Source: Zancudomyces culisetae (lineage: Eukaryota; Kickxellomycota; Harpellomycetes; Harpellales; Legeriomycetaceae). Taken from it: a DNA stretch of 47,192 nt. Position numbers and translations under genes: made by a program. Location: the NCBI GenBank assembly GCA_001969505.1, contig LSSK01001557.1, positions 1-47,192 on the forward strand, read 5' to 3'. Shown here one piece after another: positions 1-47,192 of this stretch (its first letter is position 1; each line of letters starts with the position of its first letter). The notes below the pieces were generated by a model. That model was not told where the DNA came from. It ran no database searches and saw nothing but the letters and a program-made list of their open reading frames with translations.

Positions 1-209
1 TAATGCTCAACTGTTTCTTTTTCTTCTTTCTTACAGAACGGACATTTGGCTTTGTAATCTGGATCTATAAAACCCGAATTTGCTAATCTCGTGGCGGTCC
101 AAAATTGACCTATTCGAATTCGACCTACGAAAAGAATGTGTTTCATGTACTGTGGAAAAGCCGCTTGTAAGTCGACCCAATTCCTTTGTCGGCCTGGAAG
201 GCGTATCTC
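1..209 (-). mobile_element. LINE-type reverse transcriptase, C-terminal fragment (partial)
   Basis: Reading the minus strand from 209 to the window edge gives an uninterrupted frame of 69 codons with no start codon. It contains RIGQFWTATRLANSGFID followed by CPFCKKEEKETVEH. An Arg/Gly-Phe stretch followed by a C-x2-C...H zinc knuckle is the usual C-terminal signature of non-LTR (LINE) reverse transcriptase polyproteins. A TGA stop lies immediately upstream (212-210), and no RT-like frame was found between 210 and 420 apart from one short ambiguous stretch, so the copy looks 5'-truncated or frameshifted. It continues past the left edge, so the 3' end, tail and target-site duplication are not visible. 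Its orientation is the same as RPS18, downstream of that gene's 3' end. The family name cannot be given from this fragment. Confidence 0.6.
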
Positions 210-527
210 TCATGTAGTTTTATTCTTATCAGATCCGACAAGACTCTTATTTTTTTATAGCCTTTTTAATCACTGAGGCCTAATCAACACATATGTACCA
301 TCCCGACATGGTAAATAACTAGGAATGTGTATCGAATACGTTAGGTTGTTTATGTTTTTGTATGTCAATAAAATAAAACCCATCTTGTGTACTGAACAAT
401 AAACCAAATGTATATCATTTTATTTAAAAACAATGTTTATATATATTAGACAATTAAAACAAAAGTAGAAAGCAAAAATGAAAATAAAGCAACAAATAAA
501 TCTTGCCAAGGACCGAGAATAGGCATT
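210..527. other. Intergenic, LINE fragment to RPS18 3' end
   Basis: AT-rich, with no supported gene. It must hold the RPS18 3' UTR and polyadenylation site on the minus strand. The stretch 210-240 may be a frameshifted continuation of the LINE fragment. Confidence 0.4.
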
Positions 528-1641
528 TTCTAAACGTTGATAAACAGACAGTTAGTATGATTATACATTAAATACAAAAACACATTATTGTAGCAAAAAT
601 ATAGTCAGTTAGTTAAATATCCGCAAAAGCAAAGTGCTTGTTCGGACAATGTAGGTAAGAATAATAACATAGTCATCAGCGTATATAAGTGTGTACAGAC
701 ATATAAAACAAACTTACATTTCTTTTTTGATACACCAACTGTACGTCCGTGACGGCCAGTGGTTTTGGTGTGTTGACCACGTACACGATGTCCCCAAGCG
801 TGACGAAGACCACGATGAAGTCTGATCTTCTTAATACGTTCAAGATCTTCACGCAAAGCATTGTCAACACCGTTGGAAACCAAGTGTGAGAATTTTCCTG
901 TTACAATATCCTTCTGACGATTTACAAACCATGTTGGGATTTTGTATTGGAGTGGGTTTTGGATAATGGTAACAAGACGCTCGAGTTCTTCTGAGGTCAT
1001 ATCACCGGCTCTCTTCTCTAGATCGACATCAGCCTTCTTGCAAACCATTGTGGAGTATCTGCGACCCACACCCTTGATTGCTGTCAAGGCATAGACGATT
1101 TTTTGTTTACCGTCAACGTTTGTGTTGAGCAAACGGATAATGTGTTGGAATTGAGTTTTGTCGGTAACAACCAAAGACTATATATTTTAACGAAAAATAG
1201 TTTTGTGTTAGTATCAATTCAATAAGTATTTTCATATGCAGCATATATCATATCTATGCAATCTTAATCTCTTGCAAAAACCACAAAAGCACATATTGTA
1301 TACGAGATGATGAATCTCTAATAGTGAAAAAAAAGAGTATACGCAGTGAAAGTACAGTAGTACATTGCTATTTGTGTAATTCTGTTGGTTTCCCCCTCCG
1401 AGATTCACATCTTATACAAACAATAATCTCGGATTCAGCCTTTTCTTAATTATAAGTATGACAATAAATACTCGAATCTGAATTTAGGCCCCCCGATTAT
1501 AAAATATTTTTCATTTATCCGAGCAATATTCAAAGCCGCCAGGGAGTTATAACCTTAAACAGTTTATACAAATGGCTGTACCACAGTTGATAGCATTCAA
1601 AGTAGGAATATAAATATAGTAGTGTCCGATATACTTACCAT
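528..1641 (-). CDS. RPS18: 40S ribosomal protein S18 (uS13), three exons
   Basis: Small-subunit ribosomal protein uS13 of the head of the 40S subunit, cytoplasmic. The predicted protein is 154 aa, close to the 146-152 aa of yeast and human. It has the family blocks [39 protein letters not shown] and [20 protein letters not shown], and ends [15 protein letters not shown] like animal S18. Exons are 1641-1639 (only the ATG), 1177-718, and 529-528 (the last two bases of the stop). Intron 1 (1178-1638, 461 nt) begins GTAAGT right after the ATG, has TACTAAC at 1213-1207 and ends TATAG, giving [11 protein letters not shown] as in other fungi. Intron 2 (530-717) splits the TAA stop. Identity is certain; the splice joins are inferred from sequence only. 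Confidence 0.95.
530..717 (-). other. RPS18 intron 2, splitting the stop codon
   Basis: The donor GTAAGT starts at 717, directly after AAA-T of the SKKK-stop end. TACTAAC occurs a little upstream of the acceptor TTTAG (532-530), and the following exon begins AAAATG. Joining T with AA restores TAA exactly where uS13 proteins end. The unspliced frame would read on for about 37 extra residues. Confidence 0.75.
1398..1432 (-). other. Inverted repeat inside RPS18 intron 1
   Basis: CCGAGATT (1398-1405) and AATCTCGG (1425-1432) form a perfect 8-bp inverted repeat with a 19-nt loop. It could fold as a hairpin in the intron RNA. No convincing C/D or H/ACA box set was seen around it, so a snoRNA is not called. 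Confidence 0.35.
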
Positions 1642-1781
1642 CTTTGCTATTCTCGTTCTCTAAGTTCGTGAGTTTGTAAAAAAGAGACTTTTCCTTTTAC
1701 TTTTAATTTAGTTTTATTTCTATTTTTTCTTTTTACTAGCTATTCGAGATTCGTTTTTTTTTTCTTCGTGAAAAAGAGTGT

Positions 1782-1844
1782 CCAATAAAAATCTATAAAG
1801 CTATTGGTTAAAATGTTGGATTAAAAATTTTTGGGCTCTATTGG
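1782..1844 (-). promoter_or_regulatory. CCAAT-box cluster upstream of RPS18
   Basis: CCAAT occurs at 1782-1786 (plus) and as ATTGG at 1803-1807 and 1840-1844, three times within 63 bp and 140-205 bp upstream of the RPS18 ATG. CCAAT is the core bound by the HAP/NF-Y complex. An AAAAATTTTT element lies between the last two boxes at 1823-1832. Function is inferred from position only. Confidence 0.35.
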
Positions 1845-2879
1845 ATACTTTTGGCTACAGTCATTTCTATATAACTAGAATATGTGTTTATGACTCGAAG
1901 AACTCTAGCTGAGCTCATTGAATATTCAAGGATTATCTTATACTCAAGTCCTAAACAACCAAACCAAGTACTGTGTTTAAGCAGTAGAAGGGGGAGCGAA
2001 GCGAGTACATCTGCTAAAGATAAAAATAAGCATTCCTTGAATCATGGTCTGATTATAAGAGAATAAAAAAATATTCTATGTCTTTGGCTTAGCATTGAGG
2101 TTATTGTTGATTTTGGATCAAACTCTAAAGTAAATTCTACTCTCATGGGTGCTACACAAAGGATCGGGTAGCTATTTTTTCCCTTCCTTGTCTTATTCCG
2201 TTTTATACTTTTTAGAAAAGAAAAAAAAAAGAACCAAGAGGACGGCTTTGGAATTATCTTCACAAAGTGTTTGTGTCTTTGTATATTTCTTCTGATCATA
2301 TGTAAAAAATATTGTCGTCATCCAAACTATGGCTATTACTTTCACAACATGTTAAACACTGCAATTAAAGAACTTTGTTATGATCTTATAAAGAAATTGG
2401 GTATTATGGCACTTCCTGAACTATATTAGTTTGAAAACGAGGATCCATGTGCTATATTAATTTGTTTATACTTGAAACTCTTGGACGAAAGGCATCTCGC
2501 TCCGATTATAATAGCTGTGTCCACCCACCACACAGTCAAAGATATGCAACAAGAACTGCATTTATCACTTTAAGATTCTAAAGCGCGCATTTAAATGCGT
2601 TAGCTTTTCCAAAATTCATGCTCAAATTGGCGTGAAAATTTTTTTTCAAAAAAATGGGCCATACACGCTTTCATCCCCCTTCCCCTCATCAGCCAGACTT
2701 ATAAAATCACGCTTTATTTGTTTAATAAAACCCAGATCCCAATTTGGGCAATGGTGGAAAAAGACGAATTAAAAGTAACAAAAAGAGAAGAGCTGTGTTA
2801 AAAATTAACAAAAAATTGTAATTGATTTGCAAATGGGAAAGGGATGGAAAAAGTTGGAAACACCAATGCTGAATTTCAA
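1845..2879. other. Divergent intergenic region RPS18 / PNP1
   Basis: AT-rich stretch of about 1 kb between divergently transcribed RPS18 and PNP1. Short open frames here have no family features and no splice-supported extension, so no gene is called. It presumably holds both promoters. Confidence 0.5.
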
Positions 2880-2887
2880 TATAAATA
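2880..2887 (+). promoter_or_regulatory. TATA box of PNP1
   Basis: TATAAATA about 100 bp upstream of the PNP1 ATG at 2990, a normal spacing for a yeast core promoter. Confidence 0.5.
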
Positions 2888-2989
2888 GCTGGAAATTCTC
2901 AGATGCCTTTTTTTCCCTCCCACATACCACCTAAAGTTCAGGCTAAGAAATAGTTATTAACTTTGACTTTGAAATATTTGCAAGCAACA

Positions 2990-4076
2990 ATGGAACTCAA
3001 CTCAATTGAAATTTACCAGCAAGCAGCTGACTACATCCGATCCAAGATCCCAAAAGAAGCTGTTCCTTCGATTGCTATAATCTGTGGAAGTGGTCTGGGA
3101 GGACTAGCTGACACTATTGAAGGGGAAAGAGTAACAATCAGGTACGAGGAGATCCCAGGATTCGTCAAGAGCACAGGTATGTTTTTTTTTTGCCTTATAT
3201 GTCTTCCCAACTGTGGGGGTTTTTTTCCTTTTGAAAATCCACAGCTTGGCTTATATCCTTTGAACAAGATAATATCATTGTGAAAAATAATAAAAACGTG
3301 ACAAAAAAAATTTTTTTATCAATGTAACTGAATTAGTCGAGGGTCATGCCGGTCAGTTGGTCTTTGGAGCCCTCTCTGGTAAACGTGTAGTGATAATGCA
3401 AGGCCGCTTCCACTCATACGAAGGATTCCACCAAAAACATGTTGTACTCCCAGTCAGAGTTTTTAAACTCCTTGGTGTAGAGACATTAATTGTAACAAAT
3501 GCAGCTGGTGGCCTCAACCAGGAATTCAATGTTGGTGACGTGATGTTGTTGAATGATCACGTTTCACTACCAGGACTTGTGGGAGTAAACCCACTTGTTG
3601 GAAGAAACATCGATGAGTTCGGTGCACGATTCCCAGCTGTAAACGATGTCTACTCTCTTGAGCTTCGTAAGGTTGCAGTTCGTGCATGGTTGGACAACCC
3701 ATACTTGGTTAATGAACGCAAGTTGGTTCTCCGTGAAGGTACTTATGCATGGATTGTTGGTCCTTGCTATGAAACTGATGCTGAATGCAGAATGTTGAAC
3801 AAGATGGAGTGCGATGTCGTTGGAATGTCAACTGTTCCTGAAGCAGTCATTGCCAAGCAGTGTGGGATGAAAGTACTCGCATTTTCCTTGGTTACCGACA
3901 TTGTTAAATATGGATATCCCGCAAGAGCTCTTGATATTGTTAGAGATGAAAGAGCAGGAAAGGAAGTAGCTAAAGTCAAGGTCGCCGAGACAACCCACGA
4001 AGAGGTATTGGCTGCCGCCGCTGCTCGTGCCCTTGATCTCCAGATCTTGGTTAAGGATATTGTTGCCAACATTTAG
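2990..4076 (+). CDS. PNP1: Purine nucleoside phosphorylase, two exons
   Basis: Phosphorolysis of purine nucleosides to free base and ribose-1-phosphate in purine salvage; cytosolic. Exons are 2990-3176 and 3337-4076. The intron (3177-3336) has donor GTATGT and acceptor TTAG and rejoins PGFVKST-G/V-EGHAGQLVFG. The product is 308 aa, matching the trimeric PNP family (yeast about 311). Motifs: phosphate loop GSGLGG (residues 33-38), GRFHSYEG (Arg and His of the phosphate/sugar site), TNAAGG, YETDAECR with the purine-binding Glu, GMSTVPE, and the late HEEVL His. The residue equal to human Asn243 is Asp250 (LVTD, codon 3897-3899), where yeast and human PNP have Asn; this could shift base preference. 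A diverged tandem copy lies 1.8 kb downstream. The start is the first ATG after the TATA box, in context AACAATGG. Confidence 0.95.
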
Positions 4077-5867
4077 TCTGCATTTTTTTTATGGTTTTAA
4101 GTGTATCCATTAAAGAGGCAATGTTTTTTATTTGCTCTTTATTTATTTTGACTCTACAATAAACAAACCTGGGCGTATGTCTTTAATATTTTGGTATCTC
4201 TAACCACTATACACATTCTAGTTATACATATGGGTTGTGTTTGTCAGTTGATGGAGGACGATATATTAGGGCCGCCTATGTTTTGCTTAGGTAAACAGAG
4301 TCCAAGCAATCAAGGTATACATTGTTCCTTTGTTTATATGTAATCTAGATACCGAGAAAGGCAGGTTGTGCAAACTCAACACTTCAACACCAGAAAGATG
4401 CCAAATTCTTTACCCTCTCCCAAGGCCCAACCATTGGTAAAAGTACAATGAAGAAAAAAATCAACCAACCGACTTAAAAATGGGACGAGAAACCAACGAT
4501 AACCTGCAAAGGAATATCTGCAATTCAAAACAATTTCATCCCTTAAGTGTACATTTTTGCAAAAACTAGAGATATTTCATAACAACTTGCAATAGTTGTT
4601 CGCTATTTGTGGCATTAAGTGTTATGAATCGATTTGTGTCTATGTTTAGTTTGGATATACTGATTGGCGTTTGTTTGGGATTTGGATAATTTATACACAT
4701 TAATTTTTGATTAGTAATTGAATGGAGGGGGTATATTTTGACAGAAATGAAGTAAAAGCGAACTACGAAATCTAACTTACTAACTATATGAATGGTAGTT
4801 GGGGAGCTCAGCAACCAAAAAAGGAAACTACAAGGTTAAAAATTACATTCAGTTGGTTCTAATTGTTAACTGTGGCTCTACTATCCTCTGAAAAAAAGAT
4901 GAGGGTAGTTTGTGCTGCTATTCTTAGAAAATTCGCAGTTGAGTTGGCAGCCCGGAAATAAGACTGTTTAGACCAAGTTGATATTTGCATCTAGGAGTCT
5001 ATTAACAGATGGTATAAGGTTTCTTCATCGAACAATCAGAAAAATAATCTGCTTTTGGAGAAAAGGAATATAAGCTATTTATTTCTATCATATTCCGAAT
5101 AATGTTTGATTATAGAATGAGATGGGCAAAAATAATGGAGAAATTGACAATTTGACTACCCACCCATTACCACATTCTTTTGCAAAAAAAAAAGAAAGGC
5201 CCTGTTGTTTTGCGTAGCCTTGCATCCTAATTTATTTTCCTGCTTTACTTTTGCGCCATTTCTCTAGCATAAAGTGTTTTTTTTGGGTATATATGCATTC
5301 CATTTGTAAGTTTATCACAAATTTACTCGGGCTTTTATTATACGTAATATAAATAGATAAATCCGAAAAAAGTCAAACAAATATATGTACGGTCCCACCA
5401 CCATTCAACAAGTGGAAAACTAATCCTTTAGAGTATAATTCTGTCGGTTGCTGTATAGCAAGTTAAAAGTATTCCTGAAACGAAGAAAGTATTAGATTAA
5501 TAAGCACTCCGGGCCTAACAGCATTCTACATTTACTACCAAGGTGAGTTCTACTAATATAGTCTTTGCTTTTAATTTAAATTTTTCGTAAGGGTCTCTGT
5601 TTCAATAATTAAATCAGTTCTAGCACCCTAATATAATTAATAACGAAAAACAAGGTATTCAAACGCTCAAAGACAATGCAATAACTTTGGTGTTTGATAA
5701 ATTTCCGCTACTAGGCGAGAGTGTTAGCTTCTTAAACCCCACTAATAAAATCACTTTAACAATATATAACATTAACCTTCATACTCATTCTAGCTGCAAA
5801 ATCCCTGAACCCAAAGGCAATAGCAATTCAAATATAAGCATTCCTAATTTTAACAGAAATAAGAAAA
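4077..5867. other. Intergenic, PNP1 to PNP-like paralogue
   Basis: 1.8 kb of AT-rich DNA without a supported gene. It holds the PNP1 3' UTR and the promoter of the paralogue. A possible donor at about 5542 (GTGAGT) and acceptor TTTTAACAG just before the ATG at 5868 could mark a 5' UTR intron, but this is weak. Confidence 0.45.
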
Positions 5868-7001
5868 ATGATTGAGAAACTAGACGAATCACAGATTGAA
5901 GAGACACGCAAGTATATTGTCGACAAACTACCCAAAGGTTTTGTCCCAAAGATTGCCATATTAAGCGATGTTGGAATGAAAAACATTATGGAGTATACGA
6001 AGGATACTACAGAGTTGCTGTTTTCCGAGATACCAGGGTTTGTCCAAAGTACAGGTAATGTGATGATCATATTACAAGCAACTCAAAATAACAGAAAAAC
6101 AAAAAAAAGATGTTAATAATTAAAATGGGGAATATGTCTTTAAAAAAATAGTTCTTACAAAAAGCCCCGCCAAGGTAGTATTCGGTACAATTAGTGACAC
6201 AAGCGTGGTTATACTCATTGGAAGATGTCGCTTTTATGAGGGATATACGCTACGACAAATCACTTACCCTGTGAGAGTGCTCAAAACTCTTGGCATAAAA
6301 ATAATGATAGGTAAGTGTTGGTTTGTTTTTATGAATGAAAAACCCAGTGGAGCAACTGCGCTACCCTTTTGTATAAAGGCTCGAATAAACGTAAAAATAA
6401 ATGAATAGTATTGAATGCCTCAGCGTCGCTGAATCCAGACATCAAGATAGGCGATATCGGAGTAATTGAGGACAGCATCTCATTGCCTAGCATTAGTGGT
6501 ATTAACCCTCTTATTGGACCAAACTACTCACAAATGGGACCCAGGTTTATAAATATGACTGATGCATATTCGTTTAGACTTCGGAAAATGCTTTTCAAGA
6601 CCTGGCTGTCCTCACCCGAGCTGCAAAAGCGAAAGATGTCTCTTCGCGAATGCATTTACTGCTTCACACCAGGCCCAGCCAATGAAACTAGGGCGGAATA
6701 TAGAGCCATGCGTATGCTAGGTGGTGATGTTGTGGGTTCAAGTACAATCCCCGAGGTTGAAGTTGCACGCCATTGCAATCTAGAAGTTCTCTGCCTCAGT
6801 CTGGTGACCACCTCTGCGACTGACGAAAAACTGCCTTCTGCTTATGATGCTGCCAAGGCCGAAGTGGAGGGTCGTCCTCCAAGTTTGCCGGTTGAAGAAG
6901 ATCATCTTATGACTCCTACTGGTTTTACATTTAGCAGCGCACCATCTACTCGGCTTAAAGATATGTCTTTGCTACTTGAGAAGCTCATAGGCGAAATTTA
7001 G
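5868..7001 (+). CDS. PNP-like paralogue, probable pseudoenzyme, three exons
   Basis: A diverged tandem copy of purine nucleoside phosphorylase. Exons are 5868-6054, 6152-6310 and 6409-7001; both introns (97 and 98 nt) have GTAATG or GTAAGT donors and ATAG acceptors, and splicing yields 312 aa without stops. Exon 1 is 187 nt, the same length as in PNP1, and intron 1 sits at the same codon (PGFVQST-G). Family blocks remain: LRQITYPVRVLKTLG, INPLIGPN, RFINMTDAY, NETRAEYRAMRMLG, STIPEVEVARHC. Key residues are gone: GSGLGG reads DVGMKN, the RFH His is Arg in GRCRFYEGY, TNAAGG reads LNASAS, GMSTVPE reads GSSTIPE, the Asn243 position is Thr, and HEEVL is missing. The Glu of NETRAEY is kept. Loss of phosphate binding makes catalysis unlikely; an intact frame suggests another role, such as a regulatory subunit in a mixed trimer (inference). 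Confidence 0.85.
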
Positions 7002-7518
7002 ATACTTTCATTAGTTCATATGTCTACATTCACCATTACACTTTTAGTAGTTTATTACTGTTTTTGTCATCGTTATCAATATAGTAGTGTTTAGTACCAG
7101 ATTTTCATCATGTGCACAAAATACCTTTTCAACATGTGCTAAGAACGGCGGCATCACCCTGCACTGTTTTTTTTTTTACGCAATGTTTTTTGTATTTTTC
7201 CTCCACATATTACTAAAGCTGTATTTAAAGTTGAAATAAACCTCGAAGGCATTGATTTAGTATAAGTGAGGATGACAAGGTGCATGAATGAGTAGTATGT
7301 GTAGATAGTTTTTACTGGTGCTAATCAACAATAAATGAACGTAAAAAAAAAGAAACAGAGTATTTGTAGCGAAGTTTGAGCTAAAACAGAGCCATTACCC
7401 AGCATCATGTGCAGAAATGTAAATTGGCTTCTCAAAAATTCTCAGTAAATTTATAGGTTGTGATTTGGATTTTTTTTCTCAACTTTATTTGTGGGAGGAG
7501 AGGAGGGAAGGGTGGGGG
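7002..7518. other. Intergenic upstream of SelO
   Basis: AT-rich, with no supported gene; includes the 3' UTR of the PNP-like gene. A purine-rich stretch on the plus strand near 7490-7520 directly precedes the SelO TATA box. Confidence 0.4.
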
Positions 7519-7526
7519 TATAAAAA
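7519..7526 (+). promoter_or_regulatory. TATA box of SelO gene
   Basis: TATAAAAA, 77 bp upstream of the ATG at 7596 and just after a G-rich purine tract. Confidence 0.45.
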
Positions 7527-7595
7527 AAACAGGGAGCTGCATCGTTTTTTATTCTCAACAATCCTTAAACATTTTCCAATTTCTTTCCAAGCAAC

Positions 7596-10055
7596 ATGAT
7601 TGTTTCTAAGCTTTTCGAACATTTGAAAATAAATAACAAGATACTCAAAGAATTGCATGGTGATCCTTTGCAGTCAAGGAGCCCGCTCACCTTTTTGGCA
7701 GCAGAAAATGGAACAGGGGGGCTAATTAGTATAAACGAGGATAAACTCATGTTCAAGCCTCAAAAGGATCAGAGCTACAATACCATCAGAGAAAAGTACG
7801 ATGAGCTTGTCAAGCAATCGAGGACTTCTAGGCTGATATTGAGTAAAGATAAGCCACACGGGTTTTGGAGTTATGTGGTTCCCGCTTTTCAAGTTGAACC
7901 AACGTTACTTAGTTTTAACAGCGAATGTGCTTCAGACGAACTTGGTCTTGACGGAAAATACATCAACGAAAAAATAAACGAGTACAAATCTTATTTACAA
8001 AGCCAAAGAAAGGGAGAAAGTATGGATTCAGAGCTCAGCGATGACCGATCCAACCGTGAGTGTGTTATTTTTGTAAATGATTTGACGGATTTGTTGTGCG
8101 GAAACAAAGTTTTGGAAGTAAAAGATAGTAGTACAGAACAGGTTGGCGAAAGAGCAACTTTCCCATGGGCACACAACTATGGTGGTCATCAATTTGGTTT
8201 TTGGGCTGGCCAATTAGGTGATGGACGAGCAACCTCGCTGTTCCAAGTAGAGAAACCACAAAAAATGACACTGGAATCTAAAAAAACTCCACAAGATGCC
8301 TACGATATTGTTGAAGTCCAGCTAAAAGGGAGTGGGAAGACACCGTACTCACGGATGGGTGACGGATGTGCGGTGATGCGAAGCAGCATTAGAGAGTATC
8401 TGGTGGCGGAAAACCTCCATAGCCTTGGGGTTCCAACAACAAGGTCATTATCACTGGTGCTGAGTAGCAATGATGTCTATCGTGAATCGGATGAACCAGA
8501 GCATGGCGCAGTTGTCTGCCGTGTATCACCTTCATTTATTCGTTTTGGTTCGTTTGAACTTGCTAGGGTTATCGATGACAAAAACAAGAATACGGATGGT
8601 GTACGTGAGCTAGCTGATTATGTAATCAGAACGCACTATCCGTATTTGCTAAACAAAGATGAGAGCAACAATGTGGAAACCAATGAGCCTGATTTTATGA
8701 AATCGAATGTATATGCCAGGTTGTTGCAGACGATCGTTTCCAGCACAGCAAAATTGGTAGCTAAATGGCAATCCCTGGGATTCTGTCATGGTGTATTAAA
8801 TACGGATAACATGTCGGTGTTGGGGCTTACGTTAGACTATGGACCCTTTGCGTTTATGGATATTTACGATCCGGAATATATATGTAATAGTTCTGATGAA
8901 TCGGGAAGGTATTCATACAAACAACAACCTGGAATTGTATTGTGGAATTTGATGCGGTTGACTGATAGTCTTTATGATTTGATTGAAAGTGTAAACCCAC
9001 CAGAAAACACCAAAACCATTGAAGTTGTCACAAACATATTGAATACATACGGAAAGATCTATAATGATGAGTACCAAATGATTATGGTAAAAAAAATGGG
9101 CTTTTTTACAGAGCTTACGGGGCTGTATGGTGGTACTAGTGAGACTGGTGAGGCTGGTGAGGCTGGTGAGTGTACGGAGAGTAGTGAGGTGGATGGCGTT
9201 CAGAAAAAGCAAGGTAATACTGCAAATGGAGAAAAAGTCCTGGTAAAGGAACGTATAAAGGATATTTATGAAACAGTGGTAACACCATATTTGAGTTTGA
9301 TGCGGGATCAAAAAATGGATTTCACAAATTCATTCAGAAACCTAAGTAAAATAGTTGCTTTAAAATATCGCGACGGTTCTGGTAACCGACTTTTTGGAGT
9401 CGATACTAACGATGACGGATTACAAGATAAACAACAGCTAAAACATCTTCGAAATAACCTTGAAGAAATGATTATACGCTATTTTCTTTACAATAATGAA
9501 CAAAAACCCGAGAGTACCCAAGAAGACATTCAACAAGAGCTGAAAAGCCGGTGTAAAGCTGTCCTAGATTATTTTGAAGGTATTTACTTTGTTCAGTTAG
9601 AAAAATTCTACTCTTCGTGCACCCCAACCAACAATGGTCATCAATCCACAGCAGGTAAAGTTAATGCAATTGTTGGAAAACTTGATAAAACCAACCCACA
9701 ATACGTACTGCGGAACTGGATTGCAGAATATATTATTTCCAACACCAACAAGCTAATTGACGAGAATAAAGACGGTGTTAATTCCAACTATGTTGATAAA
9801 GGTGTTTTGATAGATGAGGCACTGACGTTATTAACCAAGCATGCTTACGATAACTGCGATGAGGTATACCAGAAACGCAAAGGAGACAACACAACAGACC
9901 AAGAATCGCGTTTATTTCCAAATTCGCTTCGATATTCATCTGTCAGTGCCACTATTTTCTCAGGTTCTCTAGAAAAACAAGAGCAAACTGACTTGGCTTC
10001 CAAATATGGAGGGCTAAATTCCAAGTGTAGCTGTAGCTCATGGACAACATTATAG
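7596..10055 (+). CDS. FMP40: SelO / Fmp40-type protein adenylyltransferase
   Basis: Selenoprotein-O family: a pseudokinase-fold enzyme that transfers AMP to protein hydroxyls, usually mitochondrial and linked to redox control. Single exon, 819 aa, longer than yeast Fmp40 (about 690). Diagnostic blocks: WAHNYGGHQFGFWAGQLGDG, the nucleotide-site region QLKGSGKTPYSRMGDG, MRSSIREYLVAENLHSLG, CHGVLNTDNMSVLG with metal-binding Asn, and LDYGPFAFMD with Asp. The extra length comes from an insert near residues 510-545 (GETGEAGEAGE-like, low complexity) and loop expansions. The C-terminal redox motif reads CSCSS, with Cys where animals have selenocysteine, but four further residues (WTTL) follow it. 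The CTG codon at 8454-8456 encodes the conserved Leu of TRSLSLV, supporting the standard code. No strong mitochondrial presequence is obvious. Confidence 0.93.
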   Translation: MIVSKLFEHLKINNKILKELHGDPLQSRSPLTFLAAENGTGGLISINEDKLMFKPQKDQSYNTIREKYDELVKQSRTSRLILSKDKPHGFWSYVVPAFQVEPTLLSFNSECASDELGLDGKYINEKINEYKSYLQSQRKGESMDSELSDDRSNRECVIFVNDLTDLLCGNKVLEVKDSSTEQVGERATFPWAHNYGGHQFGFWAGQLGDGRATSLFQVEKPQKMTLESKKTPQDAYDIVEVQLKGSGKTPYSRMGDGCAVMRSSIREYLVAENLHSLGVPTTRSLSLVLSSNDVYRESDEPEHGAVVCRVSPSFIRFGSFELARVIDDKNKNTDGVRELADYVIRTHYPYLLNKDESNNVETNEPDFMKSNVYARLLQTIVSSTAKLVAKWQSLGFCHGVLNTDNMSVLGLTLDYGPFAFMDIYDPEYICNSSDESGRYSYKQQPGIVLWNLMRLTDSLYDLIESVNPPENTKTIEVVTNILNTYGKIYNDEYQMIMVKKMGFFTELTGLYGGTSETGEAGEAGECTESSEVDGVQKKQGNTANGEKVLVKERIKDIYETVVTPYLSLMRDQKMDFTNSFRNLSKIVALKYRDGSGNRLFGVDTNDDGLQDKQQLKHLRNNLEEMIIRYFLYNNEQKPESTQEDIQQELKSRCKAVLDYFEGIYFVQLEKFYSSCTPTNNGHQSTAGKVNAIVGKLDKTNPQYVLRNWIAEYIISNTNKLIDENKDGVNSNYVDKGVLIDEALTLLTKHAYDNCDEVYQKRKGDNTTDQESRLFPNSLRYSSVSATIFSGSLEKQEQTDLASKYGGLNSKCSCSSWTTL

Positions 10056-10097
10056 ATTTTTGGAGTTGCAATGCAACTTTTCTCTTTATTTCAACTG

Positions 10098-10122
10098 CTC
10101 TTCTCTTCTCTTCTCTTCTCTT
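10098..10122. repeat. (CTCTT)5 microsatellite
   Basis: Five perfect CTCTT units just downstream of the SelO stop, in the short convergent intergenic region with PGK1. Confidence 0.85.
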
Positions 10123-10241
10123 ATCGTGTTTTTTTTTTTTGTTACATCCTCATTTATTCAGTTTTTTTTAGAAAAAGAGTGAAAATAAAGTTTTAATGAA
10201 AATTTTTGGTATGATATAAAAAAAACCTGTACCAAGCCTCT

Positions 10242-11824
10242 TTATTTGTTGGAAAGTGCAGCAACTCCTGGCAATGTCTTGCCCTCCAAAAGCTCAAGGG
10301 ATGCACCTCCTCCTGTAGAAACATGTGAAAATTGATCTTCAACGTTCCATTTGGCAGCAGCAGTGGCTGTATCACCACCTCCTATAATAGAGACTACATC
10401 CGAGCTGCTCTTGGTGGCACTGATCAAGGCATCCATAGTTGCTTTAGTTCCCAAAGCAAACTTATCAAACTCAAATACACCACAAGGTCCATTCCACACA
10501 ATCAATTTAGCACTGCTGATTGCATCTGCGAATGCTTTTCTAGTATCAGGGCCAATGTCCAATCCCATCCATCCTTGTGGAATTCCATCCTTGGTGGTTA
10601 CCACACTGGTGTTGGCATCTGGTGCAAACTTGTCAGCAATTACAAAGTCAGTAGGCAAAATAATCTTGACATTCTTTGCCTTGGCTTGTTCCATCAACTT
10701 GCCTACGATTTCTGATCCGGCCTGATCAAAGAGTGAGTCTCCAATAGCCATGTTTTCGGTCACTTTCAAGAATGTGTATGCCATTCCTCCTCCAATTATC
10801 ATAATATCAACCTTATCCAAAAGACTTGAGATCAGCTGGATTTTGTCTGAAACCTTTGCACCTCCCAAAATTGCAAGGTATGGTCTTCCTGGTTTTTCCA
10901 ATGCTTGGGCAAAGTATGCCAACTCCTTCTCCATCAGTAGACCTGCCGCCTTGACTGGAAGATCTACTCCTACCATTGAACTGTGTGCTCTATGTGCTGT
11001 TCCAAAAGCATCATTGACATATACGTCTCCTAGGGATGTCAATTGTCTTCTGAATTCCTTCACGTCTTCCTCCTTTGCCTTTGTCTTATTTCCTTGCTTA
11101 TCTTTCACACTACCCTCTTCCTCAATATGGAAACGCAAGTTTTCCAAAAGAACTACTTGTCCTCCACTGAGGTTTCTACATGTCTTCTCGACCTCCTCTC
11201 CCACGCAATCTTCCAAGAAAGTAACCTTTCTGTTGAGCAGCTTTTCAAGCTCTACAGACACTGGCTTTAGCGAGTACTTTTCAGTTCTCTTTCCGTCAGG
11301 ACGTCCAAGATGACTCATCAAAACAACACCAGCGGCACCTATTTTGTGTTATTTATAACAGGTAAGTATTTACTAACAGTATATACCTCGTTCCTTCTTT
11401 CCCCCCCCTCCATTTCATCCTCTATTTACCATACGGTTTCATACTCCTCTTTCTGTATCTCCTTTTGTATTGTAATTAAGTAAAAGTCCCCAAAAGGATC
11501 AACTGAGGATATAAATGTTGATAAATAATAAACTGCATCAATTAAATGACGTAAACAAAAACATCTATGTATGACTGCCGCATTCAAATCTCTCGCCCTT
11601 CCACACATACACATACACATACACATACATAAACTATTCATACACTCGCAAATTTACTTACCCTTATCCAAGACGCAGTTGATAGTTGGCAAAGCAGCCA
11701 CGATTCTTGCATTGTTTGTGATAACTTGGTTCGAGTCCAATGGAACGTTAAAGTCCACACGCATCAACACTCTTTTTCCACTGACATCAACGTCTCTAAC
11801 TGATACTTTGTTTGAAATTGACAT
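10242..11824 (-). CDS. PGK1: Phosphoglycerate kinase, two exons
   Basis: Glycolytic/gluconeogenic enzyme converting 1,3-bisphosphoglycerate and ADP to 3-phosphoglycerate and ATP; cytosolic. Exon 1 is 11824-11662 ([30 protein letters not shown]), the intron is 11661-11339 (323 nt, donor GTAAGT, acceptor ATAG), and exon 2 is 11338-10242. The join gives [19 protein letters not shown]. The product is 419 aa, normal for the family (415-417). Conserved blocks: RVDFNVP signature, [77 protein letters not shown] and [15 protein letters not shown]. All catalytic Arg, Lys and Gly-rich elements are present. Converges with SelO across about 190 bp. Confidence 0.97.
11606..11631. repeat. (CACATA)n repeat in the PGK1 intron
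   Basis: Tandem CACATA units on the plus strand lie inside the PGK1 intron, close to the donor site. Confidence 0.75.
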
Positions 11825-13922
11825 TTTTACACTTGGTTTACCTATATTTATCCCTTGGTTAGCGAGTCTCAAAAAGGACAGAATTATGACTAGTATTATA
11901 TACTTTATTTTTTCCAGCGTTTTATAAAGCCAAACAAGAATAAAAACAGGCTATCAGATTCTATATCAGCTATTATCAATTTTCCAATCCCCGCCTCTTC
12001 TTTCCACTTTAATTCACAATCTGCACCACTTCATCTATCCAATCGCAACCTTACACTAGTTTTACAAGCTAATTCAATTTGTAATTGCGTTTTATCAAGT
12101 ACGTTTTTTTCTTTATCAGAAATAAATCACCTTTTTTTTGTGCAAGAAAAAGGAAATGGAAAGAAAAAACAGATGCACTTCTGGAAATAATACATGAAGT
12201 GCGAAATCATCGAGGCTGGCTAAAAATATTATCTGTTTAGTCTTACAGCTTTAAAGCTTTGTCTTCTGACTCTTTTTTACTTTGTAGTTCAGCTTTTCAG
12301 CTTATCTACGATTCTTCTTTTCCCCCACAATTTAAAAGTCGTATTTAATATGGGAGAGGTGTGCTAAAGATAAAAATAACCCGAACTCACCTGTACTTGT
12401 ACTAACTTTCTGTTTATGCTTTAATCGGCTGAAAAACTCTCAAAATCTTTTTTTTTCTCAGAAAGCGTGAGGCGGGTATATATAGGAAGAGTTATCCTTT
12501 TTATACCTTTCTACAGTTTGCTTTTTGCATTTCTCTCAAGCTTTCGCTAGCAATAGTTCTTTTTTCCCGTTCACCTTTACCCCCCCAAGTCTTTTAGAAT
12601 TTCTAGTCATAGGGGTTTTTACTACTGCTGTCGTATGACAATTTTGCTTTATTTTTTCCAATACTAAACCAATGACCAAGCTCATGTATTAAATATAATG
12701 CAATTTGTGTTGACATTAGTGTCTTTTTAATGCAAAACCAACATTTTCACTCATAACTGCTGTTTCTTTTTTTGTTCACAACAGGAAAATAGTATTTACT
12801 AAATAACAAAGCTCCTATCAATGCAATAAATCCACACATACTCTTTTCGCAATCGTAAATCAATGTCGTCTACTGGAAGAAAAAGGGTTAGCGAACTCTT
12901 ATCGATTCACTTCTAAAATGCTGCTGTTGTATTATTTGCTTAAAAAGCAGTACCATACTATCTTTTGATTTGTTACATACCCGTGTTTTACTAATAAAAA
13001 TATCATTTTATCATTCTTATGCAACTGAAAAGCAAAGTTTCTTTGGGTTACCAACACTTGATGCACCTCACCAAAAGGTAAAAAAAAAAGAAAAAGAAAA
13101 ATACACATCGGTGCATATAGTACAATCATATGCGCATCTTGATCGAATGAGCTGCACACACATGCTACATGCGTTTATACATCCAAAAATTAAACCCCAG
13201 TATAAGTCTACCTCATCACCCCTCCCCAATGAACAGTGGTATTATCTCGATTTTTCTAATCATAGTACCTTTGAACCTGGGTTAGCGAGAAAGAGAGTAA
13301 AATTTTAGATGCGACCTTTGTATAATATGCTGGTTTAGAGGTTATTTTCTCACAGAGCACCCTGAACCTGATCATAATTGGTGATACCAAAAAATAAATA
13401 AAAACAATCACATATCCAAGCTCGTCTAATACAAAAAAACATAGATTTTCCATTGCTGCACACCAGCTTCGTTGCTAGTATATATTCCAGAAATCGTTGG
13501 TTCGACAATTGATCATCTACGCTTGCTTTTACATCACATAGCCATACACTGATACTGATACTGATACTGATACTGAAGGAATGCTATTTGACAGGGCAAA
13601 AACAGAAAGATATGCACAATTATTTTTGCTTAGACGTGTTCTAAAAACAAAATATGAAAGTGTTTTTAAATCCATACAGGTTTAGCACAATAATCACTAA
13701 GCAAGCATTTTAATAAAACTCATTCAGAGCAAGGTACCAAATACGTATAGTGTCAGGACAGAGAAGGACGGGTTATAATTAGTACAGGATTATTTATTGC
13801 AGTTTGTCAATCTTGAATAGCAAAATGCCAAAAAAAAATAAAGACAACAAACTAAGAAAATAGTAAACGGGTAAAAGAAAATCAAAATAAGAGCGCCGAG
13901 CTAGATACACATCCGTTGTCGC
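11825..13922. other. Intergenic upstream of PGK1
   Basis: 2.1 kb of AT-rich DNA without a supported gene. It should contain the PGK1 promoter and, at its right end, the 3' UTR of the first DM9 gene. Pyrimidine runs (12080-12130 and 12440-12470) are typical of highly expressed yeast promoters but are not specific. Short frames at 12970-13308 and 13256-13453 have no family features. Confidence 0.45.
13548..13576. repeat. (ACTGAT)n microsatellite
   Basis: Almost five perfect ACTGAT units in intergenic DNA. Confidence 0.85.
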
Positions 13923-14639
13923 TTACGCAATGCAAAGAACCATGTAGCTGCTCGAGTTCTTCTCTTTCTTGCCATATGAGAAGGTCATTCCTTCTTTCAA
14001 ATGTTGACCACACTTTCCTACAACTTGACCACCTTCATAAGCTGCCTTGGCTACATACAACGCCTCACCATCCGCCTCATGTCCTGCCTCAAGAGGTCTA
14101 AAATTGGATATACGGAGAGATCCAGTTTGCTCAACCCATCTCAATTTGCTAGCATCGCCACACAATACAAAATATTCGTTCAGTCTAACCTCTTTTCCTC
14201 CGTATCCAAAGGCAAACCCACCATCCTCGAGGTGCGGTGCGCATTTTCCAGGATGTAACCCACCCTTATAGAAAGCACGGCCTACATAAAGTGGTTTTCC
14301 GTCTCTTTCAACTCCACCTTGTACAGCATTTGGTGGGATCTTTCCATTCTTTGCAGCTACCCACTGGAATGTTACCTGTGCAGACACTGGGCCTGGAGCA
14401 CCGTACCCCGCACCGAAATTTCCACCTTGTCCGTATGGTCCTCCTGGGCCCATGCTTGGTGGGGCATGGCTCTGTTGTGGTCCTCCTGGGCCTCCCGGGA
14501 AACCTGGTCCCATACCTGGAGGATGTTGTGGTGGTCCTCCCGGGAAACCTGGTCCCATACCTGGAGGACGTTGTGGTGGTCCTCCTGGTCCTCCTGGAAA
14601 ACCTGGTCCACCTTGATTGTAATTCTGTCCTGGGTTCAT
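13923..14639 (-). CDS. DM9/DUF3421 lectin-like protein with collagen-like N-terminus
   Basis: Intronless, 238 aa. Residues 1-85 are Gly/Pro/Gln-rich with repeats like GMGPGFPGGP and HAPPSMGPGG, resembling a collagen-like or prion-like disordered arm. The rest is two DM9 repeats (DUF3421): first FQWVAAKNGKIPPNAVQGG, LYVGRAFYKGGLHPGKCAPH and LNEYFVLCG; second LRWVEQTGSLR, LYVAKAAYEGGQVVGKCGQH and SSYMVLC. Each repeat keeps the W...G.IP, LYV.RA and PGK/VGK core. DM9 pairs form small beta-rich proteins; an oyster member binds mannose. No signal peptide, so probably intracellular. A tandem paralogue lies upstream at 15867-16577. Function in fungi is not known to me. Confidence 0.85.
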   Translation of the reverse strand: MNPGQNYNQGGPGFPGGPGGPPQRPPGMGPGFPGGPPQHPPGMGPGFPGGPGGPQQSHAPPSMGPGGPYGQGGNFGAGYGAPGPVSAQVTFQWVAAKNGKIPPNAVQGGVERDGKPLYVGRAFYKGGLHPGKCAPHLEDGGFAFGYGGKEVRLNEYFVLCGDASKLRWVEQTGSLRISNFRPLEAGHEADGEALYVAKAAYEGGQVVGKCGQHLKEGMTFSYGKKEKNSSSYMVLCIA

Positions 14640-15866
14640 TTTTATATATGTCTTATTACTTTTCCTTTTGGCTCCTTAATATAATGGAACGAGATTGTGG
14701 GTTTTTAAACAAAGTATTTCTGTCCTGAAGTGAGGGATGGAGTGGGGTTGTTTATATAGAAAAGTGTGAAACCTATTTGCTCCTGGTTTGAGTTTGAATT
14801 TCATTGCATTTTTATTTTTGTCGTAGTTTACAGAATGTTCGTTTGGCATTTAACCGAAAGCTCGTTAATTTCGACCACTTATTTTTGGCATCTTGTCCAC
14901 TGTTCTTTATTTTGATGCCAACTGCTAGCTTTGCATTTTATCTCAGATATTTTTTTGGGGGGGAGGAGAAGGGGAAAGGTGCTTTTTTAATTCTCGGCAA
15001 ATGAAGGTTGAAATTGCAGTACAAAAATGATCAACAAGATTACATGATTTGGTAAATATGTAGGTTAATGCATTATTTTTATTTCAAAGAGAAAAATTCG
15101 GACTTGTGAATTTTGTAAGCGGTGAAGCGAATATTCACATGAAATTGCTAACAATGCAATTGAGCAAGAAATGAAAAATACCAAGCCAACCAACGCAGCT
15201 GTAATGTATTGCGTTGGGTTGTTCTGCTTTGTTTTCTTTTGTCAAAAACTAAACAAATAGCCTATTCTAGCAGAGGCGAAAGGAAAGGTAAGGGTGTGGC
15301 ATACGCCTCCATTACTAACAAGCAAATAAACATCACCAATTTTCACCATGGTAGCATTTTTTTTTCTTTGAGTCGAACTAAACAAGAGTAAAATTGCTTG
15401 GCATAGATATGATGAATAAGCTTTTACTTGATCGATGTACTTCGATATGATACGATGTGTATTATTATTGTGGTCTTTTTTTGACGGGACAGTGGGTGTG
15501 TTATGGAAAGAGATAATCCCATTATGGCGCTGGTTTTACTGGTTTTGGTTAAAAAGCATTTTTCACGCTAAAAAATAAACCATGACTCCGCCCCTCCATC
15601 CTCTTTTTCCTAAAGACCAATGTTATACTGCAATTAAATTTAGACCAGTTTCATATTGTCATTTTTCTAGATTACTATTGCAAACCTTTTATTTATCGAA
15701 AAGCTGAGGGTACTAGAGGTAAAACAAACTTCAACTATTATCATTTCTCAATACCTTCCCTCTTCTCAGATCAGATAAGATCATATCCACTAACCGAAAA
15801 ATAAAGAGTTACATTTTCAAAGTTAAAAAAAAAATTAAAAAAAACATAATGCGTTGAGGAATAAAG
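14640..15866. other. Intergenic between DM9 genes
   Basis: 1.2 kb without a supported gene. On the minus strand a TATATAAA-like element near 14752-14760 lies about 115 bp upstream of the first DM9 gene and is its likely core promoter. Confidence 0.45.
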
Positions 15867-16577
15867 TTAGTACAGGTGTGCAAGAATAGTATATTTTTTC
15901 TCGGATCTCTCTTTTTTAAAATACGGAAATACTATCCCCTCCTTTATATGTTCTCCACACTTTCCTATCTGATACCCACCATTGTACTCTGTCCTTGCAA
16001 TGTAAAGTGGTTCACCGCTGGCTTCATTCCCAGCCTCTAAAGGCTTGAACCCAATTATCATTAAATTACCATTCTGTTCAATCCACTTTAGTTTGCTGGC
16101 GTCGCCGCACAGTACAAAATATTTGTTTAGCTTTATCTCCTTTCCGTCATATCCAAGTGCAAACCCGCCTCCTTCAAGATGTGGACCGCATTTACCAGGA
16201 TGTAGACCACCATCGTAGAAGACTCTTCCCACATATAACGGCGTACCATCAATTTCGGTTCCACCCACTACGGCATTCGGTGGGATGTATCCATCCCTTG
16301 CAGGTACCCATTCAAACTCTGGTTTCTTACTTGCTTCCTGGTTGATTTGTACCTCTTTTGAATACGAATTACTACAGGTGTCATGCTCTGGCTCACTCTT
16401 TTCGCCTAAAACATCGTTCAAAATACCCGACTCAACACTGCCAGTAGAGTCTAAGTTTAGAGAAAGCTGTGGTATGGCTCCACTCACAGTATCTATGCGG
16501 CTTTGCGCTGAGCTTGTGACGATGGGTTGTTCAGGTATATGTCTATACTCTCTGCTTTCAAACTGCTCCAAGTTCAT
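15867..16577 (-). CDS. DM9/DUF3421 lectin-like protein, paralogue
   Basis: Intronless, 236 aa, tandem paralogue of the gene at 13923-14639 in the same orientation. Residues 1-85 are unrelated to the sister's Gly/Pro arm: Ser/Glu-rich and probably disordered. Two DM9 repeats follow: FEWVPARDGYIPPNAVVGG, LYVGRVFYDGGLHPGKCGPH and LNKYFVLCGDASKLKW, then LYIARTEYNGGYQIGKCGEH. The central region is nearly identical to the sister (FVLCGDASKL, LHPGKC, PLEAG), so the duplication joins a conserved lectin-like body to different N-terminal arms. The final repeat is more diverged, with VLC changed to ILAHLY. No signal peptide is seen. Confidence 0.83.
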   Translation of the reverse strand: MNLEQFESREYRHIPEQPIVTSSAQSRIDTVSGAIPQLSLNLDSTGSVESGILNDVLGEKSEPEHDTCSNSYSKEVQINQEASKKPEFEWVPARDGYIPPNAVVGGTEIDGTPLYVGRVFYDGGLHPGKCGPHLEGGGFALGYDGKEIKLNKYFVLCGDASKLKWIEQNGNLMIIGFKPLEAGNEASGEPLYIARTEYNGGYQIGKCGEHIKEGIVFPYFKKERSEKKYTILAHLY

Positions 16578-17598
16578 ATTTCCGATTTATTTTCACTATT
16601 TCATCCGGTTTATCCTATGTATATGTTTGTTCCTATTACCGAGTATTTTTTTTTTGGAAATGAAAAGTGTATAACGGCTATCTAGATACAAAATATAGTA
16701 TTGTCAAAATTAAAATATGCAAATAAGAGATTTAAGAAAAAGATGGAAGTGAATGGTATTTAACTAGTGTTGTGAAACTAAAATCACGACAATCTAATTT
16801 CAATACATTGTTCGAGTATTGTCTCAAACTCTCATTTGTATTTTGATGTAATCATACAAGCAAAAGTTTAAGAATAATTTAAATTCAACCCCCAAAATCG
16901 TAGTTATAATACAGTCATTCTGCGTGTTTTATAAACATACAACAAATAATATTACGTGTAAATTTGTTTTTATCATAGATGCAAACTAAAAGCAGCTTTA
17001 TTTGAATGATGGGAAAGATATTCCACTCGATTCTTTCTATTCTGCGGAGTTTTTTTTTCTCGAGTTTGCCAAATGTAAATTACGAATTAGCTTGGGTTTA
17101 CTGATCGCTTGATAGAAATAATCCATTGTAGTTATACTTCTACCTGTTATAACATGAAACTCAAGCTTTTTTCTACGCCGATTTGAAAGTGCAAAGAATG
17201 GGATTGTTTTATTTTAAACTATTTATTCCGCTTATTTAGTCCAAGTAGCTGGGGAGGCCTTTTTTTAGCTAATGCAGCTTTGGCAGTATATTTTTACTGA
17301 TTTATCATTACTAGATTTGTTAATTTGCTATATTAATTTTTATTACTGATATATAAAGTACATTTTTAGAACCAATTTTATATTGAAAATTAGATAGAGT
17401 TCTTGCCACTCCAATCAGAAAAATAGCAAAAAATGTCACAACAATAGGATAGAATTAAATTTGGTTGAAATATATTTAATTTACGTAATGTGATCAAATA
17501 TGGAAACATCAGGAAAAAATAGCGTTAGTGGAGCCTAAAATCAGCATAATTCCATTCCTCTTATCACATCACTTCAAGATTGTGGAATAGTTTTACAT
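16578..17598. other. Divergent intergenic region, DM9 paralogue / NFS1-like gene
   Basis: 1 kb of AT-rich DNA without a supported gene; the two flanking genes are transcribed away from it, so it serves as a shared promoter region. Confidence 0.45.
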
Positions 17599-19274
17599 AT
17601 GATATCAAGAATTTTGTCAGCCAAACCAGGATCATGTAACCCAAATATTTGCACCAGAAAACCAATTCAACCATGGTTGTGGGAAAGAGTTCAGGTTTAT
17701 AGGTATAGGTGTTGTATATATCGAACTTTGTGCATTTCCAAAACCACACTGGGAACAAGAAATGAGGGAGGACATTTAAGAGCGACAGAGGATTCAGTCA
17801 TGGATCCCAGAATTCTTGATGCAACATTGCCACTTTTGACAACAATCTATGGCAATCCCCATTCGCGGTCTCATGTATTTGGAAGGGAGGCTTTACGCCA
17901 TGTTGATGCTGCTAGAGAGGTAAGCTACGGTTTTCGATGCATGATAGCTGCACCTCTATACCTTTATTTACTATTTTAATTTTAAACACATTGTTGTTTT
18001 CTTGAGCTAACTGGCGAAAAAACACAAATACTTTTTAGAAAATTGCTGACTATACTGGGGCAAATGTAAATGAAATATATTTTACATCAGGAATCACCGA
18101 AAGTAACAATCTGGCAATAAAGGGATTCGAGTTTACTCAACGTAAAGAGAAAAGGGTGCTTTTAAATTCAGGTATCGACTCCAAGGGTACACAAGAAAGT
18201 TGCGAGTATCTGAAAACCAAGGGATTTTCGATAAGCACTATTCCATTGCTTGATGATGGCCATGTAGACATTGCTAAACTTGAAAAAAATATCAAACAAG
18301 GTGCATTTCTGGTTACATTCGCCGCATTGAATGGCGTTTCAGGAACCATACAACCTATCAAAGAGATAGCCGAACTCTGTAAAAATAACAATGCTGTTTT
18401 ACACTGTGACTTTTCAAAGGCTTTTGGAAGAGTCGCCTTTAATTTTAAGAACCTTGGGATAGATCTCGCCAGTTTTTCAGGAAAGGACGTATATGGACCG
18501 CAAGGTATAGGTGCATTGTATATTAGATCAGATCTAAGATCTAGTCTTCTGCCTATTGTTTCAGGAGGTGGGCAGGAAAGGGGCATGAGGAGTGGAACAC
18601 TATCACCTTTTCTGGTGGCTGGTTTTGGTGAGGCGTGTGAGCTTGCAACTTCCGAACACCATGTAAGTATACTTTCTTTTTTCAAAATCTCTTTAGGCAT
18701 CTGAACTACATGATCGATACAAAAGCTAAGGTATTAGAAATAAATGTTACGTTGGTTTCTAGATACAACAGGTAGATTACTTGTTACTGTGGTGATAAGT
18801 TTGATGACCAATAGCTGTAGGGGTTCTGACTTTTTTTTTGTTACATATAAGATGACTTTGTTCATCCAATTTGTAAACTTGGCAAGAAAAAGGCATTATT
18901 GACTAACTAAGTATAATATTTCTATTCCTTAGCATGACACGATGTTGCTAAATCAGCTTTCAAGCTATTTAGCACATAAAATGGCAGGGCGCTTTAGAGC
19001 TCCTGTTCTCTTTGAAAACACTTCATCAAAATGTCCAGGTATAGTCAGCGCACGCATTCCACAACTTGAACTTGATAAGTCTGACTGGCTTCATTATGGA
19101 GGCAATTTTCCTAGAAAGGAATTCAAAATGTACTATCCCATTTATTCCAACAGCTTTATCCAGGCCTGGTTTTGTGGTGCAAATAAAACGATCATAATAT
19201 TCCTGGGAAGATTTACGACATTTGGAGACGTCGACTCATTTATAAACCATCTCGAAACCAAGATGTACATGTAG
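17599..19274 (+). CDS. NFS1-type cysteine desulfurase paralogue, probable pseudoenzyme, three exons
   Basis: Exons are 17599-17919, 18039-18662 and 18933-19274. The introns have GTAAGC and GTAAGT donors, CTAAC branch sites and TTTAG/CTTAG acceptors, all in phase 0. The spliced product is 428 aa. Similarity to NFS1/IscS covers the length: MDPRILDATLPLLTTIYGNP, HSRSHVFG, TSGITESNNLAIKG, YGPQGIGALYIR, SGGGQERGMRSGTLSPFLV and LGRFTTFGDVDSFI. Catalytic parts are missing. The PLP-lysine motif SGHKIYGPKG reads SGKDVYGPQG, so the Lys site is Asp257. The TEHK His motif reads GIDSK, NNEIG reads LNGVSG, DAAQAVG reads DFSKAFG, and the mobile SGSACTSA cysteine loop is replaced by unrelated sequence (YYPIYSNSFIQAWFCG). 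Desulfurase activity is therefore unlikely. Frame and splice sites are intact, which suggests selection for another role. The N-terminal 50 residues are basic and may target mitochondria. Confidence 0.85.
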
Positions 19275-19613
19275 TTTCATCAATCTTTATAAGGCCAATT
19301 CGAACATGTTTAGACATTGAGCGGATATTCTGACTTTTTTTCATTTGAGTGGAGGGAACAGTACTTATTTTTATGAGATTACTAGTAATTTTGTCTTATT
19401 TGCCAAAATTCGTTTTTTAAATGAAATAAATGAGCTTTTTATACTGAATTCAGATAGATATAAATATATAGTACGTTTAAATAGAAACCAGGAATTAGCT
19501 GGTTTCTGCTTCGTCGGTCAATTCCGCGCTTGTGATTAGACTTTTTCACTCTTTTCGATCACTTTCCCTTGGCTATGCGCTCAAGTCATGGTTTTTAGGA
19601 TCAGTCGAGAAAA
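19275..19613. other. Convergent intergenic region
   Basis: AT-rich; holds the 3' UTRs of the NFS1-like gene and of the Cys-rich gene. No separate gene is supported. Confidence 0.4.
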
Positions 19614-19922
19614 TCAGTAAACAATGTTCACGTTGATTCTGATAACTTCAGAAAAATCTTTGTTGGGCTTCTTCTCTTTCTCTTTCTCTTTCTCCTCCTT
19701 TTTCTCTTTTTTCGCAACATGAGTGTGTTCACAGCTACACCAGTCATACCTCCATCTGCACCCTTCACATGTGTCAGATTTTTTTACTATAGATGACTCC
19801 TTTGGCTTTTCATCTTTATGGTCGTGGCCATACCCACAACAGTCATAATGGCAGCTCTTGCAATGGTTTCTATTGAAGGGTGAGCATCCATATCCTTGGT
19901 GGCCCCAGCATTCAAAGCACAT
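19614..19922 (-). CDS. Small Cys/His-rich protein, unknown function
   Basis: A 102-aa open frame with 11 Cys and 7 His in the first 68 residues: C2-x2-C5, C21-x2-C24, C28-C29, C52-x2-C55 and C62-x-C64, interleaved with Gly, Tyr and His. The layout suggests a metal-binding (zinc or copper) domain, two CxxC-rich halves split by a Lys/Glu linker. Residues 70-92 are Lys/Glu-rich (KKEEKEKEKEKK), probably a charged helix, followed by a hydrophobic end (VIRINVNIVY). No signal peptide or membrane segment. I recognise no family. A TATA element lies about 180 bp upstream. The dense Cys pattern over a continuous frame makes a chance ORF unlikely, but it could be lineage-specific. Confidence 0.6.
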   Translation of the reverse strand: MCFECWGHQGYGCSPFNRNHCKSCHYDCCGYGHDHKDEKPKESSIVKKSDTCEGCRWRYDWCSCEHTHVAKKEKKEEKEKEKEKKPNKDFSEVIRINVNIVY

Positions 19923-21680
19923 TTTCTATTTCTGTATTTTATTTATGCTAAAAAGATGATAATGGTGTAAAAATTTGACCCAAAACAAGTTCGACTAGTA
20001 GGAATGTTGTATCTAGCAATGGTGACTTGTGTAATACCTTTCTTTGTGTAAATGCTACTTTTTCTTGAAGTAGGCATGGATTCAGAAGGGCGGATACCCC
20101 TTTTTATATCCAAGTGCGAGCATAATTTCCCACAGTTTCACATACATATAGCTATGCATTTGGCTTTTACCAGATTATACTCTAATTTAACACAAACGTC
20201 CTGAATGCTAGTGAACCATCTGCGTATTCACAAAACAAACATATCTATGGTTTACTAAAATCACAAACTTGAATTTTGGTGATTAATGTCTAATATTCAA
20301 GGTTGATCATCAGTTCAATTAAAAAGGTGCATTTTTATGTAGGGTTTGACAACCAGAATTTCCAGTAATTTAACCACCATTAGTGTTTAGCTAATGGTGT
20401 AGATAAAACCATAAAGCTCCTTTTTTAAATAGAATAAGAATAGTAAAAGGATAATGGGAATCATTGATTTTCTTTTAAATCCTAAAAGGTGTTTCGGCTA
20501 TACTACCTTAAATCCATTCAAAAATTCTATCAATTTCAACTAGCTGATTTTTTAATACAAAAAATTATCTTATTCAGTTTGCCATTTTTGATTGAATTTT
20601 CTATTAACACAGTATTCAATTAATACGAGTACACATACATGTGATTTATACATGACTTAATTGTAGTGTATATTTCAGATAGGGTACAAACTGGTTGTTT
20701 AAAAAATGCGTACTCCCAGTAGCAGACTTTGATAGCGGTATCCAAATTGATTCACTGGCAGTGTTTACAACAAAACACTTGCTATTATACACCAGTAAAA
20801 AGAATCTTTACCAAACAGTATCCTGTGTGGTATCACAAAAACTTCAAACATTGGTCGTCTATATGAAGTGGTATCCTCTCTACTCACTCTTTTTCAATAA
20901 CTCAGCGATCCCATAGCTGGCTGGACATGTCACTGAAATATGTGTTACATCGAATATAACACAAATGTGACGCTCCTTTTTACTACAAACTTCACTCTTT
21001 GTAAAACACACCCAATGGATCAGAAAGAGAGAAATGTTTTTGGATGCACAATGATTTTAGTGAACGTGTGAGTTTCTAGTCGGATAGAACACGAGATGTC
21101 GAATACTTGATTAAACTGACAAAAAAACATGCAGGGATGGAAAAAGAAGAGGAAGAAAGATGGTTTTTGTATTGAAAAAGATAGAATTGTAAACTACAAA
21201 AATACTACGACATAGTTTAATTCTACAAAAAAGCGTAGATTCATTTTCAACTGGTTCGTAGTAATGTTAGTATACTATCATCAAATCCGACAGATTTCTA
21301 TTTTTGTGAATCTTCATAGATGGTGTATCCAGCAGTCTACATTGTTCAATGTTGTAAGAACATGATTCCACAACTTTAAACAATTTTATGCAGTGTTGTA
21401 GGAGTAGAACTCCAGTAAAAACACAGCTACAAACAGGCAAGATTGAATGTACCAAACTGCGACCGATGAGTTGAGTACATCCAGACTTACATGTTTACTT
21501 TCAAATAAAAGCAAATGTAAATGCGATTGCTGGTATTAAGATAGTATAGACCACTCAGTTATCAGTGTATAATTTGTGCACACAAAAGTACGCGTTCTTG
21601 TATAAAACAAAGAAAAAGCATGGCAGAATTTAGATTGAAAGACAGTGCAAAGCATCCAGTCGTATCTTTACAAATCAGTT
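19923..21680. other. Intergenic, Cys-rich gene to OXLD1-like gene
   Basis: 1.75 kb of AT-rich DNA. TATAAAAA on the minus strand (20108-20101) is the likely core promoter of the Cys-rich gene. The frames at 20695-20916 and 21267-21455 show no family features and are not called. Confidence 0.45.
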
Positions 21681-22077
21681 TTATTCGTTCAGCTTCCTTA
21701 TCAATGCATTAAAAGCTTCAATAGATGGGTCTATTTCGCTTTGTAATTCGGCTTCGTTAAGCATTTTTGGTATCTGATTTTCATTAATTCCTTGCCTCAA
21801 GAATTCAGTTCTTAGATTTCGTGCCTCTGCTTGGAATTTTGCAAGATCGAGATCGTATATGTTCCACACACAATTTTTACAAGCACTAATCAAAATAAAA
21901 ATTCTAGTTGGGTGCAATCAAAGCAAAAAAAAAAGTTTATAAAATACACCAGGGTATAATAAATGCATTACCTCATGCAGCACATTTCAGAAGTAGGCAA
22001 TGTGGGTTTTAGTGGTAGTTTTTCTAGCTCGTGTTTTACGTTTTTTTCATCCCGTAGGTCAGGGAAAATCTTCGAAC
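21681..22077 (-). CDS. Oxidoreductase-like (OXLD1-type) protein, 5' exon unresolved
   Basis: The last exon (21885-21681) follows acceptor TTAG and encodes ACKNCVWNIYDLDLAKFQAE plus a C-terminal helix to KLNE. The exon before it ends at 21972 with donor GTAATG (intron 21971-21886, 86 nt); joining gives EMCCM-S-ACKNCVWNIYD, the C-C-M-S-x-C-x2-C-V-W hallmark of the fungal oxidoreductase-like N-terminal domain and human OXLD1. Upstream residues read SKIFPDLRDEKNVKHELEKL. This frame has a stop about 20 nt before an acceptor-like AATAG at 22079-22077 and no ATG, so another 5' exon is needed; I could not place it with confidence. ATG 22166-22164 is close to a TATA box but in another frame. OXLD1 proteins are mitochondrial and their biochemical role is not settled. 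Confidence 0.7.
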
Positions 22078-22189
22078 CTATTGCTGGTATGATTTATCAA
22101 AGTTATGAATTTTGTCATTTCTCTTCTAGATATGTCATTATAAGTATAATTATTGAAAAGTACCATTTGTAGAGTTGTGACGTGTGCCT

Positions 22190-22197
22190 CTTTTATA
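22190..22197 (-). promoter_or_regulatory. TATA-like element near the OXLD1-like gene
   Basis: TATAAAAG on the minus strand, 24 bp upstream of ATG 22166-22164. It is either the core promoter of the gene or lies inside a 5' intron, since the first exon is unresolved. Confidence 0.35.
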
Positions 22198-22784
22198 CTC
22201 ATTTACGCAATGGGAGTGTTCGAACGTAAATCTTGATTTTGGCAATACCAGAGTGCTCTCTAGTTTTCCTAGTAATTTAAAATAATGGCTCATGATAAGA
22301 CATAACTTCAAGTTGATCCGGATAGTTTGTGAAAGTCAATGTGGTAACTAAATATATTGAAATATATTGAGGTTTAAGTTTCTGAAAAAAAGGTAGAGTT
22401 CTAACATTTAAAGAATTATTAGTAATCGTAGTTTAAATGGTACTACGTATTAATAAGCATGAAATCTTGGCTCTCCTCTCTCCCCCTTCTCCCAAAAAAA
22501 GGAACTAATTTTGATTTTGATTTTTGATTGAGATGATGAAAAAATTACAAAAACATGATTGTACATGAAAATTAGGTTGAAAATTGGTTAGGAAAATGCT
22601 GTGCAGAGATTTGAGATGATTATAAGACCAACAATGCTATTATTGTACAAAAATGAGATAAGGGTGGCAGAAGAGATGAAAGAATCGGATATAGGATGGA
22701 GTTTGTGTATACTTGAATACTTTTCCTTTTACACTCAATGCTTGTTCTTCATAAAAACATTGTATATGAAGCAAGCATAAAGTA
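22198..22784. other. Intergenic, OXLD1-like gene to ZIP gene 3' end
   Basis: AT-rich, with no independent gene seen. It may hold an undetected 5' exon of the OXLD1-like gene. Confidence 0.4.
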
Positions 22785-24194
22785 TTAAGCCCAATGCCCA
22801 ACAATAGACATTCCCGCTGTTCCTAGATACATTGATAAAAAACAGCAGATTTTACGCCAGTTACGCATTTCCAAAAAATCCCGTGAGCTGAACTCCGGAA
22901 GAATAAGATCTACCACAGATGAATAGAGTAAAATACCCGAGCATATGGCCTCCATAAACCCGAGGACGATGAGCGATGATGGTGATCTGGGAGCAAATGA
23001 CGAGTGAATAGACATTCCAATTACTTGGCCCAATGGCGTTGAAAACATATATACCGCTGCACCAACAAACATCAGCTTGTGTTTTTTGGAATTGCTGTAC
23101 AAATCGACCAGTCTTTCACCCATTGCAATTCCTTCAAAGAATTGATGAAATGAAAGCGCGATGGCCAGGAGTTTGGCGGTAGACTCTGATGTCATACCAA
23201 CTGTGAGTCCAACAATTACAGAGTGGAAGGAAACGCTGAATTCTAGAATATATGATGAAATATCCCTTTTACGTTTGCTGTCGAGTAACCGCAAACCATG
23301 TCCATGACCAGAGTTTGCTCCACTACCTAAACCCTTTTGGCGTACAATGTCATCTGAATCCGTAGTGTTTTTATAAGTGCAGTCAGTCTTAAGCTCTAAT
23401 ACGGCAGCATCTCCTAGGATTGCATTATTACGAGAAAATTCATTTTTGTGTGAATTAGCGGTTTCTTTTTCTGTAATTTCTATTGTTTGTAAATGTGGCA
23501 TGCTTTCACTACCGGACAGGTACAATACCATCAAGTGTTCAAACAAATGCATAAGGAATATCGACAAAATAAATAACACTTCAGAATAATGAGCGTAATT
23601 TCCCAAAACCGGCCTAACACATACGTCTTTTAGACGTGACAGTGAAGAGGTGAATATGTGTACCATCCTAAAAGTATCAAGGCGTTCATGTTAGAATATA
23701 GAAGAATGAGTTATAATCGGGCCACTAAAGATGAGGTGTATTTATAGTATAATACTAGAACAGAAACCCAACAAACAAAAAGTTACTTACGCTGTAGAAA
23801 AAATCACGCCGATACCAAAGAACCTGCTAATATCCATTACTACAGCAGGCACACGGAAAACTCGTGTGGTTTTGATCAAAACAGGAAATATTGCACCTAC
23901 TCCACCCGCTATAAGAACGGAAAAAAACGCAATCATCTGGGATCCAAAAGTCCATTTAAAATCCCCTGTTCCATAACAACTAGCAGCATTGTCTGCCAAA
24001 TTTTCCCTTCTATCCAATCGTTTAAATTTCGAGTGTGAATCTGGGTACTCTATTCCTGAGTCCAATAAAATTTTCGCCATATTGTCTGCTAACTCCGCAT
24101 TTATCTTGCTCTTGTTCAGTGTCATATAAAGTAGAAAGCCCAAAAGGAAAAAAGTGATTATTGGTGTACTTGCTTTGCCAAGAAAACGCCCCAT
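22785..24194 (-). CDS. ZIP-family zinc transporter (ZRT-like), two exons
   Basis: Membrane importer of zinc or related divalent metal, of the fungal Zrt1/Zrt2 type. Exon 1 is 24194-23791 and exon 2 is 23667-22785; the intron (23790-23668) has donor GTAAGT, a TTCTAAC branch and acceptor TTTAG. The product is 428 aa. An N-terminal hydrophobic segment (ITFFLLGFLLYM) is followed by a short hydrophilic part, then the ZIP core. Conserved features: GAIFPVLIKTTR (TM II region), GIGVIFSTAMVHIFTSS (TM III, with the metal-site HI), HSVIVGLTVGM (TM IV signature with metal-binding His) and HQFFEGIAMGE (TM V signature). The variable loop before TM IV has a His-containing stretch, NSGHGHGLR, and is charged. 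The start is the ATG at 24194; upstream in-frame sequence has no other ATG. ZRT1 or ZRT2 orthology cannot be decided. Confidence 0.9.
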
Positions 24195-25086
24195 TTTGGC
24201 ATCCAGCAAGCTCTCGTAACTAGAAGGATAAACGGCTCGGTGGTGTAAATAGCGCTATTGTGCGGAGTACTATTGTTGTTTCATTAGAGAATAGACCAAG
24301 ATCGTTTGCTAATACTTATTATTTCCACATATACACTTTACGGTGACGAAAACGAAATGAATATAAAAATATGTACACTTTATTCTAGTTTAGTACAAAA
24401 TTACCGGGTATATTCTAAATGATGTTTTAAATGATTTGCTAGGGAATTGTCACGAGAAAATAAAAATATAAAAAGAGAAATCAAATTTCTTTTGCACAGT
24501 GGCCCTATTTAATAAAAATCACAGAAAATCCTACAAAATTACCCTATTTAGTACATTAGTCAATTCCGCTCCAGCCCCTCTAGGAACCTCTATACACACA
24601 GAGCGTTGGTTCAATGGGTTTTTTCTCTTCCTCTTCCTGCTTCCTGCTCCCTGCTCCCATATTCATATTCATATCCTTTATCATCCGTCCTTTATACTCT
24701 TACTGCTTTTAAAAATATATAGTTTCAGGAATGATCTTCAAACTGTTAATCCACGACTTACCATCAAGAAAAATATGTTTTGGTTTTGAGCTAGCGAAAC
24801 ACAACCACAAAAAGTCAATTATACAACTTGCCTATATGTGGCTCCACTCGATCTTTTTTTCTGTATCAGATAGGATACCTAAACATATTCCTTATAATCC
24901 AACAACTCATGTTATACCTTTACGTGACAAATCAATTGAAAATACAATGCGTATTAGTTAGACAAAGGTTTATAAATTTTATTGTTGTTAAATTTATATT
25001 ATAAAACACGGCAGAGCTTGGAACACTTTGTGGGTTAAAATACTAGGATAAAGGGAAGGAAAGGAAAGAGCGGGAAAACCAAATGA
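24195..25086. other. Intergenic, ZIP promoter to ICL1 3' end
   Basis: AT-rich, 0.9 kb; holds the ZIP promoter on the minus strand and the ICL1 3' UTR. I saw no clear Zap1-type zinc response element. No gene is supported. Confidence 0.4.
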
Positions 25087-26853
25087 TTATTTAAATTGGG
25101 ACTCAGTAACACCCTTACCCATAGCTGAGGTAGCAGATACACCGCCAGACGACAAGGCCATAAGTCCATCAACATAGGCAGCACCTGACCATTTTTGATG
25201 TGAAAGTGTCTCAACACCATTGATTCTTTCCTGGCGCTGGATTCCATCGACATATGCCAACATTCCACGCTTCTTGAAGTCTCTAGAAAATACGTCTGTC
25301 GACAACCCTGTGGCATGGAAACCAGCAAGTGTGATGAATTGCCATACAAAGCCAAGCTTAGACAATTCAGGAGAGAACTCTAGAATTTGCTTGTCATTCA
25401 TACCAGCAGCATCCCAGTTAAATGAGGGTGATAGATTGTATGCAAGAAGAATGTGTGGGTGTGCTGCAATGACTGCGTTGGCAAACTCAGTAGCTTGGGC
25501 CAAAACGGGCTTTTCGGTTTCCATCCAGAGGAGGTCAGCATATGGTCCAAATGCAATGGCTCTCATAATACAGGCCTTGGTTCCACCACGGTAGCGGAAG
25601 TATCCTTCGCGTGGTCTTGGCATCTCCCAGTCCCAAAAGACTTCAGTGGTGACACGTGAGCCGAAGGTGGATGCTGCTAGTTTTCTTGCGTCAGCATTGG
25701 ACAGCTTGATGGAGTTGGCCCTGAATGCAGAAATGGTGCTTTGTGGAGCATTGTTTTTCTTGGCCCATGTGGATACAGCATCTTGGTATGTCATGATGTT
25801 AGCCTTGTTCAACCATTCAGCCTCGATAGCAGCCAAGTCGGCTCCAGATACACCTTGGGCGTTCTTTTCGCTCATCAAGATTGCCAAAGGTTGAAGGTCT
25901 GGGTTGGTTGAACCCAAAATGAATGGATGATCACGTGGATCGATGTTGCTGGTGATCAGAGTGGCTGCTTCAGCATCGGTTCTGGCAACCAAAACTGTCT
26001 CAGTGCCCATAATGTCGAATTGAGCACGGATTGCAACAAGACGGTTGATGTGTTCTGACACTGGAACCAATACTTTTCCGGCCAAGTGACCGCATTTCTT
26101 TGTACCGGCAGCCTGGTCTTCAATATGGATACCAGCGGCTCCTCTTTCAACAAACATCTTTGCTAGCTTCATAACCGCTGTAATTCCTCCGTGACCAGTG
26201 TCGGCATCAGCAACAATTGGTCTCAAGAAATCGACTTTCTTTGATCCAGCACGAGCCTCTGGTGTCATGTTATAGCGTTCTTCATTTTGTTTGCGGTCAT
26301 GGAACAATTGGGCCATGAAAAGGTGTTCGACCTTGTTTGGAACAGTGTCCATAGGATAATCAGCAAGATCTAGATAAAGTATACATTTTTTGAGCATACC
26401 AAGTTAGTGTATGAGCAAAGAGAGGGAGCTGGAATGAAAGAAATATAAAAAAAAACTTCATAGGGCCAGGGTATTTGGGTTTATAAAAATATGTAGGTTA
26501 AAGAATTTACCTGGTCCTGGTTCGTGGCTGGTGCTGGCAGTGGAGGAGCACTGCCATCCAGATACATATACAGTATCAAGATATTTCGCCATCTGAGCTA
26601 CTTGGATAGGATCAAGACACCCAAAAGTTGTTGATGAGGTTTTGTTTGCCTTGTGTTCTAGGAGAAGTGCGTGTAGTTTTTTGGCCATTTCGTTTGATGG
26701 GTACTGTACTTGCAAGCTTCCTCTCTTGGAAACTATGCTTTCTGCTGAATATGGTCTAGTGATATGCTGGAAACGGGGACTGCTCCACCAGGCTTTGACC
26801 TGGTTAACCTTTTCAGCGAATTCACGTTGTTCGGCTGCCTCTGTGCTAAGCAT
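25087..26853 (-). CDS. ICL1: Isocitrate lyase, two exons
   Basis: Glyoxylate-cycle enzyme that splits isocitrate into succinate and glyoxylate, needed for growth on acetate, ethanol or fatty acids. Exon 1 is 26853-26511 and exon 2 is 26369-25087; the intron (26510-26370, 141 nt) has donor GTAAAT, branch CACTAAC and acceptor TCTAG. The join gives [19 protein letters not shown], as in other fungi. 541 aa, near the usual 550. Diagnostic: [17 protein letters not shown], catalytic [16 protein letters not shown], and [10 protein letters not shown] near the C-terminus. The protein ends ESQFK, not a canonical PTS1, so a cytosolic or weakly peroxisomal location is possible. It is in the same orientation as the ZIP gene. 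Confidence 0.97.
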
Positions 26854-29415
26854 TTTTACACTATCTTGAACAAGGTATTCTTTAATCCTATACGGTATCT
26901 GTGACCTATGATATGAAAAAAAAGTACAAACTCTATCGTACAGATATACTTTGTGAGTTTTTCTTTATGCTTTTGTTTTTAAGCTTTTTACTTTTTTTTT
27001 TTCGTTATTCAAATTGGACAATCCAAGCTTTATATACATTTGAAACAATAAATATAAGAAACTAGATTAGAAGATGCAGTTACAGAACATGATTTTTGCA
27101 TATTAACCAAAATAAATTTGTCTTGATTGTAGTTTCTATTTGGGCTAGTCAAATGAAAATATTTGGGGGGGAGAATGAGTGCAAAACAGGTTTCAAGCAA
27201 GGTAGTTTGCAAATAAAACTAGCATAAGATTCTTTTTTTCGTGCAGTTCTCAAGAAAAGTAACACTGACCACATTCCAGACGCAAAACACCAATTTTGCT
27301 TTGATCTTAATGGGTAGCACTCTAAATGCAAAAATTTCCACAGCCATACATTTCGTTATCAGTTTGTCAATAGTAATATTTTAACTTTGCTCACCTCCCC
27401 CTCCCTCCCCCCCTTATAAAAGCGGAACAGAAACTTTCATATGCAAAAGAATAACCAATTAACGATCACCCTTTCTCTCCCCCTCATAATTTTCACGTTT
27501 TGACAAAAAAAAAACTACCAAGGCAATGGCAAAGTGATGATGGGTTTTATCATTCCTCTAAAACCTTTTGCCACGCAAAAGCGTTAGTATGGTCAGTGAA
27601 ACAATTAATTTATCAGCTGAAGGTGCCCATCACCAACTAACTACTAAAAAAAACGGAACATGATAAAAACACACCATTCTTTTTTTGCTTGCTGTGGGTT
27701 AAAGCTTAGTTGTAATATGTAAGCAACCTTATTGTATTTGCAACCATCATCAAGTTCCAAGATAAAGACAAGTGTAGATGGACACCCTCTGTCGCTGAGC
27801 GAGTAAATCACAAACATCCATTTATCTGTACTGCTTGGGAATGTATGGCTTGGATTACGATGAGCCAGTTGGAAAAGAAGGATAATGAGATTGTTAGACC
27901 TCAGTGATTTTTGTTTTGTGTCGATTAGCTAATTGTTTGATTGTAAAAAAATCCAGGTATATTTTGGCCAGTGAATGGATGCTTGCTGATAAGCGAACGT
28001 GAATATATGAACCAAGATGGTGTAGTTTTTTCTGCAGTAAAAGCCGCGTTTTTTGTTTCCCACCAACAAAGTTTCCCTGCCCATATTAGCTTTTATGATA
28101 GTAATAATATGCCCTCACCTCCCCCCCAAAAAAAAGACATCATCTTTGTAATTTGTCATAAAATGTCATGATAAGTGATAAGAGAAATTAATATAATCCC
28201 TCTCCTGAAGATGATATATGTGAAAAGTATTACAAACCTTTTTGCCTATATAAAAAAAAAGATGCCTGTTGTACCAAAACATTCGTAAAATAAAAAACAA
28301 GAAATGAAAAGGAGAGAAGAGGAAAAGTTAAGCTAAGGATGTACACCGCTACATATTTCGGGATAAAAATGGTTTGTATTCTTTGGTACTGGCAATCAAC
28401 CGCCATTTTTTTTTCCAAATATATTGCATTACAGAACACTCCTTCCGCTTTTCCCCGCCACCTTTCTCGCCACCTAAACAAGCTTACTCTACTTTGAGTT
28501 TCTGCAGTTTGTAAATTGAAAGTGTCTCATAAACAAGAAAAAGCTCATTAGTTGCAAAAAGAAAAAGAAAAAAAACGTGTTTTAAAACACGGCATAGGTG
28601 TATTTGTATATTCGTCACCATGCTTAGTAATCGCTTTTAACAAAACATACTCTGGGTCATTAGGATGTACTACATCAGGAAAAATACGCTTGGTGAAATC
28701 AGAGCATGTGTTAAAGTGCCAACCAAACCGAGTATTACCATTATGTTAACTGTGATATTCGAGTTAAACAGTGTTGGGTAAAACTTATAAAATTAAAATC
28801 ACAACTCAACTATTATCATGGATTATATTATCCAACTAAATAAATAAAAACTTTTCTAGATATACAAATAAACTCATTCAAGAATGCTATAATGGTGCAT
28901 CAAGTAGCTAAGGGGATACCTTTACAACCAGAATGGTACTTTCTTTATACACCAAAACCCAGTTTCAACCGGGTTGTGACACCTTTTCCTTTTGGTATAA
29001 GTGTTGTGTTATCCAGTGTGTTGAATTTACTGAGCATATATATGCTTCTTTTTTTTACGAGTCTTTTTTAATCTATGCAATGTTTTAACTATACCTACTC
29101 GTCAATGTTAATATATCAATTAAATAACTGCTAATTTAATGGGGGAGGAGGGGGAAAAAAAAGAATAGCTATAGTATAAAATTTTTTCTATTACAATATA
29201 ATTTGACAATCAATAAAAATAAAAATAAAAATAAATTAATTGAAAAAGATGTGTATAAGGAGTATTCCGAAAGATTAGCAACTCGAGTTACAAAGAAAAT
29301 AGTATATCGAATCCACTAAAAAATACTCTGGAAGCATACAGCTACAAATATATAAAACAAGATTAAAGATAATAGCTAAAATAAAAAAAGAGAAAAGTTT
29401 TGATTGAGAGGAAAA
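26854..29415. other. Long intergenic region upstream of ICL1
   Basis: 2.5 kb of AT-rich DNA without a supported gene. TATATAAAG on the minus strand (27036-27028) is the likely ICL1 TATA box. A long regulatory region is common for carbon-source-regulated ICL1 promoters, but no specific carbon-source element is claimed. Frames at 27971-28171 and 28552-28749 lack family features. Confidence 0.45.
27028..27036 (-). promoter_or_regulatory. TATA box of ICL1
   Basis: TATATAAAG on the minus strand, about 175 bp upstream of the ICL1 ATG. Confidence 0.45.
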
Positions 29416-29875
29416 ATGTTCAACGCAATAAAACGAACTGGAATAAGAAACTATGTAAGTTTATACTAGTCGATGGAAATTTGTGCTTGTGCTTGTATTT
29501 GTACTTGAATTCATGTTTAAAGATACACTTTTGGGAGTGAGGTGTAGTGGCACAAAATTCCAGTCATATCCATATCCTTTATTTCTAAAAACAATCAAGG
29601 AACAAGCTAAAATATATGAATATAAATCAAATTACTAGGCAAATTATGAAATGAAAAACTATACAACTATAAGACTACTAAAGAAACGAAACCAGAACCA
29701 GGATCAAGGCGAAAACGGGGCAAAGATAGCCGAGCTAGAGCGCCAGAAAAAAAGGGAGGACAAATGGTTCATTGTTGAGTATGTAGCATGGTCATTATTG
29801 GCTAGTGTGGCATATTACACAGTTATCAAGAAGCAAGAGATTGAAGAATTCAAGGAAAAAATCGAGCTCTTGTAA
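29416..29875 (+). CDS. Small single-TM protein, probably mitochondrial, two exons
   Basis: Exon 1 (29416-29454) encodes MFNAIKRTGIRNY and ends at a GTAAGT donor; intron 29455-29638; acceptor ACTAG; exon 2 (29639-29875) continues ANYEMKNYTTIRLLKKRNQ. The product is 91 aa. The N-terminus is basic and free of acidic residues, like a mitochondrial presequence. A charged helix (ELERQKKREDKW) precedes one membrane segment (FIVEYVAWSLLASVAYYTVI), and a short coiled coil (KKQEIEEFKEKIELL) ends the protein. This layout resembles small inner-membrane assembly factors such as INA17, but I see no clear sequence match. The TAA stop overlaps a perfect GTAAGT, so a further 3' exon is possible. Converges with RPB10. 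Confidence 0.6.
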
Positions 29876-30286
29876 GTACTTGTAAAATCTATTGTTCTTC
29901 TTGTTTTACTTGGAGGAGATCGTAGTTTGCTCCAGCCTGGTCAGCAGAAAGCCCGATTTCAGAAACTTGGACTTTTTCGTAAGCTACAAGATTGCAGATA
30001 GACAAAGCAAATTTTTCGTTATAGAGATTAGAATGTTTAATATTTATTTTTTCGTTTTTGTTGCAAAAAAAAAAGAGTACATCAAAAACATGTACTCTTT
30101 ACATTCCTCACACACACACACACATACACACATTTTTTTTTCAAAGAGCTTTTATCCAATCTTTCAGATTGCATTTAATAAAGAACAAGAACCAACGTAT
30201 ATATAGTAAGATTTCACTCATCGATTCAACCATAAATAAATGGCTAGTATCAGATCAAAATAGTAAAAAGTATAAAAACGAAACTT
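29876..30286. other. Convergent intergenic region before RPB10
   Basis: AT-rich; holds 3' UTRs and a CA microsatellite. A hidden last exon of the upstream small gene cannot be excluded because a GTAAGT overlaps its stop. Confidence 0.4.
30109..30132. repeat. (CA)n microsatellite
   Basis: CA dinucleotide repeat with one interruption (CATA), followed by a T tract. Confidence 0.85.
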
Positions 30287-30625
30287 TTACTTACGATTGT
30301 ATTGTAGTAGCTTTTCAATTAAATCAACGTGGGTCAACAACATTCGTCTGCAGCAGTATCTGTTGAGGCCCAGAGCGGTAAGTGCATCACTATTACCAGT
30401 GTAAATAAAGCAACAAAGTTGTGGATTTAAACATGATTCACAAAAGATATAATTTCCTTCGTAACCGATATTATGATTAAACAAGGAATTTTTTACAAAA
30501 AGAAAAAAAAAAAGAAATTTTAAGGCTTACCCTTCTGAATAGTCTAGTTGTAACAAGGCCAAGTACGATTCCCATCTGTTACCAACAACTTTACCACAAG
30601 TAAAACAACGAACTGGAATAATCAT
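30287..30625 (-). CDS. RPB10: RNA polymerase subunit ABC10-beta (Rpb10), two exons
   Basis: Small zinc-binding subunit shared by RNA polymerases I, II and III; nuclear. Exon 1 is 30625-30531 ([32 protein letters not shown]) and exon 2 is 30389-30287 ([33 protein letters not shown]). The intron (30530-30390, 141 nt) has donor GTAAGC and acceptor AATAG, phase 2. The product is 65 aa, near the 70 aa of yeast Rpb10. The unusual zinc site of the family, C-F-T-C-G plus R-Y-C-C-R-R-M, is complete: CxxC near residues 7-10 and CC near 44-45. The C-terminus lacks the few extra residues (LEKRD) of yeast. Identity is unambiguous. Confidence 0.96.
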
Positions 30626-31619
30626 TTTGTATTTTGTACTTTTATTATAAAATCTTAATAAAGGAAGGAGAAAGGGGGAAGGGAAGTGAAGATCTGATAG
30701 TAAAATTGTTAATTTGATTTAGTAACAAGTATATACAACAAACAGTTATTATAACCGATAGTATATATTTTTTTGATTTTAAATTATTTTTATTATTTTT
30801 TATTTTTTAGTATTTTTTTTGTAGTTGGTATTCAACTTTGTATATTACACGTATAATATAATTATATAACCACGTAAAAATGATTTCCACTCAATTTTCT
30901 GGTTCTTTTTTTTTTTGTCTTTTTTTTTTTTTTGGCAAAACTCTCTCTTTTTTACTCTCCCAAAAATATATAAAAAATTTTTTAATATTTTTACTCGAAT
31001 TTTTGAGTCATAAAAGTTGTATTACTTTTCAACAAATTGGTTGTAGGTAGAGTTATTTGGACAGAAAGAAACCAAATAATTTCTCCCTCTCTCCTTTCCC
31101 CCACACCTCCCTCCTACACCTTCCTACATCTCCCTCCTACCCCCCCAAAACATTAACTTGATGATCTCTAATAAAATCTAAAAATTAATAAACAAAAAAA
31201 CTTTAAAGCGTAAAGTGAAAAGCGAAAAAAAAAAACAATCGAAAAAAAAAATTTTTTTTTCCTTCTTTTGACCTATAAAGGACACTAACTATTGGATCAC
31301 CATGATTTTATTTCCGCAATTCGCAAGCATTTTGCAGGTAAAAAAGAAAAAAAAAATTTTTTTTATTATTGTTTTTGGTAAACTTTAAAAAGCTTACACA
31401 AGATAGGGTAGATAGAGAAAGTGTGTGTATGAATTGAGTGAGCGAGTTAGCGAGTGAGTGTGTAAGTGTGTGTGTAAAGGTTTTTTTTTTTCAACAACTT
31501 GTATATCCAATATTTTGTAAAGCAAGAAAATAAAAAACTCTTTAATAGAAAATTATTTAAATAAAAAAAACACTTGAAATCAAAACATTCGAGAGAAAAA
31601 AAAAAGGCTATAAACAAAA
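30626..31619. other. Divergent intergenic region RPB10 / SSZ1
   Basis: 1 kb, very AT-rich, between divergent RPB10 and SSZ1. It carries several A-tract/T-tract palindromes: A6T6 near 30972-30983, A10T9 at 31242-31260 and A10T8 at 31347-31364. No gene. Confidence 0.5.
31242..31364 (+). promoter_or_regulatory. Paired A-tract/T-tract elements upstream of SSZ1 (RRPE-like)
   Basis: A10T9 (31242-31260) and A10T8 (31347-31364) lie about 360 and 256 bp upstream of the SSZ1 ATG. The core AAAAATTTT matches the rRNA-processing element bound by Stb3 in yeast ribosome-biogenesis promoters. A similar pair precedes NAN1. The reading as RRPE is inference; long poly(dA:dT) tracts also exclude nucleosomes by themselves. 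Confidence 0.4.
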
Positions 31620-33269
31620 ATGCAGGAAAGAGTAAATGTATATGTGGGTATAAGTCTTGGAACATACAATACCGTGATTGCGATAAGCGATCGGGAGGGA
31701 GACAGCCACGTAATAGCCAACAATGATGGAGAGCACAAAACACCATTGTATATAGGAATCACCAAAGACCATGAGGAAGAGGAGGGGCACGAAGAGGAAG
31801 TGGTATTCGGAAGTCAGGCCAAGATCCAGAGCGCTTATAACAGTGGAAACACAGTAGTGAAGTTTAAAGATTACTTGGGAATAACAGAGAAGGAGGCCCA
31901 AGACGCAGCTATTGAGAAAGAAAGCAAGAGTGTGTTTTGTAAATTGCAAAGACTTGCAACAACAGGGGAGCTAGGATATACGATCAATGGAAAGGAGTAC
32001 ACAGTATACCAAATAATGAAGGAATATATTGACAACCTTTACAAGGTGGTAACAAAGTATATAGGAGAAACCAAGAAGATCGCAGGAGTAGCAATCTCAG
32101 TCCCAAGCTACTTTAACAGTAAGCAAAGAGAGCAGATGCAACAGCTGTGCAAGGAGTTGGATATTCCAAACGCACAATTGGTTGACGAGCAGACAGCAGG
32201 AATAGTCAGCAGCACTAGAGGACAAAAACTGTTGGCAGCAGACAAGGAATACACCAAGAACGTACTTGTTGTAAATGTGGGAGGAACAAAGACAGCAGTT
32301 AGTATTTACACAGTAGGCGAGTTGGTGAGCGAAATCGGAACAGTGGTCACTGACAAGGTTAGTGGAGAGGAGTTTGACAAGGTGTTGACAAACTACTTGC
32401 ACAAGCAACCACCAACATCAACCAGAGCCACAATCAAACTGCAACATTCAGTAGAAAACGCCAAGCACACACTTTCGCTCTCAACCACAGCACATTGTTT
32501 TGTTGAGGCACTTGACAACGGAGTCGATTTCTCAGCAAACATTACCAGAGTAAGATTTGATTTGCTATCTGCCAAGCTGTACACCCAGCTCATTGACACA
32601 ATCGACACACTATTGCAATCATACAGCTACAACAGATCAGAAATAGACTCAATTGTTTTGCTTGGAGGAAGTTGTAAAATCCCCAAATTGGCCAACAGAG
32701 TCAAGGCTCTGTTCCCTTACGCCTCAGTTTCAACAGCAACCTCCTCCCAAAATGCTGACTCTGGCTCTGGCTCTGGCTCTGGCTCTGGTAAAGGAAAATC
32801 TCACAGCATCGAATGTGACGAGGCTATTGCCATCGGCTCTTCCAAACTGGCCGCATACAACGACCACAACCCCGCCATCTCTGCCCGCTCGTCGCCTTCT
32901 TACCCAATTGGTCTGAAGCTTGCCGACTCCTTGTTCCATCCTCTGGTCCCAAGAAACTCTCCACTTCCATTCGTCAAGAAGTTCTCCTTTGCCATCCCCA
33001 AGAACGGCGCCAACCACCACTTTGCCGTCTGCAAAGGTTCATTGTACCAGCCTCCACACTCTGAATCCGACGATGAAGATGACTCAGCTGAGGATAACTC
33101 TTCCGCTCCCCGCTACGTCCCCGATTCATCTGCTCCTCTAATTGCTGAGTTCTCTGTTCCTTCATCCTCCGATTCAGATACTGACAATGTTGACCTGACT
33201 GTCTTTATATCTTCATCTGGAAAACTTGAATTCAAAGTCGCTTGCAACGACCAAGACATCTCGTTGTAA
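31620..33269 (+). CDS. SSZ1: Ribosome-associated Hsp70-like protein Ssz1
   Basis: Atypical Hsp70 of the ribosome-associated complex; with the J-protein Zuo1 it stimulates Ssb at the ribosome exit tunnel. Intronless, 549 aa (yeast 538). The N-terminal actin-like ATPase domain has GISLGTYNTVIA, VPSYFNSKQREQM, DEQTAGIV, VVNVGGTKTAVSIYTV and IVLLGGSCKIPKL. The canonical DLGGGT phosphate-2 motif reads NVGGTK, as expected for a degenerate Hsp70 that does not need ATP hydrolysis. A (SG)n-rich linker near residue 380 and an acidic stretch (ESDDEDDSAED) surround a shortened substrate-binding domain, as in Ssz1 and unlike normal Hsp70. Codon choice shifts from purine- to pyrimidine-ending along the gene. 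Only 11 bp separate its stop from that of the convergent gene. Confidence 0.93.
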   Translation: MQERVNVYVGISLGTYNTVIAISDREGDSHVIANNDGEHKTPLYIGITKDHEEEEGHEEEVVFGSQAKIQSAYNSGNTVVKFKDYLGITEKEAQDAAIEKESKSVFCKLQRLATTGELGYTINGKEYTVYQIMKEYIDNLYKVVTKYIGETKKIAGVAISVPSYFNSKQREQMQQLCKELDIPNAQLVDEQTAGIVSSTRGQKLLAADKEYTKNVLVVNVGGTKTAVSIYTVGELVSEIGTVVTDKVSGEEFDKVLTNYLHKQPPTSTRATIKLQHSVENAKHTLSLSTTAHCFVEALDNGVDFSANITRVRFDLLSAKLYTQLIDTIDTLLQSYSYNRSEIDSIVLLGGSCKIPKLANRVKALFPYASVSTATSSQNADSGSGSGSGSGKGKSHSIECDEAIAIGSSKLAAYNDHNPAISARSSPSYPIGLKLADSLFHPLVPRNSPLPFVKKFSFAIPKNGANHHFAVCKGSLYQPPHSESDDEDDSAEDNSSAPRYVPDSSAPLIAEFSVPSSSDSDTDNVDLTVFISSSGKLEFKVACNDQDISL

Positions 33270-33280
33270 ATAGTTCTTTA

Positions 33281-33697
33281 TTATTTTTTCTTTTTGATGA
33301 TTTTGTTGATGTTAATAAAACTCTTGATCATTTTTTCTCTAACTTTATCACTTATGATTGGTCTCTCTTGATTTATACCACCATCACCACTATTATTATT
33401 ATTACTATTATTATTATTTTCCTGTGCATTCGTTTCAAATGCCCATTTTAAAACATTTATAAACTCTGGATACCAATCTGACTTTTCTAAATCTGTCACA
33501 TGTTCTGCAAACAGTGCCTTTTTCATCGCTTCATTTTGTATTATCGCCTCTTGGTTAAGACTTTCAATCCCATCACTTTCATTATTACCATTACTCCCCC
33601 TCTCATAAATACTCTTTATAAATTGTACATTCTCCCTCCCACATACCAACTTTTTCCCTCCTCTTCCTCCTCCTCGTCCTCTTCCTCTTCCTCCTCC

Positions 33698-33731
<34 letters not shown>

Positions 33732-34735
33732 TCTCCTCCCGTCCCCCCTTTCTCTTTCTCTTTCTCTTTCTCTTTCTCTACATTCTCCGTCACTCCTCCT
33801 TCAACCTCAGCTCGACTGCTACTGTTAAAACATCCAGGAAGCCTCTGTTTATACATCGCTAACAATTGTTCCTGTATGAATTCTCCCTGCTCAATAGCTA
33901 TTTCTTGATAATCCGTCTTTGTCTTTGTCTTTGTCTTTTTCCTTGCTTTCCCAGCCACACTCACTTTTCTTTTTTTACTCAATCCTGTATCGTTACCCTC
34001 TCCTTCTGGTTGCGTGGTGGATAATGTATCCACACTTTTATCCGTGTCTGTAACTTTTACCTTTGATTTAACCGCTGGTTTTGACTTTCGACCTTTAGGC
34101 ACTGTGCTTTTGGATGGTTCGCCAGTTGGTTCTGCCAATTCAGGACCAAATACCACCACCACATCCTCTTCATTCATCTCCTTCTTTCCCACTTCCTTTC
34201 CCTTTTTCACTCCCTTTTTCACTCCCTCTCCCTCTTTATTTACCCGTTTTCGTGGTTTTTTCACCTGACCCTTCTTCGATGCTATATCCAAACTTTCTTG
34301 TTCCTCTTCTCCACTCTTATTTGTATTATCATTTGTGTTTGTATCCACAACTTTGTCGGATTTTTTACGCCTTCGAATACTTTTCTCAGCTCCAACTTTA
34401 ACCACACCCCCTTTATTCCTCTGAACTGTTACCCTTTTCCTACCCTTTTTTATATTTGCGGATTCTTCGTTGTTCTCCTCCACTGTAGGATTCGACCTAT
34501 TTGTTGTGGCTTCATTTTGCAAATTATTCAATTTACCAACCTCATGCATTTGGATTTGCCTTTGGTCTTGAGGTGCATTTTCGATTCCGTTTTCATTCTC
34601 ATTTTCATTTTCATTAGTGTTTTCATTTTCGTCTACGTTCTCGTCTCCATTTTCGTTGGTGTTTTCGTTTTCGTTTTCGTTTTCACTTAACTTTTCTCCC
34701 AACTTTTCTGTTCTCTTTTGTTTTCGTGTCTTCAT
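33281..34735 (-). CDS. Lys/Glu/Asn-rich protein with RGG box, unknown function
   Basis: Intronless, 484 aa, mostly low complexity. Residues 15-50 are Asn/Glu repeats (ENENENENTNEN). Residues 95-290 are Lys/Arg-rich with probable nuclear localisation signals (RRRKKSDK, KKPRKRV, KKRKVSVAGKARKKTK). A EKEKEKEKEK tract leads to an RGG-type region (RGRGGGRGGGGGGGRGRGRG) near residues 355-375, typical of RNA-binding nucleolar proteins. The C-terminal 100 residues are the most globular part (FAEHVTDLEKSDWYPEFINV, LKWAFETNA) and end in IINKIIKKKK. I recognise no family; a nuclear or nucleolar RNA-linked role is inferred from composition. The stop is 11 bp from that of SSZ1 on the other strand, so the transcripts must overlap. 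Confidence 0.7.
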
Positions 34736-35381
34736 TTGTGAAATACTATTCTAATACAATTGTCTCTAGGACCCTCCTCTATTTATCCTCCCAAACTTTT
34801 TCGACTCTTGTCTTTACAAATTTAGATCTCTAGATATATTTATGAGCAACAAGTACCTGATGCATGCTGGTATTTTTATTTTATAAATTATGTGTAATTG
34901 GTTTGATAATCACACCTTTTGCTGTTGTTCTCATATCCCTTGCTTTTGTAAATGGTCCAAACTTTATTTATTTTTTATTTTTATTTTAATTAGCAACAAA
35001 AATCTGTCATTTCATTTTCGATTTATGGCACTTAAAAATTGAACTCATCCCCTCCCTTCCCCTTCCCCTGCCCCTGCCCCTGCCCCTGCCTCTTCTTATA
35101 AATTTAAAATCATACTTTTGTTCAATGGCAAGTAAATCAAGAGTGTGAAAAGATGTATGGATAACAAAACATGTTTGAAACTCGAACCTGTGAGGGGGAG
35201 TACGTCGCTTCAACCAACACATCAAAGCTAGAGAAATAATCCAAATACACATGTCCTCTTTTAACAAAAAGGTGCCGCCTTAGATCAATAGAATCGCATA
35301 TTATATTGGAATTTGTACCTCTGAACCCCGCCCCCTCCCCTCGCTTTGTTGTTGTTAACCATCTTCCAGAAATGTTGAAGA

Positions 35382-35409
35382 CCTCCTCCTCCTCCTCCTC
35401 CTCCTCCTC
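35382..35409. repeat. (CCT)n microsatellite
   Basis: Nine CCT units in non-coding DNA. Confidence 0.85.
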
Positions 35410-36974
35410 TTTCTCCCCTCCCTAACCACTAGGTGTACAGTGAATTTCAGAACACGTCAATGTTTATGTTTCACTTGTCGCATAATTTCCCCGTCTTATT
35501 TTTAGCTTATTGAAGTGATTCACTCAATACCATAATTACCATCCCCTCCGCTCCGCTCCCCTCACCTTTCTTTTTTAAAAGAAATACTCAACCCCAACCA
35601 TTTTATTAACTCGATGGCATGGCATACCTTAATTAGATAAATATTCATACAGTATGGGTCTCTCTTCCTCTCTCCCCCCCCCTCCTCTCTTCTTCTCTCC
35701 CTATCCCATCCCATCTCTTCAAAAAACAAAAAACATAAAACAAAGCTGCAGAGTAGTGTCAACTTCATTTACAAATAAATTGAAAGTGATAAAGTAAAAA
35801 AAGTACTTTTAGAAAAACTTTTGTTGGGATATGACAATTTTGGAACGCAAAAAGGATAAATACTTACTATTTACATAGGAATCATTTGTTTTGTTTTGTT
35901 TTGTTTGGTTTGGTTAGTAAATGACAAACAGACTTTACAATGCATACAGCTTATATTTGAATACATAGCCGATGCGCAAGTTTGTTTGTTGGGAAAGTGG
36001 GTTAATAACCGAAAATAGGTACAATAGTACTTTTTTTTTCTTTTTTTTTCTTTAGGTGTGTGAGTATATCCATTGGACTACTGACTAGAAAGATCAAAAA
36101 AATAAAGTCCAAAGAAAGTTCTTTAGGAGTAATAAATTTCGGATGATATATCAAATTGGGACGATGTTAGTTTAAACCAGGTTGGGTTTGGTTGGGGATG
36201 AAGCAGACTATGGAATTTACTTTTTTTTTTTAGGGAGAGGAAGGAAGCAAGGGAGGGGAGAAGAGAGTGTAGAACAGAGAGAAAAAAAGAAAAAATATCA
36301 CACTCCTAAGTTTACAATACAAAACCTTGGGGGAGGAAGGGGGAGGGGGCTTATGCCTGGGTTATTTGTTGATGACTATTTTCTGTTTGCTGTACGATAC
36401 TCCATGAGTTTGCCATACACACTGTATACATCAACCAATGTCTTCTCTTGGCTCCTATAACATGCGTTGGGACATTAATTAAAAAGAAAGCACAAATAAA
36501 ACAAATAGGTACCAACATGCGTAAATGTTTATTTTGTTGAGTTGGTGTTTTTTTGTTTTCTTTCCTTTTCTTTTCATTTCATTTATTTCCTACTCTTCAA
36601 ACTTGAATAACGGATAAATTTATTTTATATGCACTATTACTACACACTAGAACACTAAGTCTTTCCTTTTCTTTTACTTTAAAATAAAAAAGAAAAGGAA
36701 AAAGAGAGAAAAAGAGAGAAAAAAGTCGGAAAATGCACCAATGGTGAATATTACAAGTATTTGCTGTTCTAATTAGGCAAGAAGCTGCATGTATGTTGCG
36801 TCTATGTTGTACTCACGGAAAAATATTTGTGCTTTTATCCGATACTTACTCTTTTGGCAAGATACCCCCTCCCCCCCCTCTTCCCACTTTCTACTTCCCA
36901 TTTCAAATAATAGTAATAACAAAGTATTTTCTACAAGTACAGTGAACAATAAAAAAAAGTTGTAACTTTTTCAC

Positions 36975-36982
36975 TATAAATA
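36975..36982 (+). promoter_or_regulatory. TATA box of secreted protein gene
   Basis: TATAAATA about 175 bp upstream of the ATG at 37155; CAAG repeats follow in the presumed 5' UTR near 37096-37125. Confidence 0.4.
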
Positions 36983-37154
36983 CGTCCAGTTTAGCACCAC
37001 CATTCCTTTCCTCTTGTACTTTAAAAGTATTCTCTAAACACTATCCCTTCTAAATATTTAGGTATTTTCTGAAGAACCAAAGGGTGTCTAATCACAAGCA
37101 ATCAAGCAAGCAAGCAAACAAGAAAGAGAAAAGCAACACCTGTAACTACCAAAA

Positions 37155-37454
37155 ATGAAATTCGCCTCGTATCTATTGGCACTTGTTGGCGTAGCCCATC
37201 ACGTTGTCGCAGAAACTAAAGACGGATTTTCGTGCGTCCCAGAGATTCCTAATGGTCCTGCTAATATACTTAAGTTGGATGTCAACGGCGCTAGCACTGT
37301 ATTTAAATGTTCTGGTACGGTTGCTAACGCTGCTTCATGTACGACTACTGATAGCGATGATGGAAAGACATATACATGTAATCGGGATGCTGCTACTCCT
37401 ATTATATGTAATGATAAAAATGGACAATTCTGCTGTAACATAGCTCAAAGTTAA
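37155..37454 (+). CDS. Small secreted Cys-rich protein
   Basis: 99 aa, intronless. A clear signal peptide (MKFASYLLALVGVAHHVVA, cleavage near AHHVVA/ET) is followed by an 80-residue mature protein with seven Cys: GFSC, VFKC, AASC, TYTC, IICN and a final FCC. It is rich in Thr, Asp, Ala and Asn, with no membrane segment or GPI-type tail. This is the profile of a small secreted fungal protein, such as a cell-wall or effector-like protein. I recognise no family, and the odd Cys number leaves one unpaired or intermolecular. A TATA box lies upstream. A second predicted secreted gene lies 2 kb downstream but the two share no obvious sequence. Confidence 0.7.
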   Translation: MKFASYLLALVGVAHHVVAETKDGFSCVPEIPNGPANILKLDVNGASTVFKCSGTVANAASCTTTDSDDGKTYTCNRDAATPIICNDKNGQFCCNIAQS

Positions 37455-39377
37455 TAGTAAAAAACTCGTAATTAATGATGGACCACAGGCACATTGTTTT
37501 ATTTTTTTTTGAGGGATTTGACAACATTGGTGCTCAACGTGATTCGAGTAGTTTATTTGAGTATTATTTTATTTTCCCATAGCTTTTATTTGCGATCTTT
37601 GGTTAATAAACACAGTTCAGCTTTATTTAAAAAAAGTAAGGATGGTAGAAACCCAAATGTGTACATTTGATAATTAATAGATGTATAATTAACATTGCTG
37701 AGTGTATGGATGTGGTGGTTGTGCAGTGGTACACAGGTACGGGTTAAAATAGTAGATGTTTGTTTTTAAGGTGCTGGGAAATGTCAGAATACCAGACAAT
37801 GAACAGACCCATTCTCTATTGATATGGTTGGTAATACCAAATGTCTAAAAATTGAACTCAAAAGAAAGATCTCCTCCTCCTCCTTGCTCAAGTATACGAA
37901 AAGAGTGTATAATTCATCCTCTCTATCTCTTTTTTTTTTCTACAGTATTTTTAAGGATATCTTTTATTTTGAGAATTAAGGCGTCAAGATGGCAATCAAC
38001 GGGTGAGAAAAAGAACGTTATAAGTGATAGAATAGCAAGGTGTATTGGTGCAAGATGATTTTAAAATTTTTTCCACTGTTGGGAGGTGGGGGGTGGGGAG
38101 AGTGAGATAGAGATAGAGGTGCAAAGTTTTTTCCAACTAATAGGCAAGCGGTAATTGAGAACAAAACCAGGCCAGTCTGTTTCATTGTAATGAAGTAATA
38201 TATCTATAATATGTCTAAAAATGAAATGAAAAAATAAAAATACTGGACACCATTTGATTTATTTTATTTTATTATGGTCAATAAAGTTGGATGAATCAAA
38301 ATTAAAAGCTGTTAATAAACTGAAAGATACACTCGCAATAGCTCTAACAGATGATAATTCTGACTAAAAAAAAAAAAAACAAACAAACAAACAAACAAAC
38401 AAAAAAGAAAAGTTGTGTAAAGGGTGGAAAATAAAAAACAAACTAACAAGCAAAATTCCCCAAATAGTCTAGAAAGGAGAATCATAAAAGGAATATGTAA
38501 AAAATAATTTTGTTTTTCTACATAGTATAAAAGTATGCAAAGTTTGGGTTGAAGAAATGCCTTGCGTCTAAATTACCAAAATGAAATATCGAAATAGGAA
38601 AAGAGTACATACAAGCATATACTTTTTTTGGGGAAGAAGGAGGAAACGGGAGGAAGTGATAAGAGGGTAAAATAAATTGGGTGAAACTATCAATGTAGTG
38701 CAAGCTTTAACACGTTAGTTTTTGTATTTGATCTCTTGTGCAGAATTGTGCATATAAATATTACATAGTTGAGGATGAATAGATAAATAGGTGAATGAGT
38801 GAGAAGTGGAGTAAAATGGACAAAAGTGTGTGACGAAAGAGGAACGGACAAATAAATATTACCAATATTACAGTATTACAGCTTTGTTTGTGCTGGAAAA
38901 AAGAAAAAAAAAGAAAAAAAAACCAACAAATATGCCGGTAATATTCAAAATGATATTTTAAAGTGAACAAAGTAGGAAGGTATGGGTAAAATAATATAAA
39001 AAAGTTCTTTGAAAAGCGGGAAAAGTTGAAGGTTAAAATTGACTAATATAGAATCATATAAACAAATATGCAATAAACCGAAAATAAAAATGCACCTAGT
39101 GGAAAAAAAAAAAGCATTGGGGGGTGGGATGTGAAGTGAGAAAAGCGAGAAATGAGAAAAGTGGTAATAGAAGAAGTAGGAGCTAAGGAAAGCAACGAAA
39201 AAGAAAGAATATAAGTTAATCAAGAAAAACATATAAGTACAGAGCTAATTTTCACTTTTTCTTTTCTCTTCTTTTGATCTAACTTTTCTCATAGCTCTTG
39301 TTTATATTAACTATTAATAAAGATACAATTGAAAAAAGTATTTATTATATCAGCAGTAAATCGATTTTCACTCTACA
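37455..39377. other. Gene-poor region between the secreted protein genes
   Basis: 1.9 kb, AT-rich, with A-rich simple repeats and no supported gene. Frames on the minus strand (38761-39232) are Phe/Leu/Ser-rich translations of A-rich DNA and are not called. Confidence 0.5.
38377..38403. repeat. (AAAC)n microsatellite
   Basis: Six AAAC units following a run of A. Confidence 0.85.
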
Positions 39378-39471
39378 AGTAAGTTATCCTTGATGTTTTA
39401 TTATACTTACAATGTATGGTCAGTTTGGTGATATTTACTAAATATATATTTGTGAATATTTTGTGAAATAG
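39378..39471 (+). other. Probable 5' UTR intron
   Basis: Donor GTAAGT at 39378, TTTACTAAA branch-like site and acceptor AAATAG at 39471, 28 bp before the ATG at 39500. There is no ATG just upstream, so the intron would lie wholly in the 5' UTR of the secreted protein gene. Confidence 0.5.
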
Positions 39472-39499
39472 AAACTTGAAAATAACGGGGATAAAAAAA

Positions 39500-39868
39500 A
39501 TGATTCAAGGCATCAAATGGACAGTGGGATTATTGGGGTTGGGTTTTATGTACTCAGCACAGTCAAAAGTTGGTATTATTCTCGAGAAAAGTGATCCAGG
39601 ACCAGCAAACCATAAGATTATTATAAACGTGGATCGTATTGCATCAGAGATAGCCTGCAAACCATACAAAGGTGCTAGTGGAACTATTGGTTCAAACACT
39701 GGTGCAAGCGTTGTTGAAGGGGGGGCTAGTGTATGGGCCCAATGCAAAAGTGAACATCGTGCATCTAATGCTGACGATACAGATGTAGCAGCTAGCATTG
39801 GGTGTGCTAGTATACCCGATGGCAGTGTAGAATGCTATTTACTTGAAGTGCCAAGAAAAAATGAATGA
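39500..39868 (+). CDS. Small predicted secreted protein, four Cys
   Basis: 122 aa from the first ATG, in context AAAAAATG. The N-terminus MIQGIKWTVGLLGLGFMYSA is a signal peptide with likely cleavage after AQS. The mature part holds four Cys (EIACKP, WAQCKS, IGCAS, VECYLL), enough for two disulfides, in a Gly/Ala/Ser/Val-rich background with several short beta-like stretches (KIIINVDRI, GASVVEGGASVWAQC). The tail is charged (EVPRKNE), with no GPI signal. I recognise no family. The gene stands alone in a repeat-rich, gene-poor stretch, a setting often seen for lineage-specific secreted proteins in fungi. Confidence 0.65.
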   Translation: MIQGIKWTVGLLGLGFMYSAQSKVGIILEKSDPGPANHKIIINVDRIASEIACKPYKGASGTIGSNTGASVVEGGASVWAQCKSEHRASNADDTDVAASIGCASIPDGSVECYLLEVPRKNE

Positions 39869-40534
39869 ATCTGATGAACATCTTTTGGTTAATAAGAATT
39901 ATATCTCGTTCTTTTTGAGTATTTTACTTGATTCATACATAATTTACTTTTATATGTTTACCAAAAAAATAGTCTAAAAGCAAACAAAAATGGTTTACTA
40001 GTTTTATTTTATTTTAGTTTTATATTCTTCAGAATAAATCAAGTTGATGACAAAGAAATTTTTGTAAGTAAAGTAGAAATGAAAAAGGGAAGTGGGGTGG
40101 GGAGGAGGAGGAGGAGGAGGAGAAGGAGGAGGACAATTTTTATTAAGTTTCAATATCTTGAATAAAGAAAAAGATAACCCATAAACTAAGAATTATGATA
40201 TAAATGTAAGTGAAATATGTGAAAGTGGGGAGGGGGAGGGAAAGAGAGAGGAAAAGTGTAAAGTTTTTATGTTTATAGTAAACTCGGATTGTAAATACAG
40301 TTAAAAAGAAAAACATGAATATTATTATTATTATTATTTTCTTTCTTGAAAGGGGTGATAATAGCATACACTAGTATTTTAATAGATGAATCTAGATCGA
40401 AATATATCAAAATACATTGATAATGCAAATAAAGAAAAAAAAAGTAAAAAGTGATTTCTGATCCTTAGCAACTCGGCCAATAAACATGAATATTTATATT
40501 TACCACTAGAAAAGTAGGTAAACTATAAAAAAAT
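39869..40534. other. Intergenic upstream of NAN1
   Basis: AT-rich and purine-rich, with a GGA microsatellite. No gene. Confidence 0.45.
40101..40132. repeat. (GGA)n microsatellite
   Basis: About ten GGA units with one AGA interruption. Confidence 0.85.
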
Positions 40535-40628
40535 AAAAAAAAAATTTTTTTATGTATATAGTGAATAGTTTACATACACTAAACAACAAGTATGTATATA
40601 CATATGAATATAAAAAAAAAATTTTTTT
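40535..40628 (+). promoter_or_regulatory. Paired A-tract/T-tract elements upstream of NAN1 (RRPE-like)
   Basis: Two near-identical elements, A10T7AT at 40535-40553 and 40612-40630, about 310 and 232 bp upstream of the NAN1 ATG. Same architecture as upstream of SSZ1. They resemble the AAAAATTTT element of yeast ribosome-biogenesis promoters; no PAC box was seen. Confidence 0.4.
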
Positions 40629-40859
40629 ATACTAAACTTTTTCGATTTGTTTGTAAAGAAAAAAAAGAGAGAAAATATCAAAAATTATAATTTGCAAATT
40701 GTATATAGAGAAAGGATTAAAGAGTAGGAACAAAGAAATAAATAATCAAAGAAAAGCAAAGACAAATTAGATTTTTTTTTTTAAATAAAGGAAATAGTTA
40801 TATAGATAATAAATAAAAAAGAGGTACACAAAAGAAAATCACAAGAATAAAAAAAGCAA

Positions 40860-43800
40860 ATGGAAATGGCACCGGATACAAAGGAACAGCTAAAGAAAAA
40901 GGCGATCAATAAGAAAAAACGGGAGAGAGCAAGGAGAAAGGTTGGGGGAGCAGGAGGTGAGCGGTTTGTAATAAAAGCAACGGATAATACAAAACAAAAG
41001 AGTGAGGCGGTAAAAGAGACTAAAGAAATACAGCACGTAAAAGAGCAGAAAGATCGAAACCGAGATCGGGATATGGATATGGATATGGATATGGATATGG
41101 AAGTTGATATTGATATTGATGCTGCTATTGGGTCGAAGGTTGATGAGAAAAGGGAAAAAGAAAAGGAGAAAGAGAAGGAAAAGGGGAAAGGAAAGAATAA
41201 AAAGAAGAGTATTGAGGGAGAGAAATTACGAATAGTCAGAACAATTGGAGGCAAAATAACAGGAAAGCCACAGATTACAAGGGATGAAAAGTACATGTAT
41301 GTTAGAAAGGGAGAAGATAAGGTAGATGTATATTCAATGGAGACAGGAGATCAGGTAGCGAGCATAGGAGAGCGTCAAATAGAGATCAAGGAAGGAGAAG
41401 GAGGAGGTGATAATGAAGGTGAGGTGAGTGGGAAGAACAAGAGGATAGTGGGAGCAGTGAGCCGTGAAGTTAAAGGAGGCAAAAAACAGTTGGTAGTAGT
41501 TTACAGGGATCAAAAGGTTCGAGTATATGATACATTTAGACAGAGACAGGAATATGAGGGCGAAGATCGAGAGCGAGATCTGGGCTTAGTGAATGGGAAA
41601 GTTCAAAATTCAACAGAAAGGGCAGGACTGAAACTAAAGACAAAGTTAAAATATGAACCAGTGTTTGTACACGAAGAAGCAGAGGAGTATGAGGGTGCAG
41701 GAGGAGGAGCAGTATATTACTATATAGGAAAAATGCGACAAGGACAAGGACAAGAGAAGAGAGTATATATAATATCGAAATTCCATATAGTTAAAGAGAA
41801 TAGTGTTGTAGAGAGAGAAGTAGCACGATTTGAACAAAAAGTTCTAAAGATGGAAGTTAAAGGAAACGTGATGGTTGTGATTACACAAGATGAAAAGGTA
41901 CAAGTAATAAGAATGAAGAAAGAAAGAGATCAACAAGAGAGAGATGAGATTGTGGAATGGTGGTCAGGAAAAGGAAAAGGTAAAGGAAATAAAAAGATAA
42001 ACCAAGTAGCACTTGCAAGTAGTGGCGGGGCAACCATGGTAGCAGTATCAGATACACAGGGCAAGATATATGTTATGGTGATAACGGCACAGGAAGCGAT
42101 TCCACAACAGCCAACAGTTGTGAAGAGTATGCATTGGCATGCACAGGGAGTAGGAGCAATGAAGCTGAGTAGTGATGGACGATACTTGTATAGTGGAGGT
42201 GAAGAAGGTGTGGTAGTGATATGGCAGATTGCGGGTAGTTTGGTGAACAGTGTTAGTAACAGCAATAACAGCAATGTCAACAAGGACTTTTTGGCGCGGT
42301 TGAATAGCAAGATTGAGAGAATAGAGTTGAGTTCAAGCAACCGGTTTTTGGTGGCAAGTTTGTCGAATAATAAGATTGTCATTTATGATTTGATGGAAGC
42401 AAACCGAGTAGTTGGAGCAATTAGTAGTATTAATGGAAGTGGAATTGGAAGCGGATATAATAAACCACAATTAATTATAGAAAACAACAACAATAGTAGT
42501 GAAAATCAAAGCAATAAGAATAAAAATAAAAATAAGGATAATGATAACGCTAAGGATGATGATAAGGATAGAAGGGATCAATCAATGGTATTGGTAAATA
42601 CTAATAGAGATAATGCAACAATTCAGCTATACGATGTAGGTAAAGATAAAGAGATTGCAGAGTTGGTAATTAGTGGATACACGACAATATCAGGAGAGGA
42701 AGGAGGAAGAGCAGGAGGGAACAAACCAAAGCTGGAACTGGTGCGAATTAGCGAGAACAAGCAGATAATGGTGACATTTGAGAATCGACAGGGCAAGGAA
42801 TTCAACAAAACCAGCATGAAAATATGGAAATTAAATGTATTTTCAGCCGGCAACAAAAGAGAACAGCAAATAGAAATGACTAGTAAATTTGATAATCCTC
42901 ATTTGGGCAATTTAATGACTGGATTGGAAATTTTGGATAATCGAGTCGTTGTAAGTGTCGGAAAGGATGGGTATATTCGAATGTTTACTAGTATCGATAA
43001 TGGAAAGAGTTGGGTATACAGTAAAAGTATTAGAGTATTTGATCCAACTATTACAACTCCTTCAAATAATAACAATAATACTGATTTGGTTAGTATTAAC
43101 CTTGCTTGTAGCCCTGATAATTCTACATTACTGGTATACTATACTATTCAAAGCAATTCAAATGGCAAACCAATATATCTCAACAAAGTCTCGTTGTATT
43201 CGGTATCTGTAGACAGCACACAACTAGGTGTAGATTGCGAGTTGTTGATGGATTCGTTCTACTATAGTGTTGGCAATAATGGCGTGATAAAAAATATTCG
43301 ATTTGTTTCGTTGACCCATGTGTTGGTATGTTTGGAAGGTTCATTTGGTAATGAAAAGCAGAGATTAGAACTGGTTAATATTTTGGATATGGAAAAACTT
43401 AACCCAACAAGATTAGTATTACCACAAACTGCTTTTAATAGTAACAGTAACAGTAACAGTGGTAGTGGTGATATATTGGATCTTGAAATTACTAGTAAAA
43501 ACATTTTGGTACTACTCGGTAATAGTTGTGGATCTTCAAAATCTATTGAAAACAATCTCATTGCTGTATATTCAAGAAATGCTCCATTCTCTCTTATAAC
43601 CACTTTTAATTATGGCGGCATTAACAAAAATACCAGCAAGGTCAAATCCTCATTGAAATATCTTTACTGTCCATTTGATAATTCCCAAAGACAACTTGAT
43701 GATCAATTACTAGTTGGCATGGAAGTATCAAAATCCCACAATCACAAAAATAACAATAATGTCAGGTTGTTGTTTATGGGTAGTACTAAATCTATTTCTT

Positions 43801-44102
43801 CACAAACCGATATATCCCTCTCACTAGCCAACAATCTTGGTAAAATGATTCTTCAACAAGAACAAGAGCAAGAACAAGAACAAGAAAATTATGAAGATTC
43901 TTTCTCATCATTACAGTTGGACTCTAATCAAAAACCCCAAGTTGTAAATAAAAACACCAATACAACAACAAAAACAACAACAAAAACAATACCATCATCA
44001 TCATCACTATTACTATCTAGTAGTTTTGGTAATGTACCAACTCATTTATTACCAAAAGTTGGAATACTTTTTGATCATTACTATTCAAACTTTACCTTTT
44101 AA
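40860..44102 (+). CDS. NAN1: U3 snoRNP / t-UTP WD40 protein Nan1 (Utp17)
   Basis: Component of the UTP-A (t-UTP) part of the small-subunit processome, acting in pre-18S rRNA transcription and processing in the nucleolus; WDR75 family. Intronless, 1080 aa (yeast 896). Residues 1-120 are charged and low complexity, with an Asp/Met repeat (RDRDMDMDMDMDM) and Lys/Glu runs. WD40-type repeats follow; the best is GVGAMKLSSDGRYLYSGGEE then GVVVIWQI, next to KIERIELSSSNRFLVASLSN, the WDR75 hallmark. A further repeat reads GLEILDNRVVVSVGKDGYIR. Asn/Ser/Lys-rich inserts (around residues 465, 540-575 and 860) and an EQEQEQEQ tail account for the extra length. The start is the first ATG; a second Met at codon 3 is equally good. 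Confidence 0.85.
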   Translation: MEMAPDTKEQLKKKAINKKKRERARRKVGGAGGERFVIKATDNTKQKSEAVKETKEIQHVKEQKDRNRDRDMDMDMDMDMEVDIDIDAAIGSKVDEKREKEKEKEKEKGKGKNKKKSIEGEKLRIVRTIGGKITGKPQITRDEKYMYVRKGEDKVDVYSMETGDQVASIGERQIEIKEGEGGGDNEGEVSGKNKRIVGAVSREVKGGKKQLVVVYRDQKVRVYDTFRQRQEYEGEDRERDLGLVNGKVQNSTERAGLKLKTKLKYEPVFVHEEAEEYEGAGGGAVYYYIGKMRQGQGQEKRVYIISKFHIVKENSVVEREVARFEQKVLKMEVKGNVMVVITQDEKVQVIRMKKERDQQERDEIVEWWSGKGKGKGNKKINQVALASSGGATMVAVSDTQGKIYVMVITAQEAIPQQPTVVKSMHWHAQGVGAMKLSSDGRYLYSGGEEGVVVIWQIAGSLVNSVSNSNNSNVNKDFLARLNSKIERIELSSSNRFLVASLSNNKIVIYDLMEANRVVGAISSINGSGIGSGYNKPQLIIENNNNSSENQSNKNKNKNKDNDNAKDDDKDRRDQSMVLVNTNRDNATIQLYDVGKDKEIAELVISGYTTISGEEGGRAGGNKPKLELVRISENKQIMVTFENRQGKEFNKTSMKIWKLNVFSAGNKREQQIEMTSKFDNPHLGNLMTGLEILDNRVVVSVGKDGYIRMFTSIDNGKSWVYSKSIRVFDPTITTPSNNNNNTDLVSINLACSPDNSTLLVYYTIQSNSNGKPIYLNKVSLYSVSVDSTQLGVDCELLMDSFYYSVGNNGVIKNIRFVSLTHVLVCLEGSFGNEKQRLELVNILDMEKLNPTRLVLPQTAFNSNSNSNSGSGDILDLEITSKNILVLLGNSCGSSKSIENNLIAVYSRNAPFSLITTFNYGGINKNTSKVKSSLKYLYCPFDNSQRQLDDQLLVGMEVSKSHNHKNNNNVRLLFMGSTKSISSQTDISLSLANNLGKMILQQEQEQEQEQENYEDSFSSLQLDSNQKPQVVNKNTNTTTKTTTKTIPSSSSLLLSSSFGNVPTHLLPKVGILFDHYYSNFTF

Positions 44103-44160
44103 TTTTAATTTTAATTATATATTTTTCTTTAAAAAAAGTGTTTAAAATATTTAAAATGTT

Positions 44161-45807
44161 TTATAATTTACTATCAAAAGAATCCGAGTAATTACGTCTC
44201 AATACAAACCAGATTTTTTGAATGAGTCCAGGCCGTTTATAAATATCAAATCTTGGGTTTGAAGAACCAAGTTTTTCAAAGTACTCAATGACATCAGCAT
44301 ACCCAACGCCACGTACCAAATGTTTATGATCGCGATTGCGTGCATTGATAAAGGGGCCCTGAATCTCTGCCAAAATCTCGGCCTGTGTAGGCAATGCGTA
44401 TAAATTATACCCACTCAGAGCATCCCTTGTGGTCTCTGGGTCAATTACCCAATATGGCAAGTAGTTGGATGGGTCCTTGATGTCGAAAAATGTCGATCGC
44501 ATTTTGGAGATATCAACTTCTTGTATAGTATCGGGGTTCCATACAGGACGACCCTTTTTCTTGTCAATTAGTAGGTGTCGTACTCCAGTTCTGTAATCGG
44601 ATGAGTGTAAGCATATCATTGGACATACTCTAGCTTCAACCACAAGTGCCTCGATTAATCCGAATCCGCCATTATTACCACTATTGCTACTGCTACTGCT
44701 ACTGTTGCTTGAATCAGCGACTAGTTTGTTATGGGTTGCGGATGCTCGTTGTAATACTTCCAAAGTAATTTTCATTGATGTGGGAGACATATTGTATAGT
44801 AACTTAAGAGTCTGTGACAGGAAATCGTGAACAATCTGGTCGTTTGTAGAGGTGTTCAAACGGGTGGATTGCAAGGATTGAACAATAAGTTCTACGGTGG
44901 GTTGGGAAAAACAGTGGTCAATAATGTTCATTACACGAGCAGGGTATTGTAAACTAAAACAACCCGAATTCGACTTGGAATTCATATTCAAGGATAGTTG
45001 ACAATAATGATTTAGAATATCCAACACTTCAACATTATTGTTTTCATTATTGCTTCCAGGAATTGATGGATTGGGTGATGAGAGAATATCAATAAGTGTG
45101 GGTAAAAACGAGGAATGAATGTAATGAGTGGCAAAGCCAAGGTAAAAGACATCAGCACCATGTACGCGGGTTCCAGTGAGCCCCATATAAGCGCCAAAGG
45201 GCAACCCACCATCGACACAACTAGCCAAAAAATGCGAAACACCGACATCCGGAGTAAACCCAATTTGTGTCTCAGGCATCGCCAACGACGTACGTTCCGT
45301 ACACACCCGGAACCGGTTATGCAACGAAATCCCGACACCGCCACCCAGAGTCGTACCATCCATAACGGCAATCACGGGAATCTTGGCCTGTAGCGTTGCA
45401 AGGTAGTGGTTTATCCCATACTCGTATTGGAAAAACATCCCGGCTTCCCTACCACCCAGCTTCTGCGTCATTACGACGTCCCCGCCCGCAGAAAACGCCC
45501 GTGGCGCACATGAAGACAGGAGCAGCACGGTGGGTGTACGTTGCTCATCCTTCCAGGTGTCCAGTGACACATAGATGGTATCCAACATTTCCCGGTCAAG
45601 CGCGTTGAGTGCGCGGGTTCGGTTGAGAACTAGGTGTTTGGTGTTGAATTTGGATTCCGGAAATTCATTTATTAGTATTGATTTGGCTTGTGGCTCCTAA
45701 AAAATAATAATAATAATCTTATTATTGTTATAAAGTATTATACAAGTTTATTACATATTTATCTGTTTGTATAATTATTATTATTACTAGTATTTAAAAC
45801 TTGCCAT
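44161..45807 (-). CDS. EHD3: 3-hydroxyisobutyryl-CoA hydrolase with peroxisomal signal, two exons
   Basis: Crotonase-fold thioesterase of valine catabolism that releases 3-hydroxyisobutyrate from its CoA ester. The main exon is 45696-44161; its frame extends upstream of the first internal ATG through EPQAKSILINEFPESKFNTK and HLVLNRTRALNALDREM, where the homology begins, to acceptor TTTAG. The only ATG upstream is 45807-45805, directly followed by GCAAGT, so exon 1 is probably the ATG alone with a GC-AG intron, giving 512 aa. Motifs: SAGGDV, DGTTLGGGVG (oxyanion hole) and MPETQIGFTPDVG with the catalytic Glu and Asp. A Ser/Asn insert lies near residue 325. The C-terminus is DSKL, a canonical PTS1, and no mitochondrial presequence is visible. 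Yeast Ehd3 is mitochondrial; plant CHY1 is peroxisomal. Location here is inferred as peroxisomal. Confidence 0.9.
45697..45804 (-). other. Putative GC-AG intron after the EHD3 start codon
   Basis: The donor is GCAAGT immediately after the ATG, the consensus form for GC-AG introns; the acceptor is TTTTTTAG at 45698-45697. Length 108 nt, phase 0. It parallels the RPS18 intron that also follows the ATG. Confidence 0.5.
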
Positions 45808-46421
45808 TTCTCGCTTTCACTTTTTCACTTTTTTTTATTTAATTAATAAATATTTTATCTTTTTTCTTTTTCTTTTTCTTTAGTGTAATAGTAATAGAAT
45901 ATTAATAGTTGTAATGGTAATGGTAATAGTTGTGATGGTAATAATTGTATTTATATATATGCATAAATATATAATATAAAAGGAAGAACAGTGCTTTAAA
46001 ATTAGATAAGCCACACGTTTTAGCCAAAAAAAAAGAAAATAAAAAAAAAGAAACAACTTTCAACATTTGCAAACACATATAAAACCAATTTTAACAATGG
46101 TATTTTTTGTTTTTATGTTTCAAATATGAAAATATATAATACAAATAATTTTGATTAACCAATAAAATATACTAGATAAAACAAAGGGGAGAAGGAGAAG
46201 GAGAAGGAGGAAAAGAGGAGAAGGAGTAGGAGGAAAAGAGAAGGAGAGAGGGGAGAGGAGAGGATGTATAGAAAAAGGAACATTGATAAAAAAGATGAAT
46301 AATGTTTATTTATTTTTTTTGTACATGTGATTAAAAAGTAAATAAAAAGATAAAAAATTAAAAAAATCGGGAAAATCGGGAAAATATGAAAATGAGAAAA
46401 TGAGAAAATGAGAAAAAAAAA
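45808..46421. other. Intergenic, EHD3 promoter to HMGR 3' end
   Basis: AT-rich; a TATATAAATA element on the minus strand near 45950-45960 is the likely EHD3 core promoter. GAGAAG repeats (46190-46260) and GAAAAT repeats precede the HMGR stop. No gene. Confidence 0.45.
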
Positions 46422-47192
46422 TCAATTGGTAGGAGCATGTGATACAGATCTACGGCGTGAATTTGATTTTGATTTCAGAGTAGAATTAGAATTGGGATTA
46501 GGATTAGAATTAGGATCGGGAGAGGTGGAAATAGAGGCAGAGGATTCCATAATCAAGTTTTCAAGAGCAACTTGAAGAGCAGCAGGTCTAGCAATAATAT
46601 TGTTATCATTAAGACGCTTTGCATTTGAATCAATTGACTCTGGAAGAAGAGGTAAATTAGAAGGTAAGGAAGAAGCAGGATCGGAAGAAAAAGGAGAAGA
46701 CGAAGGAAAGGTAGGAGGAGGAGGTAAGGTAGAGGTAGAGATAGAGGTGTTATGAGGACGAAGAGTAGGACTGGCAGTAGGAGTATTGAGAGGAGTACCA
46801 GGTTGTTTCTTTTTACGGTTTAAAGAAATATGAGACTTGACAAGATGGCCAGCAGCAAGAGCACTGCATAAAGAAAGCTCGCCAGCCATAACACAAGCAA
46901 CAATAATACGAGCCAAACGCTGGGAATTCTTTCCAGGGGAAGAAGGATGAGGGCCGCGACAACCAAGTAGATCGAGACAGGCAGCTTGCGGAGCAAGAGA
47001 GGTGCCGCCACCAATGGTGCCAACTTCAATACAAGGCATGGAGCAAGAGATCCGCAGGTCGTCGTTGTTTGGGCCGGTGGATTCCATGAGGGTGATACAC
47101 ATGGAGGATTCAACGTTTTGGGCGGGGTCTTGGCCGGTGGCTAGATAGATGGCAGTAAGGATGTTGGCGGCATGGGCATTAAAGCCACCAAG
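46422..47192 (-). CDS. HMG1: HMG-CoA reductase, C-terminal part (5' end outside window)
   Basis: Rate-limiting NADPH-dependent reduction of HMG-CoA to mevalonate for sterol synthesis; an ER membrane enzyme. The frame is open from the right edge (47192) to the stop, 256 residues. It starts [30 protein letters not shown], then [40 protein letters not shown] and catalytic-His block [15 protein letters not shown]. All are conserved in class I HMG-CoA reductases. The protein should end shortly after KSHISLNRK; instead about 120 further residues follow, rich in Ser, Pro, Thr and Asn ([20 protein letters not shown]), with an amphipathic stretch ([17 protein letters not shown]) and a basic tail ([17 protein letters not shown]). 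Yeast Hmg1 has only a short tail. The membrane domain lies outside the window, so paralogue identity is unknown. Confidence 0.95.

What the first reader, a model, noticed from the sequence alone, without database searches (positions are those of the whole stretch)
17599..19274. NFS1-type cysteine desulfurase without PLP lysine or catalytic cysteine
The three-exon, 428-aa protein aligns with NFS1 from the YGNPHSR region through GGGQERGMRSGT to GRFTT, yet the Schiff-base Lys is Asp257 (with a Lys one position earlier), the PLP-stacking His motif is altered, and the SGSACTSA loop is gone. GGGQERGMRSGT is perfectly kept. NFS1 is a dimer, so a dead paralogue could bind NFS1, ISD11 or frataxin partners as a regulator, or serve a different PLP-free role. 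I know of no described fungal protein of this type.
Basis: partly seen in the sequence, partly recalled or inferred. Interest (0 to 1): 0.8.

Follow-up and report, generated by a model that had tools for sequence, protein, structure and literature searches.

The report
Inactive NFS1 look-alike in gut fungus
A mosquito-gut fungus carries, beside its normal cysteine desulfurase NFS1, a second intact gene for a protein of the same fold that lacks the residues for the chemistry; it may be kept for binding or regulation, but its function and even its expression are untested.

Summary
Window 17599-19274 encodes an intact three-exon, 428-aa NFS1-type protein. Of 11 active-site positions checked, seven are changed, including the PLP lysine (Asp257), the stacking His (Ser155) and the catalytic Cys (Phe374). 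The genome is Zancudomyces culisetae or very close, and an intact canonical NFS1 lies elsewhere in it.

It is not simple decay: frame and both introns are intact, 61 of 73 always-hydrophobic columns of exon 2 stay hydrophobic, and a neutral pairwise ratio is rejected. ISCU contacts (1 of 37 kept) and two of three frataxin/ferredoxin arginines are gone, while 4 of 5 named ISD11 side-chain contacts remain. I favour a pseudo-desulfurase that pairs with NFS1 and/or ISD11; that step is inference.

Weak points: no orthologue found, so present selection cannot be tested; the first 55 residues do not look coding; public annotation seems to lack the gene (inferred); origin is unresolved. An activity-less IscS with the same Lys-to-Asp change is known from Archaeoglobus fulgidus, so this is a new, more degraded variant, not a new category.

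The parts
17599..17919 (+). Exon 1, residues 1-107. Homology to NFS1 starts near residue 59; residues 1-55 (17599-17763) are not coding-like, and a downstream ATG (residue 68, 17800-17802) is a possible start
17806..17853 (+). Helix alpha1 region PRILDATLPLLTTIYG (residues 70-85), with ISD11-contact equivalents Arg71 and Asp74 kept; 10 of 16 identical to own NFS1
   Evidence: contacts from PMC5668364 passages
17920..18038 (+). Intron 1, 119 bp, GT-AG
18039..18662 (+). Exon 2, residues 108-315: large PLP-type domain, 43% identical to own NFS1
18180..18182 (+). Ser155 in place of the PLP-stacking His (IscS His104)
18408..18419 (+). Asp231 kept (IscS Asp180) and Lys234 in place of Gln183
18477..18488 (+). 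S-G-K256-D257 in place of S-G-H-K: PLP lysine replaced by Asp257
18525..18545 (+). RSDLRSS in place of RRRPRVR: two of three frataxin/ferredoxin-binding arginines lost
   Evidence: PMC8888459 passages
18564..18599 (+). GGGQERGMRSGT loop, fully kept (Thr294 = IscS Thr243)
18663..18932 (+). Intron 2, 270 bp, GT-AG
18933..19274 (+). Exon 3, residues 316-428 and stop: degraded small domain, 19% identical to own NFS1 over 110 aligned codons, no C-terminal ISCU-binding tail
19107..19109 (+). Phe374 in place of the catalytic Cys (loop YGGNFPRK for SGSACTSA)
19206..19220 (+). GRFTT motif kept (Phe409 = human Phe413, centre of the NFS1 interface with ISD11)
   Evidence: PMC5668364 passages

Best explanation
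The locus is a protein-coding pseudo-desulfurase: a long-diverged NFS1 relative that keeps the aminotransferase-V fold but cannot carry PLP as the usual internal aldimine or form the usual cysteine persulfide. SHOWN: intact frame and splice sites, loss of catalytic residues, retention of the hydrophobic core, coding constraint over most of its divergence, and a separate canonical NFS1. INFERRED: it works as a non-catalytic partner of the NFS1-ISD11 module. It would pair with NFS1 (or bind ISD11) through the retained core, alpha1 face and GGGQERGMRSGT loop, giving a complex that cannot dock ISCU or frataxin on its own side, and so would modulate (stabilise, activate or dampen) desulfurase activity, as non-catalytic paralogues partner serine palmitoyltransferase and trypanosome deoxyhypusine synthase.
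Against: No orthologue among the proteins searched. No expression evidence. The public proteome apparently lacks the gene (inferred). Residues 1-55 are not coding-like, so start and mitochondrial targeting are uncertain. Exon 3 is only weakly coding-like (z 1.9), its model has residues 53-72 under pLDDT 50, and its fold matches to NFS1, selenocysteine lyase, SepSecS and threonine aldolase are tied within 1 Z. The pairwise omega test includes the constrained NFS1 branch, and its fits for exons 2 and 3 ran to the imposed length limit because dS is saturated. Four of 5 ISD11 contacts is not significant against a 45% background (my estimate, about 0.13), Arg57-Leu59 and second-protomer contacts were not tested, and no LYR gene was identified as ISD11 itself. 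The ISD11-versus-ISCU contrast (p 3e-4) is confounded by the missing C-terminus. The GGG-loop run alone has shuffle p 0.069. The structure models used NFS1/IscS rows as their alignment, so they lean to that fold. The larger tree sets the protein apart from the eukaryotic NFS1 clade on a starred branch (96/99), so even 'paralogue of NFS1' rather than 'relative' is not proven.
Confidence: 0.42

Rival explanations
1. A former functional paralogue that is now under weak or no selection: an early-stage pseudogene whose frame has not yet broken.
For: No orthologue found; very long branch (about 10 changes per column); exon 3 only 19% identical with a deleted segment; N-terminal 55 residues not coding-like; public annotation seems to lack it (inferred).
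Against: No stop in 428 codons and four intact splice dinucleotides; a neutral phase can explain only about 10% of residue changes; core retention in all three exons; omega = 1 rejected.
Confidence: 0.25
2. A PLP-free homodimer with a new, NFS1-unrelated binding or structural role, perhaps outside mitochondria.
For: Fold core kept while ISCU- and frataxin-facing sites are erased; targeting uncertain, with a possible start at residue 68.
Against: ISD11-side residues would not need to be kept (4 of 5 are), though that number is small.
Confidence: 0.2
3. A neofunctionalised enzyme that binds PLP non-covalently or through a shifted lysine (Lys234 or Lys256).
For: Two new lysines sit at active-site positions; the Asp180, Thr76, Ser203 and Thr243 equivalents are kept. 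A review notes that some pseudoenzymes may have migrated catalytic residues (start of the abstract of PMC10211241, listing).
Against: Stacking His, Asn155, His205 and the substrate-carboxylate Arg354 are lost together; no alternative Cys loop seen.
Confidence: 0.08
4. On origin rather than function: acquisition of a bacterial (alphaproteobacterial or Rickettsiales-like) iscS, followed by loss of catalysis.
For: The 49-row tree puts it with nine bacterial-side rows across a starred branch (96/99); the 33-row tree places it beside Rickettsiales IscS (support 50/90, not starred); Rickettsiales IscS are among the hits.
Against: A long row is expected to fall to the base, and the tool warns of just this. 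Holding it with Harpellales NFS1 gives a likelihood 1.9 units higher than the free tree (AU 0.56); with all eukaryotes 0.6 lower (AU 0.49); with Zancudomyces alone 5.4 lower (AU 0.29). Identity in 261 columns is highest to Smittium simulii NFS1 (46.4%), nearly tied with Ichthyophonus and P0002 (46.0%). Shared rare residues do not decide (2 Harpellales-only, 3 Rickettsiales-only, within background). Two spliceosomal introns.
Confidence: 0.07

Closest known systems
Archaeoglobus fulgidus IscS (PDB 4eb5, 4eb7, 4hvk) and Methanosarcina acetivorans IscS1
   Different: A. fulgidus IscS supplies a cysteine ligand to the IscU cluster; here the Cys and the ISCU-binding surface are gone. Archaeal, not an extra copy beside a fungal NFS1.
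Canonical mitochondrial NFS1 (own copy G000:C22, 441 aa)
   Same: 42% identity over residues 59-354, same fold, GGGQERG.RSGT loop, ISD11-side residues
   Different: Seven of 11 active-site residues, most of the Arg patch, the Cys loop and the C-tail lost; two introns where the own NFS1 is one open frame
Serine palmitoyltransferase LCB1/SPTLC1
   Same: Works-like precedent: PLP-fold subunit without the PLP lysine that partners a catalytic paralogue (PMC3794620 passages)
   Different: Different PLP family; heterodimer established there, only proposed here
Trypanosome AdoMetDC prozyme and deoxyhypusine synthase dead paralogue
   Same: Inactive paralogue activating its active sister (abstract starts in the listing: PMC5201418, PMC3663545)
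   Different: Other enzyme families; for deoxyhypusine synthase both genes are essential (same listing), whereas here one genome only and no test

Membership tests
Functional group I cysteine desulfurase (NFS1/IscS) | Aminotransferase class V fold | tested here: met
Functional group I cysteine desulfurase (NFS1/IscS) | PLP Schiff-base lysine | tested here: not met
   Asp257; Lys in 119 of 119 family rows
Functional group I cysteine desulfurase (NFS1/IscS) | Catalytic cysteine in SGSAC loop | tested here: not met
   Phe374; Cys in 119 of 119 rows
Functional group I cysteine desulfurase (NFS1/IscS) | Stacking His104, Gln183, substrate Arg354 (IscS numbering) | tested here: not met
   Ser155, Lys234, Ile403
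Functional group I cysteine desulfurase (NFS1/IscS) | ISCU-binding C-terminal segments | tested here: not met
   1 of 37 contact positions same as own NFS1 (2 of 37 if the vertebrate row is the yardstick); tail absent
Functional group I cysteine desulfurase (NFS1/IscS) | Homodimer and ISD11 binding | not testable with these tools
   No complex prediction or binding assay; 4 of 5 named ISD11 side-chain contacts kept
Archaeoglobus-type PLP-free IscS | Lys to Asp at the PLP position | tested here: met
   Asp257; precedent
Archaeoglobus-type PLP-free IscS | Retained Cys ligand for the IscU cluster | tested here: not met
   Phe374
Inactive paralogue partnering an active sister (LCB1 or prozyme type) | Active sister gene in the same genome | tested here: met
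   G000:C22:4982-6082, 441-aa intact NFS1; its activity is inferred from sequence
Inactive paralogue partnering an active sister (LCB1 or prozyme type) | Physical complex with the sister | not testable with these tools
   needs co-purification
Pseudogene | Broken frame or splice sites | tested here: not met
   428 codons open, both GT-AG introns
Pseudogene | Relaxed selection at present | tested here: inconclusive
   No orthologue or second allele found; history constrained

The most novel reading that the evidence does not exclude
A dedicated NFS1 pseudoenzyme forms a hetero-complex with the catalytic NFS1 and ISD11 in a gut fungus, donating its intact GGGQERGMRSGT loop (recalled, not tested here, as contacting the neighbour's PLP phosphate) while blocking ISCU and frataxin on one side: a half-of-sites regulator of Fe-S cluster synthesis, which neither of my two literature searches showed for any eukaryote (1 paper; 12 of 29 listed).
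Probability: 0.22. Interest if true: 0.75.

Novelty: new variant of a known kind. Interest (0 to 1): 0.42.

Why it matters
NFS1 is a central sulfur donor for Fe-S clusters, and its human complex shows three quaternary structures with very different dimer interfaces (start of the abstract of PMC11840927, listing). A natural relative that keeps the fold but loses catalysis and the ISCU and frataxin docking sites would separate the scaffold role of the desulfurase from its chemistry, and would be a natural asymmetric-dimer probe. If it is instead a lone decaying copy, it is a curiosity of one genome.

Tried and rejected
Region search with residues 306-428: 19 candidates, none at E <= 10. Both reach only proteins of 0.55-1.75 times the query length that share exact words, so fast-evolving or mis-annotated orthologues can be missed. 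Relatives of this genome were not available in the genome search (stated).

Splicing rescue of SGHK or SGSAC: rejected. A frame-shifted remnant of the Cys loop: the other tblastn pieces of NFS1 in the window are weak (E 0.016 or worse) and outside the gene, or, at 18989-19069, on the minus strand (first 40 rows printed). A second allele or copy: none; besides the window, NFS1 (C22) and distant class V genes match (8 matches).

Origin by tree: unresolved; the larger tree leans to the bacterial side, neither Harpellales nor eukaryote kinship is rejected. For one search I chose 48 of the 239 returned proteins, for 32, for 36 each; the conservation counts use own NFS1 plus P0122-P0239 (118), leaving out P0029, which one search also listed.

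A special longest-run argument for the GGG loop: not significant (1380 of 20000 shuffles).

Literature: a search for a cysteine-desulfurase pseudoenzyme gave one paper, on Bacillus subtilis, whose only use of 'pseudoenzyme' is a reference title. A search for an inactive NFS1 paralogue gave 29 papers, 12 listed, none with 'nfs1 paralog'; two listed papers that I opened used 'catalytically inactive' for other domains in the passages shown. Passages of the Harpellales genome paper PMC5954228 hold no mention of cysteine desulfurase, NFS1 or pseudogene.

Full report
WHAT IS THERE. The plus strand at 17599-19274 carries exons 17599-17919, 18039-18662 and 18933-19274, joined at GT-AG introns of 119 and 270 bp into 428 open codons. 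The introns are credible by position: the alignment to NFS1 runs through both junctions without a gap. The genome (G000, 23.1 Mb in 859 contigs) holds a canonical NFS1 in one open frame on another contig (G000:C22:4982-6082, 441 aa from its first Met) that is 100% identical to a Zancudomyces culisetae protein, the next best being 71%. So the organism is Z. culisetae or something very close, a harpellalean fungus of the guts of aquatic insect larvae, mosquitoes among them (PMC12611240: abstract and two of three parts of its results section read). ISCU (one match), frataxin (two exon pieces on C10) and LYR-domain genes (10 matches, some on paired contigs) are present; I did not identify which LYR gene is ISD11.

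ACTIVE SITE. Against 119 NFS1 sequences (own NFS1 plus 118 rows), 193 positions are at least 95% conserved; this protein keeps 87 and loses 106, 17 of them by gaps. Of 11 mapped active-site positions it keeps the equivalents of Thr76, Asp180, Ser203 and Thr243 and changes seven: His104 to Ser155, Asn155 to Gly206, Gln183 to Lys234, His205 to Lys256, Lys206 to Asp257, Cys328 to Phe374, Arg354 to Ile403 (IscS numbering by anchoring on Lys206; the choice of residues is partly recalled, partly from PMC9978102 passages). That paper calls His104, Asp180, Gln183, Lys206 and Cys328 indispensable for activity; one of these five, Asp180, is kept here. Catalysis by the NFS1 mechanism is therefore very unlikely. 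No splice variant seems able to restore it.

WHICH SURFACES SURVIVE. I mapped contacts named for human NFS1 (PMC5668364 passages) through a vertebrate row whose Lys258 and Cys381 agree. Four of 5 ISD11 side-chain contacts are kept (Arg71, Asp74, Glu313, Phe409; Tyr317 is His316) and helix alpha1 keeps 10 of 16; the N-terminal Arg57-Leu59 contact was not tested. ISCU contacts (360-371, 403, 432-455) keep 1 of 37, 30 of them being gaps. Of the three yeast arginines that contact ferredoxin, whose site overlaps that of frataxin (PMC8888459 passages; placed by the recalled yeast Lys299), one is kept. Helices facing ISD11 versus ISCU contacts: 21 of 67 against 1 of 37, Fisher p 3e-4, confounded because the ISCU sites lie in the eroded C-terminus. 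The GGGQERGMRSGT loop is perfect, but as a run it is not significant (p 0.069). My reading is a partner of NFS1 or ISD11 that cannot dock ISCU or frataxin; this is inference.

WEAK POINTS. No orthologue: the full-length search shows no row labelled Harpellales among 120 listed of 7976, most without a name, and the C-terminal region search finds nothing. A near-identical protein would have headed, so the public Z. culisetae proteome in that database seems to hold no model of 235-749 aa for this gene. Codon usage (trained on seven frames of the window) is coding-like in exon 2 (z 4.3), weak in residues 56-107 and exon 3 (z 1.9 each) and absent in residues 1-55 (z -0.2); the true start may be Met68 (17800) or lie in an unseen exon, so mitochondrial import is open although the modelled N-terminus is basic (10 K/R, 1 D/E in 55). 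The trees give a branch of about 10 changes per column and no reliable placement: with 49 rows it stands with the bacterial rows across a starred branch (96/99), against a fungal origin, while with 33 rows and 261 columns grouping with Harpellales is 1.9 units better than the free tree and no tested grouping is rejected.

COMPARISON WITH KNOWN. The same Lys-to-Asp change with no desulfurase activity is known for Archaeoglobus fulgidus IscS, which instead lends a cysteine ligand to the IscU cluster; Methanosarcina IscS1 also lacks the lysine (PMC7585200 passage). The present protein has lost that cysteine too, so it is a different and deeper loss. As a way of working, LCB1/SPTLC1 (PMC3794620 passages) and the trypanosome dead paralogues (abstract starts listed) are the nearest models. 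It is not a member of the functional cysteine desulfurases; it is a pseudoenzyme derived from that family.

VERDICT. Observation confirmed, interpretation partly supported, novelty a new variant of a known kind. Interest is moderate: a clean pseudo-NFS1 would be a useful natural probe, but it rests on one genome without expression data.

Noticed in passing
6405-7001 (+), beside 3294-4076 (+): A second purine nucleoside phosphorylase-like frame, 41% identical to its neighbour over 158 residues; in the PDB alignment the motif VGMSTVPE reads VGSSTIPE and the stretch after the SLVT/SLIT motif differs, so it may be another degenerate or inactive paralogue in the same window.
   Followed up: partly
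13923-14675 (-) and 15867-16586 (-): Two DM9-domain proteins (PF11901, 130 and 128 bits), 66% identical over 145 residues, next to the pseudo-NFS1; the first has a proline/glycine-rich N-terminus.
   Followed up: partly
17599-17763: Cys/Tyr/Arg-rich first 55 codons without coding-like codon usage: start codon of the gene is uncertain.
   Followed up: partly
L003 (G000:C295) and L004 (G000:C54): Class V aminotransferase gene found on two contigs with equal score; in L003 its frames read VGHK and GRGSACHSG, resembling selenocysteine lyase (name recalled; L004 not read). Other class V matches are also paired on two contigs (C50/C113, C244/C405), suggesting duplicated or allelic contigs.
   Followed up: no
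7569-10055 (+): Long frame resembling selenoprotein O (recalled), ending CSCSSWTTL; of note because Z. culisetae has a selenocysteine machinery (PMC12611240).
   Followed up: no
31614-33269 (+): Hsp70-like frame with an unusual first motif (GISLGTYNTVIAI), possibly Ssz1-like (recalled).
   Followed up: no
G000:C22 versus window: Own NFS1 is one open frame while the pseudo-NFS1 has two introns; which state is older is open.
   Followed up: no
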